Shown: positions 1 through 64,000 of the stretch, in pieces
Position numbering within the stretch: position 1 is the first letter of the stretch
Layout: each line of letters begins with the position of its first letter
Source of the DNA: Pelobacter seleniigenes DSM 18267
GTDB taxonomy: Bacteria > Desulfobacterota > Desulfuromonadia > Desulfuromonadales > Geopsychrobacteraceae
NCBI RefSeq assembly: GCF_000711225.1
Contig: NZ_JOMG01000002.1
Coordinates: forward strand, 74,501-138,500
Length of the DNA stretch: 64,000 bases
Direction of reading: 5' to 3'
Made by a program: the position numbers and the translations under genes
Notes under the pieces: generated by a model
The model's database searches: none
Told to the model about the DNA's origin: nothing
Seen by the model: the letters and a program-made list of their open reading frames with translations, nothing else

Positions 1-248
1 ATCCGGGTTTCGGCCGGCTTACTGGTAAGGGGCTTATGCGGAAATGTGCGAATCCAGATCTTCCCACCACGCTTGATATAGCGCGTCATGGCGCGACGAG
101 CAGCTTCAATCTGACGTGACGAAAGCCAGCCGCACTCAAGGGCCTGCAGACCGTAATCACCGAAACTAACTTCAGTACCACGGGAGGCCTGTCCAGTCAT
201 GCGACCGGTAAACTGCTTTCTACGCTTAACTTTCTTCGGCATTAACAT
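1..248 (-). CDS. rplP: 50S ribosomal protein L16, 3' end cut by window edge
   Basis: Partial gene: the first 82 codons are present and the C-terminus lies beyond position 1. The reading starts [12 protein letters not shown] and contains the family stretches [12 protein letters not shown] and [10 protein letters not shown], which identify L16, a large-subunit protein close to the peptidyl-transferase and A-site tRNA region. I chose the upstream ATG at 248 because the L16 family begins MLMPK; a second in-frame ATG lies two codons later. It follows rpsC by 16 bp as the last visible gene of the S10-type operon. No internal defect is visible in the part present. Confidence 0.96.
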
Positions 249-264
249 GGTTAATTACTCCTGA

Positions 265-915
265 TCAGCCAACCGGCTGTTCTTGTTCTTTTCCAAGCAC
301 CTCACCCTTGAAGATGAGGACTTTGACACCAATGATTCCGTAGGTCGTCTTTGCTTCGGCAAAACCATAATCGATATCAGCTCGCAAAGTATGCAAAGGA
401 ACACGCCCTTCACGATACCATTCAGTACGGCTCATCTCGGCACCGCCCAAACGCCCGGAACAATTGATTTTGATTCCCTTTGCACCGAATTTGAGGGCCA
501 TACTGACACTACGCTTCATGGCTCTTCTGAAAGCGACGCGCCTTTCCAGCTGCAACACAACATTTTCTGCAACCAACTGGGCATCAACTTCCGGCTTACG
601 CACCTCTTGAATGTTGATAAAACATTCATCATCGGTAATCTTGGCCAGATCTTTTTTCAATACCTCAACCTCGGAACCTTTTTTGCCGATGATAATTCCG
701 GGTCTTGCGGCAAAGATGTTGATCTTTACTTTATTAGCTGCTCTCTCAAGCTCGATTTTCGAAATTCCTGCATGGTACAATCTCTTCTTCAGGAAATTAC
801 GAAGTTTGAGATCGGCATGAAGTTTTTCGGCATAGTCTGAATCTGCGTACCAGCGGGATTCCCATGTCCGGTTAACTCCAAGACGAAATCCTATCGGATG
901 AACTTTCTGGCCCAA
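265..915 (-). CDS. rpsC: 30S ribosomal protein S3
   Basis: 216 residues, the normal length for bacterial S3, beginning [13 protein letters not shown] as usual. The N-terminal type-II KH RNA-binding domain carries its GxxG-type loop as PGIIIGKKG at residues 72-80. The C-terminal half carries the conserved [12 protein letters not shown] segment. S3 sits at the mRNA entry channel of the small subunit, where it contributes to helicase activity and head assembly. It lies between rplV (17-bp gap) and rplP in the usual S10-operon order, so it is almost certainly co-transcribed from the upstream str promoter. Confidence 0.98.
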
Positions 916-932
916 AGGGATACCTCCTCGTT

Positions 933-1265
933 TTACTTAACATCCAGAACCACAGTAATGTGGCTGGTCGGTTTGCGAATCCGGCTGGCTCGCCCTTGTG
1001 CGCGAGGCATAAAGCGCCTTAACACGGGGCCCTGATCGACCATAATTGTTTTAACAAACAACTGATCAACATCAGAAACACCTTTCTGTTCGGCGTTTGC
1101 TACAGCTGATTTCAATAATTTAGAAAGAACTGGTGCAGTTTTCTGCGGAGAAAATTGCAGAATGTTCATAGCATCCTGAATCCCCTTACCGCGGACCAGA
1201 TCGACAACGAGTCGCGCCTTACGCGGAGAAAGGCGAACGTTCCTCAGTTTTGCTTGTGCTTCCAT
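933..1265 (-). CDS. rplV: 50S ribosomal protein L22
   Basis: 110 residues, standard length. Recognisable segments are the N-terminal [17 protein letters not shown] and the C-terminal beta-hairpin region around [20 protein letters not shown], which in the family lines the peptide exit tunnel. The hairpin appears intact, with no insertion or deletion of the kind linked to macrolide resistance. It lies 31 bp after rpsS and 17 bp before rpsC, within the S10-type operon. Confidence 0.98.
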
Positions 1266-1296
1266 TGCTCGGAACTCCTGTTAAAATCGCGGTAAG

Positions 1297-1575
1297 CTAT
1301 CTGACCTTGCTCTTCTTGTCACTGCCGTGACCGAAGTAAGTCCTCGTCGGAGCAAATTCACCCAGCTTGTGACCAACCATATTTTCACTGACAAAAACCG
1401 GGACAAATTTCTTCCCGTTATGAACAGCAAAGGTCAGCCCGACAAACTCAGGAATGATGGTCGAACGCCGCGACCAGGTCTTGATAACTTTGTTACGGTT
1501 AGTGTCACCTTCCAGATCTACTTTGCGTAGCAGGCTGTCCTGGACGTATGGCCCTTTTTTAATTGATCTTGCCAC
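1297..1575 (-). CDS. rpsS: 30S ribosomal protein S19
   Basis: 92 residues, typical length. It begins [12 protein letters not shown] and contains the family signatures [26 protein letters not shown] and [17 protein letters not shown]19 binds the 3' domain of 16S rRNA in the small-subunit head with S13. It follows rplB by 22 bp and precedes rplV, the conserved S10-operon order. Confidence 0.98.
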
Positions 1576-1597
1576 GATCTTCTCCTAAAGGCTTGAA

Positions 1598-2425
1598 TTA
1601 CTTCTTATTTCTACGACGTACGATAAATTTGTCCGTACGTTTATTCGTTCTGGTTTTGTAACCTTTGGTCGGGATACCCCATGGGGTAACCGGATGACGA
1701 CCACCGGAACTCTTACCTTCACCACCACCATGCGGGTGATCGACCGGGTTCATGGCCACACCACGCGACTGCGGACGTTTCCCCAGCCAACGGTTACGAC
1801 CGGCTTTACCGATCTTGATTTTTTCATAATCAAGATTGCCAACCTGACCAACAGTAGCACGGCATTCCTGCATCACCAGGCGAACTTCACCGGAAGGGAG
1901 TCGCAACTGGGCATAGCGACCTTCTTTCGCAGCGATCATCGCGTAGGCACCTGCACTACGGGCCAACTGGCCGCCTTTGCCAACCTTAAGCTCAACATTG
2001 TGCACCCAGGTGCCCAACGGAATGGCCTTGATCGACAACGCATTGCCCGGTCGAATATCAGCGGAATCGCTGGCAACCACCGCATCGCCGACCGACAGAC
2101 CGTTGGGAGCCAGAATGTAACGCTTCTCACCGTCAGCATAGAACAACAGTGCGATGCGAGCACTACGGTTGGGATCATATTCGATGGAAGCAACCTTAGC
2201 AGGAACCTCAAGCTTGTCCCGTCGAAAATCCACAATCCGATATTGCCTCTTGTGGCCACCGCCAGTATGACGCTTGGTGATCCGACCGGAGTTGTTTCGT
2301 CCGCCGGACCGCTTCAGCGGTACAAGAAGAGATTTTTCCGGTCTGGCTTTAGTTACTTCCTCGAAAGTCGAGGAGGTCATATGACGCCGACCGTCCGAGG
2401 TTGGATTATATTTTTTTATACCCAT
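1598..2425 (-). CDS. rplB: 50S ribosomal protein L2
   Basis: 275 residues, full length. It begins [17 protein letters not shown] and carries the family signature [13 protein letters not shown] near the C-terminus, with the conserved His needed for peptidyl-transferase activity. The basic tail ends in [10 protein letters not shown]2 is an OB-fold plus SH3-like primary 23S rRNA-binding protein involved in subunit association. It lies 33 bp after rplW in the S10-type operon. Confidence 0.98.
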
Positions 2426-2458
2426 GACAACTGCTCCATACCTGCCAAATACACGGCC

Positions 2459-2746
2459 TTAAACGCCATAAAAATCGATATTATGCCCCTGTTGCAGGGT
2501 AACATATGCTTTTTTCCAGTTGTTCCGTTGCCCGAAAGAAGCACCGACCCGCTTCATTTTACCGCGCAACTGGATAGTATTAACCGACTTGACCTTGACA
2601 TCAAAAGCTTTTTCAACCGCCTGCTTGATTTCGATTTTGTTGGCCGAGCGCGCAACTTCAAATGCAACAACTTGCGCTTCGTCCTTCAGCAGGTTTGCTT
2701 TTTCAGTAATCAGCGGTTTGCGAATAATCTCGTGAAGAGGTTTCAT
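2459..2746 (-). CDS. rplW: 50S ribosomal protein L23
   Basis: 95 residues, normal length, beginning [17 protein letters not shown]. The motif PLITEKA and the segment [15 protein letters not shown] are diagnostic of L23, which sits at the tunnel exit and docks trigger factor and the signal recognition particle. The start codon overlaps the rplD stop codon by four bases, implying translational coupling with L4. Confidence 0.98.
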
Positions 2747-3366
2747 TTTTCCAAAGCTCCTTCGATCTCAGTAACCGCGGCATCAGTCAGCACCAGATAA
2801 GGGTATTTAAGAACGTCGTATACATTCACCCCTTCTGCGCGCAGGACTTTTACATTGCGCAGATTTCTGGCTGAAAGCTCAACCTTGACATCGGCCTGGT
2901 CGATAACGACCAACGCACCATCCAGCGCAAACCGCTCAATAACCTGACTGAACCGTTTGGTACTGATATCATCCAGGGCCAGATCTTTCACGACCACCAG
3001 TTTTTCGCCTTGAAAGCGAGCGGACAATGCGCTGCAAAGCGCCGCTTTCTTGACCTTCCGATTCAGCTTGAAGGAATAGGAGCGGGGCTGAGGTCCAAAC
3101 GCAACACCACCACCAACGAAATGGGGTGCGCGAATAGTACCCTGCCGTGCATTACCGGTACCTTTCTGACGATAAGGCTTCTTTGCACCACCGGCAACCG
3201 CGCTTCTGTTCTTGACCGCTGCCGTCCCCTGACGCCGAGCCGCAAGTTGATAACGAACCATGTCATGCAAAAGATATTCTTTTACTTCAGTATTAAAAAC
3301 AGTGTCCGCGAGCTCACGCTCTCCAACCTGTTTCTTGTCCTGATCATAAATTGCTACAGTTGCCAT
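2743..3366 (-). CDS. rplD: 50S ribosomal protein L4
   Basis: 207 residues, the expected length. The tunnel-lining loop region is visible as [25 protein letters not shown], followed by [18 protein letters not shown]4 binds domain I of 23S rRNA. In Escherichia coli it also represses its own S10 operon through leader RNA; here the gene sits inside a fused str-S10 operon, so that leader control is not obviously available. It overlaps rplW by four bases and follows rplC by 25 bp. Confidence 0.98.
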
Positions 3367-3391
3367 TTATCCACTCCTAAATCCGCAGCAC

Positions 3392-4015
3392 TTAAACCTT
3401 GATCCCTTTACGGATCTCGACCAGACCGTTTTTCGGTCCAGGAACGGCACCACGTACAAGGATTAAATTCTCTTCGGGCCGAACGTCGACAACAATGAGG
3501 TTTTGTGTTGTAACCCGCACATTACCCAATTGTCCAGGCATTTTCTTACCCTTGAACACTCGGGACGGCCAAGCCGAAGCACTGATGCCCCCAGGCCGAC
3601 GTTTAAACATGGAACCGTGAGTCGCCCGGCCACCGGAAAAACCCCACCGCTTCATAACGCCCTGAAATCCCTTACCCTTACTGGTACCGGTTATATCGAT
3701 CCGGTCACCGGGCTTGAACATTTCGCAGGAAACGATATCACCAACGGCGCAGTCCCCGACGGTTGAAAATTCGCGAACATGAGCAAAGGCACCCTTGCCG
3801 GCCTTTTTGAAGTGTCCCATTTCCGGCTTGTTCGCGCGCTGTGCACCAATCGCCTTGAAACCAATCTGTACAGCTTCATAGCCATCAGTTGCCGCTGTCT
3901 TCTTCTGCAGAACCGTACATGGCCCCGCTTCCAGCACAGTCACAGGAATCCGCTGCCCATCAGCAGCATAAACCTGGCTCATGCCTATCTTTTTTCCTAA
4001 CAATCCGTTGGTCAT
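3392..4015 (-). CDS. rplC: 50S ribosomal protein L3
   Basis: 207 residues, normal length. It begins MTNGLLGKKIGMSQVYAADG and contains GKGFQGVMKRWGFSGG and the FKGKKMPGQLGNVRVT signature that reaches the peptidyl-transferase centre. The central Gln of the GRATHGS / MPGQ region, a site of post-translational methylation in E. coli, is kept. It follows rpsJ by 33 bp and precedes rplD by 25 bp. Confidence 0.98.
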   Translation of the reverse strand: MTNGLLGKKIGMSQVYAADGQRIPVTVLEAGPCTVLQKKTAATDGYEAVQIGFKAIGAQRANKPEMGHFKKAGKGAFAHVREFSTVGDCAVGDIVSCEMFKPGDRIDITGTSKGKGFQGVMKRWGFSGGRATHGSMFKRRPGGISASAWPSRVFKGKKMPGQLGNVRVTTQNLIVVDVRPEENLILVRGAVPGPKNGLVEIRKGIKV

Positions 4016-4048
4016 AGTCGTGCCCTTAAATTGCGATTAAACCAAAAA

Positions 4049-4357
4049 TTAAAGCTTGATCTCAACGTCTACGCCAGCAGACAAGTCCAGCTTCATCAAA
4101 GCATCCACGGTCTGCTGAGTCGGCTCCATAATATCCAAGAGACGCTTATGCGTACGAATCTCAAACTGCTCTCGACTCTTTTTGTCGACGTGCGGACCGC
4201 GCAGCACACAGTATTTATTGATCACAGTCGGCAACGGAATGGGGCCGACCAAACGTGAACCGGTACGTTTCGTTGTATCTACAATTTCCGCAACAGCCTG
4301 GTCGAGCAGGCTGTGATCATAAGCTTTCAGACGAATTCTGATCTTCTGTGTAGACAT
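4049..4357 (-). CDS. rpsJ: 30S ribosomal protein S10 (NusE)
   Basis: 102 residues, standard length, beginning [19 protein letters not shown]. It also contains VGPIPLPT and HKRLLDI, family hallmarks. S10 belongs to the small-subunit head and doubles as transcription antitermination factor NusE, partnering NusB and NusG. It starts only 14 bp after the tufA stop codon, so there is no room for a separate S10-operon promoter or for the long S10 leader known from E. coli. The S10 operon is therefore read through from the str genes. Confidence 0.98.
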
Positions 4358-4371
4358 GTGTTTTCCTCGTA

Positions 4372-5565
4372 TTACTCGATAACTTCACTGACCACGCCGG
4401 CGCCGACAGTACGGCCGCCTTCGCGGATTGCAAAGCGCAGTTCCTTGTCCATTGCAATCGGGGTGATCAAATCAACCGTCATTGCAATATTGTCACCAGG
4501 CATAACCATTTCGGTGCCTTCCGGAAGCTCAACAATCCCGGTCACATCCGTGGTCCGGAAGTAGAACTGCGGACGATACCCTTTGAAGAACGGGGTATGA
4601 CGACCACCCTCTTCCTTGGTCAGAATATAAGCCTCGGCTTTGAACTTGGTATGCGGGGTGATGCTGCCCGGCTTAGCCAGAACCTGACCACGCTCGATGT
4701 CTTCACGCTTGACACCACGCAGCAGAATACCGACGTTGTCGCCGGCCTGACCCTGATCCAGCAGCTTGCGGAACATTTCGACACCGGTCACGACCGTTTT
4801 GGTCGTAGCTTTCATGCCGACGATTTCGACTTCTTCCTGAACTTTGACCACGCCGCTCTCAACCCGACCGGTGGCAACAGTACCACGACCGGAGATGGAG
4901 AAGACGTCTTCAACAGGCATCAGGAACGGCTTGTCAACAGCACGCTCCGGCTCGGGGATGTAGCTGTCAACAGCGTCCATCAGTTCGAGAACTTTGTTCT
5001 TGCCGATCTCGTCATCGCGACCTTCCAGAGCGGCCAGAGCGGACCCGGCAATGATCGGAATATCGTCACCCGGGAAATCATAGCTCGACAGCAGCTCACG
5101 GATTTCCATGTCGACCAGCTCGAGCAGTTCTTCGTCGTCAACCATGTCGGCCTTGTTCAGGAACACGACCATGGCCGGAACACCAACCTGACGAGCGAGC
5201 AGGATGTGCTCACGGGTCTGCGGCATCGGGCCGTCAGCAGCCGAGACCACCAGAATAGCGCCGTCCATCTGGGCAGCTCCGGTGATCATGTTCTTGACAT
5301 AGTCGGCGTGACCCGGGCAGTCAACGTGTGCATAGTGACGCTTTTCGGTCTCATATTCGACGTGGGCGGTTGCAATGGTGATACCACGCTCACGCTCTTC
5401 CGGTGCATTGTCGATCTGATCGAAAGCCTTGACTTCACCGCGGCCCATCTTTTCTGCGAGCACGGTGGTAATCGCTGCGGTCAGCGTGGTCTTGCCGTGG
5501 TCAACGTGACCGATGGTCCCGATGTTGACGTGCGGCTTTGTCCTCTCAAATTTTTCCTTGGACAT
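4372..5565 (-). CDS. tufA: Elongation factor Tu, copy A (ends VIE)
   Basis: 397 residues, a complete EF-Tu GTPase that delivers aminoacyl-tRNA to the ribosome. P-loop GHVDHGKT is at residues 19-26, followed by the DCPGH switch and the NKAD guanine-specificity motif; domains 2 and 3 run to the C-terminus. It lies in the str operon, 20 bp behind fusA. Compared with the second copy at 20731-21924 the protein differs only at the last residue (Glu here, Ala there), and only about five other base changes are visible by eye, all silent. This points to recent gene conversion between the copies. Confidence 0.98.
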
Positions 5566-5585
5566 AACTATCTCCTCTCCTCGGC

Positions 5586-7664
5586 CTAACCATTGACCTT
5601 GGCGATAATCTCTTCACTAATTGCCTTAGGTACCTGCTCGTAATGATCAAATACCATCGTATATGTTGCCCGACCCTGCGTTGAACTGCGTAGATCGGTT
5701 GCGTAACCAAACATACTGGAAAGTGGAACGTGAGCATTAACAACCTGCGCACCGCCGCGGGAATCCATCCCCATGATACGGCCGCGACGGCTATTCAAAT
5801 CGCCGATAACATCTCCCATGTATTCCTCAGGGACAACAACTTCGACCGCCATAATCGGCTCGAGCAGAACGGGAGAAGCTTTTCTTGCCCCTTCCTTGAA
5901 GCCCATTGAACCGGCAATCTTAAAGGCCATCTCGGAAGAGTCAACATCGTGATACGAACCGTCGTAACAAGCGACCCGAACATCAACAATCGGGAAACCG
6001 GCAAGAACCCCGTTTTCAGCGGCCTCTTCAGCACCCTTCCCAACTGCAGGGATATATTCGCGCGGAATAACGCCACCCTTAATCTCATCAATAAAACTGA
6101 AGCCTTCACCAGGTTCGCCCGGCTCAAGACGCAACCAACAATCGCCATACTGACCACGGCCACCGGACTGGCGGACAAACTTGCCTTGCACTTCGACCGA
6201 TTTAGTGATCGATTCACGATAAGCAACCTGCGGAGCGCCAACATTACACTCAACCTTGAACTCGCGCTTCATCCGGTCAACAATGATCTCAAGATGCAGC
6301 TCGCCCATCCCGGAAAGAATGGTCTGACCAGTTTCTTCATCGGTCCGCACCCTCAAGGACGGATCCTCAGACAGCAACTTACCCAGAGCAACACCCATCT
6401 TTTCCTGATCGCTTTTGGTCTTCGGCTCAACCGACAAGTGAATAACCGGTTCAGGGAATTCCATCGACTCAAGCAGCGACGGCTTATCCGGGTCACACAA
6501 AGTATCACCAGTAGTAGTGTGCTTCAAACCGACCGCAGCAGCGATATCACCAGCATAAACCTGCTTGATCTCTTCACGCTTATTAGCGTGCATCTTCAAC
6601 AAACGACCGAAACGCTCCTTCTTACCTTTGGTCGAGTTGAGGACAGACGTTCCAGACTCGGCAACCCCCGAATACACCCGAAAGAAGCTCAGCTGACCAA
6701 CAAAGGGGTCGGTCATAATCTTAAAGGCCAAAGCAGCAAAGGGTTCGCTATCGGAAGCGGGCCGCTCAAGCTCTTCGCCGTTATCAGGATTAACCCCTTT
6801 AATAGCAGGAACGTCCAGCGGAGAGGGCATATAATCAACCACCGCATCCAACAGCGTCTGCACACCTTTATTTTTAAAAGCGCTACCACAAAGTACGGGA
6901 CAGAACTCAATATTCTTCGTCCCCCGGCGAATCGCCGCCTTGATCTCGTCGACGGTCAGCTCTTCACCACCAAGATATTTCTCCATCAACTCTTCGTCGT
7001 TGCCAGAAATCTCTTCCAGCAGGGCCTCGCGCGCCATCTCGACATCATCAACCATATCTTCGGGGATATCGATGACTTCAAATTTGGCACCCATCGACTC
7101 ATCGTCCCAGACAATCGCTTCCATGGTCACCAGATCGACAAGCCCACGGAAGTTCTCTTCGGCACCAATCGGCAACTGCAACGGCAGCGGATTGGCACCC
7201 AATCGCTCACGAATCATATCAACACCGCGATTAAAGTTGGCGCCAATACGATCCATCTTATTAATAAAGGCGATCCGCGGAACATGATACTTGTCAGCCT
7301 GCCGCCAAACCGTTTCCGACTGCGGCTCAACACCACCAACAGAACAGAAGACAGCAACAGCCCCATCAAGAACCTTCAGCGAGCGTTCGACTTCGATGGT
7401 AAAATCTACGTGGCCAGGAGTGTCAATAATATTGACCCGATGGTCCTTCCAGAAACAGGTCGTCGCAGCTGAGGTGATGGTAATACCACGCTCCTGCTCC
7501 TGCTCCATCCAGTCCATAGTCGCTGCACCGTCATGCACCTCACCAATTTTATGTGAGATCCCCGTATAGAACAGGATACGTTCAGTCGTTGTGGTCTTAC
7601 CGGCATCAATGTGAGCCATAATACCGATATTACGAGTTTTTTCTAGAGCAACCTTGCGAGCCAC
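5586..7664 (-). CDS. fusA: Elongation factor G
   Basis: 692 residues, full length. The G-domain begins with AHIDAGKT at residues 17-24, and DTPGHVDF and NKMD follow. Domain IV carries the [10 protein letters not shown] and [11 protein letters not shown] segments. EF-G translocates tRNAs and mRNA after peptide bond formation and helps recycle ribosomes. The domain-III and G-domain surfaces look ordinary, with no insertion suggesting a divergent EF-G2. It lies in str-operon order between rpsG (27-bp gap) and tufA (20-bp gap). Confidence 0.98.
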
Positions 7665-7691
7665 GTTTTTCTCCTAACCTGAACGACTGAT

Positions 7692-8162
7692 CTACCAGCG
7701 ATAATGCGCAAAAGCCTTGTTAGCTTCTGCCATACGGTGCGTATCTTCGCGCTTCTTAACGGCAGCACCACGGTTGTTGAAGGCATCTACAAACTCACCC
7801 GCCAACCGCTCGCGCATGGTCTTCTCGCTACGAGCCTTCGCATAAATAGCCAACCAACGCATTGCCAGCGCAGTGCGCCGTGAAGGAGCAACCTCGACAG
7901 GAACCTGGTAGGTGGACCCACCAACACGACGTGACTTAACCTCAAGAACCGGGCGCACGTTATCCATGGCAGTCTTGAACACTTCCAGCGGGTTATTCCC
8001 GGTCCGCTCGGCGACCAGATCAAAAGCACCGTAAACAATGTGCTCAGCAGTACTCTTTTTTCCGTCAACCATGACATTGTTGACAAATTTCGCAACCAGC
8101 AGATCCCCATACTTAGGATCCGGCAGAATGACCCGCTTTGGGACTTCTCTTCTTCTGGGCAT
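7692..8162 (-). CDS. rpsG: 30S ribosomal protein S7
   Basis: 156 residues, standard length, beginning [20 protein letters not shown]. Family stretches [34 protein letters not shown] and [15 protein letters not shown] are all present. S7 is the primary binder of the 16S rRNA 3' domain near the exit site and, in E. coli, the repressor of the str operon. It lies 23 bp behind rpsL. Confidence 0.98.
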
Positions 8163-8185
8163 AACGTCCTCTTCCTCAGACTAAA

Positions 8186-8557
8186 TCACTTAGGGCGCTT
8201 AGCGCCATATTTCGAACGACCCTGCTTGCGATCCTTAACTCCGGCAAGGTCAAGAGTACCACGGACAATATGGTAGCGGACACCAGGCAAATCCTTAACC
8301 CGGCCACCACGAATCAGCACCACGGAGTGCTCTTGCAGATTGTGTCCCACGCCAGGAATATACGAGGTCACAACAATTCCGTTAGTCAAACGCACCCGGG
8401 CAACTTTCCGCAGCGCAGAGTTCGGCTTTTTCGGGGTCGTTGTGTAAACACGCGTACATACCCCGCGTCTTTGCGGACAAGATTTCAACGCAGGCGCCGT
8501 CGACTTGACGACTTTCTTTTTGCGCCCGCTGCGAATCAGTTGGTTAATCGTTGGCAT
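8186..8557 (-). CDS. rpsL: 30S ribosomal protein S12
   Basis: 123 residues, the usual length. The decoding-site loop KKPNSALRK (Lys43 and Lys44) and the [12 protein letters not shown] loop are both in the unmodified, streptomycin-sensitive form, so nothing suggests resistance or hyper-accuracy substitutions. It is the first gene of the str operon, preceded by a consensus promoter about 75 bp upstream of its start codon. Confidence 0.98.
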
Positions 8558-8630
8558 CTAGATTCTCCCAAATCCTTATCAGTGTTTCATACGGCCGAAC
8601 AACAGCCTTTCTGTGGGGAAAAACCCGCAG

Positions 8631-8659
8631 AGATTATCAATCGACCTACCCTTTGTCAA
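8631..8659 (-). promoter_or_regulatory. Sigma-70-type promoter of the str-S10 operon
   Basis: Read on the minus strand, TTGACA (8659-8654) and TAATCT (8636-8631) are separated by exactly 17 bp, a near-consensus housekeeping promoter. It lies in the rpoC-rpsL gap and points at rpsL. It is the only strong promoter I see before tufA and the S10 genes, so it should drive rpsL through at least rplP. It is placed just past the rpoC hairpin, separating RNA polymerase transcription from ribosomal-protein transcription. Confidence 0.8.
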
Positions 8660-8696
8660 GCTATTTTTTCTTATTTAAAAATTAGTATTTACAGAG

Positions 8697-8726
8697 TTTG
8701 AAGGCTCCGCAATCGGAGCCTTCAAA
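8697..8726 (-). terminator. Hairpin behind rpoC
   Basis: A perfect 12-bp inverted repeat with a 6-base loop begins five bases after the rpoC stop codon: TTTGAAGGCTCC and its complement. It is a very stable stem in the right place to end the rpoBC transcript. It lacks a clean U-run (CTCTGTAAAT follows), so it may terminate only partly or may act mainly as a 3' stabiliser. Confidence 0.65.
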
Positions 8727-8731
8727 ACCAT

Positions 8732-11700
8732 TCAATCTATCTCTTCCGGCATCTCTGTATCCGACTCATCAATCTCGAGCGGATCTTCCATTTTAACCTC
8801 TGGTTCAGGTATTTTCAATTCAACTGCACGATATTTTGCGACTCCGGTTCCTGCAGGAATCAAACGCCCCATAATGACGTTTTCTTTAAGCCCACGCAGG
8901 GAATCGACCTTCCCTTGAATGGCCGCCTGGGTGAGCACCTTGGTGGTCTCCTGGAAGGATGCGGCGGAGATGAACGACTCGGTCGACAGTGACGCCTTGG
9001 TAATCCCGAGCATAATCGGTTCACCGATAGCCGGCTGGCCATCTTCAGCCTGCACCCGATCGTTTTCCTCTTCGAAGATCCAGCGATCGACCTGATCATC
9101 GGTCAGGAAGTTGGTATCCCCGACCTCTCGTATCTGCACCCGTCTGAGCATCTGCCGGACAATGGTTTCAATATGCTTATCATTGATCTTGACGCCCTGC
9201 AGACGGTAGACCTCCTGCACCTCATCGACCAGATACTTGGAGAGCTCCTTGCTGCCCAGAACCCGGAGGATATCATGTGGATTGCTTGAACCATCCACCA
9301 GTTCTTCCCCGGCATGCAAGTAGTCACCTTCATGCACCGAGATATGCTTCCCTTTAGGGATCAGGTATTCCACCGGATCACCGATTTCCGGGGTTACCAC
9401 GATCTTGCGCTTGCCTTTGGAATCTTTCCCAAAGGAAACCACACCGTCAATTTCCGAAATAACCGCCACCTCTTTGGGTTTACGCGCCTCGAACAACTCG
9501 GCAACCCGTGGCAGACCACCGGTGATATCCTTGGTCTTGGTCGTTTCACGCGGGATTTTGGCCAGGATTGCCCCGGCATAAATCTCGCTACCCTCTTCGA
9601 CCGAGATGTTTGCTCCCACCGGCAACATATAGCGAGCCGGAGAACCGTTGGGCAGTTTGACCGTTTTCCCCTCTTCATTTTTGAGGGTAATCCGCGGCCG
9701 TTTATCAGCGGTCTTGGCTTCGGTGACGACCTTCCGTGACAGACCGGTAACTTCGTCGACCTGCTCCTCCATAGTCAGACCCTCGGTGATATCACCGAAA
9801 TGAACCACCCCGCCGACCTCGGTGATGATTGGAACCGTATAGGGGTCCCATTCCGCCAGCATCTCACCAGCGCTGACCGGAGCCCCTTCTTGCCGGGTTA
9901 ACCGTGCACCATAGACAACGGAATAGCGTTCCCGTTCACGGCCGGTTTCATCGACAACCGCGACCTCCCCTTTCCGATTCATGACAACCGGGAAACCATC
10001 GACATTGTCGACAGTGGTCAGGTTGATGAACTTAAGAGTACCGTCAAAACGTGCTTCCAAAGCGGTCTGTTCAGCCCGCCGCGAAGCGGTACCACCAATG
10101 TGGAAGGTCCGCATGGTCAACTGGGTCCCCGGCTCACCAATGGACTGGGCAGCAATGACGCCGACCGCCTCCCCAAGATTGACCAGGTGCCCCCGGGCCA
10201 GATCTCGACCATAACAGAGGGCGCAGATGCCGCGTTTGCTTTTACACGTCAGCACCGAGCGGATTTTGATCTTTTCAATCCCGGCTTCCTCGATTTTGGT
10301 CACCAGGTCTTCATCGATCAGCTGATTGGCTTCCACCAGCAGATCGTCAGTCACCGGATCAAAGATATCGTCCAGCGCAACCCGACCGAGAATCCGGTCG
10401 CCTAACCGCTCGATAACCTCGCCCCCTTCAGTCAGGGAGGAGACCTCAATACCATCAAGGGTATCGCAATCCTGCTCGGTAATGATGGCATCCTGCGCCA
10501 CATCCACCAGCCGCCGGGTCAGATAACCGGAGTTAGCGGTTTTCAACGCGGTATCGGCCAGACCTTTCCGCGCACCGTGGGTCGAGATAAAGTACTGCAG
10601 AACGGTCAACCCCTCACGGAAGTTGGCGGTGATCGGCGTTTCGATAATGGATCCGTCAGGCTTGGCCATCAACCCGCGCATACCAGCCAGCTGCCTGATC
10701 TGCTGGGCGCTACCCCGGGCACCGGAGTCAGCCATCATGTGGATCGCATTGAAGGAGGAAACCTCAACCTCCTCGCCATCGGCTGATTTAATCTTATCGA
10801 CGGCGATATTGCCGAGCATGGTACCGGCGATATCTTCAGTACACTTGGCCCAGATGTCGATGACCTTATTATAGCGTTCACCGTCAGTGATAAGACCTTC
10901 AGTGTACTGCTGCTGGATATCTTTCACCTCATCAGCGGCAACCTTGATCCGCTCTTCCTTGGTAGCGGGGATCTCCATGTCATCAAGACAGATCGAAACC
11001 CCGGCCAGACTTGAATAGCGGAAACCGGTTTCCTTGAGCTTGTCAGCCAGGATAACGGTCTCCTTGTTGCCGGCGAGCCGGAAACTGACGTCGATAAGAT
11101 CGGCGACCTGTTTTTTACCCATCACTTTGTTGACATGCTTGAAGGGGATGGTATCCGGCACGACCTCACGCAGCAGAATCCGTCCGACCGTGGTTTCCAC
11201 CAACTCGGTTTCACCACCGGCAACCTGAATCATGCGCACCTTGATAGCGGCCTGCAGATCGGCTTCTTCAGCATCGAAGGCCATCCGTACTTCAGCAGGT
11301 GAAGCAAAGATCTTCCCGGTACCGCTGACGAAAGGACGCTCACGGGTCATGTAATAAAGACCCAGAACCATATCCTGCGACGGCACGATAATCGGTTTAC
11401 CACTGGCTGGTGAGAGGATGTTATTGGTCGACATCATCAACACCCGAGCTTCGATCTGGCTCTCAATGGAGAGCGGCAGATGCACCGCCATCTGGTCACC
11501 GTCAAAGTCGGCGTTGAAGGCGGTACAAACCAGCGGGTGCAGCTGAATAGCTTTACCTTCGATCAGCACCGGTTCAAAGGCCTGAATACCCAGGCGGTGC
11601 AGAGTCGGCGCCCGGTTGAGCATGACCGGGTGCTCCTTGATGACCTCTTCCAGGACGTCCCAGACCTCGGACTTCTCTTTTTCAACCATCTTCTTGGCGC

Positions 11701-12886
11701 TCTTGACGGTTGTCGAGAAACCTTTCTCCTCAAGCTTCTGATAGATGAATGGTTTGAACAGTTCGAGAGCCATTTTCTTGGGCAACCCACACTGGTGCAG
11801 TTTCAATTCCGGACCGACGACAATAACCGAACGACCCGAATAATCGACCCGCTTACCGAGCAGGTTCTGCCGGAAACGACCGCCCTTCCCTTTAAGCATA
11901 TCGGAAAGAGACTTCAGAGGCCGTTTGCTCGGCCCGGTAATGGCGCGACCACGCCGGCCATTATCGAACAGGGCATCAACCGACTCCTGCAGCATCCGTT
12001 TTTCATTACGAATGATAACTTCCGGCGCACGCAGCTCCATCAACCGCTTGAGACGATTATTCCGGTTGATAACCCGGCGATACAGATCGTTCAGGTCGGA
12101 AGTGGCGAAACGACCGCCATCAAGAGGCACCAACGGCCGCAGTTCGGGCGGCAGGACCGGAATGGTTTCGAGTATCATCCATTCTGGGCGATTACCGCTT
12201 TGCCGAAACGCGTTGATAACCTTGAGCCGTTTGGAAACCTTTTTCTTCTTGGCTTCGCTGGTCGCTTCTTTCATTTCGATCCGCAGTTGCTCGCCAACCC
12301 CTTCCAGATCGAGTTCAGCCAACAATTCACGGACCGCCTCAGCGCCCATCCCGGCAACAAACTGTCCGGCCCACTCGTCCATGGCCTCGCTGTACTTGTC
12401 CTCGGGCAGCAATTGCCCTTTCTCCAGGGAAGTTTCACCCGGATCAAGAACCACATAGGCTTCAAAATAGAGAACCTTTTCGAGATCCTTGAGGGTCATA
12501 TCCAGCAATGCACCGATTCTTGAAGGCAAAGACTTCAGGAACCAGATGTGCGCGACCGGGCAAGCAAGATCGATATGCCCGAGGCGCTCCCGGCGAACCT
12601 TACTGGGGATAACTTCAACACCGCACTTCTCGCAGACAATGCCGCGGTGCTTCATTCTTTTATATTTTCCACAGTTACATTCATAATCCTTGGTCGGACC
12701 AAAGATTTTGGCGCAGAACAAACCATCCCGCTCCGGTTTGAATGTACGGTAATTAATGGTCTCCGGCTTTTTAACCTCGCCGAAGGACCGTTCCCGGATC
12801 TTCTCCGGTGACGCCAGTGAAAGCTGGATAGAGTTAAAACTCAACGGATCTTTCGGGCGTTCAAAGAGACTGAATATATCTTCCAA
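8732..12886 (-). CDS. rpoC: DNA-directed RNA polymerase beta' subunit
   Basis: 1384 residues, close to the family's usual length in this group. The N-terminal zinc site uses Cys70, Cys72, Cys85 and Cys88 (CNCG ... CEKCG). The catalytic magnesium-binding motif NADFDGDQM lies around residue 460, and the second zinc site appears as [13 protein letters not shown] about two thirds along. Trigger-loop and bridge-helix regions look intact. It starts 72 bp after the rpoB stop codon and is co-transcribed with rpoB. The acidic C-terminal tail ([18 protein letters not shown]) is ordinary for the group. Confidence 0.98.
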
Positions 12887-12958
12887 AACGCATCCTCCTT
12901 GTAGGATGAGTGTTCAGCTTTTCAACAAAACTTAACCAAGTGCCAGGAAGGGGAAAGC

Positions 12959-15900
12959 TTAGTCCTCTTCCAGCAGATCAACATCAAGGCAAAGCGCCTG
13001 CAATTCCTTAATCAAAACATTGAAGGACTCGGGCAGACCCGCCTCAAGGGTATGCTTCCCTTTAACAATGGCCTCATACATCCTGGTTCGTCCGGCAACG
13101 TCATCGGACTTAACGGTCAGGAATTCCTGCAACGCATGGGCTGCACCGTAAGCCTCCATTGCCCAGACCTCCATCTCACCCAGACGCTGGCCGCCGAACT
13201 GTGCTTTACCACCAAGCGGCTGCTGGGTAACAAGGCTGTAGGGACCGATGGACCGGGCATGGATTTTATCATCAACCAAGTGGTGCAGTTTCAGCATGTA
13301 CATGATGCCGACGGTAACTTTTTCCTTGAAAGCATTACCGGTTTTACCATCGTACAAGGTCATCTGTCCGCTGGTGCTGAACCCGGAACGGTCCAACTCG
13401 GACTTGATCTGGTCTTCGTTGACCCCCTCAAAGACAGGTGAAGCCATCGGCACGCCATGCATCAGGCGACGGGCCAGGACCTTAAGATCTTCTTCCTCAA
13501 GGCCGTCGATAAAGCCGTTAAGCTCCTCATCGCCATAAGCGGTTTTGATTTGCCCCTTCAATGCTTCGACACTGTACTGTTCTTCAAACACTTTCCGGAT
13601 CTGATTGCCCAGACCGCGGGCGGCGAGTCCCAAATGGGTTTCAAGAATCTGCCCAACGTTCATACGCGAGGGAACCCCGAGCGGATTCAGCACGATTTCC
13701 ACCGGCGTTCCGTCGGCCATATAAGGCATGTCTTCCTGCGGCAAAATGCGGGAAAGAACACCCTTGTTCCCGTGCCGTCCGGCCATTTTATCACCGACTT
13801 GAAGCTTCCGCTTGATGGCGATATAAACTTTGACCATTTTGATAACGCCCGGTGGCAGATCGTCGCCACGCTTGCATTTATCGATTTTATCTTCAAAAAC
13901 AGCCGTGATGATCTGCTCCCGCTCTGCGAGACGATTGAGCAGGTTGGCAATTTTTTCTTCCACTTCAGGCGCCCCGGAAACGGAGATATCCTGAATCTGT
14001 CCGAACGCCACCTTTTCAAAGGCCTGCTCGGTGATCTTTTTCCCAGCGGGAAGAATTTCACCGCCATCCTCGTCAAGCAGGGCAACAGCTGCTGTCGTGC
14101 CGACCAGGAGGGAACGAATCTTGTTGCGGGTCGATTTGCGCAGGATGCGGATTTCGTCATCCTGGTCCTTGCGCAGTTTTTCGATTTCACGAGCCTCAAT
14201 CTGCTCGGTCCGGGCATCCTTGTCAGACCCTTTCCGAGAGAAGACCCTGGCGCCGATAACAACCCCTTCTTCACCTGGCGGAACCCTCAAAGAGGTGTCA
14301 CGAACATCACCCGCTTTTTCACCGAAAATCGCCCGCAGTAGTTTTTCTTCCGGCGACAACTGAGTCTCACCTTTGGGCGTGATTTTCCCAACCAGGATAT
14401 CACCAGGCTTGACACTGGCGCCAATCCGGATAATCCCCGACTCATCCAGGTCACGCAGTGCGTCTTCACCAAGATTAGGGATATCATCGGTAATCTCCTC
14501 TTTACCCAGCTTGGTATCCCGGGCAACACATTCGAATTCTTCGATGTGAATAGAGGTATAGCGGTCATCCTGCACCAATTTCTCGGAAATCAGGATCGAA
14601 TCTTCAAAGTTGTAACCATGCCAGGGCATGAACGCAACCAGGACATTCTGTCCCAGCGCCAGCTCACCCCACTGGGTGGACGGGCCGTCGGCAATGACAT
14701 CGCCGCGCTTGACCCGATCCCCGACCTTGACGATCGGTTTCTGGTTGATGCAGGTATTCTGGTTCGAACGACTGAACTTCAGCAAGTTATAGATATCGAC
14801 CCCGGTGCCAGTTTCATCCATCTCCTTCTCGGAGATCTGGATAACAACCCGATCGGCATCCACGCTTTCCACGACACCGTCATGGCGGGCGACAACCGAG
14901 TTACCGGAATCGTGGGCAACCACCCGCTCCATCCCGGTACCCACCAACGGAGCATCGGTCCGCAGCAACGGCACGGCCTGGCGCTGCATGTTGGATCCCA
15001 TCAGCGCACGGTTGGCATCATCGTTCTCCAAAAACGGAATCAACGCCGCAGCAACCGACACGATCTGCTTGGGTGAAACATCCATCAGATTGATCTGATC
15101 CGGTGGCAACAGCATGAATTCGCCGTTTTTACGGACGTTGACCAGCTCATTGATGAACACCCCGTTATCGTCGATAGGCGCATTGGCCTGGGCGATGGCG
15201 TGTCCTTCCTCTTCCAGAGCGGAGAAATATTTGATCTCGTTGGTCACCTGCCCGTCCCGGACGATCCGGTAAGGTGTTTCGACAAAGCCGTACTCGTTAA
15301 TCCGGGCATAGGTCGAGAGGGAGGCGATGAGGCCGATGTTCGGGCCTTCCGGGGTTTCGATCGGACACACCCGGCCATAGTGGGTCGGATGGACGTCACG
15401 CACCTCGAAACCAGCACGCTCACGAGTCAGACCGCCAGGTCCCAGGGCGGACAGACGCCGTTTATGAGTGACCTCGGAAAGCGGATTGGTCTGGTCCATG
15501 AATTGCGACAGCTGCGAGGAGCCGAAAAATTCCTTGACCACCGCGGAAACCGGTTTGGAATTGATCAGGTCATGGGGCATCAGGCTGTCGACATCCTGCA
15601 GGCTCATGCGTTCCTTGATGGCCCGCTCCATTCTGACCAAACCGACCCGGTACTGGTTTTCGAGCAGCTCGCCGACAGCACGAACCCGACGGTTGCCAAG
15701 GTGATCGATATCATCGATGCCGCCTTTACCGTTTCTCAAGTCGATCAAATAACGAACGACCTGAAGAATATCTTCTTTGGTCAGGGTCGATTGCTCAATC
15801 GGGCTGTCAACACCAAGCTTGTGATTCAGTTTGAGCCGGCCAACCGCCGAGATATCATAACGATCCTCACTGAAAAACAGGCTCTCAAACAAACTGTTAG

Positions 15901-17062
15901 CGGTTTTGATGGTCGGCGGATCGCCGGGCCGCAGCCGCCGGAAAATCTCGATAATCGCATCTTCCGCGGTTTCGACCTTGTCCCCTCTCAGGGTATCGCT
16001 CAAATAAGAGCCGACATACAGGTGGTCGATGAACAGGATGGGGAATTCATTGATCCCCTTCTCTTTAAACTCTTCGAGTTTTCCTTCGGTCAGCTCAGCG
16101 TTACACTCAAGAATGACTTCGCCGGTGGTTTCGTCGACGATATCTGTCGCCACGACCTGTCCGACCAGCCCCTCAGCCAGGACCGGAATGGTCTCCAAGC
16201 CGATCTCTTTCAATTTACGGATCGCCGCCCGGGTAAATTTACGGTTCGCCTTGACGATCACTTCACCACCATCGTCAAGCACGTCCGCGGTGGCACGCTG
16301 GCCTGCGAGCAGATCCAGGTTAACCTTTTTGGAATACCCCTGCCCGTCCCAGCAGATCTCTTCGACATCGTAATAATACTTCAGAAGCTCTTCGGTCGTG
16401 TAGCCGAGAGCTTTCAGCAGTACTGTTGCAGGCAATTTCCGGCGCCGATCGATTCGCACCCAGAGCAGGTCCTTGTGATCAAAATCAAAATCAAGCCAAG
16501 AACCGCGGTAAGGGATTATCCGCGCATTATAAAGAACCTTGCCGCTGGAGTGGGTCTTCCCTTTATCGTGCGAGAAGAAAACCCCAGGAGAACGATGCAG
16601 CTGGCTGACGATGACCCGCTCCGTACCGTTAATGATAAAGGTACCGTTTTCGGTCATCAGTGGAATCTCACCGAAGTAGACTTCCTGCTCTTTGATGTCG
16701 CGAATGGACTGCGCCCCGGAATCTTTATCCACATCCCAGGTCACCAGCCGCACCTTAACCTTAATTGGAGCAGCATAGGTCATGCCACGCTGATGGCATT
16801 CTTCTACATCATATTTAGGAGTCCCCAATCCGTATGATACATACTCCATGGAGCAGGTATCACTGAAATCGCGAATCGGGAAAACAGAACGAAAAACCGC
16901 CTCAAGTCCGCTCTGTTTACGCTCCGAAACAGGAGTTTCAGCCTGTAAAAATCTTTTATAAGAAGTTTTCTGAATATCTATGAGGTTAGGAATATCAATG
17001 ATATTCGAAACCTTTGCGAAGTGCTTCCTGAGGAGCGGATTATTCGCAAACGAATACGCCAT
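12959..17062 (-). CDS. rpoB: DNA-directed RNA polymerase beta subunit
   Basis: 1367 residues, complete. The rifampicin-binding cluster reads [20 protein letters not shown] followed by LSALGPGG, so the Asp, His and Ser positions most often changed in resistance are wild-type. Other signatures are [25 protein letters not shown] and the C-terminal [14 protein letters not shown]. RpoB forms one jaw of the catalytic cleft with beta'. It follows rplL after 257 bp that contain a strong hairpin, and precedes rpoC by 72 bp, the usual rplKAJL-rpoBC order. Confidence 0.98.
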
Positions 17063-17265
17063 GGTTTCTCCTTTGGGTCAGGATCGTGGCCCGGCTAACA
17101 GGCCCTGGCAAACACGACACCACTCATGTAGGCTCTACGAACGCGACCGACGAAAATGACTGTGATCCAGCGCTCAACACCTACCGGCACTGAAGACAAT
17201 CTCCAGCGCCTGGTCCTGCAGTAAAAAGTCCGCCCAGGAGTCAAGACCTGAGCTGTCAACGAGAA

Positions 17266-17296
17266 TAGCCAAGGCCACACAAGGTGACCTTGGCTA
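17266..17296 (-). terminator. rplL-rpoB intergenic hairpin (attenuator-like)
   Basis: A perfect 9-bp stem (TAGCCAAGG paired with CCTTGGCTA) with a 13-base loop lies 25 bp past the rplL stop codon, inside the 258-bp gap before rpoB. In E. coli the same gap holds a partial terminator that lowers polymerase relative to L7/L12 expression; I infer the same job here from position. The stem is not followed by a run of U, so it could also be a processing site. The rest of the gap holds nothing I recognise; no convincing promoter is visible. Confidence 0.5.
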
Positions 17297-17320
17297 GTAA
17301 CCTGCTATTGGCTAGGGCCG

Positions 17321-17701
17321 CTATTTCAGCTCCACACCAGCGCCAGCTTCTTCAAGCTGCTTTTTGATGTCCTCGGCTTCGGCTTTGGAAGCAGCTTCCT
17401 TGACGGTGCTCGGAGCACCATCCACCATCTCTTTGGCTTCTTTGAGGCCAAGACCGGTAATCGCACGAACAACCTTAATAACGTTGATTTTTTTGTCACC
17501 AACGCTGGCAAGGATAACATCAAACTCATCCTTTTCTTCAGCTGCTTCAGCAGCGCCAGCGGCGGGGCCGGCAGCAACGGCAACCGGTGCAGCAGCGGAG
17601 ACGCCGAATTTTTCTTCCAGTTCCTTAACAAATTCCGACATTTCCAGCACGGTCATTTTTTCAAGAAACTCAACAACTTGCTCTTTAGTAATTTCTGCCA
17701 T
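17321..17701 (-). CDS. rplL: 50S ribosomal protein L7/L12
   Basis: 126 residues, typical. It has an N-terminal helical dimerisation region (about 1-35), an Ala/Gly-rich flexible hinge (about 36-55) and the globular C-terminal factor-binding domain with [22 protein letters not shown]. It forms the stalk that recruits and stimulates EF-Tu and EF-G. It lies 45 bp behind rplJ, with which it makes the L10-(L12)n complex. Confidence 0.98.
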
Positions 17702-17746
17702 TTTTTCCTCCGATATATTTCGAATTATTTCTATTGGTTAAATTAA

Positions 17747-18265
17747 TTAAGCAGCTTTAGATTGCCCAATGGCATTCAAAACCTGAACCAAACTGCGCGG
17801 AATAGCAGCCATGGTACCGACAAAGTTGGTCAATGGTGCATTCATGCAGCTAAGAGCTTTAGCCAACAGCTCTTCGCGGCTCGGCAGTTCAGCCAAAGCA
17901 TTGATCTCGGCAACACTGATCAGTTTACCGCTCAGCACACCAGCCTTCAATTCAAAGGCTTCGACGTCCTTGGCGAACTTACTGAGAATCTTTGCCGGAG
18001 CAACCGGATCATCGCCAGCCAGCGCAATTGCGGTAGGCCCTGCACAAAAAGCCTGCAGTTCTTCAGCCGGAGTACCTTGGGCTGCCAGCTTCAGCAGTTT
18101 GTTTTTAACAACCCGATACTCAACACCGGCTTTGGTCAGTTCACGCCGGAGATTAGTTGCCTGCTCAACGTTAATACCGCGATAATCTGCCAGAAAAGCA
18201 GCAGGAATATCGGCCAGCCGTTGTGCCAACTCCTGAACAACCTGTTCTTTTTCGGTTCTGTTCAT
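17747..18265 (-). CDS. rplJ: 50S ribosomal protein L10
   Basis: 172 residues, standard. It begins [17 protein letters not shown], with the conserved [20 protein letters not shown] block in the 23S-binding N-terminal domain and C-terminal helices that hold L7/L12 dimers. A well-preserved L10 leader RNA lies immediately upstream, so autogenous repression by the L10-L12 complex is expected. The Shine-Dalgarno sequence is strong (AAAGGAGGAG). Confidence 0.98.
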
Positions 18266-18360
18266 ATACTCTCCTCCTTTCGTTAGAATCTTGGGATATC
18301 ATATCCCGCCCAAGTCAACGTCAGGGAGAGAGCGAGCAAGTCGTCTATACACCCTTCGAG

Positions 18361-18408
18361 CCTCGGCAGGTGGCTTCGCCATTAAACGTTGTGTGCCTGC
18401 TGTCTTTG
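18361..18408 (-). promoter_or_regulatory. L10 leader RNA (core)
   Basis: In the 175-bp gap between rplA and rplJ the minus strand reads AAAGACAGCAGGC, then a small hairpin (TGGCGAAGCCA), then CCTGCCGAGG. This is the characteristic L10-binding kink-turn arrangement of the ribosomal-protein L10 leader family, with GACAGCAGG pairing across to CCTGC next to CGAGG. The structured leader probably extends to about 18275. In the family, L10 or L10-L12 binds here and represses rplJL translation. Confidence 0.85.
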
Positions 18409-18440
18409 ACTTAGAGCAAAAAAATCGATCAAGTAACGAA

Positions 18441-19142
18441 TTACTTGATTAAAGCTTGAATCTGCGGAATATCAAGAGTGATCCCCGCACCCATTGTACT
18501 CGACAACGAGATTTTTCTCAGGTACGTCCCTTTGGCGGTGGAGGGTTTGGCCTTGACCAACACATCCAGCAAAGAGATAATATTTTCTTTCAGCTTATCT
18601 GCCTCAAAGGAAACCTTCCCAACCGGGGCATGAATGATCCCGGCTTTTTCTACCCGGTATTCGATTTTACCGGATTTGGCTTCCTGGACAGCACGGGCAA
18701 TATCCATGGTCACGGTGCCAACTTTCGGGTTAGGCATCAAGCCACGCGGCCCAAGGACCCGACCGATCTTACCGACAACACCCATCATATCCGGTGAAGC
18801 GATTGCGGTATCGAAATCAAACCAGCCGCCCTGAATTTTTTCCGCAAGATCTTCAGCACCGACAAAATCAGCACCGGCAGCTTCTGCTTCCTGAGCTTTT
18901 TCGCCTTTGGCAAAAACCAGGACACGGACTGATTTACCCAATCCATTGGGGAGCACAACAGCACCACGGACCATTTGGTCTGCTTTACGCGGGTCGACGC
19001 CAAGGCGGACACTCACGTCTACCGTTTCATCGAATTTCGCAAAGGCGCTTTTCTTAAGCAGTTCGAGAGCCTCGTCAAGCCCATACAGACGGGAACGATC
19101 GACCACCGCTTTTGCGTTTTTGATGTTTTTACCTGTTGCCAT
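18441..19142 (-). CDS. rplA: 50S ribosomal protein L1
   Basis: 233 residues, standard. The family signature appears as [21 protein letters not shown] in the middle domain. L1 forms the mobile stalk that handles deacylated tRNA and, in E. coli, represses rplKA translation. It lies 25 bp behind rplK; the next 175 bp carry the L10 leader. Confidence 0.98.
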
Positions 19143-19167
19143 CTTTTATCTCCACTTTTACGCCGAA

Positions 19168-19590
19168 TCAGGCGACTTCAATTCCCATGCTGCGGGCGGT
19201 ACCCTCGATAATCCGCACGGCTGCTTCCTCAGAGAAAGCATTGAGATCCGGCATTTTCAAACGCGCAATCTCAAGCACCTGGTCTGCCGTCACCTTGCCG
19301 ACCTTGTCTTTATTCGGAACCCCGGAACCCTTTTTCAGGTTGGCTGCACGCAACAACAGAACCGCTGCTGGCGGAGTTTTCGTGATAAAAGAAAAGGAAC
19401 GATCAGCATAAACAGTGATCACAACGGGAATTATCAGTCCTGCCTGCTCCTGGGTTTTTGCATTAAAAGCCTTGCAGAATTCCATAATATTGACCCCGTG
19501 CTGACCGAGCGCGGGGCCGACCGGCGGCGATGGATTCGCCTGGCCGGCAGGGATCTGCAATTTAATCTGTCCGGTAACTTTCTTGGCCAT
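19168..19590 (-). CDS. rplK: 50S ribosomal protein L11
   Basis: 140 residues, standard. It starts [32 protein letters not shown], with the proline-rich N-terminal domain intact and the C-terminal RNA-binding domain ending in [10 protein letters not shown]11 forms the GTPase-associated centre and is required for RelA sensing of uncharged tRNA. It lies 37 bp behind nusG. Confidence 0.98.
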
Positions 19591-19627
19591 TACTGACTCC
19601 TTAAGCGAACGAAACGTTCATTCCAGC

Positions 19628-20161
19628 CTAGCTGGTTTTTTCGACCTGTATAAATTCCAATTCAACCGGTGTCACCCGACCGAATATACTGACCATAACC
19701 TTGAGCGTGCCCCGATCTGGACGAACATCCTCAACCACACCAGTAAAATTGAGAAAAGGACCATCAACGACCCTGACCGTTTCACCAACCTCAAACTCAA
19801 CCTTGGGCTTGGGCTTCTCGACCCCTTCTTCCATCCGGTTGGTAATCTTATCGACTTCCTCCGCCGGAATAGCCGGCGGATTCTGTCCGCCGCCAACGAA
19901 ACCTGTTACCTTGGCAGTGCCCGTGACGACATGCCAGGTCTCATCGTTAAGCTCCATCTTGACCAGGATATATCCCGGAAAAAATTTTCGGGTGGAGGTT
20001 TTGCGCTCCCCCTTACGCATCTCGACGACGGTTTCTGAGGGAATCAAAATTTCCTCAAACAAGTCCTCAACCTCCATGGAGCGAATCCGCTCTTCGAGAT
20101 TGAGCTTGACTTTATTTTCATACCCGGAATAGGTATGAACACCGTACCATTTCATCGCCAT
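19628..20161 (-). CDS. nusG: Transcription elongation/antitermination factor NusG
   Basis: 177 residues, the usual length. The N-terminal NGN domain carries the conserved WYGVHTYSGYE start and RKFFPGYILVKM; the C-terminal KOW domain (from about 120) carries VGETVRVVDGPFLNFTGVV. NusG binds the beta' clamp and links polymerase to Rho or to the ribosome through S10. It is preceded by secE (19-bp gap) and followed by rplK, the standard arrangement. Confidence 0.98.
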   Translation of the reverse strand: MAMKWYGVHTYSGYENKVKLNLEERIRSMEVEDLFEEILIPSETVVEMRKGERKTSTRKFFPGYILVKMELNDETWHVVTGTAKVTGFVGGGQNPPAIPAEEVDKITNRMEEGVEKPKPKVEFEVGETVRVVDGPFLNFTGVVEDVRPDRGTLKVMVSIFGRVTPVELEFIQVEKTS

Positions 20162-20180
20162 AACAACAGACTCTTCCTCC

Positions 20181-20366
20181 TCAGCCGAGGATCAGACGGA
20201 TCAGGCGCGAAAGAACTATATCAACACCTCCGAGAAAGACCGCACAGAGCAAAACCAGTACGATAACGACAGTCGTCGATGCGTAGGTATCTTTTTTCGT
20301 CGGCCAAGTGACCTTCTTGAGCTCTGCTTTGACGTTGGCTAAAAACTCGTTAACTTTTCCAATCAT
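20181..20366 (-). CDS. secE: Preprotein translocase subunit SecE
   Basis: 61 residues: MIGKVNEFLANVKAELKKVTWP, then TKKDT, then a single membrane segment at about 32-55. The KVTWPT amphipathic-helix motif is diagnostic for SecE, which clamps the SecY channel. I start it at the ATG at 20366. The frame stays open upstream to 20438, but that longer start would run into the tRNA-Trp gene and lacks family support. The short single-membrane-span form is common outside enterobacteria, where SecE has three spans. Confidence 0.95.
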   Translation of the reverse strand: MIGKVNEFLANVKAELKKVTWPTKKDTYASTTVVIVLVLLCAVFLGGVDIVLSRLIRLILG

Positions 20367-20405
20367 CGATCTATCGGCCCCATAAATGGTGTTATTCGCA
20401 AAGAT

Positions 20406-20482
20406 TGGCAGGCCAGGAGGGATTCGAACCCCCAACACCCGGATTTGGAGTCCGGTGCTCTAGCCGTTAGAGCTACTGGCCT
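20406..20482 (-). tRNA. tRNA-Trp (anticodon CCA)
   Basis: The minus strand gives a 77-base cloverleaf, including an encoded 3' CCA. The acceptor stem AGGCCAG pairs with CTGGCCT, the anticodon loop is CTCCAAA with anticodon CCA, and the T-arm GGTTCGAATCC is present. It lies between rpmG and secE, a position conserved in many bacteria, and is probably processed from the same transcript. Confidence 0.97.
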
Positions 20483-20516
20483 ACATGGTTAACCTTGGCC
20501 ACTTCCAGACACGTCG

Positions 20517-20666
20517 TTACTTGGTTTCCTTGTGCGGCGTGTGTTTTTTACAGAAGCGACAATATTTACTGAACTCCAACTTGTCCGGAGTATTTTTCTT
20601 ATTCTTTGTAGTCGTGTAGTTCCGCTGCTTGCACTCGGTGCAGGCAAGAGTGACAATGTCACGCAT
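20517..20666 (-). CDS. rpmG: 50S ribosomal protein L33, zinc-binding form
   Basis: 49 residues, starting [13 protein letters not shown]. Four cysteines (Cys9, Cys12, Cys36, Cys39 in CTEC and CRFC) make the zinc ribbon, so this is the zinc-containing form of L33 rather than the zinc-free paralogue. It is located between tufB and tRNA-Trp-secE, its usual place in many genomes. Confidence 0.96.
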
Positions 20667-20684
20667 GACGCTTACCTCATAAAG

Positions 20685-20708
20685 CCCTCCCGGCTTGCAC
20701 CGGGAGGG
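20685..20708 (-). terminator. Hairpin between tufB and rpmG
   Basis: On the minus strand CCCTCCCGG, a six-base loop TGCAAG and CCGGGAGGG form a perfect 9-bp GC-rich stem, 23 bp past the tufB stop codon, followed by CTTTATGA. The U-run is poor, so it may attenuate rather than fully separate tufB from rpmG-secE-nusG. Confidence 0.55.
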
Positions 20709-20730
20709 AGCTTTTCACTAAGAGACCTGA

Positions 20731-21924
20731 TTACGCAATAACTTCACTGACCACGCCGGCGCCGACAGTACGGCCGCCTTCGCGGATTGCAAAGCGCAGT
20801 TCCTTGTCCATTGCAATCGGGGTGATCAGATCAACCGTCATTGCAATATTATCACCAGGCATAACCATTTCGGTGCCTTCCGGAAGCTCGACAATCCCGG
20901 TCACATCCGTGGTCCGGAAGTAGAACTGCGGACGATACCCTTTGAAGAACGGGGTATGACGACCACCCTCTTCCTTGGTCAGAATATAAGCCTCGGCTTT
21001 GAACTTGGTATGCGGGGTGATGCTGCCCGGCTTAGCCAGAACCTGACCACGCTCGATGTCTTCACGCTTGACACCACGCAGCAGAATACCGACGTTGTCG
21101 CCGGCCTGACCCTGATCCAGCAGCTTGCGGAACATTTCGACACCGGTCACGACCGTTTTGGTCGTAGCTTTCATGCCGACGATTTCGACTTCTTCCTGAA
21201 CTTTGACCACGCCGCTCTCAACCCGACCGGTGGCAACAGTACCACGACCGGAGATGGAGAAGACGTCTTCAACAGGCATCAGGAACGGCTTGTCAACAGC
21301 ACGCTCCGGCTCGGGGATGTAGCTGTCAACAGCGTCCATCAGTTCGAGAACTTTGTTCTTGCCGATCTCGTCATCGCGACCTTCCAGAGCGGCCAGAGCG
21401 GACCCGGCAATGATCGGAATATCGTCACCTGGGAAATCATAGCTCGACAGCAGCTCACGGATTTCCATGTCGACCAGCTCAAGCAGTTCTTCGTCGTCAA
21501 CCATGTCGGCCTTGTTCAGGAACACGACCATGGCCGGAACACCAACCTGACGAGCGAGCAGGATGTGCTCACGGGTCTGCGGCATCGGGCCGTCAGCAGC
21601 CGAGACCACCAGAATAGCGCCGTCCATCTGGGCAGCTCCGGTGATCATGTTCTTGACATAGTCGGCGTGACCCGGGCAGTCAACGTGTGCATAGTGACGC
21701 TTTTCGGTCTCATATTCGACGTGGGCGGTTGCAATGGTGATACCACGCTCACGCTCTTCCGGTGCATTGTCGATCTGATCGAAAGCCTTGACTTCACCGC
21801 GGCCCATCTTTTCTGCGAGCACGGTGGTAATCGCTGCGGTCAGCGTGGTCTTGCCGTGGTCAACGTGACCGATGGTCCCGATGTTGACGTGCGGCTTTGT
21901 CCTCTCAAATTTTTCCTTGGACAT
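20731..21924 (-). CDS. tufB: Elongation factor Tu, copy B (ends VIA)
   Basis: 397 residues with the same GTPase motifs as copy A (GHVDHGKT at 19-26, DCPGH, NKAD). It is preceded by the four-tRNA set Thr-Tyr-Gly-Thr, exactly the arrangement of the thrU-tyrU-glyT-thrT-tufB operon of E. coli, so the symbol tufB is justified by context. The protein differs from copy A only at the final residue. The 5' untranslated region is short (127 bp from the tRNA-Thr end) and T/A-rich, with no leader structure I recognise. Confidence 0.98.
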
Positions 21925-22051
21925 CGTAGAACCTCCCTCTGTTGTCTTTACGTCTACTTAGTACTTTTTCGCTTAGCGACAAATTGTTGTTTACAAAACC
22001 TGTAAAAGAACCCACAAAAAAAACGAAACACAAAAATCCGCAGAAAGAAAA

Positions 22052-22127
<76 letters not shown>

Positions 22128-22155
22128 ATACATTCTTTTCTGACGGAGAGGTAAA

Positions 22156-22232
22156 TGGAGCGGGAAACGGGACTCGAACCCGCGACCCTCAGCTTGGAAG
22201 GCTGATGCTCTAGCCAACTGAGCTACTCCCGC
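22156..22232 (-). tRNA. tRNA-Gly (anticodon TCC)
   Basis: 77-base cloverleaf on the minus strand with encoded CCA: acceptor GCGGGAG, anticodon loop CTTCCAA with anticodon TCC, T-arm GGGTTCGAGTCCC. It is the third tRNA in the unit, equivalent to glyT, and lies 28 bp upstream of tRNA-Thr(GGT). Confidence 0.97.
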
Positions 22233-22352
22233 CCAAACTCTACCGCTTATTCAATTGTGTGGTCTAAGACTCAACCACCAGCCCCTGGTCCAGTACTTAC
22301 GGCGTCCGCCTCCTGAAATCCAGCAGCCGGGCTTTGTCCGGCAAGCTTTTAA

Positions 22353-22437
<85 letters not shown>

Positions 22438-22487
22438 AGGGGAACTTGCTTCTATTCTATTGTATCGGGCAAACCCGTTCAAGCAAC

Positions 22488-22563
22488 TGGAGCTGGCGAG
22501 AGGAATTGAACCCCCAACCTACTGATTACAAGTCAGTTGCTCTGCCTATTGAGCTACGCCAGC
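22488..22563 (-). tRNA. tRNA-Thr (anticodon TGT)
   Basis: 76-base cloverleaf on the minus strand with encoded CCA: acceptor GCTGGCG pairs with CGCCAGC, anticodon loop TTGTAAT with anticodon TGT, T-arm GGGGGTTCAATTCC. It is the first tRNA of the tRNA4-tufB unit, equivalent to thrU, about 90 bp downstream of a consensus promoter. Confidence 0.97.
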
Positions 22564-22656
22564 ACAAGACGGGCTTTATAACCTAGCCATTCGGCAAAAG
22601 CAAGGAAAAAAAATACTGTGTTTTTCCCGTTTGTTTTTTTCGAACAACAGCGCCGT

Positions 22657-22685
22657 GTTATAAAGCATCGGCATAGCAGTGTCAA
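22657..22685 (-). promoter_or_regulatory. Sigma-70-type promoter of the tRNA4-tufB operon
   Basis: Minus-strand TTGACA (22685-22680), a 17-bp spacer and TATAAC (22662-22657) form an almost perfect housekeeping promoter. It points into tRNA-Thr(TGT), with transcription expected from about 22650. The transcribed spacer up to the tRNA is short and rich in A/T. This is the only strong promoter found before secE, so it may also feed part of the nusG-rpoBC transcript. Confidence 0.82.
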
Positions 22686-22776
22686 CACAGAAAAGGCCCT
22701 CTTTGAGCAGAACTGATCTTTTCTTTTGAAAGCCGGAGAACAGCAATTCCGACAGGCGTAGCCAACCCCCTTATAT

Positions 22777-23361
22777 TCAGACACAAATTGCCCGCCAGCC
22801 GATCTCCACAAGAATATCGCAAATTTCCGGCAACGGCTGCGGCAAGACTCCTTCAAATCGCAACTCCGCAGCGCGCAACGTCACCCCGGTATAGGACAAT
22901 CCGGCAATCATAAAATCCTTAACCCGGATTTCTCCAGCCGCGATGGCCTGCTTAAGATGCTCCTGCAAAAGCCGAAACGGCTCCGTCGAACACACAGGGG
23001 GGAGGTTATAGACAATTCCGCCATGCTGCATGAACAGCATGTACTTCATCATATTCGGTCGCTGTTCCGTTAACTCGCAGATCAGCTTGGTAAAAGTTTT
23101 CAAAACCTCATAGATGGACGTCCGACCTTCCAGACGATCTCGAAACATCTCGCTGAACTCCGCTACCGTCCGCCGATGAATCTCTCGGGCCAAAGCCTCT
23201 TTGTCGGCAAAATAACTGTAGATAGCACCAGTGCTGACCCCGGACTCCTTGACTATGGTCGGAATCGACACCCCACAGTAGCCCTTTTCAACAAATAGCC
23301 GCCGCGCAGTTTCGATAACCTTGTCAATTTTCTCATCCGGATTTATTGTCCGTTTTTTCAC
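22777..23361 (-). CDS. TetR/AcrR family transcriptional regulator
   Basis: 194 residues. The N-terminal helix-turn-helix (about 14-60) carries VEKGYCGVSIPTIVKESGVSTGAIYSYFADKEAL in pieces typical of TetR. The C-terminal ligand domain is generic and gives no inducer. A palindrome lies 17 bp upstream of the start codon and is the likely autoregulatory operator. No efflux pump or fatty-acid gene adjoins it: the upstream neighbour is rlmB on the same strand and the downstream side is the tRNA promoter region, so the regulated target is unknown. Confidence 0.9.
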   Translation of the reverse strand: MKKRTINPDEKIDKVIETARRLFVEKGYCGVSIPTIVKESGVSTGAIYSYFADKEALAREIHRRTVAEFSEMFRDRLEGRTSIYEVLKTFTKLICELTEQRPNMMKYMLFMQHGGIVYNLPPVCSTEPFRLLQEHLKQAIAAGEIRVKDFMIAGLSYTGVTLRAAELRFEGVLPQPLPEICDILVEIGWRAICV

Positions 23362-23377
23362 CTGGCCCTCCCGAGAA

Positions 23378-23395
23378 AGAATGTTCGTTCATTCT
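23378..23395. promoter_or_regulatory. Candidate TetR operator
   Basis: AGAATG - TTCGTT - CATTCT: perfect 6-bp arms around a 6-base centre, 16 bp before the start codon of the TetR gene. GAATG...CATTC arms with this spacing are common for TetR-family operators, so autoregulation is the simplest reading. It is inferred from position and symmetry only. Confidence 0.6.
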
Positions 23396-23453
23396 TTTTA
23401 AGCAAACTGCGCCGAGTTGTCAACTGCCTTGCCTGCTCCGCCCTCGTCTGCCC

Positions 23454-24197
23454 TCAGGCATGATCGTTCTGCCGGACGACCTCGAACAAAGCGATCCCGG
23501 CTGCGACCGACGCATTCAGGGAGGAGAGCGACCCCTTCATGGGAATGGCCAGCAACCCGTCGCAGTGGTTACGGATATTCGGCCGCAAGCCACTCCCCTC
23601 GCTGCCAACCACAATGGCAATATGGCCGCGCAGATCGGTCTTATAGATTTCTTCCGCGGTGTCCTCGCCGGCCAATCCATAACACCAGATAGCATGTTTT
23701 TTCAGTTCCTCTACAGTCCGGGCCAAATTGGTGACCTGACAGAGAGGCAAGTGGGCCAGAGCTCCGGCTGCGGTCTTCTCAACCACCGGGGTCACCGGAC
23801 AGGACCGATCTTTGGCCACGACAACCCCGCTGCACCCGGCAATTTCGGCACTACGCAGAATGGCGCCAAAATTATGTGGATCGGTAATCCCGTCGAGAAG
23901 CAGAAAGAAGGCCCGTTGTCCACTGGCCCGCCAAGCGCTCAACAGGTCATCGAAATCCCGGTAAGCAAACGCGGTCACCCGCAGCAAAACCCCCTGATGG
24001 TGAGCATGCCCGGCCAACTGGTCGAGTTGTCGGCGCTCGCTGAAAGTGACCTTTAAAGTGCAACTGCGGGCCAGGGTGATCAGCTCTTCAAGACGGGCAT
24101 TACGACTCTCGCGCACGACCATAAGTTCGAGGGGGGAACGACTACCGCCATGCAGGGCCTCGCGGACCGGATTGATTCCGTAGATCAGGTCACTCAT
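23454..24197 (-). CDS. rlmB: 23S rRNA (guanosine-2'-O)-methyltransferase RlmB (SpoU family)
   Basis: About 247 residues, starting MSDLIYGINPVREAL. The three SpoU/TrmH knot motifs are visible: LDGITDPHNFGAILRSA, VGSEGSGL and LNASVAAGIALFEV. Together they form the trefoil-knot S-adenosylmethionine site. The N-terminal substrate-binding domain (about 1-75) is present, which fits RlmB (Gm2251 of 23S rRNA) rather than TrmH or TrmL. I start at the ATG at 24197, which overlaps the pyrF stop codon as TGATG; GTG at 24203 is an alternative. It is translationally coupled to pyrF. Confidence 0.9.
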   Translation of the reverse strand: MSDLIYGINPVREALHGGSRSPLELMVVRESRNARLEELITLARSCTLKVTFSERRQLDQLAGHAHHQGVLLRVTAFAYRDFDDLLSAWRASGQRAFFLLLDGITDPHNFGAILRSAEIAGCSGVVVAKDRSCPVTPVVEKTAAGALAHLPLCQVTNLARTVEELKKHAIWCYGLAGEDTAEEIYKTDLRGHIAIVVGSEGSGLRPNIRNHCDGLLAIPMKGSLSSLNASVAAGIALFEVVRQNDHA

Positions 24198-24928
24198 CAA
24201 CACTCAGCCGGCAGGGCCGCCTCGATTTCGGCGAGGATCGCTGCAGCGGCTGCTTGCGGGTCCGCAGCAGCGGAAATCGGTCGACCGATCACCAGTGCCG
24301 TCGCCCCGGCCTGAATGGCAGCGCCCGGGGTCATGACTCGTTTTTGATCGTCCAGGGCCGCAGTTGCTGGCCGCACCCCGGGAGTTACAATGGCGAAATC
24401 AGCACCACATGCGGCACGGATCAGCTCAATTTCCCGCGGCGAGGCGACAACCCCGTCAAAACCCGCCTCCTTTGCCAGCTTGGCCAAGCGTGGCACCATC
24501 ACCTCAACCGGGTCGGTAATCCCGATTTCGCGAAGAGTTGCTTCAGTAGATGAGGTAAGGATCGTCACCGCCAACATGATCGGCCGGACAACCCCTGCCG
24601 CCCGGCAGTACTCGTTAACCTCGGCAACGGCTTGCCGCATCATCTCCGAACCGCCGAGGGCGTGCACATTGAACATGCCGACTCCGAGCCGACAGGCTTC
24701 CACCGAGGCTTTGGCGACGGTGTTCGGGATATCGTGATATTTGAGGTCAAGAAACACCTTACAGCCCCGGGTGTTGATCATCCTGACCACCTCCGGCCCG
24801 CAGCGGGTAAATAATTGTTTGCCGACTTTGAACAACCCGACATCCCGGTGCAGTTGGTCCACCCATTGGCAAGCGGTTTCGAAGTCATCAACATCAAGAG
24901 CAAATATGAGCTTTTCTCGAGCAGTCAT
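24197..24928 (-). CDS. pyrF: Orotidine 5'-phosphate decarboxylase
   Basis: 243 residues. The catalytic signature DLKYHDIPNT is at residues 61-70, with Asp61, Lys63 and Asp66 as the charged catalytic set. FALDVDD at the N-terminus, VTPGVRP and GRPISAAADP at the phosphate-binding end match the short bacterial form. It makes UMP from OMP, the last step of pyrimidine synthesis. It lies 6 bp behind the DUF4388 gene and is coupled to rlmB. Confidence 0.96.
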   Translation of the reverse strand: MTAREKLIFALDVDDFETACQWVDQLHRDVGLFKVGKQLFTRCGPEVVRMINTRGCKVFLDLKYHDIPNTVAKASVEACRLGVGMFNVHALGGSEMMRQAVAEVNEYCRAAGVVRPIMLAVTILTSSTEATLREIGITDPVEVMVPRLAKLAKEAGFDGVVASPREIELIRAACGADFAIVTPGVRPATAALDDQKRVMTPGAAIQAGATALVIGRPISAAADPQAAAAAILAEIEAALPAEC

Positions 24929-24934
24929 TATGAA

Positions 24935-26161
24935 TCAGTGTCTCCCTACCAGATGACGCACCTTGCCGGTGACTTCCTGAACCTTTGAAATCAGCGGCCG
25001 GGCTTGATCTGCAGCCAGTTCACGGCGCAGCAGCATAGTTTCCATATAGGCGACTTCACAGAGTGAGTCAGCCAGCAATTTTTCTCTGTCCCCTTCTTCC
25101 AGCCCGACCAGATTGCCGACGATCCGCTGTCCGTCCAGGGTCCCATCCGCCAACAGCTCGACATCCCGAAGGACAAAGGAGTAGGGCTGTGGCAGTTCGC
25201 GCAAAGACTCTTTCATCTCTGCGAGAAAACCGGATCCGTTGCTGTCGACACTGCTGAAAAGGGATTGAAACAATTTATTATAGATCGCCAGAATTTCCCC
25301 GAGTTCGCCAGCGACTTCCACTGCCGGGGTGTCTTCCATCCGCAACAGCTTTTTCTCGATCAGGCCATAGAGAATACGCAGCCCGTCGAACTCATGCAAA
25401 CCGACCCGACGGAAGAGCTCCTTGGCCGACAGCTGCCCCGCCTGCGCCGCGCTCAACAAGCGCGCCTCGCCCTGGCTCAGGTCGACCCCTTCCCGACCGG
25501 TCTCTTTGGGAAAACTGTCCAGAGAAACAATCTTGCGCATGAACAGGGCCTTTTCATCCTGTCTGCGCAACCCTTCCATGATCAGGTTCTGGGTACTCAT
25601 GGACAGGCGCAAAATCTGTTCCTGGTCAATCGCCCGTACCTGGAAGGAGAAACCGCCACAACCTGCTGCAAACAAGGCATAAACGATGTTCTCGACCTGG
25701 CTGCGGGCGGCCAGCCAGAGGTCCTTGGGCGAAACCGCCGCCTGTTCGACCAGCAGCTTGCCCAGGGTCTGATGCTCCGTGACCTGGGAGCGCACCAGGT
25801 TCAGGGTGTCGCGCTCAATTTTGCCCAGCGAAAACAGGACTTCGCCGATATCCTCACTGGTAAAGGTACTGGTCGCAAAAACAATTTCCCCCTGCTGGAA
25901 ATAGAGGGACTTCTGGCCGCCTTCAAGTTCAATGTTCAACAGCCCAGTCTTGCGAAACATATTGAAGAAAGAGAGCAAATCAGCGACGGCTCCCGCTTCC
26001 AGAATACCGGCAAAAAGGACCGGGTTCTTAGCCTCCGGGCGAGCAAGAAAAACATGCTCCGAAGATCCAGAGACCGGACACAGCGGTTCCGTCCCCAGCG
26101 CCTGAACCAGACGGCCCGGCAGCTTCACGATTCCCGTTTTATCAATTTTCAACTTTTCCAT
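24935..26161 (-). CDS. DUF4388 (PATAN) domain protein
   Basis: 408 residues, no signal peptide or membrane segment. The N-terminal third (about 50-150), with FAGILEAGAVADLLSFFNMFRKTGLLNIE and YFQQGEIVFATS, is the PATAN/DUF4388 fold found in Deltaproteobacterial signalling and surface-motility proteins. The rest is alpha-helical, with predicted winged-helix-like segments (LSAKELFRRVGLHEFDGLRILYGLIEKKLL). The exact role is unknown. It lies between proS and pyrF, 6 bp from pyrF, so co-expression with housekeeping genes is likely. A signalling or polarity role is inference from the family. Confidence 0.8.
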   Translation of the reverse strand: MEKLKIDKTGIVKLPGRLVQALGTEPLCPVSGSSEHVFLARPEAKNPVLFAGILEAGAVADLLSFFNMFRKTGLLNIELEGGQKSLYFQQGEIVFATSTFTSEDIGEVLFSLGKIERDTLNLVRSQVTEHQTLGKLLVEQAAVSPKDLWLAARSQVENIVYALFAAGCGGFSFQVRAIDQEQILRLSMSTQNLIMEGLRRQDEKALFMRKIVSLDSFPKETGREGVDLSQGEARLLSAAQAGQLSAKELFRRVGLHEFDGLRILYGLIEKKLLRMEDTPAVEVAGELGEILAIYNKLFQSLFSSVDSNGSGFLAEMKESLRELPQPYSFVLRDVELLADGTLDGQRIVGNLVGLEEGDREKLLADSLCEVAYMETMLLRRELAADQARPLISKVQEVTGKVRHLVGRH

Positions 26162-26250
26162 TTAGAATAACCAGTTCAGGGGTACTTCAGAGCCCGGAGA
26201 AGACCTGGCGTTCTCCGGGGATAAATTCAGCCTTGCGGCTTATCTCATGA

Positions 26251-27981
26251 TCACGATTTGGTGGTGACCTTAAGTGCCTCAACGACCAGTTGGTGAACCC
26301 GGCTGGTGATGTCGGCCAGAGGCACGATATCCTGCTCACCGCCGGCACGGCGCTTGAGTTCGACGTTGCCTTCCTTGAGGTGGCGGGCACCGACGGTGAT
26401 CCGCAGCGGGATTCCGATCAGGTCCGCATCTTTGAACTTGATCCCCGGCCGCTCGTCACGATCATCAAGAAGGACTTCGACCCCCAGCTCCTGCAACTCA
26501 GCATAAATTTTTTCGGCGGCCTCACAAACCTCGGCGTCTTTGGGGTTGAGCATGGTCACCAGCACCTGGAACGGCGCCAGCGGCATCGGCAGCATCATCC
26601 CGTTTTCATCGTGATTCTGTTCGATGGCCGCCGCCACGGTCCGGCCGACACCGATGCCATAGCAGCCCATGACCAGCAGTTGAGCCTTGCCATGAGCGTC
26701 AAGCACGGTGGCGTTCATAGCTTCCGAATATTTAATGCCGAGCTTAAAGACATGCCCCACTTCGATACCACGCCAGCTCTCAAAAGCCCCGGCTTCGCAA
26801 CGGGGGCAGGGATCGCCGGCCACCGCTTGACGGATATCGGCAAAACAGCTGACTGGGAAATCCCGACCATGATTGGCCCCGAGATAGTGGACATCCTCAG
26901 CGTTGCCCCCGACAACGAAATCGGCCATGCCCTCGATCTCCGCATCGGCAATGACTCTCAACTGCAGGCCGACCGGGCCGGCAAAACCGACCGGCGCGCC
27001 CGTAGCGGTCCTGACCACTTCGTCTTCAGCCAGCAGCGCCCAGTCGACGCCGAGGACATTGGCCAATTTGATGCTGTTCAACTCCCGATCCCCGCGCAAC
27101 AGCACGGCAACCACCTCATCTGCCGAGGTCTGAACAATCAGGGTCTTGACCACCTGGCTGGGCGCGAGGTCGAGGAAATCGGCGACATCCTCAATGGTAC
27201 GCTGGCCGGGAGTGTCGATCCGCTGCAGCTCGGCCGTGGCTCTAGCCGGCGTCTGCTGGCGGTAAACCAGTTCGGCTTTTTCGACATTGGCGGCGTATTC
27301 ACAATGACTGCAGGAGACAATGGCGTCCTCGCCCGATTCAGCCAGAACCATGAATTCATGGGAGAAGTTACCGCCAATGGCTCCGCTGTCCGCTTCCACG
27401 GCCCGGAACTTCAACCCGCAGCGATTGAAAATATTCCGGTAAGCCTGATACATCTTCTGGTAAGACTGATCCGCCCCGGCATCCTCCAGATCGAAGGAAT
27501 AGGCGTCCTTCATAATAAATTCCCGCCCTCTCATCAACCCGAAGCGGGGGCGGATTTCATCGCGGAACTTGGTCTGGATCTGATACAGGTTCAAGGGCAG
27601 CTGCCGATAAGAGCTGACCGTGTTACGAATGATGTCCGTAACCACTTCCTCATGAGTCGGACCCATGCAGAAATCGGCATTTTTGCGATCCTTGAAGCGC
27701 AGCAGTTCCTTGCCGTACTTCTCCCAGCGCCCCGATTCCTGCCACAGCTCCGCTGGATTGGCCATCGGCATCAGGCATTCGATGGCACCGGCCCGGTTCA
27801 TCTCCTCGCGGATAATCTGCTCCATCTTGCGGATGGAGCGCAGGCCGAAAGGCAGATAGCTGTAAACCCCGGCTGCGGCTTTGCGGATCATACCGGTTCG
27901 CATCATCAATTGGTGACTGATGACTTCCGCATCAGCCGGAGTTTCCTTGAGGGTCGGCAAAAGGTATTGGGAATAACGCAT
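26251..27981 (-). CDS. proS: Prolyl-tRNA synthetase (bacterial type, with editing insertion)
   Basis: 576 residues, the expected length for the bacterial form. Class-II motif 2 lies around FRDEIRPRFGLMRGREFIMKD (split by the arginine-rich loop) and motif 3 is GIGVGRTVAA. Between them is the ~180-residue INS editing domain that removes alanine from tRNA-Pro. The C-terminal anticodon-binding domain begins near PFQVLVTMLN. A weak AT-rich region about 100 bp upstream may hold the promoter; I do not see a consensus. Confidence 0.97.
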   Translation of the reverse strand: MRYSQYLLPTLKETPADAEVISHQLMMRTGMIRKAAAGVYSYLPFGLRSIRKMEQIIREEMNRAGAIECLMPMANPAELWQESGRWEKYGKELLRFKDRKNADFCMGPTHEEVVTDIIRNTVSSYRQLPLNLYQIQTKFRDEIRPRFGLMRGREFIMKDAYSFDLEDAGADQSYQKMYQAYRNIFNRCGLKFRAVEADSGAIGGNFSHEFMVLAESGEDAIVSCSHCEYAANVEKAELVYRQQTPARATAELQRIDTPGQRTIEDVADFLDLAPSQVVKTLIVQTSADEVVAVLLRGDRELNSIKLANVLGVDWALLAEDEVVRTATGAPVGFAGPVGLQLRVIADAEIEGMADFVVGGNAEDVHYLGANHGRDFPVSCFADIRQAVAGDPCPRCEAGAFESWRGIEVGHVFKLGIKYSEAMNATVLDAHGKAQLLVMGCYGIGVGRTVAAAIEQNHDENGMMLPMPLAPFQVLVTMLNPKDAEVCEAAEKIYAELQELGVEVLLDDRDERPGIKFKDADLIGIPLRITVGARHLKEGNVELKRRAGGEQDIVPLADITSRVHQLVVEALKVTTKS

Positions 27982-28236
27982 GGGGAATCCTGTTCCTGAT
28001 TATTAATCTGGTTATCGTTCAAAGACGGCAGGTTGCCGTGCTCATAAATTGCCTGGCGGCCAACTGCGAAACCCGCCGATCGTGAGTCTATTATTTAATA
28101 TAGCAGACCATTGAAAGCCAGCCTGCCGAGGACAGGGACGCTCTTTTTCAACAATCTGATAGGATCGGCACCCTGATCCGGAAAGATCTGGCAGGAGTAG
28201 CGAAAACTAACCCGATTTTTTAAGAAAAGCAAGGTG

Positions 28237-29400
28237 CTAACAGCGCCGGGATCCCGAAACCGCCGGTTCTTCCCTGCCCTTAAGAATCAGTTGGACGAAA
28301 AAGTCATCATACTCTGCGCTCCGATATTGCCAGTCATAGTGCCTGACCTGATTCTGTAAATCAACGCCAGTCACTGGCCGAGGGTTCTGGCAGGCTGCGC
28401 TCAGGCGTTCGACCAGGTCGGCAAAATCGCGATACAGACAGCACCGGCCGAGACGGGCATCCAGGTGCTCGGGATAGGCCAGGCGTTCCGGCAACAGGGG
28501 CAGACAGCCGCAATACATCGCCTCAACCACACTGATCCCGAAAAAATCGTGGATCGACGTGACCGGCAGGATATCCGCCCGCCACAACCAGCCGGCATAG
28601 TCCGCCTGGCTCTCGACATAACCCCAGTGAACAATCTGTTCCGCGAGCCGGTCTCTGGCCAGCGCAAAGACCGCCGGCACCTCACGATAAGACTCTCCCA
28701 GCACGGCCAATTCGAAAGCGATCCCCCGTTCCTGCAGCGTCAGCAGTGCCTGGAAAAACTCCTCCGGGTTCTTGTCATACTCCCAGCGGTGATTCCAGAG
28801 TATCAGCGGCGGCCGCTCCGCTGCGCACTCCGTTGCCGCCCGCTCCGGATGCCAACGATCCAGGCGCCGCAGGTCGAGCCCCAGCGCCAGGGTGGAACTT
28901 TTGGCGCCGATCGCCGGCAGGGTCTCCAGCCCGTTGGGGGTGGGGAATTTCCCCAGAAAACCGGGCAGCGCTGCCAGAAAGGCGCGCCGGTGATAAGCGG
29001 AATTGAAGAGCACGGCATCGGCGGCCAACGCTGAAGCATAGTTGATAAAGCCGTAATGCATATCCCGCTGTAACGCCGGGTCGGCATCCGCTGGCGACCA
29101 GGGGTAAGTGAGCTGGTTTTCGTGACAGTACATGGCCGCCGGAGTTGTTGCCGTGACCGCCCGGGTCAGCGCCAGAAAGGTGGTCAGATCGAGCATGTCG
29201 CTGGCCAGCAACAGATCCGCCGGCCAGCCCTGGGCCAGGAAATCCCCGGCCAGGGTCACGGCGCCGCCATGCATCCGCCATTTCCAGTTGCGCCCGGCCA
29301 AGCCGAAAATCCTCACCTCATGCCGGCTGTGGCGGGCATACTCTTCGGCCCAGGCGGCGTGAGAACCGGTCAGAAAGGGCTCGAGCAGAGCGATCTTCAT
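28237..29400 (-). CDS. DUF3524 / GTDC1-like glycosyltransferase (QTMAN relative)
   Basis: 387 residues from the ATG at 29400 (MKIALLEPFLTGSHAAW). The frame is open ten codons further up, but that start would overlap ispG. Hallmarks of the DUF3524 family are EPFLTGSH, AGRNWKWRMHG, YCHENQLTYP and WNHRWEYDKNPEEFF, followed by a GT4-type acceptor/donor end with EAMYCGCLPLLPERLAYPE. The human member GTDC1 (QTMAN) attaches mannose to queuosine of tRNA-Asp. By homology this bacterial protein may glycosylate queuosine, but no queuosine gene lies nearby. It is coupled to ispG with a 7-bp gap. Confidence 0.8.
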   Translation of the reverse strand: MKIALLEPFLTGSHAAWAEEYARHSRHEVRIFGLAGRNWKWRMHGGAVTLAGDFLAQGWPADLLLASDMLDLTTFLALTRAVTATTPAAMYCHENQLTYPWSPADADPALQRDMHYGFINYASALAADAVLFNSAYHRRAFLAALPGFLGKFPTPNGLETLPAIGAKSSTLALGLDLRRLDRWHPERAATECAAERPPLILWNHRWEYDKNPEEFFQALLTLQERGIAFELAVLGESYREVPAVFALARDRLAEQIVHWGYVESQADYAGWLWRADILPVTSIHDFFGISVVEAMYCGCLPLLPERLAYPEHLDARLGRCCLYRDFADLVERLSAACQNPRPVTGVDLQNQVRHYDWQYRSAEYDDFFVQLILKGREEPAVSGSRRC

Positions 29401-29407
29401 CCGCAAG

Positions 29408-30475
29408 TCAGCTTTTGCCACGTTCCTCAACCAGGCGCCAGGCTTCTTCGACTAAGGCGTCGGCGAGCTCCGCCTGCGGAACTTTGCGCACAACCTCGCC
29501 CTGTTTGAAAAGGATCCCCTGGCCTTGTCCGCCGGCGATGCCCAAGTCCGCTTCGCGCGCCTCCCCGGGACCATTGACGACACAGCCCATGACCGCAATG
29601 GTCAGCGGCAGGGGCAGGTTCTGCAGGCGTTGCTCGACCTCCTCGGCCGTGGCAATCAGATCGATCTGGCAACGGCCGCAGGTCGGGCAACTGATAAACA
29701 TCGGCCCGCGTTCGCGCAACCGCAGGCATTTCAAAATTTCCCAGCCGACCTTCACCTCTTCCACGGGATCGCCGGTCAGGGAGACCCGCAGGGTATCGCC
29801 GATGCCATCATAAAGCAGGGCGCCGATGCCGATGGCACTTTTGATGGTCCCGCCCCAGGTGGTGCCGGCCTCGGTAATGCCGATATGCAGAGGGTAGTCA
29901 ACCTGCCGGGCGAGCATGCGATAAGCGTCGACCGTCCTGGCGATATCAGAGGCCTTCATGCTGATCTTGATTTCGTAAAAACCCAGGTCTTCCAGAATCC
30001 GCACATGCCCGAGGGCGCTTTCGACCATGGCCGCGGCGGTCGGATGACCATATTTGCGCAGCAGCTCCGGTTCCAGGGACCCGGCGTTAACGCCGATGCG
30101 AATCGGCACCCCGCGTTCGGCACAGGCAGTGACCACTTCCTTCACTTTCCAGGCCGCACCAATATTCCCCGGGTTCAGCCTGAGACCGGCTACGCCGTTG
30201 ACAACGGCGGTCAGGGCCAGGCGATAATCGAAATGGATGTCCGCAATCAGCGGCAGTGTGCAGCCGTTGCTGATCTCAGCCAGGGCGGCGGCAGCGGCCT
30301 GATCCGGCACCGCACAACGGACGATCTCACAGCCGGCACTGGCCAGGGCCTCGATCTGCCGGAGAGTGGCCGCAACATCGCGGGTATCGGTATTACACAT
30401 CGATTGTACACTGACCGGGGCCGCGCCACCGACCGCGAGGTTCCCCAGTTTGATTTGCCGAGTTGAATGTCGCAA
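29408..30475 (-). CDS. ispG: 4-hydroxy-3-methylbut-2-en-1-yl diphosphate synthase (MEP pathway)
   Basis: 355 residues, the compact bacterial form. The N-terminal TIM barrel starts RQIKLGNLAVGGAAPVSVQSM; the C-terminal domain binds one [4Fe-4S] cluster through CPTCGRC and GCVVNGPGEA. It converts MEcPP to HMBPP, the penultimate step of isoprenoid precursor synthesis. It is divergent from rlmD across 195 bp and followed at once by the glycosyltransferase gene. Confidence 0.96.
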   Translation of the reverse strand: MRHSTRQIKLGNLAVGGAAPVSVQSMCNTDTRDVAATLRQIEALASAGCEIVRCAVPDQAAAAALAEISNGCTLPLIADIHFDYRLALTAVVNGVAGLRLNPGNIGAAWKVKEVVTACAERGVPIRIGVNAGSLEPELLRKYGHPTAAAMVESALGHVRILEDLGFYEIKISMKASDIARTVDAYRMLARQVDYPLHIGITEAGTTWGGTIKSAIGIGALLYDGIGDTLRVSLTGDPVEEVKVGWEILKCLRLRERGPMFISCPTCGRCQIDLIATAEEVEQRLQNLPLPLTIAVMGCVVNGPGEAREADLGIAGGQGQGILFKQGEVVRKVPQAELADALVEEAWRLVEERGKS

Positions 30476-30602
30476 TTTATCGCTCCATATATAGACAATG
30501 ACAGCTGCCCGTTTTTAGCTTTCCCGGACATGCTGTCAGAGTAAGTTGAGAGTCGTTGCGCAGTCTATCCAACTTATCCGTTCCAGACAAGCCCGACAAT
30601 GT

Positions 30603-30632
30603 TTGACACGGAGCCGGCAGCAAGGGTAAATT
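30603..30632 (+). promoter_or_regulatory. Candidate sigma-70 promoter of rlmD
   Basis: TTGACA (30603-30608), an 18-bp spacer and TAAATT (30627-30632) lie 40 bp before the rlmD start codon in the 195-bp gap divergent from ispG. Its position also argues against the further upstream open start at 30599. I see no equally good element for ispG on the other strand. Confidence 0.5.
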
Positions 30633-30670
30633 GCTGCACTTATGCATTGCACAAGGAGTCGATAGCAACC

Positions 30671-32110
30671 ATGGTCAAAAGCAACCGAGCCAAACCGGGC
30701 AACAAACCCAGGGCGGCCAAACAAACCACCCCCAAGTCCAGCAAGGCGGAGCAACAGCGTCCGGCGCCCCAGACTCTTAAACTCACCATCGAACGGCTCG
30801 ACAGCGAGGGGATCGGGGTTGCCCCATACGAAAACAAAACCGCTCTGGTGCAGGGGGCATTTCCCGGCGAAACCGTGGTGGCCCAGGTCGAGCATAGCGG
30901 CCGTACCCATATTTTCACCAAACTGCAGCGAGTGCTGCGCAACGCCCCGGAGCGCACTGCCAAGATCACTTGCCACAAAGAAGCGGCCTGTCTCGGCTGT
31001 GCCCTGATCAGTATGAAATATGCCGCCCAACTGGATTTCAAACAGCAGCGGTTGGCGACAGCACTACAGCAGGTCGGGCTGGGGGAGGAAATCGTTGTCC
31101 CAGCGGTGCTTGAGGCCCCGGAACCCTTCGGCTACCGAGCCAGCGCCAAGCTGGTCTTTGCGCGAAAACGGGAAAAAATCATGATTGGCCTCTACCAGCG
31201 GGGCAGCCATGACGTCATTGATTGCCCGGACTGTCCGGTTCACCACCCGCTGATCAACAAGATCGCCGCCATTGTCAGGGACGAAGTCCAGCGCCAGAAA
31301 ATTTCCGTCTACAGCCCGCAGCATCAGAACGGTCTGTTACGCTACCTTATTATCCGGGTCAGCCCGACCGGCAACAAGGCCCTGGTCACCTTTGTCTGCA
31401 GTCATCGCGATCTCCAGCAACTGCCCAAGCTCGGCAAATGGCTGACCCGCAGAGCCCCTGAAGTCATCGGCATCCACCAGAACGTCAACAGTTCGACCGG
31501 CAATGTCATTCTCGGGACCGAGACCTACCAGTTGCATGGCATGCCCGATCTCATCGAACAGGTCGGCGACATCAGGCTGCGAATCGCTCCGGAGGCATTT
31601 TTTCAAGTCAACACCCGCCAGGCTGCGCGGCTGTATGCCCTGGTCCGCGAGTGGGCCGGGTTGACCCGCCAGGATTATGCCATCGATCTGTTTTGCGGCA
31701 TCGGCGGGATCGCCCTGCACCTGGGGCAGGACGCCGGGCAGATTGACGGCATCGAGTTTGTTGCGGAAGCAGTACGGAATGCGGAGGAGAATGCCCGGCT
31801 GAACAGCATGGCCCACTGCCGGTTCTACGCCGGCGACGCCGCCCTTGAGTTTCAGAAGCTGACCGGTGGCGTCCGCCAGCCAACCCTGGTCACCGTCAAC
31901 CCACCGCGCAAAGGCTGTACGGAAGAGTTACTGCGGGCCATCTGCCAGGTCAAACCGCCGAAACTGATTTACGTCTCCTGCGATCCCGACACGCTGGCCC
32001 GCGATCTGCGTTTTCTAACAGCCCACGGCTTCCGAATCAAAAGGATCCAGCCGGTCGACATGTTCCCGCAGACCGCTCACATCGAAACCGTGGTAGAGCT
32101 GAACAGCTGA
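30671..32110 (+). CDS. rlmD: 23S rRNA (uracil-C5)-methyltransferase RlmD
   Basis: 479 residues from the ATG at 30671, preceded by AAGGAG. A basic N-terminal tail is followed by a TRAM domain, then the [4Fe-4S] cysteines in CX5CX2C form (CHKEAACLGC) with a further Cys in DCPDCP. The methyltransferase domain shows DLFCGIGGIALHL for S-adenosylmethionine and the catalytic Cys in NPPRKGC. IYVSCDPDTLARDL and the terminal Glu of ETVVEL complete the RlmD/RumA pattern (m5U1939). RlmCD and TrmA-like relatives are possible but the cluster motif favours RlmD. A terminator follows. Confidence 0.9.
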   Translation: MVKSNRAKPGNKPRAAKQTTPKSSKAEQQRPAPQTLKLTIERLDSEGIGVAPYENKTALVQGAFPGETVVAQVEHSGRTHIFTKLQRVLRNAPERTAKITCHKEAACLGCALISMKYAAQLDFKQQRLATALQQVGLGEEIVVPAVLEAPEPFGYRASAKLVFARKREKIMIGLYQRGSHDVIDCPDCPVHHPLINKIAAIVRDEVQRQKISVYSPQHQNGLLRYLIIRVSPTGNKALVTFVCSHRDLQQLPKLGKWLTRRAPEVIGIHQNVNSSTGNVILGTETYQLHGMPDLIEQVGDIRLRIAPEAFFQVNTRQAARLYALVREWAGLTRQDYAIDLFCGIGGIALHLGQDAGQIDGIEFVAEAVRNAEENARLNSMAHCRFYAGDAALEFQKLTGGVRQPTLVTVNPPRKGCTEELLRAICQVKPPKLIYVSCDPDTLARDLRFLTAHGFRIKRIQPVDMFPQTAHIETVVELNS

Positions 32111-32146
32111 GCACGCTTCGCACCCAAGGTTAAACAGTCAGCCCGA

Positions 32147-32188
32147 CGGGGCGGTCCGGTTCCTCTCCGGCCGCCCCGTTGCTGTTTT
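32147..32188 (+). terminator. Rho-independent terminator behind rlmD
   Basis: CGGGGCGG and CCGCCCCG (32147-32178) form an 8-bp GC stem enclosing a second CCGG/CCGG pair. The stem is followed by TTGCTGTTTTC. It lies 37 bp after the rlmD stop codon and between two convergent genes, so it may also help end the choX transcript from the other side, although the minus-strand T-run is poor. Confidence 0.75.
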
Positions 32189-32195
32189 CACCAAG

Positions 32196-33143
32196 TTAAT
32201 GCTCTTGCAGATATTTTTCCAAGGCAGGCAGACCCGGTCGGCCGTCGCTGGTGGTGACCCCTTGTAGCCAACCGCGATAAACGTCTGGATGCTGCTTGAT
32301 CCAGGCCAGCCCGGCTGAAGCATGATTAAAACCGTGGTCATCATGGAGCAGTTGGGAAATTTCATTCATCATGTCGATGGGAAAGACAAAGTTTTTCAAA
32401 AACCTGGTCACATTCGGATGGTCCTCGGCAAACCCTTTACGGACATTCGTATAAACGGTCGCGGTTCCATTATTCTTGCCAAAAGTGTCCGCGGTACTGC
32501 CAGTCAGGTAAGTCATATCGATGAGCTGATTCATATAGTGGGGTGACCAGCCCAGGAATACGATCCACTTCCCTTCGCGCACAAAATTCTGCACTTCGGT
32601 CAGCATGATCGGCTCGCTGGTCGCAACCACCTTGAAATCGCCGAGGCCGAACATATCCTCATCGATCATATGTTGAATGATCTGGTTGCCGTCGTTACCC
32701 GGCTCGATTCCATAAATCTTATGGTCGAGCTTATCGGTAAATTTAGCGATATCGGCAAAATCCTTCAGCCCGCCGGCCGCCACATAGGAGGGAACCGCCA
32801 GGGTATATTTGGCGCCTTGCATATTGGCCACCAGCTGCTCAACGGTTCCCCGTTTGAAAAATTTGTTGGCAATTGTCTCCATGGACGGCATCCAGTTGCC
32901 GAGGAAAATATCAGCGTCCCCGGAATCCATGGCCTGGTAAGCGATGGGGACGGAAAGATTGCTGCTCTTGACTTTATAGCCGAGGCTTTTCAGAACCAGC
33001 TTACCCAGTTCGGTTTTCACGGTGACGCCGGTCCAGCTGACATTGGCAAAGCGAATCTGCTCTGCGGCCAGGGCTGTTCCCGACAGGGACAGGGAGATAG
33101 CAGCAAACAAAACAATGAGTCTCTTAAGAGACGGGTGACACAT
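32196..33143 (-). CDS. Choline/glycine betaine-type ABC transporter substrate-binding protein (ChoX-like)
   Basis: 315 residues starting MCHPSLKRLIVL, with GGAGG five bases upstream of that ATG; an ATG four codons earlier overlaps this ribosome site and is less likely. A signal peptide (about 1-26, cut after TALA) exports it to the periplasm. The OpuAC/ChoX fold is indicated by FANVSWTGVTVKTELGKLVL, GDADIFLGNWMPS and FLGWSPHYMN, with aromatic residues fit for a quaternary-ammonium box. No permease or ATPase gene adjoins it. It is last in the gntR-betA-betB unit, which points to choline as ligand. Confidence 0.85.
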   Translation of the reverse strand: MCHPSLKRLIVLFAAISLSLSGTALAAEQIRFANVSWTGVTVKTELGKLVLKSLGYKVKSSNLSVPIAYQAMDSGDADIFLGNWMPSMETIANKFFKRGTVEQLVANMQGAKYTLAVPSYVAAGGLKDFADIAKFTDKLDHKIYGIEPGNDGNQIIQHMIDEDMFGLGDFKVVATSEPIMLTEVQNFVREGKWIVFLGWSPHYMNQLIDMTYLTGSTADTFGKNNGTATVYTNVRKGFAEDHPNVTRFLKNFVFPIDMMNEISQLLHDDHGFNHASAGLAWIKQHPDVYRGWLQGVTTSDGRPGLPALEKYLQEH

Positions 33144-33193
33144 GACATCCTCCATTCAATTGAAATTGCAGTCCGGAAAATCCGGACATTTGG

Positions 33194-34672
33194 TCAGCTT
33201 CCGAACCAGTTCATGGCCGCGGGCCGCTGATTCCGGAAAATATGCTTCACTTCGGTATACTCTTCCAGGCCGAGCCGACCGAGCTCACGGCCGAGTCCCG
33301 ACTGTTTAAAGCCGCCCCAGGGCGCCTGGGTGAAATAGACATTGAAATCGTTGATCCAGACCGTGCCGAAACGCAGGGCCTTTGCTACCCGCTGCATCCG
33401 CCCTGCATCGCTCGTCCAGAATCCTGCGGCCAGACCGTAAATGGTGCTGTTTGCGCGTTCCACGGCTTCGGCTTCGCTGCGGAAGGACTCGACCGTGACG
33501 ACCGGCCCGAACACTTCCTCCTGGACAATACGCATATCGTTACGGCAACCGCTGAACAGGGTCGGGGCGTAGAAAAAACCGGCTTGCAGTTCCGCATCCT
33601 CCGGACGATGGCCACCCAGTTCCAGCTGTGCGCCTTCGGCCAGACCGATGGCGACATAGCCCTCCACCTTGGCACGGTGTTCCGCGGAAATCAGCGGCCC
33701 CATCTGGGTCTGCTCAGCAAAGCCGTCACCAATTTTGATGTTGGCCATCCGCGCCTTGAGGCGGGTCACAAACTCGTCGTGAACAGGCTCCTCCACCATC
33801 AGCCGGGCCCCGGCCGAACAGATCTGGCCGGCATGGAAAAAGACCCCGTTCAGCGCCTGGTCCACGGCTACCTCAAGGTCGGCATCGGCAAAGATGATGT
33901 TGGGATTTTTACCGCCCAGTTCCAGGCAGATTTTTTTGACATTGCCACTGGCGGCCTGAATGATCTTCTTGCCGGTGGCAATCCCGCCGGTAAAGGAGAT
34001 CAGATCGACATCATGATGCTCGGCCAGTTCGGCGCCGACCGTTGCGCCGGGTCCGAGCACCGTATTGATCACTCCCGGCGGGAAGCCCGCCGTAATGGCC
34101 AGCTCGGTGACCCGCAGGGTGGTCAGGGGAGTAATCTCACTCGGTTTGACCACCACGGTGCAGCCAGCGGCCAAAGCCGGCGCAAGCTTCCAGGCGGCCT
34201 GCAACAGCGGATAATTCCAAGGCGATATTTGCCCGCAGACCCCGACCGGTTCGCGCACCAGCAGGCTCTCCGTAGCCGGCAGCGGTGAACTGATCACCTC
34301 GCCGCCGTCCTTGTCTGCAAGACCGGCGAAATAGCGGAAGATCCCGGCGATATCGTCCATGTCCCAGCGACTCTCTTCCAGGGTCTTGCCGGTATCGAGG
34401 CTCTCCAGGGTGGCAAGCTGCTCTCTCTCAGCCTCGATCAGGCCCGCCAGCCGCACCAGCAGTGCGGCCCGTTCCACCGCCGGCCGCGTGGGCCAGTCCG
34501 TGTGATCAAAGGCCTGCCGCGCAGCCGCAATGGCCGCAATGGCATCGCGCCGGTCGCCTTCCGCCACCGTTGCGATGACCTTCTGGTTGGCCGGGTTGAT
34601 AATCTGCCGGGTTTGACCGGAAGCCGCAGCCACCCAGGCGCCACCGATATACATGCGCTTGAGTTCAGTCAT
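33194..34672 (-). CDS. betB: Betaine-aldehyde dehydrogenase-like NAD(P)-dependent aldehyde dehydrogenase
   Basis: 492 residues, normal for the family. The catalytic Cys lies in GQICSAGARL and the general base Glu in CLELGGKNP. The cofactor fold shows PWNYPLLQAAWKLAPALAAG and FTGGIATGKKI. It would oxidise betaine aldehyde to glycine betaine in the cytoplasm. Substrate assignment rests on context: its start overlaps the end of betA by eight bases and a choline-type binding protein follows, so it is translationally coupled to betA. Confidence 0.88.
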   Translation of the reverse strand: MTELKRMYIGGAWVAAASGQTRQIINPANQKVIATVAEGDRRDAIAAIAAARQAFDHTDWPTRPAVERAALLVRLAGLIEAEREQLATLESLDTGKTLEESRWDMDDIAGIFRYFAGLADKDGGEVISSPLPATESLLVREPVGVCGQISPWNYPLLQAAWKLAPALAAGCTVVVKPSEITPLTTLRVTELAITAGFPPGVINTVLGPGATVGAELAEHHDVDLISFTGGIATGKKIIQAASGNVKKICLELGGKNPNIIFADADLEVAVDQALNGVFFHAGQICSAGARLMVEEPVHDEFVTRLKARMANIKIGDGFAEQTQMGPLISAEHRAKVEGYVAIGLAEGAQLELGGHRPEDAELQAGFFYAPTLFSGCRNDMRIVQEEVFGPVVTVESFRSEAEAVERANSTIYGLAAGFWTSDAGRMQRVAKALRFGTVWINDFNVYFTQAPWGGFKQSGLGRELGRLGLEEYTEVKHIFRNQRPAAMNWFGS

Positions 34673-36326
34673 GAGTCGCCCCCTCGCTCTGATGCGTATA
34701 GAACCCTGCGGCAGAAGGAGCTTCCGGGGTATTGCCGAGAATTAGGTCGGCGGCCTTTTCGGCAACCATCATCACCGGGGCATAGATGTTGCCGTTGGTG
34801 ATGGAGGGGAAGATCGAAGCATCGACCACCCGCAGGTTTCCGACGCCATGCACGCGGAGCTCCGGATCGACCACCGCCATCTCATCCACCCCCATTTTGC
34901 AGGTACAGCTCGGATGGTAGGCACTCTCCCCTTCGCGGGCGACGAAATCAAGAATCTCTTCATCGGTCTCGACCTGTGCGCCGGGAGCCAGCTCCGCACC
35001 GCGCAGATGATCGAAGGCCGGCTGGTTGATGATGTCTCGCGAGCAGCGAATCGCCTCAACCCATTCCCGCCGTTCCTGTTCGGTGGACAGGTAGTTGAAG
35101 AAGATTTCCGGATACTGGGACGGCTGGGTTGACTTGATTTTGACGTGACCGCGTACATCCGAATTCATAGGCCCGACGTGTAGTTGGAAGCCGTGCCCCT
35201 GGGCTGGCGCCGAACCGTCGTAGCGAATGGCGATGGGCAAAAAGTGAAACTGCAGATTCGGATATGCAGCCCGGTCGTTGCCGCGAATAAAACCCCCGGC
35301 TTCGAAGTGATTGGTGGCAGCATCCCCTTTGCGCCGGAACAGCCAGTCGAAACCGATCTTCGGTTGATTGTACCACTTCAGGGCCGGGTACATGCTGACC
35401 GGCTGGGTGCAGGCGTATTGGACGTAGAGTTCCAGGTGATCCTGAAGGTTCTGGCCGACCCCGGGCAGATCCGCCACCACATCGATGCCCAGCTCGCTCA
35501 GCTCGGCGCCGTTGCCGATTCCGGACAGTTGCAGTAATTGCGGTGAGTTGATGGCACCACCGCAACAGATCACCTCGCCGCCATAGGCGCGGCAGAGACT
35601 GTTCCCCTTCTTATATTCGACCCCGATCGCCTTCTTGCCGTCAAACAGCACCTTGCTGCCCAGGGCATGGCACTGGACCTGGAGGTTAGCCCGGTTTTTG
35701 ACCGGATGGACATAGGCCCGCGCGGCATTGTGGCGTCTGCCCCGGTAAATATTCTGATCGAACTTGCCGAACCCTTCCTGCTGAAAACCGTTAACGTCTT
35801 CGGTCAACGGATAACCGGCCTGCTGCACGGCCTCGAAAAAGGCTTTGAACAGCGGATTGTCGCATTCCGGGGTCGAGATGTTGAGGGGGCCGTTGGAGCC
35901 GTGATAGGCATCGGCCCCCTGCAAGCGGGTTTCGAATTTGCGGAAATAGGGCAAACAGTGGGCGTAATCCCAGTTTTCCAATCCTTCGTTAGCTCCCCAT
36001 TTTTCATAATCCAGGGCATTGCCACGGATATAGATCATCCCGTTGATGCAGCTGGAACCGCCGAGGACTTTGCCCCGCGGCTGAGCAATGCGGCGATTGT
36101 GCATGTGGGGCTCGGGGGCCGACTCGTAAAGCCAGTTATAGGTCTTGTCGGTCAGCAGATAAGTCAGCGCGGCCGGCATATGGATGCGGAAATCAAGCCG
36201 GTAATCCGGTTTACCCGCTTCCAGAACCAGTACTCGGGTTTTCGGATTGGCGCTCAGCCGATTGGCCAGGACACTTCCGGCTGATCCGCCGCCGACAATA
36301 ATGTAATCATATGTTGCATTCTTCAT
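34665..36326 (-). CDS. betA: Choline dehydrogenase-like GMC oxidoreductase
   Basis: 553 residues from the ATG at 36326, which has AGGGAGC upstream; a start ten codons earlier lacks a ribosome site. FAD binding is shown by IIVGGGSAGSVLANRLS at the N-terminus. GMC signatures are GKVLGGSSCINGMIYIRGN and the later IGNGAELSELGI region. The active-site block HPSCTCKMG matches choline dehydrogenases. It would oxidise choline to betaine aldehyde at the membrane with quinone or another acceptor. It is coupled to betB and lies 96 bp behind the regulator gene. Confidence 0.88.
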   Translation of the reverse strand: MKNATYDYIIVGGGSAGSVLANRLSANPKTRVLVLEAGKPDYRLDFRIHMPAALTYLLTDKTYNWLYESAPEPHMHNRRIAQPRGKVLGGSSCINGMIYIRGNALDYEKWGANEGLENWDYAHCLPYFRKFETRLQGADAYHGSNGPLNISTPECDNPLFKAFFEAVQQAGYPLTEDVNGFQQEGFGKFDQNIYRGRRHNAARAYVHPVKNRANLQVQCHALGSKVLFDGKKAIGVEYKKGNSLCRAYGGEVICCGGAINSPQLLQLSGIGNGAELSELGIDVVADLPGVGQNLQDHLELYVQYACTQPVSMYPALKWYNQPKIGFDWLFRRKGDAATNHFEAGGFIRGNDRAAYPNLQFHFLPIAIRYDGSAPAQGHGFQLHVGPMNSDVRGHVKIKSTQPSQYPEIFFNYLSTEQERREWVEAIRCSRDIINQPAFDHLRGAELAPGAQVETDEEILDFVAREGESAYHPSCTCKMGVDEMAVVDPELRVHGVGNLRVVDASIFPSITNGNIYAPVMMVAEKAADLILGNTPEAPSAAGFYTHQSEGATHD

Positions 36327-36421
36327 CTGTTGCTCCCTACCTTTACTTTTAAACATGTGAAGATCCTTGACGGTTCTCCGTTTGGTGGTGACCGGTCCGC
36401 GCCTTCCCCGGCAGCCCGGGG

Positions 36422-37198
36422 TTAATCTGTCGCGGGGGAAATAGCGTCCATTAATTCCGAGCCCTTGGGCTGCCGTCCGTGGTGCACTTCGACACAGTCG
36501 CGCAGCAGGGCGTAGTGAGAACTGACCGATGCCAGGGCTCGCAGCGGTTCGTTGGCAGCGATGTGATGTGCGGTTTCACACCAGTTGAGAATGGTTTTCC
36601 GGCGGAATTCCAGGTCGTCATAAAGTGCATAGTCATGAGAGCTGAAACCGAGTTGCAACGCGCTCATGATCCACTCGAAAATCGGGTTGCCAGTCATCCT
36701 GGCGAGCCGGATATTGAGTTCACGATCGATCTCCGCGAGCATTTCCATAGCGGGATGCGAAGCCTCGATGAATTCCCGCAACTGTTCGGTTTTGGCAACC
36801 AGTTGCTGCTTGTCCCCGGCACTGCCGCGGGCAATGGCCAGCATCGTGATCGTGCGATCCAGGCTTTCCCGAAATTCGGCGATATGTGCGGTGCCGATAT
36901 GATTCTGTTTGAGAAACAAGGCCAGCGACTCACTGACATTAGCCACTTCGATCTTCTTCACGTAAGCCCCGCCGCGGGCGCCTTTGCGAATCTCGATCAG
37001 GCCCTTCTGCTTCAGCGCCCGAATCGCCTCTCTAATCACTCCGCGGCCGGTCTGGAACTGGGCCTGCAATTCCCGCTCGCTGGGCAGACTCTCTCCCGGC
37101 AGAATTTTCTCACCCAGAATGGCTGCTTCTATCTGCAAAGCGACATCTTCGCCGGCGCGACCGACCTGGGCCGGGCTGAATAAATATTTATCATCCAT
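36422..37198 (-). CDS. GntR-family (FadR/FCD subfamily) regulator of the betaine unit
   Basis: 258 residues. The winged helix (about 12-80) includes PGESLPSERELQAQFQTGRGVIREAIRALKQKGLIEI. The C-terminal FCD ligand domain spans about 100-240. The usual FCD His of the DxxFH pattern is Asn here (IDRELNIRL), so the metal site of the family may be altered. It heads the betA-betB-choX genes on the same strand, with two matching operators upstream of its start, so autoregulation and control of the unit are inferred. This replaces the TetR-type BetI found in enterobacteria. Confidence 0.88.
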   Translation of the reverse strand: MDDKYLFSPAQVGRAGEDVALQIEAAILGEKILPGESLPSERELQAQFQTGRGVIREAIRALKQKGLIEIRKGARGGAYVKKIEVANVSESLALFLKQNHIGTAHIAEFRESLDRTITMLAIARGSAGDKQQLVAKTEQLREFIEASHPAMEMLAEIDRELNIRLARMTGNPIFEWIMSALQLGFSSHDYALYDDLEFRRKTILNWCETAHHIAANEPLRALASVSSHYALLRDCVEVHHGRQPKGSELMDAISPATD

Positions 37199-37208
37199 AC
37201 AAATTTCA

Positions 37209-37222
37209 TTGGTCCTACCATT
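37209..37222. promoter_or_regulatory. GntR/FCD operator, site 1
   Basis: TTGGTCCTACCATT, a TGGT-NNN-ACCA pseudo-palindrome of the kind bound by FadR/PdhR-type GntR regulators. It lies 10 bp upstream of the regulator start codon, overlapping its expected ribosome-site or early transcript. The same 14 bases recur in inverted orientation at 37272-37285. Confidence 0.72.
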
Positions 37223-37271
37223 GCTGGCTTATCATGGGTTTTATGCCAAAAAAAAAACAAAATTCCGCTTA

Positions 37272-37285
37272 AATGGTAGGACCAA
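37272..37285. promoter_or_regulatory. GntR/FCD operator, site 2
   Basis: AATGGTAGGACCAA is the exact reverse complement of site 1, 49 bp further from the gene. Two perfect 14-bp sites in opposite orientation around a short A/T-rich segment (with a run of ten A) suggest cooperative binding or a small loop over the promoter. The remaining 180 bp to the LysR gene end hold nothing I recognise. Confidence 0.72.
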
Positions 37286-37465
37286 ACTAAGCGTTATTTT
37301 CTGACTTGTCAACCTCAGGGGGGAAATTTTGCCGGTCAGGGTACAGAGTCGACCAACCGGTTGGTGCTCTAAACTCGGAAAAAGAGCCCTTATCGGCAGA
37401 GTAAGCTCGGGTTTGGGCAGCGGCTTGCGGAACGGGGAAAAGGTCGATATTCAGGCGAATTTTGA

Positions 37466-38374
37466 CTAGAACGGGGACGGAACATCCATCACATTGAAAA
37501 TGCAGCGCACAAAATCCTGCAACAGCGGTTCCTCCTCGCGCCCTTTTTCAAGCACGATGGTGCGCTTGCGTGTTTGCGGGAAATCCTTGACGTAGTGAGC
37601 AACCATCTGCCCGGTTTGCAGGTACTCACAGACCAGGCTTTTGGATAAAAAGGAAATACCGCCGCCGGAGAGGATGGTCTGGCAGGTCAGGCGCAGATCG
37701 TCGGAGGTAATAACTCCGGCAAAATCATCGAGCTTTCTGCCGCGCTCGGTCAAGCCCCGGGTGATCAACTGTCGGGAACTGCAGCCTTCCTTACGGGCAA
37801 ACAGGCACATGCCGAAGAGCAGATTCAGGTCGATTTCAGGAGCGGGCAGCCCCAGTTTGGGAGCACTGACAAAGACCAGTTCATCCTGAGGCAAAGGATA
37901 GGTTTTAAAAAGACTCAGGTCCGCCCCTTCGCAGTGTTCGACAATGGCGATATCAAACTCCTGACGCATGATCCCTTCCAGGGCCTGGTCGGGGCTGTGC
38001 AGCAGAAATTTCAAATCCGCCGGAGAGCCGCTTTCCAGCATAAAGCGGTTCAAAACCCCGGGCAGATAGACGGTGCCAAAGGTCGGCGTACAGCAAAAGG
38101 AGACCTTCTGTCGCTCCTTGATGCGTTTCAGCTTGCGCAGCATGGACGCTTCGATATCGAGCATCCGACGGGCTTCTTCCAGCACGATTCCGCCGGGAGA
38201 AGTCACCCGCAACGCCACCCCGGAACGCTCCAGCAGGACATAACCGAACGCGTCCTCAAGATATTTGATACGTTGGGACACTGCCGATTGAGTCAGGTGC
38301 AAACTCTTGGCGGCTTTGGAAAAGCTGCCCGTCTCGACCACGGTCACCAGGGTTTTCAGGTAGCGCGTATCCAT
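37466..38374 (-). CDS. LysR-family transcriptional regulator next to yedF
   Basis: About 302 residues from MDTRYLKTLVTVVETGSFSKAAK; the frame is open four codons further upstream. The helix-turn-helix lies at about 14-60 (LHLTQSAVSQRIKYLEDAFG), followed by the co-inducer domain. It reads away from yedF, and the shared 228-bp gap holds a palindromic TATTAG-N5-CTAATA site typical of LysR boxes. This arrangement suggests control of yedF and of itself. A connection to selenium is inferred only from that neighbour. Confidence 0.9.
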   Translation of the reverse strand: MDTRYLKTLVTVVETGSFSKAAKSLHLTQSAVSQRIKYLEDAFGYVLLERSGVALRVTSPGGIVLEEARRMLDIEASMLRKLKRIKERQKVSFCCTPTFGTVYLPGVLNRFMLESGSPADLKFLLHSPDQALEGIMRQEFDIAIVEHCEGADLSLFKTYPLPQDELVFVSAPKLGLPAPEIDLNLLFGMCLFARKEGCSSRQLITRGLTERGRKLDDFAGVITSDDLRLTCQTILSGGGISFLSKSLVCEYLQTGQMVAHYVKDFPQTRKRTIVLEKGREEEPLLQDFVRCIFNVMDVPSPF

Positions 38375-38403
38375 TCGGAAATCCAAATATAAAGAAACAA
38401 CCC

Positions 38404-38420
38404 TATTAGTTGTCCTAATA
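38404..38420. promoter_or_regulatory. Candidate LysR box between the LysR gene and yedF
   Basis: TATTAG - TTGTC - CTAATA is a perfect 6-bp dyad with a 5-base centre that satisfies the T-N11-A rule for LysR sites. It sits 30 bp upstream of the LysR start codon and 183 bp before yedF, fitting an autoregulatory recognition site. Confidence 0.65.
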
Positions 38421-38602
38421 TAACCATTAAAATGATTTGCTTCAACAGAATTATCGCCCGCCCCCAGCCTGCGGGAAAAGTTTTTCCCTGCAGACCATTA
38501 TCGGTAAATATTACCCGACCGATTGAATTCTCGGGGGTGATGTTCTAGAGTGAATGGGCAGAGCCTTTCACCTGAAGACAGTAACCACAGAAGGACAACC
38601 CG

Positions 38603-39196
38603 ATGATCAAACTCGACTACAGTCAGCAAAAATGCCCCTATCCGGTCATTGAGACCCGCAAACAGATCCTTGCCCACCCGGGAATTTCCCTGGAAGTCCT
38701 GGTTGGCGATCAGGCCGGTCGCGACAACGTCTCCCGCCTCGCTGAAAAAATGGGTTATCAAGCCAGCGCGGAAACAGCCACAGAGGGGTTTCGCCTGACT
38801 CTCACTCCGGCGGCAGCAACCGAATCGGTTGGGGAAATCCCGGTTGTCGCCTCGCAAAAAGGGAAAACCGTCATTTACTGCGGCAGCGACCGCATGGGCA
38901 GTGGCGCTGATGAATTTGGTCGGGTGCTCATGAAGAATTTCCTCATGACCCTGCTTGAAATGGACCCGTTGCCGGATCTGGTGCTGTTCGTCAATAGCGG
39001 CATTCAGCTGACCACCACCGAGTCAGAAGCCCTGGAAGCTCTGAAAAAGCTTGCCGATAAAGGGGTTGACCTGGCCAGTTGTGGACTTTGTCTCGATTAT
39101 TATCAGAAAAAGGAACACCTCAAGGTCGGCCGGGTCACCAACATGTATGAGATGGTCGAAGCCCAAACCAAAGCAGCCCGGGTTATTACTCCTTAA
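38603..39196 (+). CDS. yedF: Sulfurtransferase-like selenium metabolism protein YedF
   Basis: 197 residues. The N-terminal TusA-like domain (about 1-70) carries CPYP at residues 11-14, the CPxP active-site motif. The C-terminal DsrE-like domain (about 88-195) carries Cys93 and the pair CGLC at 160-163. This two-domain architecture is the selenium-linked YedF family, thought to handle or traffic selenium or sulfur, although the exact reaction is not established. It has a clear ribosome site (GAAGGA) and is divergent from a LysR gene. No selD, selA or selenoprotein gene lies nearby. Confidence 0.88.
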   Translation: MIKLDYSQQKCPYPVIETRKQILAHPGISLEVLVGDQAGRDNVSRLAEKMGYQASAETATEGFRLTLTPAAATESVGEIPVVASQKGKTVIYCGSDRMGSGADEFGRVLMKNFLMTLLEMDPLPDLVLFVNSGIQLTTTESEALEALKKLADKGVDLASCGLCLDYYQKKEHLKVGRVTNMYEMVEAQTKAARVITP

Positions 39197-39408
39197 CCAG
39201 CCGGTCTGTTGCGCAACAGCATGCCGAGCCCGTTGAGGGTTGCACTCCAAGTAATGGCGGTTCGTCAAGTCATTGCCTGGGTGAGGTCGGGAAAACTCCT
39301 TTTCCCAGTCCCGCTTGAGAATGTCCGGGACGGATTTTCTCAACAACCTGATCAGGGTACTAATATTCTCCGCTTCAGCACGATTTAAGCCAGGACAGGA
39401 AGAAATTC

Positions 39409-40917
39409 ATGCTCAGCCAACGTCGCAGCGGTATCCTGCTTCATCCGACTTCGCTCCCCGGCTCCCAGGCCGTCGGCTCGCTGGGCCGGGAAGCGTATCA
39501 ATTCATAGACTTTCTCATCGCCGCGGGCCAATCGGTCTGGCAGTTGCTGCCCCTTGGTCCGACCGGCTTCGGCAACTGCCCCTACAGTTCGTTTTCAGCC
39601 TTTGCCGGCAACCCATTACTCATCAATCTGGAACTCCTGGCGGAAGCCGGGGACCTCGACCAGATCATTCCGCAGGCGGTGCCCAGCGAATTCGTCGGTG
39701 CTGACTACGATACGGCGGTTAAACAGCAGCTGCCGTTATTGAAGCAAGCCAGCCGGAACTTCAAAGCCGGGGCCAACGAGACGCGCCGCCAGGCTTTTGC
39801 CGACTTCTGCGCCCGGCAACGCTGGTGGCTGGATGATTATGCGCTTTTCGAGGCTATCCGCCGAGACCGTAATTTTGTCCCCTGGCAAGACTGGCCGCAG
39901 CCGCTCCGTCAGCGCGAAGCAGCGGCCCTGCAACAGGAAGCCACGCGCCTGCAGGAGGCCATTTTTGAGCAGCAATACCTGCAGTTCGTCTTTTTTGAGC
40001 AATGGTTCGCGCTGAAGAAGTATGCCAACAGCAAAGGAATCTATATTTATGGCGACCTGCCCATTTTTGTCGCCGAAAATTCCGCCGACCTCTGGGCCCA
40101 CCGCGAGCAGTATCTGCTGGATGACAATGACCGCCCCACCGTCGTTGCCGGAGTGCCCCCCGATTACTTCAGCCAAACCGGCCAACGCTGGGGAAATCCG
40201 CTCTATAACTGGGAACAGATGGCCACCGACAACTATGCCTGGTGGTTGTCCCGTTTCCAGTGGAACTTCAGCCTGTTCGATCTGATCAGAGTCGACCATT
40301 TTCGCGGCTTCTCCGCCTGCTGGACCATCCCGGCGGACCAACCCACAGCCGAGCACGGCTACTGGGTTGAAACCCCCGGCCGGCAATTGTTCAGCACCCT
40401 GCGCGACACCCAGGGAAAACTGCCAATCGTTGCCGAGGATCTCGGCATTATCACCCCGGATGTCGAACAGTTACGTGATCAGTTTGAATTTCCCGGCATG
40501 AAAATTCTGCAGTTTGCCTTTGACTCCGATGCCAACAACCCTTACCTCCCCCACAACCACGTTCCGAATTCGGTCATCTACACCGGTACGCATGACAACA
40601 ACACCAGCCTCGGCTGGTGGAATCATCTGGAACCGGCCGCGCGCCAGCGGATCGCCGACTATCTCCTGCAGGAGCAGGTCCAAATGCCCTGGTTGCTGGT
40701 GCAAACCGCGTTGTCCAGCGTCGCCCGCCTCGCCATAATCCCATTGCAGGACATCTTGTCGTTAGCTGAGGAACACCGCATGAACACTCCCGGGACCGCA
40801 GAGAATAACTGGCAATGGCGCTACCAAAGTGCAGAATTGACACCGGCTATCGCCGACCGCCTGAAGCAGGCTTCTCATTTATACGGACGTAATCTGTGCA
40901 ATCCCACAGAAATTTGA
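39409..40917 (+). CDS. malQ: 4-alpha-glucanotransferase (amylomaltase, GH77)
   Basis: 502 residues, the compact bacterial form. It starts MLSQRRSGILLHPTSLPG. Catalytic features of GH77 are the nucleophile in RVDHFRGF, the acid/base Glu in VAEDLGIITP, and the stabilising Asp in YTGTHDNNT. It transfers alpha-1,4-glucan chains and works in glycogen or maltodextrin turnover. No other glycogen gene is adjacent. It lies 212 bp after yedF, so it is probably an independent unit. Confidence 0.96.
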   Translation: MLSQRRSGILLHPTSLPGSQAVGSLGREAYQFIDFLIAAGQSVWQLLPLGPTGFGNCPYSSFSAFAGNPLLINLELLAEAGDLDQIIPQAVPSEFVGADYDTAVKQQLPLLKQASRNFKAGANETRRQAFADFCARQRWWLDDYALFEAIRRDRNFVPWQDWPQPLRQREAAALQQEATRLQEAIFEQQYLQFVFFEQWFALKKYANSKGIYIYGDLPIFVAENSADLWAHREQYLLDDNDRPTVVAGVPPDYFSQTGQRWGNPLYNWEQMATDNYAWWLSRFQWNFSLFDLIRVDHFRGFSACWTIPADQPTAEHGYWVETPGRQLFSTLRDTQGKLPIVAEDLGIITPDVEQLRDQFEFPGMKILQFAFDSDANNPYLPHNHVPNSVIYTGTHDNNTSLGWWNHLEPAARQRIADYLLQEQVQMPWLLVQTALSSVARLAIIPLQDILSLAEEHRMNTPGTAENNWQWRYQSAELTPAIADRLKQASHLYGRNLCNPTEI

Positions 40918-41008
40918 GTTCCCGGGTTCTCCGCTTGTCTGTAGATTCAAGCCTGTGCTATCTTGCGCCGAGCTTGTTCATAACACTAATTTGCGTTGGA
41001 GGATGTTC

Positions 41009-41806
41009 GTGAAAAAACTTACCATTCTGTTATTCGCCGGAACCGTCCTACTGTTTTTAGGGGCTTGCAACAAAGAAGAAGCCCCAACCGCCGAAGCACC
41101 CGCAGCAGCACCCACCCAACCTTCAACACCGACTCAACCTACAGCCGCGCCAGCAGCCAATCCGAGCGGAACCTCCGGAACCGTTATGGAAACTATGGAT
41201 GCAGGCGGTTACACCTATGTTCAGGTCGACAGCGGTCAAGAGAAAATCTGGGCGGCTGCCCCGAAGTTTGCCGTCAAGGTCGGCGATCAGGTCATCGTTC
41301 CCCAAGGCATGGCCATGAACAATTATCACAGCCAGACTCTGAATCGCGATTTCCCGGTGGTCTATTTTGTTGAATCGATCCTCAACGCCAGCAGCCCGAC
41401 CATGCCGCAAACGGCCAGCAATGCGAAAATTCCGGAAGGCCATCCCGCAATCGGCGGGGCTCCGACACCGGACGATATCAATTTTTCAGATATCGTTAAA
41501 CCTGCAGACGGCATGACCGTTGGCGAAGTCTATGCCAGCAAAGCCGACCTGGCTGACAAAAGCATCACTCTGCGTGGCAAAGTGGTCAAGTTCACTCCAC
41601 AGATCATGGGCACCAACTGGATTCACGTTCAGGATGGCAGCGGTGATAAAGCCGCCGGTACCAATGATTTGACTGTCACCAGCAAGACTGAAGTTAAAGT
41701 CGGCGATACCGTGACCGTCAAAGGCCCGCTGACTTTGGACAAGGACTTCGGTTACGGTTATAAATACAACCTGATCATGGAAAACGCCGAAGTCACCACT
41801 GAGTAA
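41009..41806 (+). CDS. Lipoprotein with two OB-fold-like segments
   Basis: 265 residues from the GTG at 41009, chosen because GGAGG stands six bases before it; an ATG at 41003 touches the ribosome site directly. Residues 1-18 form a signal peptide ending in the lipobox LGAC, then a linker very rich in Ala, Pro and Thr (about 25-55). Two later segments, GYTYVQVDSGQEKIWAAAPKFAVKVGD and NWIHVQDGSGD with VKVGDTVTVKGPL, look like small beta-barrel OB domains, as in periplasmic metal or nucleic-acid binding proteins. The ligand is unknown. It is single-gene, with its own terminator. Confidence 0.75.
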   Translation: MKKLTILLFAGTVLLFLGACNKEEAPTAEAPAAAPTQPSTPTQPTAAPAANPSGTSGTVMETMDAGGYTYVQVDSGQEKIWAAAPKFAVKVGDQVIVPQGMAMNNYHSQTLNRDFPVVYFVESILNASSPTMPQTASNAKIPEGHPAIGGAPTPDDINFSDIVKPADGMTVGEVYASKADLADKSITLRGKVVKFTPQIMGTNWIHVQDGSGDKAAGTNDLTVTSKTEVKVGDTVTVKGPLTLDKDFGYGYKYNLIMENAEVTTE

Positions 41807-41835
41807 TCCTTTTCAAAGCAACCTAGTTTATCCGA

Positions 41836-41880
41836 CAAGGCTTCCGGATCAACCTCCGGAAGCCTTGTTTTGCGTTCTTT
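41836..41880 (+). terminator. Rho-independent terminator behind the lipoprotein gene
   Basis: CAAGGCTTCCGG and CCGGAAGCCTTG (41836-41867) make a perfect 12-bp stem with an 8-base loop, followed by TTTTGCGTTCTTTT. It lies 29 bp after the stop codon and clearly ends the lipoprotein transcript. Confidence 0.9.
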
Positions 41881-42125
41881 TCAATCCGATATCCCTTTTT
41901 CCAAATCTGTGGCGCGGACAATCCCTTTGGGGAACAGCCATTAATCTGCAACTTTTATTGCAGATGCAAGAGACCTTGCAAAACAGATAACCCCCTTGAA
42001 TTGCAAACATATCCCTCTTTTTAGCAACCCTATTTAAAAATAATTTGCACACCCCGGAGCAGAGCAAAATCTAGGAATCGTCAAACTACTTAAATAAAAT
42101 CAAGTAGTTATAAAAATATACATTA

Positions 42126-42142
42126 TTGGCATCGTTTGTGCT
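42126..42142 (+). promoter_or_regulatory. Candidate sigma-54 promoter
   Basis: TTGGCATCGTTTGTGCT has the invariant GG (42128-42129) and GC (42140-42141) with exactly 10 bases between, the -24/-12 spacing of RpoN promoters. The flanks (TTGGCA and GTGCT) match the consensus at most positions. It lies 39 bp upstream of the receiver-like gene. The wider gap 41881-42180 otherwise holds an A/T-rich stretch and no second gene. Confidence 0.55.
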
Positions 42143-42180
42143 AACCAATTGGGCAGCCATTGCAAAGCAAGGAGTCCCTT

Positions 42181-42579
42181 ATGACGAACATCCTGGTCTA
42201 CGAACCCGATAAGAACAATGCTCCGCATATCAAATTTCTTCTAAAAGTCGCTGATATCAGATGCACGCTGGCAGATTCTACAGATGAACTTTTGAACTGG
42301 CTCGCCACTGATTCTCTTAAAACCACCAGATTTGATTTGTTGTTGTTGAATTCCTGGCCCAACTTGACTGGCAGAAAGGACCTTTTTGATGAAGTCACAA
42401 CGGCATCAGCTCTGCCCATCATCTTTGTCCTTCGCGACGGGCAATACCGGCCACCGATCACAGACCGGAGAATAGCGATTTGTCACCCGGAAAACATGCT
42501 GAACTGCATCAATTTACAGTTAACAAAAGTCACGGTGGGGACCGACGACAATCAAAAGTTGCTGTCGCTCAGCATTTAG
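42181..42579 (+). CDS. Degenerate response-regulator receiver protein
   Basis: 132 residues from the ATG at 42181, with AAGGAG upstream. The fold looks like a CheY receiver: [13 protein letters not shown] at the start, then [10 protein letters not shown] where beta-3 normally ends in the phosphorylated Asp. Here that position is Asn57, and the acidic pocket is reduced to Glu8 and Asp10. It probably cannot be phosphorylated in the usual way. It lies 130 bp before a chemoreceptor gene and behind a possible sigma-54 promoter, which suggests a signalling link. A function cannot be assigned from sequence. Confidence 0.6.
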
Positions 42580-42709
42580 GGCTATTGCAGGCAGTCACAA
42601 CCTGCTGAGCCCAAAGATAGATTTTTTAACAATTTGTTTGGCACTGTCATTTTCATACCGGACGAGGGGGGAGCGGAGAGACCCGCTGAACTCGAAAGGA
42701 AACCCTTCA

Positions 42710-44533
42710 ATGAATTTTTTCAACAACCTCAATATCGGCAAAAAGATCTATCTGGTTTCGGCGGTCACTGCGCTTATCTTTGTGACAAGTTTAATTTGGC
42801 TTTATAGCGATTACCGGGAGCAGATTTATAAGTCAGTGGAAAAAAAACTGGCAGCTTCTGTTGAAACGGCATGGGGCGTCATAGACCACTACAGCCGGTT
42901 GGCAGCCGACGGGACCTTGTCCACCCAGGAAGCCCAGCAGCAAGCGAAAGAGACGGTCAGAAATCTGCGCTTCGAAGGAGACGATTACTTTTGGATCACT
43001 GACTCCGGCCCTAAAATGATTATGCATCCGACCAGCCCCAAACTGGAGGGGCAAGATGTCTCGAACACCATGGACCCTGATGGGGTCAGGTTGTTTGTTG
43101 AAATGGTTAAAGCCACCCAAAAAACAGGGGCCGGATCAGTACGCTATCAATGGAACAAACCTGGTCAAGATCAACCACAGCCGAAAATATCCTTCGTCAA
43201 AAGGCATCAGCAATGGGACTGGATCATCGGTGCGGGTGTTTATGTCGACGATGTCGTGGCCCAGGTTAATAAGGTCTTTTATTCGATTTTGTCTGTCATC
43301 ACGCTTTGTCTGCTGATTTCAATTCTGCTTATTTATCTGCTGGCGCGGTCGATTTCCCGGCCCATGGCATTAACCGTGAAAACGATCGAAGAAATAGAAA
43401 AGGGCCGCTACCATCAACGGCTGTCTCTCAATCGCAACGATGAAATAGGCAAATTGGGTTCAGCCATGGACGGCTTGGCCGATAGCTTTGAAACTGTCAT
43501 CCTGCCGATGCTTGACAAGCTTGCCAATGGGGATATTACCTTTTCCCCGGTTCCCCGGGATGAGCTTGACGGGCCTCAGGTGGCCTTGAAGAAGGTCAGC
43601 GACAATCTCAATGACACCATGGGGACCATTCAAAGTTCAGCCCAACAAATCAACTCTGCCAGCGGTCAAGTTGCTGACGCCAGCCAGTCTCTTTCTCAGG
43701 GAGCCACCGAATCGGCTGCGTCCCTGGAAGAAATAACCAGTTCTCTCAACGAGCTTTCAAGCCAGACCAAGTTGAATGCCGAAAATGCCACCCAGGTCAA
43801 CCAGCTCTCCAAGGAAGCGCGGCTGGTTGCTGAAGAAGGTAACTCAAAAATGCAGAATATGGTTGCCGCCATGGCTGAAATCAGCGATGCCAGCCAGAGT
43901 ATCAACAAGATAATAAAAGTGATTGATGAGATTGCCTTCCAGACCAATTTATTGGCGCTTAATGCTGCCGTCGAGGCGGCTCGCGCCGGACAACACGGCA
44001 AGGGTTTTGCCGTTGTCGCTGAAGAGGTTCGCAACCTGGCTGCACGCAGTGCCAAAGCTGCCTCGGAAACGGCAGAACTTATCGCCGGATCCGTCGGCAA
44101 AACAGCGAACGGGGCAGAGATTGCCAACCAGACGGCAAGCGCACTTGAGAAAATTTACAGTAGCGTTGTCAAAGTGTCAGAACTGGCCGAAGAAATTGCC
44201 GCATCCTCAAATGAACAGGCTCAAGGAATCGGCCAAATCAACGAAGGTCTGGGGCAAATCGATCAGGTGATCCAGCAAAATACGGCAACAGCCGAAGAAA
44301 GTGCGGCCGCGGCCGAGGAGTTATCAAGTCAGGCGGAGGAATTGCTCAACATGCTCAGCCTCTTCCGGCTGAAAAACCCGACCGTTTCCGCGGCTTCCCA
44401 GAAACCGGTTGCGAGACCGCGGCGGCCAGTTCCGCAACAGGGCCCGCGACAAAACGACAACTGGAACACCCTCAGCAGGGCAACACCACCCACAACCATT
44501 GCTCTGGACGATAGCGAATTCGGCCGCTTCTGA
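42710..44533 (+). CDS. Methyl-accepting chemotaxis protein with an extracytoplasmic sCache domain
   Basis: 607 residues from the ATG at 42710 (AAAGGA upstream). Membrane segments lie at about 12-31 and 193-213. Between them is a single Cache_2 sensor with the hallmark [16 protein letters not shown] and [17 protein letters not shown] domain (about 214-265) leads to a long coiled-coil signalling hairpin whose tip reads [20 protein letters not shown]. The C-terminus ends DDSEFGRF after a basic linker, with no NWETF-type CheR tether. Many sCache sensors bind small carboxylates; the ligand here is unknown. Confidence 0.92.
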
Positions 44534-44549
44534 TCCGTTTCGGCCGATT

Positions 44550-44586
44550 GCAAGGCCCGTTTTCAGGGAGTGAAAGCGGGCCTTGC
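44550..44586 (+). terminator. Terminator hairpin between the chemoreceptor gene and uvrC
   Basis: GCAAGGCCCG and CGGGCCTTGC form a perfect 10-bp stem, with TTTTCA / TGAAAG able to extend the pairing. It is followed by CTTGTTCG on the plus strand. It lies 17 bp after the chemoreceptor stop codon between two convergent genes and may serve both. Confidence 0.65.
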
Positions 44587-44603
44587 CTTGTTCGCTGCCA
44601 GCT

Positions 44604-46451
44604 TCAGGAGGATTCTTCGGCAGCATCACCGCGTAAGGACTGGAAGATGGCCTGAGCCAGATTGGCCGGAAGCCCCGGCATCTGCTCCAACTCGGCCAAG
44701 GACGCGGCGCGGAGTTTTTTCAGACTGCCGAAATAGTTCAGCAGCGCCTTGCGCCGGGCTGGCCCGACTCCCGGGATATCTTCCAGGGACGAGCGCAGGT
44801 TCGCTTTACTGCGCAACTTACGATGATAAGTGATAGCAAAGCGGTGGGCTTCGTCCCGCAGTCGCTCAAGCATAAACAAGCCTGCCGCGCCTTGCCTGAA
44901 ATTGACCGGGTTTTTGCGCCCGGGCAAGAAAAAACGCTCTTCACTGCGCTCCACCACCTTCCCTTTGACATTGGCAACCACCCGGCTTTTGGCGATCCCC
45001 ACCGCGCCGATGCGACCGCTCAGGTTGAATTCCTGCAGCACCGTGGTCAACACACCGAGTTGCCCCTTACCGCCGTCGATGAGAATCATGTCCGGCAGTT
45101 TGTCCTCATCGATCCCACGCTGCAGACGGCGCTTGAGCACTTCGTAGAGGGAAGCGTAATCATCGGCCCCGACCACGGTCTTGATGCGGAAGCGCCGATA
45201 CTCGGCAGGAGCAGCCTCCCCGTCGACCAGAACCGCCATGCTGCCGACAGAAAGATGCCCCTGAACATTGGAGATATCAAAACACTCGATCCGCTGCGGC
45301 GGCGCCGCCAGCTGAAACTTGAGGGCCAGATCCTTGAGAACCTCGTCCCTGGCCTGCTGGCGCTTGCCCCGCTGCCGGTAGGCTTCTGTAGCGTTGCGCT
45401 CGGCGAGCAGACAGAGGCGTTTTTTTTCGCCGCGCTGCGGTGCAATCAGTTGCACCCTGCGCCCGCGCTTTTCACTCAGCCATTCACTCAGCAGGCCACT
45501 CGATTCAAGGGGGAACGGCAACAGCAGCTGATCCGGCATGATGACTTCGCGCGAATAATATTCCTGCAGAAACCCGTCCAGCAATTCCGGCAGGTCGAGC
45601 TTCCATTCGAGGAGGAAGGTCCGTCGGCCGATGAGGTTCCCCTGCCGGATGAACAGCAGCGCCAGTTCCACCTCTCCGCCATCCCGATGCAGACCGATAA
45701 CATCCTGATTGCCGCCACCGTATTCCGTCACCTTCTGTTTCTCGACACTCTTCTCGATGGAACGGATCTGATCCCGCAAGCGCGCGGCCTCTTCAAAGCG
45801 CAGTTCCATGGAAGCGGCCTGCATCCGCTCGCGCAGCCGTTCGATCACCTCGGATTCCCGCCCTTCAAGGAGTTGGATCACCCCTTCCACCAGTTTATGA
45901 TAATCCTCTGGGCTGATCAGTCCGTGGCAGGGCGCGCTACACTGGCCGATCTGGTGAAACAGGCAGGGCCGGCCGCGCTTGCGACAACGTTCCAGCGAAC
46001 CGTGCCGCAAAGGGAAAATCCGGTAAATCTCCTTCAGGGTCTCGCGGATGGCGCCGGCTGAGGAATAGGGGCCGAAATACTGCGCCCCGTCATTCTTCAC
46101 CTGGCGCACGATCTGCAGCAACGGAAAAGGTTCCTTAAGATCGATGCGCACCGACACATAGGTCTTGTCGTCACGCAATTCGATATTGTAGCGCGGCCGA
46201 TGCTGCTTGATCAGGGTGTTTTCCAGCAGCAGGGCTTCTTTCTCGGTGTCGGTGACGATGACCTCGATCCGACAGACCTTTTCCATGAGCAAGGGGATAT
46301 GCTGGCGGCCGTCGCCACCTGGGGAAAAATAGTTGCGCAGCCTGGTCCGCAGCCGCTTGGCCTTGCCGACATAGAGAATCCGGCCGTCCTGATCGAACAT
46401 CTGATAGACGCCGGGCGCCTGGGGATAGGTTTTGAGATCGATGGTCATCAT
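44604..46451 (-). CDS. uvrC: UvrABC excinuclease subunit C
   Basis: 615 residues, complete. The N-terminal GIY-YIG nuclease is seen in PGVYQMFDQDGRILYVGKAKRL, and a cysteine-rich element follows (CRKRGRPCLFHQIGQCSAPC). The UVR helical motif comes next (about 205-240) and then the RNase H-like second nuclease with CFDISNVQGHLSVGSMAVL. Two helix-hairpin-helix motifs close the protein (DIPGVGPARRKALLNYFG, LEQMPGLPANLA). It makes both incisions in nucleotide excision repair. The start may be either of two adjacent ATG codons. Confidence 0.97.
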   Translation of the reverse strand: MMTIDLKTYPQAPGVYQMFDQDGRILYVGKAKRLRTRLRNYFSPGGDGRQHIPLLMEKVCRIEVIVTDTEKEALLLENTLIKQHRPRYNIELRDDKTYVSVRIDLKEPFPLLQIVRQVKNDGAQYFGPYSSAGAIRETLKEIYRIFPLRHGSLERCRKRGRPCLFHQIGQCSAPCHGLISPEDYHKLVEGVIQLLEGRESEVIERLRERMQAASMELRFEEAARLRDQIRSIEKSVEKQKVTEYGGGNQDVIGLHRDGGEVELALLFIRQGNLIGRRTFLLEWKLDLPELLDGFLQEYYSREVIMPDQLLLPFPLESSGLLSEWLSEKRGRRVQLIAPQRGEKKRLCLLAERNATEAYRQRGKRQQARDEVLKDLALKFQLAAPPQRIECFDISNVQGHLSVGSMAVLVDGEAAPAEYRRFRIKTVVGADDYASLYEVLKRRLQRGIDEDKLPDMILIDGGKGQLGVLTTVLQEFNLSGRIGAVGIAKSRVVANVKGKVVERSEERFFLPGRKNPVNFRQGAAGLFMLERLRDEAHRFAITYHRKLRSKANLRSSLEDIPGVGPARRKALLNYFGSLKKLRAASLAELEQMPGLPANLAQAIFQSLRGDAAEESS

Positions 46452-46497
46452 GCAAATATAGGTGGCATCAGCCCTGTCGCTAGCGCCCGCTTTTTAT

Positions 46498-46526
46498 CTG
46501 GCACTGCGCAAACATATTGGTATAAT
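46498..46526 (+). promoter_or_regulatory. Sigma-70-type promoter before the cNMP-binding gene
   Basis: CTGGCA (46498-46503), a 17-bp spacer and a perfect TATAAT (46521-46526) lie in the gap divergent from uvrC, about 75 bp upstream of the GTG start at 46602. This promoter should drive the three-gene unit through the phosphatase gene at 49058. Confidence 0.68.
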
Positions 46527-46601
46527 AGCAAATTCCCGATTCTTGAAAAAAAACCACGCAGGCTCTGCTTTTCAGGCCATTTCCCTTGCAAAGGTTACAG
46601 C

Positions 46602-47132
46602 GTGAACCCATTCTGGCACAATATCTTCCGCATGAGCGGTTATGAACAAACCCTGAGTTATTTCCTCAGCACTGTACCAGTCTTCAACAAGCTGGACAAA
46701 CGTGAACTCAAAATTCTTGAGCAGACCGTCCACATCCGCAATTACCTGGCCGATGAAATGATCTTCAGTCAGGCAGACATCGGCTCCGGGATGTATATCA
46801 TCCGTTCCGGCAAAGTCCGAATTTTCACCCAGAGCGAACATGGTCAGGAAACCGAGCAGGCGGTTCTGGAAACCGGCGATTTCTTTGGCGAAGTCGCGTT
46901 GACTGCGTCCCGCCCGCGTGGCGCTGCGGCCCGCGCCGTCGAAGCAACGGTCCTGGTCGGATTGTTCCGCTCCGATTTTCAGGAAACCGTCCGCCGTCAT
47001 CCGATTGCGGCCGGCAAGATTCTGCTCAGTCTCAATCGGATTGTCAGCGATCGACTCCTGCAATGCAGCCTCCAGCTCGAGGAGCTGAAAAAACACTATC
47101 AGTCGCTGGCAGAGAGCGGGAAACATGAGTGA
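46602..47132 (+). CDS. Cyclic-nucleotide-binding (Crp/Fnr sensor) domain protein without a DNA-binding domain
   Basis: 176 residues from the GTG at 46602 (VNPFWHNIFRMSGYE), with AAAGG seven bases upstream. The cNMP beta-roll covers about residues 25-140: PVFNKLDKRELKILEQTVHIRNYLADEMIFSQ, GSGMYIIRSGKVRIF and GDFFGEVALT, followed by a long C helix. The phosphate-cassette arginine appears in SRPRGAAARAV. There is no helix-turn-helix, so it is a regulatory or sensor module, not a transcription factor. It overlaps the permease gene by eight bases and is translationally coupled to it. Confidence 0.82.
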   Translation: MNPFWHNIFRMSGYEQTLSYFLSTVPVFNKLDKRELKILEQTVHIRNYLADEMIFSQADIGSGMYIIRSGKVRIFTQSEHGQETEQAVLETGDFFGEVALTASRPRGAAARAVEATVLVGLFRSDFQETVRRHPIAAGKILLSLNRIVSDRLLQCSLQLEELKKHYQSLAESGKHE

Positions 47133-48255
47133 GCAAGGGAACTTCAATCGCGCCCAGGTTGCGGTGCTTTACCTGGTGCTGACCACGGCCATCGCGTCGG
47201 GGATTGCCATTTATTCTTCGGCCAGCACCATCACCGGATTACTCAAAACCGCTACCACAGGGTTGTTTTTACCGATTCTGCTGTCCCTGATCGTTTCCTT
47301 TATGCTCGACCCGCTGGTGCAGTTTTTTGAGAATGAGCATATCGGCCGAACCAGCAGTATATTTATCGTCTATCTGCTGGTCTCAACCCTCATCGCCCTG
47401 GCCATGATCCTTATCGGCCCGCCCAACTGGAAAGGGATGATGCAGGCCTTAAAAGCCGATTTCCCCCGCTACATCAGTCACGCCATCGAATATACCAGCG
47501 GCCTGCTGCAGAACACCCAGGAACATTTTCCCTTTATCAAGAATTATGATTTTACCGAACGGATGCGCTCCACTTCACAGAGTTTTTTCGGCTGGATCAT
47601 CCAGGAAACCCCGCGCTCGGCCATGCGCCTGGGCAGCCTGCTGCTGCTGGTGCCGCTATTCTCCTTTTTTTTCCTCCGCGACAGCCGCCGCATCATGCGC
47701 AGCCTGATCGGGCTGACCCCCAACCGCTACTTTGAAATGGTCCTCGATATCTATGCCCATGTCAGCTGGCAGTTGGCCCACTTCATCCGCGGCCGGATTA
47801 TTGAAGCGCTGATCATTGGCATCGTGGTCTGGATGGGCTTGTCCCTGACCGACATCCGCTACGCCCCGATCCTGGCAGCCGTAGCCGGAGTCACTAACCT
47901 GGTCCCCTATATCGGTCCGATTATCGGGCTGATCCCCGGTCTGGTGATCGCCCTGGTCGACCTCGGCATGGGTGCCCAGTTCTGGTGGATATTCTGCGTC
48001 TATGTGCTGATCGCGCAGATCATTCTCGACAACTTCATCCTCATTCCGATCCTGATCTCCAAAGTGTCCAACCTGCATCCGCTCTGGGTGATCCTGGCCA
48101 TTGTCATGGGCGGCAAGCTGTACGGGATCCTCGGCATGATTATCGGCGTGCCCATCGCCAGCATCATCAATATCGTCATTATCGGCATTCGCCAGTACCG
48201 GCGTTCCTTCAACCCCTACAGCCGTTATTTCAGCAGCCGCGGCAAGTTGCTTTGA
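47125..48255 (+). CDS. AI-2E family / PerM-like membrane permease
   Basis: 376 residues with about eight membrane segments and the family stretch around RGRIIEALIIGIVVWMGLSL and YIGPIIGLIPGLVIALVDLG. Members transport varied solutes (autoinducer-2, sodium/proton, indole-type compounds), so no substrate is assigned. It is unusual in being coupled by an eight-base overlap to a cNMP-binding protein, and an inositol-phosphatase-like gene begins three bases after its stop. The three genes most likely form one operon. Confidence 0.85.
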   Translation: MSEQGNFNRAQVAVLYLVLTTAIASGIAIYSSASTITGLLKTATTGLFLPILLSLIVSFMLDPLVQFFENEHIGRTSSIFIVYLLVSTLIALAMILIGPPNWKGMMQALKADFPRYISHAIEYTSGLLQNTQEHFPFIKNYDFTERMRSTSQSFFGWIIQETPRSAMRLGSLLLLVPLFSFFFLRDSRRIMRSLIGLTPNRYFEMVLDIYAHVSWQLAHFIRGRIIEALIIGIVVWMGLSLTDIRYAPILAAVAGVTNLVPYIGPIIGLIPGLVIALVDLGMGAQFWWIFCVYVLIAQIILDNFILIPILISKVSNLHPLWVILAIVMGGKLYGILGMIIGVPIASIINIVIIGIRQYRRSFNPYSRYFSSRGKLL

Positions 48256-48257
48256 CT

Positions 48258-49058
48258 ATGACTGAGCAGCCTTTATTAACTGAGGTCATGGCGCTGATGC
48301 AGCAGGTCGGCAGCGACCAGTTGCGAGCGTTTCGCTCCCTCCCCCCCGGTGGCGGAACCGAAAAAGAGGCAAGGGAATTCGTCTCCGCGGTGGATGTCCA
48401 CTCAGAGCAACGGTTGATCGAGGGGCTACAACAGCTGGTGCCGGAGGCCGGGATCTACGGCGAAGAAACCGGGACCAGCGGCGACGAACGACTGCGCTGG
48501 GTCATTGATCCCCTGGATGGAACCACCAACTTCCTCAGCGGGCTCGACCAGTTTGCCATTTCCGTTGCCCTGGAAGAACAGGGGCAGGCCGTGCTCGGTG
48601 CGGTACTGCGGCCGGCTTCGGCGGAATGGTTTACCGCCTGCCGCGGCTCAGGGCTCAGGCATAACAATGACAACTGCCCACGGGTAACCGACCTCCCCCT
48701 ACGCCAGGCCTTGCTGGGCACCGGCTTCCCCTACCGTTCGGAAGACCTCAAAGGCGCGTTTTTTCCGTGCGCCGAAGAGGTTCTTTACCGGAGTCGCGGC
48801 CTGCGAAGGTTTGGTTCGGCGGCCTTGGATCTCTGTTATGTGGCCCGGGGATTTCTGCAGGGATTTTGGGAGAGCGATCTGCAACCGTACGATGTCGCCG
48901 CCGCGCGGCTCTTTCTGGCGGAAACCGGCTGCCTGGCGACCAACCAGCGCGGTGAGCCCTATTCTCCATACCGGGATCGGATCCTGGTCTGCGGCAGCCC
49001 GGCGGTCCACGCCGAGTTGCTGACGATCGTCGCCCGGCATTATCCGGCCGACTGCTGA
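48258..49058 (+). CDS. Inositol monophosphatase family phosphatase
   Basis: 266 residues from the ATG at 48258; the open frame extends further upstream but only through the permease gene. Metal-binding motifs are EETG (first site), DPLDGTTNF (the canonical magnesium-binding block) and a C-terminal SDLQPYDVAAARLFLAETG. It could hydrolyse inositol 1-phosphate, PAP or a sugar phosphate (the CysQ and SuhB families cannot be separated here). It lies three bases behind the permease gene. Confidence 0.88.
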   Translation: MTEQPLLTEVMALMQQVGSDQLRAFRSLPPGGGTEKEAREFVSAVDVHSEQRLIEGLQQLVPEAGIYGEETGTSGDERLRWVIDPLDGTTNFLSGLDQFAISVALEEQGQAVLGAVLRPASAEWFTACRGSGLRHNNDNCPRVTDLPLRQALLGTGFPYRSEDLKGAFFPCAEEVLYRSRGLRRFGSAALDLCYVARGFLQGFWESDLQPYDVAAARLFLAETGCLATNQRGEPYSPYRDRILVCGSPAVHAELLTIVARHYPADC

Positions 49059-49061
49059 ACT

Positions 49062-50306
49062 TTAGTGCCGGGCCGGCTGCGGCAGGGCCGGGGTCAGCAG
49101 AAAAGCTCCGGCGGTGATGGCCGCGGCCAACAGAAAGGCCGGGGCAAAGCTGCCGTAATGTTCGGCCAGGACCCCGGCAACAGCCGGACCGACGGTCTGC
49201 CCGCCGGCGAAAAAGAAGGTGATCAGTGAATAACCCCAGGCCGCCCGAGCCAGGCCGAGATAATCGCCGATGGCCGCGGTCATGATGGCGGGAATGGCCC
49301 AAGCCGCAATGCCGAATAAGAAAACCGAAGCCAACAGGGCCACGGTTCCACCACCGCTACCGGCCAACAGATAGCCCAGGGTCTGCACCGCGAACACCGC
49401 CATCAATCCGCCTTTGCGCCCGATCCGGTCGGACAGGCTGCCAAACAGCACCCCGGAAAACAGACTGAAAAATCCAATCCAGGACCAGAACTGCCCGGCT
49501 GCGGCCTCACTGAAGCCATAGTCTTCGATCATACTGGTGACGACAAAGGTTCCATAGATCGAATAGGTGGCCCCGTAAGCGAGATAGAGCAGCCCGAGCA
49601 GGACAACGGCCCGCCCGGCGCGGACGTCTGCCCCGACCGCTTCGACGCTGACCGCGAGCTTGCGCCCGACCGGTTCGAGACCGAGATCGGCCGGTTCGTT
49701 TCTAATCAGCAGGGCGCAGATGACGACGACACCGAGGACAATAGCGGCCAGCAGCAGCCAGCCGTAACGCCACCCCGCAACACCGTAAAGCCGGTTCAAC
49801 CAGGGGATCAACTGGCCGGAAAAAATAATCCCGGCCCCGCTCCCCACGACCATGAGCCCGGCCGCCTGCCCGCGTTTGTCGCGGCGGAACCAGTGGGCGA
49901 TAAGGAGCATGGCACCTAAATTGGCCAACCCGCTGCCCGCGCCGGTCAAGGCGTAAAGCACCAGCAATTCCTTGAACGATCCAGCTTGTGCCATTACGGC
50001 CATGGTGACGGCAATAAGGAGCAGTCCGCTGCCGATGGTCAGGCGGGGGCGCAAGCGCTTGAGCAACGCTGGCAACAGCGCGACAGAGAGCAGGTAGCCG
50101 ACAAAATTTGCCGTGCCGAGATAGCCCATCTGCTCATAGGACATGGCCAGCCCGGCCTGCATTCCCGGCAGCAGCATGCCGAAGGCGAAGCGGGCCAGCC
50201 CCAGGCAGGAAAACACGGTCAGGCAGGCCGTAGCGACAATGACCCAGCCGTAATGACAGGGGAGCCTGGCCAGCACAGAGCGCGGGGATAGCCCGGGCTT
50301 GGTCAT
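49062..50306 (-). CDS. Major facilitator superfamily transporter (YbfB/YjiJ-like)
   Basis: 414 residues with twelve predicted membrane segments. It starts after a short basic N-terminus with CHYGWVIVATACLTVFSCLG, then LARFAFGMLLPGMQAG, resembling the YbfB/YjiJ group. The loop between segments 2 and 3 is weakly conserved (LLKRLRPRLTIG). The substrate is unknown. It is last in a proC-LysE-MFS unit and overlaps the LysE-type gene by four bases, so it may export the same kind of amino-acid compound. Confidence 0.82.
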   Translation of the reverse strand: MTKPGLSPRSVLARLPCHYGWVIVATACLTVFSCLGLARFAFGMLLPGMQAGLAMSYEQMGYLGTANFVGYLLSVALLPALLKRLRPRLTIGSGLLLIAVTMAVMAQAGSFKELLVLYALTGAGSGLANLGAMLLIAHWFRRDKRGQAAGLMVVGSGAGIIFSGQLIPWLNRLYGVAGWRYGWLLLAAIVLGVVVICALLIRNEPADLGLEPVGRKLAVSVEAVGADVRAGRAVVLLGLLYLAYGATYSIYGTFVVTSMIEDYGFSEAAAGQFWSWIGFFSLFSGVLFGSLSDRIGRKGGLMAVFAVQTLGYLLAGSGGGTVALLASVFLFGIAAWAIPAIMTAAIGDYLGLARAAWGYSLITFFFAGGQTVGPAVAGVLAEHYGSFAPAFLLAAAITAGAFLLTPALPQPARH

Positions 50307-50941
50307 GCCCGCCTTTCCAGCAGGAAGCTGACACCGAAAGTCACCAACAGCAGCCCGACCGTACCTTCCGCCCAGCGCCGGCAGCGCCCGGTTTTGAACC
50401 AGCGGCTGATCCGGCAGGCCAACGCGGCCAGCACGCCCTGATAGATCATGGCAATGACAAAATGAATCGCGGCCATGGACAGCGACTGGACCAGGGCCGA
50501 CCGCTGCGGATTGATGAACTGAGGCAAAAAGGCCATATAAAACAGTAATGTTTTGGGATTAAAGACATTACAGACAAACCCTTCGCGCAGCGACCGGTAC
50601 CAGCAAAAGAGTCTCGGCGGCAAGCCCTTAAGTGCCGGCGACGCTACCTCGGTGCCGCGCCAGGCTTGCCACAGGTTGCCGCAACCGAGCCAGAGCAGAT
50701 AACCGCCGCCGATCATTTTGAGGAGGCCGAAGGCCATCGCCGAATGGAGCAACAACGCGGAAATGCCGAGGGCAGAGACCGTGGCATGGACAAACAATCC
50801 GCAGCAGATACCGGTACTGGTCAGCAGGCCGTCAGCCAGCCCGCCGCGGCTGCTGTTTCGAACCACCAGCAAAGAATCGACCCCTGGGAACAGCGTCAAT
50901 AAGGTTATGGCCACAAAAAAAGTCCAGAACTGATCAATCAT
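50303..50941 (-). CDS. LysE/RhtB-family amino-acid exporter
   Basis: 212 residues with six membrane segments. Family marks are LTLFPGVDSLLVVRNSSRGG near the N-terminus and NVFNPKTLLFYMAFLPQF in the middle. Members export amino acids or homoserine lactones; here the direct coupling to proC (TGATG overlap) makes proline or a relative a reasonable but untested guess. Confidence 0.88.
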   Translation of the reverse strand: MIDQFWTFFVAITLLTLFPGVDSLLVVRNSSRGGLADGLLTSTGICCGLFVHATVSALGISALLLHSAMAFGLLKMIGGGYLLWLGCGNLWQAWRGTEVASPALKGLPPRLFCWYRSLREGFVCNVFNPKTLLFYMAFLPQFINPQRSALVQSLSMAAIHFVIAMIYQGVLAALACRISRWFKTGRCRRWAEGTVGLLLVTFGVSFLLERRA

Positions 50942-51753
50942 CAGTTGCCACCAAGCTCCCGGGAACGGGCCGCCGCCGCAGAGACCGCTTCCATCAGCGT
51001 GGTCCGCAGGCCGTTTTTCTCCAGGGTGCTGACCCCGGTAATGGCGGTGCCGCCGGGCGAACAGACCCGATCCCTGAGAATGGCCGGGTGCTCCCCGGTT
51101 TCACGGACCATCAGGGCGGCGCCGACCACGGTCTGTACGGCCAGAGCGTGGGCGACATCGCGCCGCAGCCCTTCCCGAACGCCACCGTCCGCCAGTGCTT
51201 CGATCACGGTGTAAATGTAGGCCGGCCCGGAGCCTGACAGGCCGGTTGCGGCGTCCATCTGCCGCTCATCGATGACCTGAACCCGCCCCACGGTTTCCAG
51301 CAGTTCGCGGACCACGCCAAGATCCTCGCGGCTGGCATGGTGACCGCGACAGATGGCGCTGGCCGCCTCCCCGACCAGGGCCGGCGTATTGGGCATGACC
51401 CGCACCACCCGCGGTGCGCCCTGGAAAAACTTTTCAATGGTGCGGCAGGTGACCCCGGCCAGAATGGAGACCAGCAGCTTGTTTTCGCGATAAGCTCCGG
51501 CGACCTCTTCCAGCACTTCAGTGGCAATCTGCGGTTTGATGGCCAACACGATAAGATCGCATTTTTCCATCAACTCCAGATTATTTTCACTCAATTCGAT
51601 ACCAAAGGTCTGGACCAGGTGGTCGCGGCGTTCATCGCTCGGCTCCGAAGCCATAATTTGAGTGGCAGGGAACGATCCTGCGACCAGCCCTTTGATCAAG
51701 GCTTCGGCCATATTGCCACCACCGATAAAACCGATTTTCCGGATATTCGTCAT
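50941..51753 (-). CDS. proC: Pyrroline-5-carboxylate reductase
   Basis: 270 residues. The Rossmann start is IRKIGFIGGGNMAEALIKGL; the family signature is LVSILAGVT and the C-terminal SGPAYIYTVIEALADGGVREGL block that forms the dimer active site, with CSPGGTAITGV. It reduces pyrroline-5-carboxylate to proline. It shares its final base with the start of the LysE-type exporter gene and is divergent from speE. Confidence 0.96.
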   Translation of the reverse strand: MTNIRKIGFIGGGNMAEALIKGLVAGSFPATQIMASEPSDERRDHLVQTFGIELSENNLELMEKCDLIVLAIKPQIATEVLEEVAGAYRENKLLVSILAGVTCRTIEKFFQGAPRVVRVMPNTPALVGEAASAICRGHHASREDLGVVRELLETVGRVQVIDERQMDAATGLSGSGPAYIYTVIEALADGGVREGLRRDVAHALAVQTVVGAALMVRETGEHPAILRDRVCSPGGTAITGVSTLEKNGLRTTLMEAVSAAAARSRELGGN

Positions 51754-52058
51754 ACGGGTTATCCTTTCGAAGATCTCTTGTTATAGTAGATGGAGTTTTG
51801 CTCTGCGTTACCGTTTGGCACGGACTTGCGACCCGGGAACATGATCGCAGGAACTTCCGTAACAAAGGATAACCCCGTCTTGTTTATCACAGCAAGGCCG
51901 AAAATTCACCAGCAGAAACAGCCGGCAGGGGGATTTGGCTTGACAGCCCGCCCCTGCGCAGGTACTAGAAACAGCGAGAATAATTCAGTTGCGGGGCTGC
52001 TTCCCCACCCCCTTGAACAGGCATTCAGTTTCCAGAAAAATAACAAGGATTTAAGCAT
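51754..52058. other. Intergenic region between proC and speE
   Basis: 305 bp between divergent genes. On the plus strand TTGACA at 51940-51945 is followed after 17 bp by TACTAG (51963-51968), a weak candidate speE promoter; AAGGA before the speE start gives its ribosome site. Nothing else in the region looks like a gene, riboswitch or strong hairpin. Confidence 0.4.
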
Positions 52059-52904
52059 ATGGACCTTTGGTATACCGAAAAACACAGTGACAATGTCGGC
52101 ATTACAATGAAGATCACCAAGACCCTGTTTTCCGGCAAGAGCGAATTTCAACAACTTGATATCGTCGAGACCCTTGAATACGGCAAGATGATGCTTTTGG
52201 ACGGCCTGGTCATGGTCACCGAACGGGATGAGTTTGTTTATCACGACATGATCACCCATCCGGCCCTGTTTACCCACCCGGCTCCTAAAAAAGTCCTCGT
52301 TATTGGCGGCGGCGATGGCGGCAGCATTCGCGAAATCATGAAGCACCCGGAAGTGGAACTGGCCGTCCTCTGCGAAATCGACGGGCTGGTCATCGACAAG
52401 TCCATCGAATACCTGCCTTCAATGGCCTGTGAAATCGATGGTTCCAATCCGCGGGTCAAGCTGCATGTCGACGACGGGCTGGCCTACATCCGTGCCCACC
52501 AGAATGAATTCGACGTTATTCTGGTCGACTCCACCGATCCAATCGGTCCCGCGGTCGGGTTGTTTGAAGAGGACTTTTATCGCCTGGTCCATGCGGCGCT
52601 CAAAGAAGACGGCATCATGGTCGCCCAGAGCGAATCCCCCTTTTACCACGCCGAAATCCAGAAAAGCATGTTCAGCAATCTGCGGGCGGTATTCCCGGTG
52701 GTGGAAATGTACCAAGCCTTTATTCCCACCTATCCGAGCGGACTCTGGAGCTTTGCCTTTGCCAGCAAGAAATATCACCCAGTCAAGGATTTTGATCGCC
52801 AGCGTGCTACGGAGCGGGGCTTTACCACCCGCTATTACAACGAAGACCTGCACTTGGGAGCTTTCATGCTGCCCACCTTCGCCCGGGACAATATTGCCGA
52901 ATGA
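52059..52904 (+). CDS. speE: Spermidine synthase-like polyamine aminopropyltransferase
   Basis: 281 residues. The aminopropyltransferase fold shows LVIGGGDGGSIREIMKH, the catalytic Asp in VDSTDPIGPA and the gate segment QSESPFYH. It transfers an aminopropyl group from decarboxylated S-adenosylmethionine to putrescine, or perhaps to agmatine. It overlaps speA by four bases, so the two are co-translated. SpeD is not in the window, so the donor-making enzyme must be elsewhere. Confidence 0.92.
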   Translation: MDLWYTEKHSDNVGITMKITKTLFSGKSEFQQLDIVETLEYGKMMLLDGLVMVTERDEFVYHDMITHPALFTHPAPKKVLVIGGGDGGSIREIMKHPEVELAVLCEIDGLVIDKSIEYLPSMACEIDGSNPRVKLHVDDGLAYIRAHQNEFDVILVDSTDPIGPAVGLFEEDFYRLVHAALKEDGIMVAQSESPFYHAEIQKSMFSNLRAVFPVVEMYQAFIPTYPSGLWSFAFASKKYHPVKDFDRQRATERGFTTRYYNEDLHLGAFMLPTFARDNIAE

Positions 52905-54814
52905 ACGCCACCAGCAAACGGAGCTGGACCCCTGCCGACGCGGCCCGGGTCTACGGCATCGATCATTGGGGCCAGGACCATTTTGCGGTGTCCGAAGACG
53001 GCCGCATAACCGTCAGGGTTCCGTTTCCATCCGGTGAGGTGGCCGTCCCGCTGACCGATATTCTGCAGGGGGCCAATGACCGCGGCCATGCCCTGCCGCT
53101 GCTGGTCAGGATCGAAAATTTTCTCGATTCACGCTTGGCCCTGCTCAATGAAACGTTCCGGGACGCGATCAGCCAAGCCGGCTATCAGAATCATTATAAT
53201 GGGGTCTTCCCGGTCAAGGTCAATCAGCAGAGCGCGGTTATTGAAGAAATTGTCCGCTTCGGTTCCCGCTACGGCCATGGTCTGGAAGCTGGCAGCAAAC
53301 CGGAGCTGCTGCTTTGCCTGGCCAGTCTTTACGAAAACGGGCTGTTGATCTGCAACGGCTATAAAGACCGGGAATTCATCGATCTGGGGCTCTGGGCCAA
53401 CAAACTCGGCTATCGCTGCGTCTTTGTCATCGAATCCCCCAATGAGCTGCCGCTGATCATCGCCCGCAGCCGCGCTCTCGGCATCAGCCCGCTGATCGGC
53501 CTGCGTATCAAGGTCTCGGCCAAGGTCGGCGGACTCTGGACCGAGACCAGCGGCGACCGCAGCAGTTTCGGACTCAGCACCGCGCAGCTCATTGCCACTG
53601 TCGACACCCTGCGCCGTGAGAACATGCTCGACTGTCTGCAGCTGCTCCACTGCCACCTCGGCTCGCAGATTCCGGATATCGAAGAGATCCGCAACGGGGT
53701 GCGCGAAGCCAGCCGCTTTTATGCCGACCTGGCCGGCGAAGGAGTGCCGTTACGCTACCTTGATCTGGGCGGCGGCCTGGCCGTCGATTATATCGGCAAT
53801 CAGAGCAAACACAGTCACTCCCGGAATTACAATCTGGCCGACTACTGCAATTGTATTGTCCGCACCATTCAGGAGACGCTGGATCCGACCGGAGTCGCTC
53901 ATCCGATCATTGTGACCGAGTCCGGACGGGCGACGGTTGCCCACAATACCATGCTCCTGTTCAACATCCTGGATGTGATGCGCTACGAGCCCCTCTCCCT
54001 GCCCGACATGCCACCGCAGGGGTGTCACCCCTTGACCGCCCGTCAATACCAGCTCAGCCAGGATGCTGCCGCCATCGACCTGGAGAATGGCTATCGCGAA
54101 GCGCTGGCCAACCGGGACCGGATTCGCGAACTGTTCCGGGAGGGGGAAATTCGACTGCGCGAGCGCTCCCTGGCGGAAAACCTCTTCCTGGCCATTGCCC
54201 GCAACCTGGCGGAACGTGGCCGCGCAGCAGCAGCGACCTCCCCGGCCCTGGACGCACTGACCACCCTGCTGGCCGACATTTATTACGGCAACTTCAGTGT
54301 CTTTCAGTCGTTGCCGGATTCCTGGGCCATCGATCAGATCTTTCCGGTTGCACCGATTCATCGCCTTGACGAATATCCCGAGCGGGTCGGCACCATCTCC
54401 GACCTGACCTGTGATTGTGACGGCAAGCTCGATCATTTCATTCTTTCCGCGGGAGAAAGTCAGACCCTGCCCCTTCATCCCCTGCAAGAAGGGGAAGACT
54501 ATATCCTCGGCGTATTTCTGATGGGCGCCTATCAGGAAACCCTTGGCGACCTGCACAACCTGTTCGGCGACACCAATGTGATCAGTGTGCGCATCAATGA
54601 AGAAGGCAGTTTCGATGTCATGAAGGAGCAGTCGGGGGATACCATCAGCGAAGTTCTCGCCATGTTGGAATACAATCCGGCGTTCTTCTACGAAAATTTC
54701 CGGGAGAAAATTGAACTTGCGGTTCGCGGTGGCAAGATCAATGTCGCTGAAAGACAGCAGATTCTCAAACAGTTTTCATCCCAGCTGCAGCGCCAGACCT
54801 ATTTTAAATCATAA
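52901..54814 (+). CDS. speA: Biosynthetic arginine decarboxylase
   Basis: 637 residues, the large PLP-dependent fold-III form. The PLP lysine is in FPVKVNQQ, followed by GLEAGSKPELL, HCHLGSQIPDIEEI and YLDLGGGLAVDY. It turns arginine into agmatine for polyamine synthesis. With speE overlapping upstream, the pair could make spermidine through putrescine, or through aminopropyl-agmatine, as known in some bacteria. No agmatinase or SpeB gene is near. A hairpin follows the stop codon. Confidence 0.95.
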   Translation: MNATSKRSWTPADAARVYGIDHWGQDHFAVSEDGRITVRVPFPSGEVAVPLTDILQGANDRGHALPLLVRIENFLDSRLALLNETFRDAISQAGYQNHYNGVFPVKVNQQSAVIEEIVRFGSRYGHGLEAGSKPELLLCLASLYENGLLICNGYKDREFIDLGLWANKLGYRCVFVIESPNELPLIIARSRALGISPLIGLRIKVSAKVGGLWTETSGDRSSFGLSTAQLIATVDTLRRENMLDCLQLLHCHLGSQIPDIEEIRNGVREASRFYADLAGEGVPLRYLDLGGGLAVDYIGNQSKHSHSRNYNLADYCNCIVRTIQETLDPTGVAHPIIVTESGRATVAHNTMLLFNILDVMRYEPLSLPDMPPQGCHPLTARQYQLSQDAAAIDLENGYREALANRDRIRELFREGEIRLRERSLAENLFLAIARNLAERGRAAAATSPALDALTTLLADIYYGNFSVFQSLPDSWAIDQIFPVAPIHRLDEYPERVGTISDLTCDCDGKLDHFILSAGESQTLPLHPLQEGEDYILGVFLMGAYQETLGDLHNLFGDTNVISVRINEEGSFDVMKEQSGDTISEVLAMLEYNPAFFYENFREKIELAVRGGKINVAERQQILKQFSSQLQRQTYFKS

Positions 54815-54849
54815 CCCGTTGCCCTCCGGCAACAGCAGAGTGCAACGGG
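54815..54849 (+). terminator. Hairpin behind speA
   Basis: CCCGTTGC (54815-54822) and GCAACGGG (54842-54849) form a perfect 8-bp stem right after the speA stop codon, followed by CAAGTTTTC. It probably ends speA transcription. Its right arm merges into the first bases of a fragment of the ~180-bp repeat found behind pgeF. Confidence 0.7.
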
Positions 54850-54872
54850 CAAGTTTTCAGATTGGAAACGAG
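54842..54872 (+). repeat. Fragment of the pgeF-associated structured repeat (copy A)
   Basis: 31 bases that match the left arm of the repeats at 58015-58375, including the 22-bp core beginning AAGTTTTCAG and ending GGAAACGAG, which is identical in all three copies. The flanking GAGCCGTTTGCGGAAAA also resembles the right arm, so this looks like an internally deleted element. It lies in the 105-bp gap between speA and the cytochrome b5 gene. Confidence 0.7.
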
Positions 54873-54919
54873 CCGTTTGCGGAAAAAACCTACCAGAGAA
54901 ACTTTTCAGGGAGGGACAC

Positions 54920-55237
54920 ATGACTGAACAGGAGTTGGCGCGCTATGACGGCCAGAACGGTCGGGCGGCCTATATTGCAGTGAGCGGAACCGTCTACGAT
55001 GTCAGCACCAGCCCGTATTGGCAAAACGGTCGCCATGAAGATTTGCATCAGGCGGGACGCGATCTGACCGAAGAACTCAAAAGCGCACCTCATGTACGCG
55101 CTGTCGTGGAAAGGTTCCCGGTTGCCGGCCGCCTCGAAAAAGCCCCGCCGCAAGAAAAAAAGTCGGGCCTGCCACTGCTGTCGATCATCATCATGATCTT
55201 GGTAATGATTCTGTTGATCGCCACCTTCATCCGCTAA
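54920..55237 (+). CDS. Cytochrome b5-like heme/steroid-binding domain protein with a C-terminal membrane anchor
   Basis: 105 residues with a strong ribosome site (AGGGAGG). Residues 1-72 match a small cytochrome b5-like domain (YIAVSGTVYDVSTSPYW, then GRHEDLHQAGRDL and SAPHVRAVVERFPVAGRL). Candidate heme ligands are His39 or His43 and His58. A charged linker leads to one hydrophobic segment at about 84-103, so it is tail-anchored with the domain in the cytoplasm. An electron-transfer role is inference; heme binding needs proof because the usual HPGG motif is missing. Confidence 0.78.
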   Translation: MTEQELARYDGQNGRAAYIAVSGTVYDVSTSPYWQNGRHEDLHQAGRDLTEELKSAPHVRAVVERFPVAGRLEKAPPQEKKSGLPLLSIIIMILVMILLIATFIR

Positions 55238-55308
55238 CCGGCAGCCTGGCCGCAGGGCAATGTAATCCGCTACGCCGGAACCAGGCACGGGCATGGGGAA
55301 AGGTTTAC

Positions 55309-55680
55309 TTAACTGTCGGCAAACAGCCGTTCCAGAAATGCCGGCAGTTTCAGGCAGACATCGGTCTTGGCAAGAACATTGATGATATTGGTTTGGTCAA
55401 TCCCCTCTTCCTGCATAGTCAGCATATGCCCGGAGCAGAGGATAACCGGCGTCTGCGGAGAAATCCGGAACAGCTCCTGAGCCAATTCAATACCCGACAT
55501 TTCCGGCATCGATTCGTCGGTGACCACCAGATCAAAGGCGTCGCTCTGACCAGTGAAGACGTCCAGCGCCTGCCGACCATGATAGGCACAGGTCACCTGG
55601 AAGCCATAATCTTCAAGCAGATCCGCCCCCAGCAGGGCCAGACTTTGTTCGTCATCAACAAAAAGAATGTGTTTCTTCAT
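55309..55680 (-). CDS. Single-domain response regulator (CheY-like)
   Basis: 123 residues starting MKKHILFVDDEQ; a start five codons upstream is less likely because AGGGA precedes the inner ATG. The full phosphorylation set is kept: Asp9, Asp10, phosphoacceptor Asp55 (VVTDESMP), Ser83 and Lys105. There is no output domain, so it works by protein binding or as a phosphate relay. No kinase gene adjoins it. It stands alone between two plus-strand genes. Confidence 0.9.
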   Translation of the reverse strand: MKKHILFVDDEQSLALLGADLLEDYGFQVTCAYHGRQALDVFTGQSDAFDLVVTDESMPEMSGIELAQELFRISPQTPVILCSGHMLTMQEEGIDQTNIINVLAKTDVCLKLPAFLERLFADS

Positions 55681-55936
55681 GCGCTTCCCTGTCATTACCC
55701 CCTCACGTCAGCCAAGATTCTCGATCCAAGAAAAATTGATTTAACATCGAAACCCAGAACAAGTTAACGGCAGCCAGCTATGAGGAAAAAACTTTACCAT
55801 AGCTTATTATTGATTGCTAACACTTTCTCAAAACCGGGCTCTCATGAGATTTTAGCTTGCCATCTTGAATAAAAGTTAATAAGATCAAATAAACATTCAG
55901 GCTGCAGCCCGAACTGATCGACGGAGGATTCTTTTT

Positions 55937-56206
55937 ATGGCAAGACTGGTGGAAAACCCCGATCTCGCATTTCGTTTAGCCCGTGCCATTGTGTCCGACA
56001 TCGCCCTTTACAACCGCGACAAGGTCACGGAAGGAATTAAGAGTGATTCTATTTTCGAACTGATGGACGAGGAACTCGAAGAAGGTCGCGAGCATTTTTT
56101 TTCCCGTGTCTCTCCGGAAATGAAAAATCGCGATCATCTCTATGAACGTGCCATCGTCGATGTCATGATCAAGCAGGCGGGAAAGATTGAAAGCCAGATC
56201 TGGTAA
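55937..56206 (+). CDS. Uncharacterised 89-residue protein ahead of rluD
   Basis: 89 residues, well-placed ribosome site (GGAGG, ten bases upstream). It is soluble, helical and acidic, starting MARLVENPDLAFRLARAIVSDIALYN, with ELMDEELEEGREHFFSRVSPEM in the middle. I do not recognise a named domain; similar short proteins are known next to rluD in Desulfuromonadales from memory, so it is probably real. Its stop codon directly abuts the rluD start, which makes translational coupling likely. The 240-bp gap upstream is A/T-rich and probably holds the promoter, but no consensus is clear. Confidence 0.72.
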   Translation: MARLVENPDLAFRLARAIVSDIALYNRDKVTEGIKSDSIFELMDEELEEGREHFFSRVSPEMKNRDHLYERAIVDVMIKQAGKIESQIW

Positions 56207-57175
56207 ATGAGTTCATCCCGAAAACTGTTCTTTACTGAAGACCGTCCACCGGAAAGACTGGACACATTCCTGGCCGAGTGTTTTCCGGAGATCAGCCGCT
56301 CCCAGATCAAGAAGCTGATCGACACCGAACTGGTTTCCCTTGACGGAACCCCGGCCAAAGCCAGCAGGAAACTCAAAGGCGGCGAGTCGGTTCTGGTCAT
56401 CCTGCCCGAACCGGAACCGAGCGAAGCTCGCGCCGAGGACATCCCGCTGCATATCCTTTACGAAGATCATGACCTGATCGTCATCGACAAACCTGCCGGT
56501 ATGGTGGTCCACCCGGCCGCCGGGCATTCCGGCGGGACCTTGGTCAACGCCCTGCTTCATCACTGCCAGGATCTGGCCGGCATCGGCGGCGAATTAAGAC
56601 CCGGCATCGTTCATCGACTGGACAAGGACACCTCCGGGGTTATGGTCGCCACAAAAAATGACCGCAGCCATCTGCACCTGGCGGCCCAATTTAAAAAGCA
56701 CTCCATCAACAGACGCTACCTGGCGCTGGTTCATGGTTGTCCTGAGACAACTACGGGAAAGGTCGACAAGCCCATCGGCCGTCATCCGGTTCAACGCAAA
56801 AAAATGAGCAGCAAAGCCAGAAATGGCCGCCGCGCAGTCACCCACTGGTCGGTGTTGAAAGATTATCGGGACGACCGCCTGAGCCTGATCGAATTCACCC
56901 TGGAAACCGGCCGAACCCATCAGATCCGGGTTCATTTCTCTGAACTCGGCTTTCCGCTGGTTGCTGATCCCCTTTACGGTCGGCGGGGTAAGGAATTCCC
57001 CCGCAACCAGGAACTGAGCCGACTGGTCGCGAAGTTACCGGGGCAGGCCCTGCACGCAAGGCTTCTTGGCTTTATTCACCCGTCCACAGGAAAATATCTG
57101 GAATTTTCGAGCGAAATACCGGACACTCTCAACGAGATTATTTCTTACCTTGACCTGAAAAACGCCTTGGCATAA
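56207..57175 (+). CDS. rluD: 23S rRNA pseudouridine synthase, RluD type
   Basis: 322 residues. An S4 RNA-binding domain (about 14-75: RLDTFLAECFPEISRSQIKKLI) is followed by the pseudouridine synthase fold with the catalytic Asp in HRLDKDTSGVMV and the late motif TGRTHQIRVHFSELGFPLVGD-like (VADPLYG). RluD makes pseudouridines in helix 69 of 23S rRNA; RluC or RluA family members are alternatives. It directly follows the small gene and is 40 bp from pgeF. Confidence 0.9.
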   Translation: MSSSRKLFFTEDRPPERLDTFLAECFPEISRSQIKKLIDTELVSLDGTPAKASRKLKGGESVLVILPEPEPSEARAEDIPLHILYEDHDLIVIDKPAGMVVHPAAGHSGGTLVNALLHHCQDLAGIGGELRPGIVHRLDKDTSGVMVATKNDRSHLHLAAQFKKHSINRRYLALVHGCPETTTGKVDKPIGRHPVQRKKMSSKARNGRRAVTHWSVLKDYRDDRLSLIEFTLETGRTHQIRVHFSELGFPLVADPLYGRRGKEFPRNQELSRLVAKLPGQALHARLLGFIHPSTGKYLEFSSEIPDTLNEIISYLDLKNALA

Positions 57176-57215
57176 GTTGCCCGCGTTTTACTATTTTTGC
57201 AGCAATGGAGTTGTC

Positions 57216-58016
57216 ATGAAACTTGTCCGTCAAGGAAAGATTTCTTTCCTGCAGCCAAAAACCATCCCCGCACAGCTCGTCGCCGGGTTCAGTACCCGCA
57301 ATGGCGGGGTCAGTCGTCCACCCTACAATTCTCTCAACCTCGGCTTCGGAACCGATGATGCAATTGCCCATGTCGAAGGCAACCGCTCAACCTTCACCCG
57401 CAGTTTCGGGCTGAGTCCGCACCAATTGCTGACCGTCAAACAGGTTCATGGCAAAGACCTGCTGCTCATCGATGAGCCGAACCTGGACCTGTCCCATTTT
57501 CTGAAAGTGGAAGTCGATGCCATCGTCACCAACCAGCCGGGGATTATGATCGGCATCCTCACCGCCGACTGCCTGCCGATCCTGATCTGGCACAAGGACC
57601 TCAAAGCGGTCGCCGCCATTCATGCCGGCTGGCGCGGGGCGGCCAACGGAATCATCGCCAAGACCATCAACACCATCACCAGTCATTTCGATTGCCCCGC
57701 CTCCGAACTCAGGGCGGCAGTCGGTCCGGGAATCGGCGCCCACAACTATGAGGTGGACCGCCCGGTACGAGACATGTTCCGCAAAGGCAGCGGTTTCTGG
57801 AAAGAGATTTCCACGGAAACCAGCCTGGGTCACTGGCAGCTTAACCTGCCCTTAAGCTGTCAGCTTCAGCTGGAAGCGCTCGGCATTGCGCCTCAGCATA
57901 TCGATGTCGCCACAGAATGCACCTGCTGTCACCCGGAACTGCTGTTTTCTCACCGGCGTGACCAGGGGGTAACCGGCAGGCAGCTCGGCTTCATCATGAT
58001 CCCTCAAGACAGCTAG
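57216..58016 (+). CDS. pgeF: Purine nucleoside phosphorylase / peptidoglycan editing factor PgeF (YfiH, multicopper-oxidase fold)
   Basis: 266 residues from the ATG at 57216 with GGAG upstream; the frame is open further back but without a ribosome site. The family's zinc site residues are in TADCLPILI, HAGWRGAA and the C-terminal CTCCHPELLFSHRRD. Related proteins phosphorolyse purine nucleosides and, in E. coli, correct peptidoglycan stem peptides. Its TAG stop lies within the AGCTAG unit boundary of the tandem repeat that follows, so the repeat may have reshaped the last codons. The rluD-pgeF order is common. Confidence 0.88.
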   Translation: MKLVRQGKISFLQPKTIPAQLVAGFSTRNGGVSRPPYNSLNLGFGTDDAIAHVEGNRSTFTRSFGLSPHQLLTVKQVHGKDLLLIDEPNLDLSHFLKVEVDAIVTNQPGIMIGILTADCLPILIWHKDLKAVAAIHAGWRGAANGIIAKTINTITSHFDCPASELRAAVGPGIGAHNYEVDRPVRDMFRKGSGFWKEISTETSLGHWQLNLPLSCQLQLEALGIAPQHIDVATECTCCHPELLFSHRRDQGVTGRQLGFIMIPQDS

Positions 58017-58190
58017 TTGGCATCCGGAAACTCCGCAGGGCAACGCATAAGTTTTCAGATTGGAAACGAGAAATTTTCCGTTGTAGCAAGGAAATCAAGA
58101 GTTTATGCGGAGGCGTAGTTCTTTACGCCGCACAATAAGCCCGCAGATTGACACCGCCACAGCGGAAAAGGGCCGTTCTGGATAATAACT
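58011..58190 (+). repeat. Structured tandem repeat, copy B (180 bp)
   Basis: First of two head-to-tail units behind pgeF. Landmarks are AGCTAG at 58011, CATCCGGAAAC at 58021-58031, the 22-bp core at 58049-58070, a 6-bp stem GGCGTA/TACGCC at 58112-58129, and CCACAGCGGAAAA near the end. By hand count roughly 90% of bases match copy C. Substitutions on both sides of the long stem mostly keep pairing. The right outer arm (GTTCTGGAT) has decayed relative to copy C. Confidence 0.85.
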
Positions 58191-58372
58191 AGCTAGATGC
58201 CATCCGGAAACTCCGCAGGGCAACGGCTAAGTTTTCAGATTGGAAACGAGCAATTTTTCGTTGTGGCAAGGAAATCAAGGGGTTACGCGGAGGCGTAGTA
58301 CTTTACGCCGCACAAGAAAACCCGCAGATTGACACCACCACAGCGGAAAAGGGCCGTTTCCGGATGATAACT
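58191..58372 (+). repeat. Structured tandem repeat, copy C (182 bp)
   Basis: Second unit, directly abutting copy B. It has perfect 11-bp outer inverted arms (CATCCGGAAAC at 58201-58211, GTTTCCGGATG at 58356-58366). Inside are a 13-bp stem with two G-U pairs (58254-58266 with 58338-58350), a GGGTT/AACCC stem, and a central hairpin at 58292-58309. The whole folds as one nested cruciform-like structure with side hairpin 58231-58247. No open reading frame of note is inside. Confidence 0.87.
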
Positions 58373-58650
58373 AGCTAACCGCGACAGGTGCTCCCCCCCA
58401 TTCCGGCAACCGGGAAAAATCTGGCAAACAGGATTTTTCGTTTTTTTCCAGGACACGACAGAGCTTGTTCAGAATTTTGTCAGAAAGATTCGCTATACTC
58501 GTGTCATAAAGATTGCACGGCTAGACTTCATAAATAGTTCCGGAGGGGGGAGGCCCCCATCGTTCATAGCGACGATGGGGGCCTTCACCTGTGAGCACCC
58601 GGAAGAACTCCCGTCTCCGGCTGGTCTTTTTCCCGCAGTCTCAAGCGGCG
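58373..58650. other. Non-coding region between the repeats and trkH
   Basis: A stretch of 278 bp with no gene. It holds A/T-rich DNA with a TATACT-like box at about 58494 but no matching -35 element. A perfect 12-bp stem (AGGCCCCCATCG and CGATGGGGGCCT, 58551-58584) follows. The stem lies 66 bp past the trkH stop codon, so it may act in its 3' end, but neither strand has a U-run after it. Confidence 0.45.
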
Positions 58651-60096
58651 TTATTTACGCCAGAAAGACGGGAAGAACAGAACCAGCACAGTAAACAATT
58701 CCAAACGGCCCATCAGCATACAGACAATCAGTACGGTTTTGCCCAAGGCCGGCACATGGGCAAAATTATCAATGGGGCCAACGGTACCGATGCCGGGACC
58801 GATGTTTCCGAGACAGGCAATCACTGCCGCCCCGGATGAAACCAGATCCATGCCGCTGGCCGCTACCAGTAATGAACCGCCGACAAACACGCTGATAAAC
58901 AGCGCGAAGAAACCCAGAATCGACTGCATGACCTCTTTATCAACCGGCCGGTTGCCGAGCTTGACCAGGCGGATCGCACGGGGATGAATCAGCCGGAACA
59001 GTTGGACCTGGGCATGCTTGAACAACAGCAGAATCCGCGCGACCTTCATACCGCCACCAGTCGAGCCGGCGCAGCCGCCGACAAACATCAGCAGCACCAG
59101 AATATACTGGGTCACCACCGGCCAGAGTTCGAAATCAGCGGTCCCGAAACCGGTGGTGGTGATAATCGAGGCCACTTGGAAAGATGAATAACGCAGGTTT
59201 TCCACCAGGCCGCGGTAGACATCTTCGGACCAGTTGAAGTACATGACCACCGCCGTGGCAACCACAATGATGCCCAGATAGACGCGCAATTCCTCGCTGC
59301 CGAAGAAATCCCGCACCCGCCCGCGCAGCACCTGGAAATGCAGGGCAAAGTTGACCCCGGCCAGAATCATGAACAGGGTAACGACCGCATCGATATAGCC
59401 GCTGTTATACGCCCCGACCGACGCGTTGCGGGTGGAAAACCCGCCGGTTGCGAGGGTGGCAAAGGAATGACAGAGGGCATCAAAGAAGGACATCCCGCCA
59501 AACATCAGCAGGACGGTCTCCACCGAGGTGAGCAGAAAATAGACCCCCCAGAGCATCTTGGCGGTGTCCTGGATGCGCGGTTTCAGCCGATCGGCCGTCG
59601 GTCCGGGGACCTCGGCCTTGAACAGCTGCATACCGCCGACCCCGAGCATCGGCAGAATGGCCAGGGACAGCACAATGATCCCCATTCCGCCCAGCCAGTG
59701 GGTCAGCGCCCGCCAGAACAACAGGCTCGGCGGCAGATGTTCGATCTCGCGCAGGATGGTCGAACCGGTGGTGGTAAAGCCGCTCATGGTCTCGAAAATC
59801 GCATCCAGCGGTGAAGGGATCGCCCCGGCCAGCAGATAGGGCAAAGCTCCGAATACGGCAAAGACCGTCCAGCCGAAGGTGACCACGGCAAAGCCTTCCC
59901 GGACCGACAGTTCCTGAGGGCTCCGGCAGGCAGCCATAATCAAACCGCCAACCCCGCAGCAGATCAGGGCGGAAATAACAAACGCGGACCAGACACCATC
60001 CTGATAGTAGAGGGAGAAGGGCAGCGGGATAAACAGGGTTGCGCCCAGAAAAAGCAGCAGCGAACCGAGGATGCGCAGGGTCAGCAGCAGGTTCAT
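58651..60096 (-). CDS. trkH: Trk potassium transporter, membrane subunit TrkH
   Basis: 481 residues, the usual length. The four pore-loop segments of the family are visible with their selectivity Gly/Thr patterns: MSGFTTTGST, TGGFSTRN, TTTGFGTADFE and GGCAGSTGGGMK. Ten or more membrane helices surround them. It imports potassium with protons or sodium and is gated by TrkA. It starts one base after the trkA stop codon, so the two are co-translated. Confidence 0.95.
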   Translation of the reverse strand: MNLLLTLRILGSLLLFLGATLFIPLPFSLYYQDGVWSAFVISALICCGVGGLIMAACRSPQELSVREGFAVVTFGWTVFAVFGALPYLLAGAIPSPLDAIFETMSGFTTTGSTILREIEHLPPSLLFWRALTHWLGGMGIIVLSLAILPMLGVGGMQLFKAEVPGPTADRLKPRIQDTAKMLWGVYFLLTSVETVLLMFGGMSFFDALCHSFATLATGGFSTRNASVGAYNSGYIDAVVTLFMILAGVNFALHFQVLRGRVRDFFGSEELRVYLGIIVVATAVVMYFNWSEDVYRGLVENLRYSSFQVASIITTTGFGTADFELWPVVTQYILVLLMFVGGCAGSTGGGMKVARILLLFKHAQVQLFRLIHPRAIRLVKLGNRPVDKEVMQSILGFFALFISVFVGGSLLVAASGMDLVSSGAAVIACLGNIGPGIGTVGPIDNFAHVPALGKTVLIVCMLMGRLELFTVLVLFFPSFWRK

Positions 60097-61449
60097 TCAG
60101 GCAAAAAACCTTTCCACTTTCTGCAGCGCCTCAGGCAAGGTGAAAATCACCACCCGATCCCCTGCTTCCAGGGTGCTGTCGCCGGTCGGGATATCATACT
60201 TGTCGCCCCGCACGATCGCTCCGATAATGGCCCCCCTGGGGAAATGCAGCTCCTGCAGGGTGCGGCCATGCAGGCCACTGTCTTTCTTGATCTCCAACTC
60301 GAGAACTTCGGAATTGCTCCCCTCCACCGCGGTCAGGGAGATGATGTCGCCGCGCCGAACGAATTTCAGGATCGCCCCGGCGGCGGCCAGGCGCGGCGAA
60401 ATGCAAGCGTCGATGCCGAGCTCGGTGGCCAGGCCGATCAATTCCGGCTGGCTGACCAAGGCCAGGGTTCGCCGAGCCTTGTGCTGTTTGGCCAGCAGAC
60501 AGGTCAGAATATTGGTCTGGTCATTGTCGGTGACCGCAATAAAAACTCCGGCCTCCGCCAACCCTTCGTCGAGCAAGGTTTCGACATCCAGCCCCTCCGC
60601 ATTGATGACCACGGCCTTATGCAGTTGTTCGGCCAGCTTGTAGCAGCGGTCTTCATCTTTCTCGACCAGTTTGGTCTGAAAATTGAGCTTTTCCAGGTTC
60701 TGGGCCACCTGCAGGCCGATCCGACTGCCCCCGAGGACAAACGCCCTGCGCACCCGACGCTGATCGATCCCTTCGGCCTGTAACAGGTAGTTGATGGCGG
60801 GCAGCTCCGGTTGTGGCGCAAAGATATAAATGCGGTCCCCGTCCTGGATGACATCGTCACCGCGGGGGATGATGGTGGTATTGCCGCGACTGATGGCCAC
60901 CACCACAAACCGGTACATGCCGCGCAGTTCGCCGAGTTCGGCCAGGGACAGATCGCAGAGCGGACTCTCCGGGCCAATCCGGTAACCCTGGAAGAGGATT
61001 TGCCCTTCGGCGAATTCGGCAACGTCAAAGGCCTTGGAGTTGCAGGCGAGTTTGGTCAGCTCATCAGCGACCGCGTCTTCCGGGTTGATGAGCAGATCGA
61101 TCCCCAGTTTTTCCTTGGAGAGAACCGCCTTATGGCTGGTGTATTCGATATTCTTGGTCCGGGCGACCAGCACCCCGACCTGATATTCGCGGGCCAGCAG
61201 GCAGGCGAGGATATTAACTTCATCGATATTGGTGACGGCGATAAAAATTTCCGCTTCCTTAATCCCGGCCTGTTCAAGGATTTCGGCGCTGGCCCCGTTA
61301 CCGACCACCCCCATGACATTCAAGCGATCCTGAGCACGCTGCACGATCTCTTCGCTCTGATCAACCAGGGTCACTTCATGCCCTTCACGGGATAACCGGT
61401 CACACAGAAAGTAACCGACCTGCCCGGAACCGACGATAAGAATTTTCAT
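60097..61449 (-). CDS. trkA: Trk potassium uptake regulatory subunit TrkA
   Basis: 450 residues, made of two tandem RCK units. Each has a Rossmann NAD-binding core (IVGSGQVGYFLCDRLSREGH at the N-terminus, FVLGGSRIGLQVAQNLE at about 235) and a TrkA_C lobe. It forms the cytoplasmic gating ring for TrkH and responds to NAD(H) or ATP. It directly precedes trkH, and the pair forms an operon divergent from the HNH gene. Confidence 0.95.
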   Translation of the reverse strand: MKILIVGSGQVGYFLCDRLSREGHEVTLVDQSEEIVQRAQDRLNVMGVVGNGASAEILEQAGIKEAEIFIAVTNIDEVNILACLLAREYQVGVLVARTKNIEYTSHKAVLSKEKLGIDLLINPEDAVADELTKLACNSKAFDVAEFAEGQILFQGYRIGPESPLCDLSLAELGELRGMYRFVVVAISRGNTTIIPRGDDVIQDGDRIYIFAPQPELPAINYLLQAEGIDQRRVRRAFVLGGSRIGLQVAQNLEKLNFQTKLVEKDEDRCYKLAEQLHKAVVINAEGLDVETLLDEGLAEAGVFIAVTDNDQTNILTCLLAKQHKARRTLALVSQPELIGLATELGIDACISPRLAAAGAILKFVRRGDIISLTAVEGSNSEVLELEIKKDSGLHGRTLQELHFPRGAIIGAIVRGDKYDIPTGDSTLEAGDRVVIFTLPEALQKVERFFA

Positions 61450-61566
61450 AAGTTATCTCGTCCCTAGCGCTTTTTGCCATCACCCAACAGTTCGTCAAGA
61501 TCGCATAAATTCACATTTTGTGCAATAATCCCCCACTGGTGAAGAGTATAAACAAAGGGAGCAAGA

Positions 61567-61866
61567 GTGGACTTTTTTCTGGATATCGATGAAAGCCGGA
61601 TCAGGCAGGAACGTGCCAAAGCACGTGAATTACGCAAGCAGAACTGGTGGAAGAACAAGATTGCCAAAGGGATCTGTCATTATTGCGGGAAAGCCGTTCC
61701 CCCCAAAGAGCTGACCCTCGATCATATCGTGCCCCTGGTTCGCGGCGGCCGCAGCAGCAAAGGCAACTGTGTGCCCGCCTGCAAGGAATGCAACAGCCAG
61801 AAGCAGAGCATGCTGCCGATTGAGTGGGAGGACTATCTCCAGAGGTTGAAAGCTCAAGACAGCTAG
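61567..61866 (+). CDS. Small HNH endonuclease-family protein
   Basis: 99 residues from a GTG start with AAAGGGAGC upstream. The HNH core is complete: zinc pairs Cys37/Cys40 (CHYC) and Cys72/Cys75 (CKEC), the LTLDHIVPL motif with His53, and Asn67 in SKGNCVPACK. The N-terminal 30 residues are charged and helical. It is a stand-alone nuclease of the McrA-like class with unknown target; it is not next to a restriction, phage or toxin gene. It is transcribed away from trkA. Confidence 0.85.
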   Translation: MDFFLDIDESRIRQERAKARELRKQNWWKNKIAKGICHYCGKAVPPKELTLDHIVPLVRGGRSSKGNCVPACKECNSQKQSMLPIEWEDYLQRLKAQDS

Positions 61867-61915
61867 GTCACGGAGGTCACTCGCGTCCCGTATGGCGACC
61901 GCAAACACCTCCGGG

Positions 61916-62938
61916 TTAGGGTCCGGCATCACCCCAGATGCCGCCGACTTGAGCCCCACATTCAGGACAGCAGCTGGCTGTCGTCACCCGCATCAGCCCA
62001 ACCCTGAAGCCATCTCGTTCAATCAGCACCGCCCCGCAACCCGGGCACCGGGTTTGCGTCTTCTGCGCCAGGTTCCCCGGATAAATATACTGCAGCCCGG
62101 CCGCGCGACCGATTTCGACCGCCTCCAGAATGGTCTGCGGCGGAGTCGGCGGGCGGTCGTTCTGTTTGTATTGGGGAAAGAATCGGCTGACATGCCAGGG
62201 CGTCTCCGGCCCCAGTTCCCGAACCATGAATTCGGCCAGTTCGCGCAACTCTGCCGCGCTGTCGTTCAGCCCGGGGATCAGCAGAGTGGTGACCTCGGTC
62301 CAGATCCCATAGTCATGGAGCCGTTTCAGGTTATCGAGGACCGGTTGCAAGCGACCACCGGCAAAGCGCTGATAGGTTGTGTCGCGAAAGGCCTTCAAAT
62401 CGATGTTGGCCGCATCGAGCCAGGGGTGCAGCTGGGCCAGCATCTCCGCTGACATGTAGCCGTTACTGATAAAGACGTTCCGCAGTCCGTTGTCCCGGGC
62501 GCAGCGTGCGGTATCAAGGCAATATTCGAAAAAGACCGTCGGTTCGGTATAGGTATAGGCAACGGAGCGACAACCCGCCGCCAGAGCCTCCTTGACCACT
62601 GCCTCTGGAGCCAGCTCCTGGCCGGCAATAATCTGCCCCTCGCGCGGCTGCTGGGAAATCTCCCAGTTCTGGCACCAGTCACAATGGAAATTGCAGCCCG
62701 GTGCAGCAATGGAAAAAGCCCGGCTGCCCGGCAAAAAATGATAGAGAGGCTTTTTTTCGATAGGGTCGACATTGCGGCTGATAGTCCGTCCGTAGACCAG
62801 GGTATACAGGACCCCGTTCCGGTTTTCCCGCACCTGACAGATTCCCCGTCGGCCCGGTGCAATAACGCAGTAATGAGCACATAATCGACAGCGCACCCGG
62901 TTGTTGTCCAGCGATTCGAACAGCAGCGCTTTCTTCAT
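61916..62938 (-). CDS. amrS: AmmeMemoRadiSam-system radical SAM enzyme AmrS
   Basis: 340 residues from the ATG at 62938 with GGAGG six bases upstream; an ATG 14 codons earlier lacks this. The radical SAM cluster cysteines are Cys82, Cys86 and Cys89 (CNFHCDWC). N-terminal CRLCAHYC and C-terminal CPGCG...CPECG add likely zinc or auxiliary sites. The AmrS family is genetically linked to AMMECR1 and Memo proteins, but neither partner is visible here, so the substrate is unknown. It follows an alcohol dehydrogenase gene on the same strand. Confidence 0.86.
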   Translation of the reverse strand: MKKALLFESLDNNRVRCRLCAHYCVIAPGRRGICQVRENRNGVLYTLVYGRTISRNVDPIEKKPLYHFLPGSRAFSIAAPGCNFHCDWCQNWEISQQPREGQIIAGQELAPEAVVKEALAAGCRSVAYTYTEPTVFFEYCLDTARCARDNGLRNVFISNGYMSAEMLAQLHPWLDAANIDLKAFRDTTYQRFAGGRLQPVLDNLKRLHDYGIWTEVTTLLIPGLNDSAAELRELAEFMVRELGPETPWHVSRFFPQYKQNDRPPTPPQTILEAVEIGRAAGLQYIYPGNLAQKTQTRCPGCGAVLIERDGFRVGLMRVTTASCCPECGAQVGGIWGDAGP

Positions 62939-62951
62939 CGTCACCTCCGTA

Positions 62952-63986
62952 TTACTCGCTGATGCGCAGAACTTTGGCACCGCGGATATGGCCTTCTTTC
63001 AGCTCGAGCAGCGCGCGATTGGCCTCGGCAAGGGGGTACTCCCGGCAGGTCGGCCGCAACGGGATGGCCGCGGCCAGGCGCAGAAACTCGACCACATCCT
63101 GCCGGGTCACATTGGCCACGCTCTTGAGCTCTTTTTCCTGCCACAACTGGGACGGGTAATCCAACTCGGCCAGCAAGTCTCGATCCCGATCTTCCTTGCG
63201 GATGGCATTGATCACCAGTCGGCCGCCCGGCGCCAGACATTTAAGAGCTGCCAGCACCGGCTTCCAGACCGGGGTGGTGTCAATGATGGCAGCCAGCAGG
63301 GCTGGAGGCTTCTCTTCGGTGTCGCCGGTCCAGGTCGCTCCCAGGTCCAGGGCGAAGCGTCGCTCATTTTCATTCCGAGCAAAAACATAGACCGGCCGTT
63401 CCGGATCTTGATAACGCGCCAGTTGCAGCACCAGATGACCCGAAGAACCAAACCCGGTCAGACCAAGGGGGCCGTTATCCGCCGCAGCCCGGGCCAATTT
63501 CCAGGAGCGATAGCCGACGGCCCCGGCACAGAGCAGCGGAGCCGTCGCGACATCGTCCAGGGAAGCCGGTAACGGCACGGCAAATGCCGCCGGAACCAGC
63601 ATATATTCGGCATAGCCGCCATCCGCGTCGCGGCCGGTGGCCCGGTAATCCGGGCAAAGATTCTCTAACCCTTCCCGGCACCAGCGGCAATTGCCGCAGG
63701 CGGAAAAAATCCACGCCACCCCGACCCGTTCACCAAGCCGTGCAGCGGGTACGGCATCCCCTACCTTATCGATGATCCCAACCACCTGGTGCCCCGGCAC
63801 CACCGGATAAACCGGCGGCGGCGTCCGCCCCTCGATTTCATCAAGCTCGGTATGGCAGACCCCGCACACCAGCACCCGCAAGCGGACCTCACCGGGACCG
63901 GGTTCGGGCAGGGGCAGATCCGCCAGCCGCAAGGGTTCTCGCTCAGTCCTCAAGTCACAGATTTTCTCCAACAGCATGGCTTTCAT
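62952..63986 (-). CDS. Zinc-binding alcohol dehydrogenase (MDR family)
   Basis: 344 residues. The catalytic zinc segment is VLVCGVCHTELDEIEG followed by VVPGHQVVG. The structural zinc set is CGNCRWCREGLENLC. The nicotinamide cofactor fold shows GLTGFGSSGHLVLQLAR. It belongs to the family of zinc-dependent alcohol or aldehyde reductases; substrate is unassigned. It lies upstream of amrS by 13 bp and probably shares its transcript. Confidence 0.88.
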   Translation of the reverse strand: MKAMLLEKICDLRTEREPLRLADLPLPEPGPGEVRLRVLVCGVCHTELDEIEGRTPPPVYPVVPGHQVVGIIDKVGDAVPAARLGERVGVAWIFSACGNCRWCREGLENLCPDYRATGRDADGGYAEYMLVPAAFAVPLPASLDDVATAPLLCAGAVGYRSWKLARAAADNGPLGLTGFGSSGHLVLQLARYQDPERPVYVFARNENERRFALDLGATWTGDTEEKPPALLAAIIDTTPVWKPVLAALKCLAPGGRLVINAIRKEDRDRDLLAELDYPSQLWQEKELKSVANVTRQDVVEFLRLAAAIPLRPTCREYPLAEANRALLELKEGHIRGAKVLRISE

Positions 63987-64000
63987 GGGATTCCTCGGTG

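Follow-up and report, generated by a model that had tools for sequence, protein, structure and literature searches.

The 64,000-nt stretch of Pelobacter seleniigenes DSM 18267 DNA analysed here (the window) carries, directly behind the gene pgeF, two head-to-tail units of a noncoding, strongly structured repeat, and it raises the question of what kind of sequence this is and what maintains its fold. The first-pass annotation had placed a tandem repeat of ~180 bp at positions 58011-58372, a range that is off by no more than a few bases and includes some bases of the target duplications described below, and it had offered a miniature mobile element, a structured RNA or a protein-binding cruciform as possible identities.

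The two units behind pgeF and their borders

The pgeF gene occupies positions 57216..58016 of the forward strand, counted from the first ATG of the open frame (TIGR00726 above cut-off), and the third base (G) of its TAG stop codon at 58014-58016 is also the first base of the first repeat unit. This unit, copy B (58016..58189, forward strand), scores 173.6 bits with R1, a covariance model built from 49 copies of the element, and represents an older subfamily; the following unit, copy C (58196..58371, forward strand), scores 194.1 bits and represents a young subfamily. The units are 174-176 bp long, succeed each other with a period of 180-182 bp and are 91% identical across their longest ungapped block (128 nt). 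As read from the sequence, their borders follow the order CAGCTA - unit B - TAGCTA - unit C - TAGCTA: copy B has on its left a target duplication (58010..58015) that equals TAGCTA in five of six bases and includes the first two bases of the pgeF stop codon, a single TAGCTA at 58190..58195 is shared between copies B and C, and the right target duplication of copy C lies at 58372..58377. In addition, a degenerate, internally deleted 73-nt relative is located upstream, at 54818..54890 of the forward strand (R1 26.7 bits, E 4e-5).

Among 72 aligned copies from the same genome, the nearest relatives of copy C are 96-97% identical to it, the closest of the 71 other copies to copy B is 92% identical, and copy C is only the 12th nearest to B. 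By these identities, the tandem looks like two separate insertions of different subfamilies at one target and not like a duplication. Other two- and three-unit arrays likewise have one duplication common to adjacent units; for instance, the triple tandem at C2:187532-188066 has the same shared-duplication layout as B and C. Two units of this triple tandem are 97% identical, and this pair, judged by that identity, may represent a duplication.

Copy number, insertion sites and the search for a mover

With a threshold of E 0.001, R1 matches the P. seleniigenes genome (5.09 Mb) 115 times, and 87 of these matches are 174-177 nt long; 150 of 2069 candidates were scored with R1 and further weak copies may exist, and a few of the 115 probably represent contig ends present twice or one copy detected again on the opposite strand. 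Beyond this genome, 54 of 98 genomes chosen as relatives were matched by copy C in BLAST, and R1 gave matches in 126 of 194 genomes of the class and in 47 of 296 genomes sampled from the phylum, 33 of these 47 lying outside the class (the own genome is included in all three sets). A strict pattern scan of named genomes returned at least 120 stretches, to 80 of which R1 was applied. Among the matches listed (80 records), the sources are mainly Desulfuromonadales, Deltaproteobacteria, Desulfobacterales or their families; the pattern-scan matches listed also comprise two from one Chloroflexi assembly and one from Saccharicrinis, which could be contamination. With one relative's copy as query, no match was obtained in collections of plasmids and phages.

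Both ends of the element carry the terminal inverted repeats GTNNNCATCCGGAAAC, as expected for a MITE, and the flanks carry direct repeats of 6 bp, sometimes 7 bp, with the palindromic consensus YTAGCTAR. In a mixed set of 77 copies, the duplication is exactly 6 bp long in 33 and 7 bp in three, compared with a cross-pairing expectation of ~1.7 for exact duplications of 6-7 bp. The 72 own-genome copies, selected by at least 80% identity to the consensus (15 of 87 aligned copies, some with wrong bounds, were dropped), include 35 exact duplications of 6 bp and three of 7 bp (38/72). At least five of six duplication bases match in 52 of the 72, compared with 12.5 in shuffles, and fewer than five match in the other 20. 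The target-site duplications that the first-pass annotation had proposed as a sign of mobility are therefore present, again as in MITEs, and the element further resembles MITEs in being short, noncoding, dispersed and of high copy number. From the duplications, the copy number and the scatter of copies we conclude with high confidence that the repeat is a mobile, MITE-like element.

The insertions are often found close to gene ends. In relatives, gene 3' ends lie -10 to +6 bases from the insertion in 38 of 91 cases and gene 5' ends in 5 of 81, and the corresponding numbers for the own genome are 7/38 and 1/38 (p 0.056), the -10 to +6 interval having been picked after the distances were seen. 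These counts use a simple home-made ORF picking without a gene caller and leave out 44 of 168 copies, 36 with an ORF spanning the reconstructed empty site and eight at contig edges. Orientation preference is absent both in relatives (43:43 with respect to upstream genes, 38:48 to downstream genes) and in the own genome (20:18 and 20:18).

An autonomous element with the same ends was found neither by the end-site scan of the own genome nor by terminal-repeat scans of the loci with a crude filter, and target-duplication walks from seven orphan ends revealed no autonomous partner. Exact terminal-repeat sites in the own genome number 99, of which 95 lie inside R1 copies; ~90 end sites carry one mismatch by count. 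The 8-10 kb around each of the four exact orphan ends contain remnants, ordinary genes and one IS1380-family transposase, and the 10 scanned ORFs out of 13 that have at least 110 aa include AbrB, PRC, fumarase, cytochrome, PIN and UbiA proteins and two without a match. The transposase (NF033539) is encoded near the orphan left end C4:932724, by an IS1380-family element at about 2918-4610 of the surrounding locus L312 (C4:928000-937500). Because this element has its own 14-bp ends, CCTGAATCAGTGAG and CTCACTGATTCAGG, with TATAA on both sides, we counted it as a neighbour and not as a partner; it lies ~110 bp beyond the orphan end, and its transposase may act on the repeat in trans. At another own-genome locus (L310, C4:788620-790552), an orphan left end stands 1.9 kb from a full copy with ordinary genes between them, and both adjoin TAGTTA-type sites.

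Fold, covariation and the portable core

The element is predicted to fold into a 29-nt 5' hairpin (hairpin 1) and a 140-nt stem-loop. In copy C, the predicted fold places an imperfect hairpin 1 at 58196..58224 and the long stem-loop, comprising the conserved core and an apical hairpin, at 58231..58371 (both forward strand), with the right terminal repeat GTTTCCGGATGATAAC as its 3' end. In copy B, structure transfer by alignment places hairpin 1, formed by the left terminal repeat and its inner partner, at 58016..58044 of the forward strand. All structural parts that had been noted in copy C, namely 11-bp arms (CATCCGGAAAC/GTTTCCGGATG), an inner stem of ~13 bp, GGGTT/AACCC and an apical hairpin, are present in the sequence. 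The outer arms are indeed inverted repeats and constitute the terminal inverted repeats of the element; however, in predicted folds each of them pairs with a neighbouring arm and not with the other outer arm. The main part of copy C (58240-58375) reaches -54.3 kcal/mol compared with -32.2 kcal/mol for shuffles (z -6.5). A well-kept copy from a relative, with a 13-bp hairpin and a long stem-loop, reaches -100 kcal/mol compared with -55 kcal/mol (z -11.6), and the complement of this copy folds less well (-81 kcal/mol, z -7.2).

Selection on the fold had been proposed from a comparison of the two window copies, in which a T-G wobble of C is a C-G pair in B and GGGTT/AACCC of C is replaced in B by an alternative pairing in which 7 out of 8 pairs form. 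Both changes had been read correctly; two copies prove little, and the evidence comes from a wider alignment. In the sequence-only alignment of 49 copies, 89% of pair cells are paired, compared with 40-48% for slid structures. Changes on both sides are observed in 30 of 66 pairs and double changes in 256 cells (shuffle mean 97), although the aligned copies are related and these counts are not independent events. The covariation score is 0.255 compared with 0.127 in shuffles, a value that was reached by none of 500 shuffles, and RNAalifold alone predicts 40 pairs, 18 of them with double changes. The inner-stem and apical-hairpin pairs that covary include columns 70-151, 71-150, 74-147, 88-131 and 106-112. 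By reading, the terminal repeats switch jointly between groups, being CATCCGGAAAC or CATCCATAAAT at both ends, and the Desulfobacterales copies have outer arms CATCCATAAAT in place of CATCCGGAAAC, still pairing, around the same core. Selection on the fold is thus well supported, and copies that keep the stems are found in related genomes, where the first-pass annotation had suggested looking for them. Altogether, an element without a gene has retained both its length and a fold that covaries in relatives spanning a bacterial class.

The variants at paired columns of the 72 own copies give an indication of when this selection takes place. We called variants private if present in one copy and shared if present in at least four copies, the latter cut-off being arbitrary. 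The fold is kept, by wobble or compensation, in 21 of 37 shared variants compared with 18 of 89 private ones (Fisher p 1e-4), and in 25 of 56 and 13 of 23 shared variants with cut-offs of at least three and at least six copies, respectively. Private mutations break pairs in 71 of 89 cases, and their number per column is about equal at paired and unpaired positions (0.74 and 0.80), whereas shared variants amount to 0.34 per paired vs. 0.52 per unpaired column. This pattern of private and shared variants suggests decay after insertion, which seems to be neutral, and selection of the fold among the copies that spread.

The strand on which the fold acts can be approached through mismatch types. 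Over 43 well-paired pairs of the main stem, G-T exceeds A-C by 61 to 25, with any G-T in 26 and any A-C in 16 of these pairs, which favours a folded single left-to-right strand. For all main-stem pairs the ratio is 186 to 29, with a reference fold derived there from the same strand. Hairpin 1 shows 13 G-T and 18 A-C in its eight well-paired pairs and 39 and 23 in all its pairs, and the ratios in own copies are not significant (16:7 for shared variants, p 0.09; 10:15 for private variants).

The conserved core corresponds to model positions about 47-166 (~120 nt) and also occurs separately. Units of 118-124 nt contain it but lack hairpin 1 (of 20 stretches retrieved, 19 were usable, as L506 ran off its contig and was dropped), and no clear target duplication was seen at the core-only units in these 19 stretches. 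The core is also retained in Desulfobacterales elements with other ends. In the Geobacter-type genome G126, there is a 119-bp family with the ends GGTTGTTSAAAAAYAG and the apical motif GCGGAGGCGTAGCAGCGCTACGCCGCACA or close variants; R1 scores for this family are weak (E about 7e-4 or worse), hence its kinship rests mainly on the shared apical motif. In total, R1 gave 39 mostly weak matches in G126, with E up to 0.1. Five loci of this genome (L444, L451, L452, L459 and L466) contain 137-138-nt versions of the 119-nt family with ~18 nt inserted in the apical loop.

The core lies just upstream of dapL (TIGR03542) in three genomes (G126, G425 and G047), in the opposite orientation in G126, where dapA, argG and argH are located nearby. 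Core copies in genomes of two orders (L436 and L437 in G126, L514 in G007) lie near genes that, by eye from the protein starts, are nitrogenase-accessory-like. In another case, one core copy is shared by two genomes of one genus, G099 (L487/L507) and G104 (L490/L510), and lies upstream of an argG-like gene in both; the differences between them are mostly in the apical loop and resemble replacement by another copy. At locus L412 of G126, a tmRNA gene and a group I intron match stand side by side (940-1493) and adjoin two core copies.

Proposed explanation, alternatives and known systems

We propose as the probable explanation that the repeat is a non-autonomous, MITE-like DNA element of almost constant length (176 bp), which has no gene and a conserved structured core, is moved in trans, and is helped to spread by its fold. 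A transposase acting in trans is suggested by the duplications together with the ends, and it would make a 6-bp staggered cut at the palindromic target. The element's spread would be aided by its folded form as a single strand, probably left-to-right RNA, which might, for instance, recruit or regulate the transposition machinery or keep insertions at gene 3' ends from doing harm. We infer that the fold acts as RNA in transposition, and the element makes it testable whether bacterial DNA transposition can depend on an RNA that is encoded by the element itself. In a tentative and unlikely extension, the element itself would supply a structured RNA (or folded single strand) without which its DNA transposition could not proceed, and the core would be a portable module of this kind that different transposition systems may exploit.

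Several alternatives make different use of the same observations. In an ordinary MITE, the arms would be several transposase binding sites, and paired changes would track one changing transposase and not folding. By reading, terminal-repeat-like sequence is indeed present in four arms and changes jointly between Desulfuromonadales and Desulfobacterales. Short forms also exist, some of them between duplication-like flanks, so that the interior is not always needed for copy survival: most of the four 73-nt forms retain both ends in recognisable shape, and of the four with 51-52 nt three break off at GGAAAC in the inner arm. On the other hand, pairs of the inner stem and the apical hairpin, which are unlike the terminal repeats, covary too, and genomes across the class and beyond contain the interior. 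Such wide conservation is unusual for MITEs, whose interiors usually count as filler. We consider an ordinary MITE somewhat unlikely. An improbable alternative is a structured RNA with a regulatory or 3'-end function that benefits the host, having been spread by transposition and then retained at many sites because it acts on genes nearby. The positions of the core upstream of dapL and near argG/argH and nif-like genes and the clustering of copies at gene 3' ends in relatives would suit such an RNA; however, the copies have no orientation preference relative to neighbouring genes, the core is reversed at dapL in one of the three genomes, and the private mutations of own copies mostly break pairs and are alike in density in paired and unpaired columns.

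The RNA-like covariation and the precise ends would also be compatible with a retrotransposed RNA, similar to a bacterial SINE and copied by a reverse transcriptase in trans. Nevertheless, RVT_1 matches are not associated with the element across 194 genomes (both in 66, element only in 60, reverse transcriptase only in 35, neither in 33; odds ratio 1.04, p 1.0), no RVT_1 match was obtained in 18 of the 39 genomes having 14/14 scored matches, and a palindromic duplication that is mostly fixed at 6 bp speaks for a cut-and-join reaction on DNA, which leaves this alternative extremely improbable. A protein-binding cruciform or supercoil-sensitive site in double-stranded DNA is very unlikely in our estimation. 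It agrees with the near-palindromic stems, with the stable fold of the complementary strand and with the lack of a G-T excess in the well-paired pairs of hairpin 1, but the prevalence of G-T over A-C in the main stem speaks against it, as do the mobility indicated by target duplications and the lack of a known binding protein. Thus, two of the identities originally suggested, mobile element and structured RNA, have both found support in the element, the former in its duplications, copy number and scatter and the latter in its covarying selected fold, and the cruciform has lost ground to the mismatch pattern of the main stem.

The non-autonomous MITE-like element that we propose also differs from known bacterial systems. 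REP sequences are high-copy extragenic palindromes of 20-40 nt that are thought to be moved in trans by RAYT transposases without target duplication, whereas the present element has 176 nt, terminal repeats and 6-bp target duplications. The bridge or seek RNA of IS110/IS1111 elements is a structured noncoding RNA of similar size that is tied to a mobile element; the present element differs in having a clear target duplication and no recombinase gene. Its target duplications also set it apart from single-strand elements of the IS200/IS605 type, which produce none. Rfam searches gave five tRNAs only for the window and, for the element, no match above gathering score, the best by E-value being Mcr7 with 18 bits against a gathering score of 380, and a search of 15 Geobacter-type loci gave only tmRNA, group I intron and Moco riboswitch matches. 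The model provides annotators with a means to recognise an unannotated sequence that is present ~100 times in some genomes.

The first-pass annotation had recognised no named family, which is correct for Rfam; the core, however, is similar to an RNA family that was predicted in Geobacter in 2009. Aklujkar et al. (2009; PMC2700814) report 24 predicted short RNAs in G. metallireducens with the palindrome GRCGTAGCGCTGCTACGCC, one of them between dapAB and dapL. This family, Gmet_R1, is likewise multicopy and intergenic with the central palindrome GRCGTAGCGCTGCTACGCC, which we observed in 14 of 30 G126 loci examined, and the G126 match next to dapL has surroundings close to those reported; the window copies are without GRCGTAGCGCTGCTACGCC and read GGCGTAGT(T/A)CTTTACGCC instead. 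The likeness is judged from palindrome and position and not from a published alignment, and many palindrome-family copies in G126 match the core only and have other ends. The accessible text of PMC2700814 presents these sequences as RNA elements and not as mobile DNA with target duplications. Relatives of the core have thus been seen already, as predicted RNA, and our explanation would recast this predicted RNA family as a relative of mobile DNA.

Among described mobile elements, the Geobacter uraniireducens MITE Chunjie (Chen et al., 2008, PMC2516098, as summarised in PMC10969869) has both terminal inverted repeats and direct repeats and is present in 38 copies, 178-235 bp long, and, according to PMC10969869, in 57 further partial copies. 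R1 gave only 20 matches in the genome G123, including 12 copies of 170-177 nt and three of 236-239 nt, and these lengths make an overlap with Chunjie, compared by its description only, possible. The three longer versions in G123 (L398-L400) have ~60 extra bases in the stem. The Desulfotalea-1 candidate motif, whose RNA status is marked as questionable and which has no Rfam number in the accessible account (Weinberg et al., 2010, PMC2864571), and multicopy sequences in G. bemidjiensis and P. carbinolicus (PMC2996986, PMC3543383) are also multicopy or candidate structured sequences of related bacteria, likened here by description only. In the literature covered, which lies largely outside subscription journals, no account of the element as mobile was matched to it by sequence.

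Two other features of the window were observed in passing. A strong GC-rich hairpin beginning with GGGGGAGGCCCCCATCGT is located at 58538-58604, between the repeat and the opposite-strand ORF 58651-60096; its Rfam matches are only microRNAs below gathering score, the best being mir-9193 (E 2e-4). In another part of the window, positions 4371-4670 and 20730-21029 form a 300-nt direct repeat, the copies of which are 98% identical and 16.4 kb apart.
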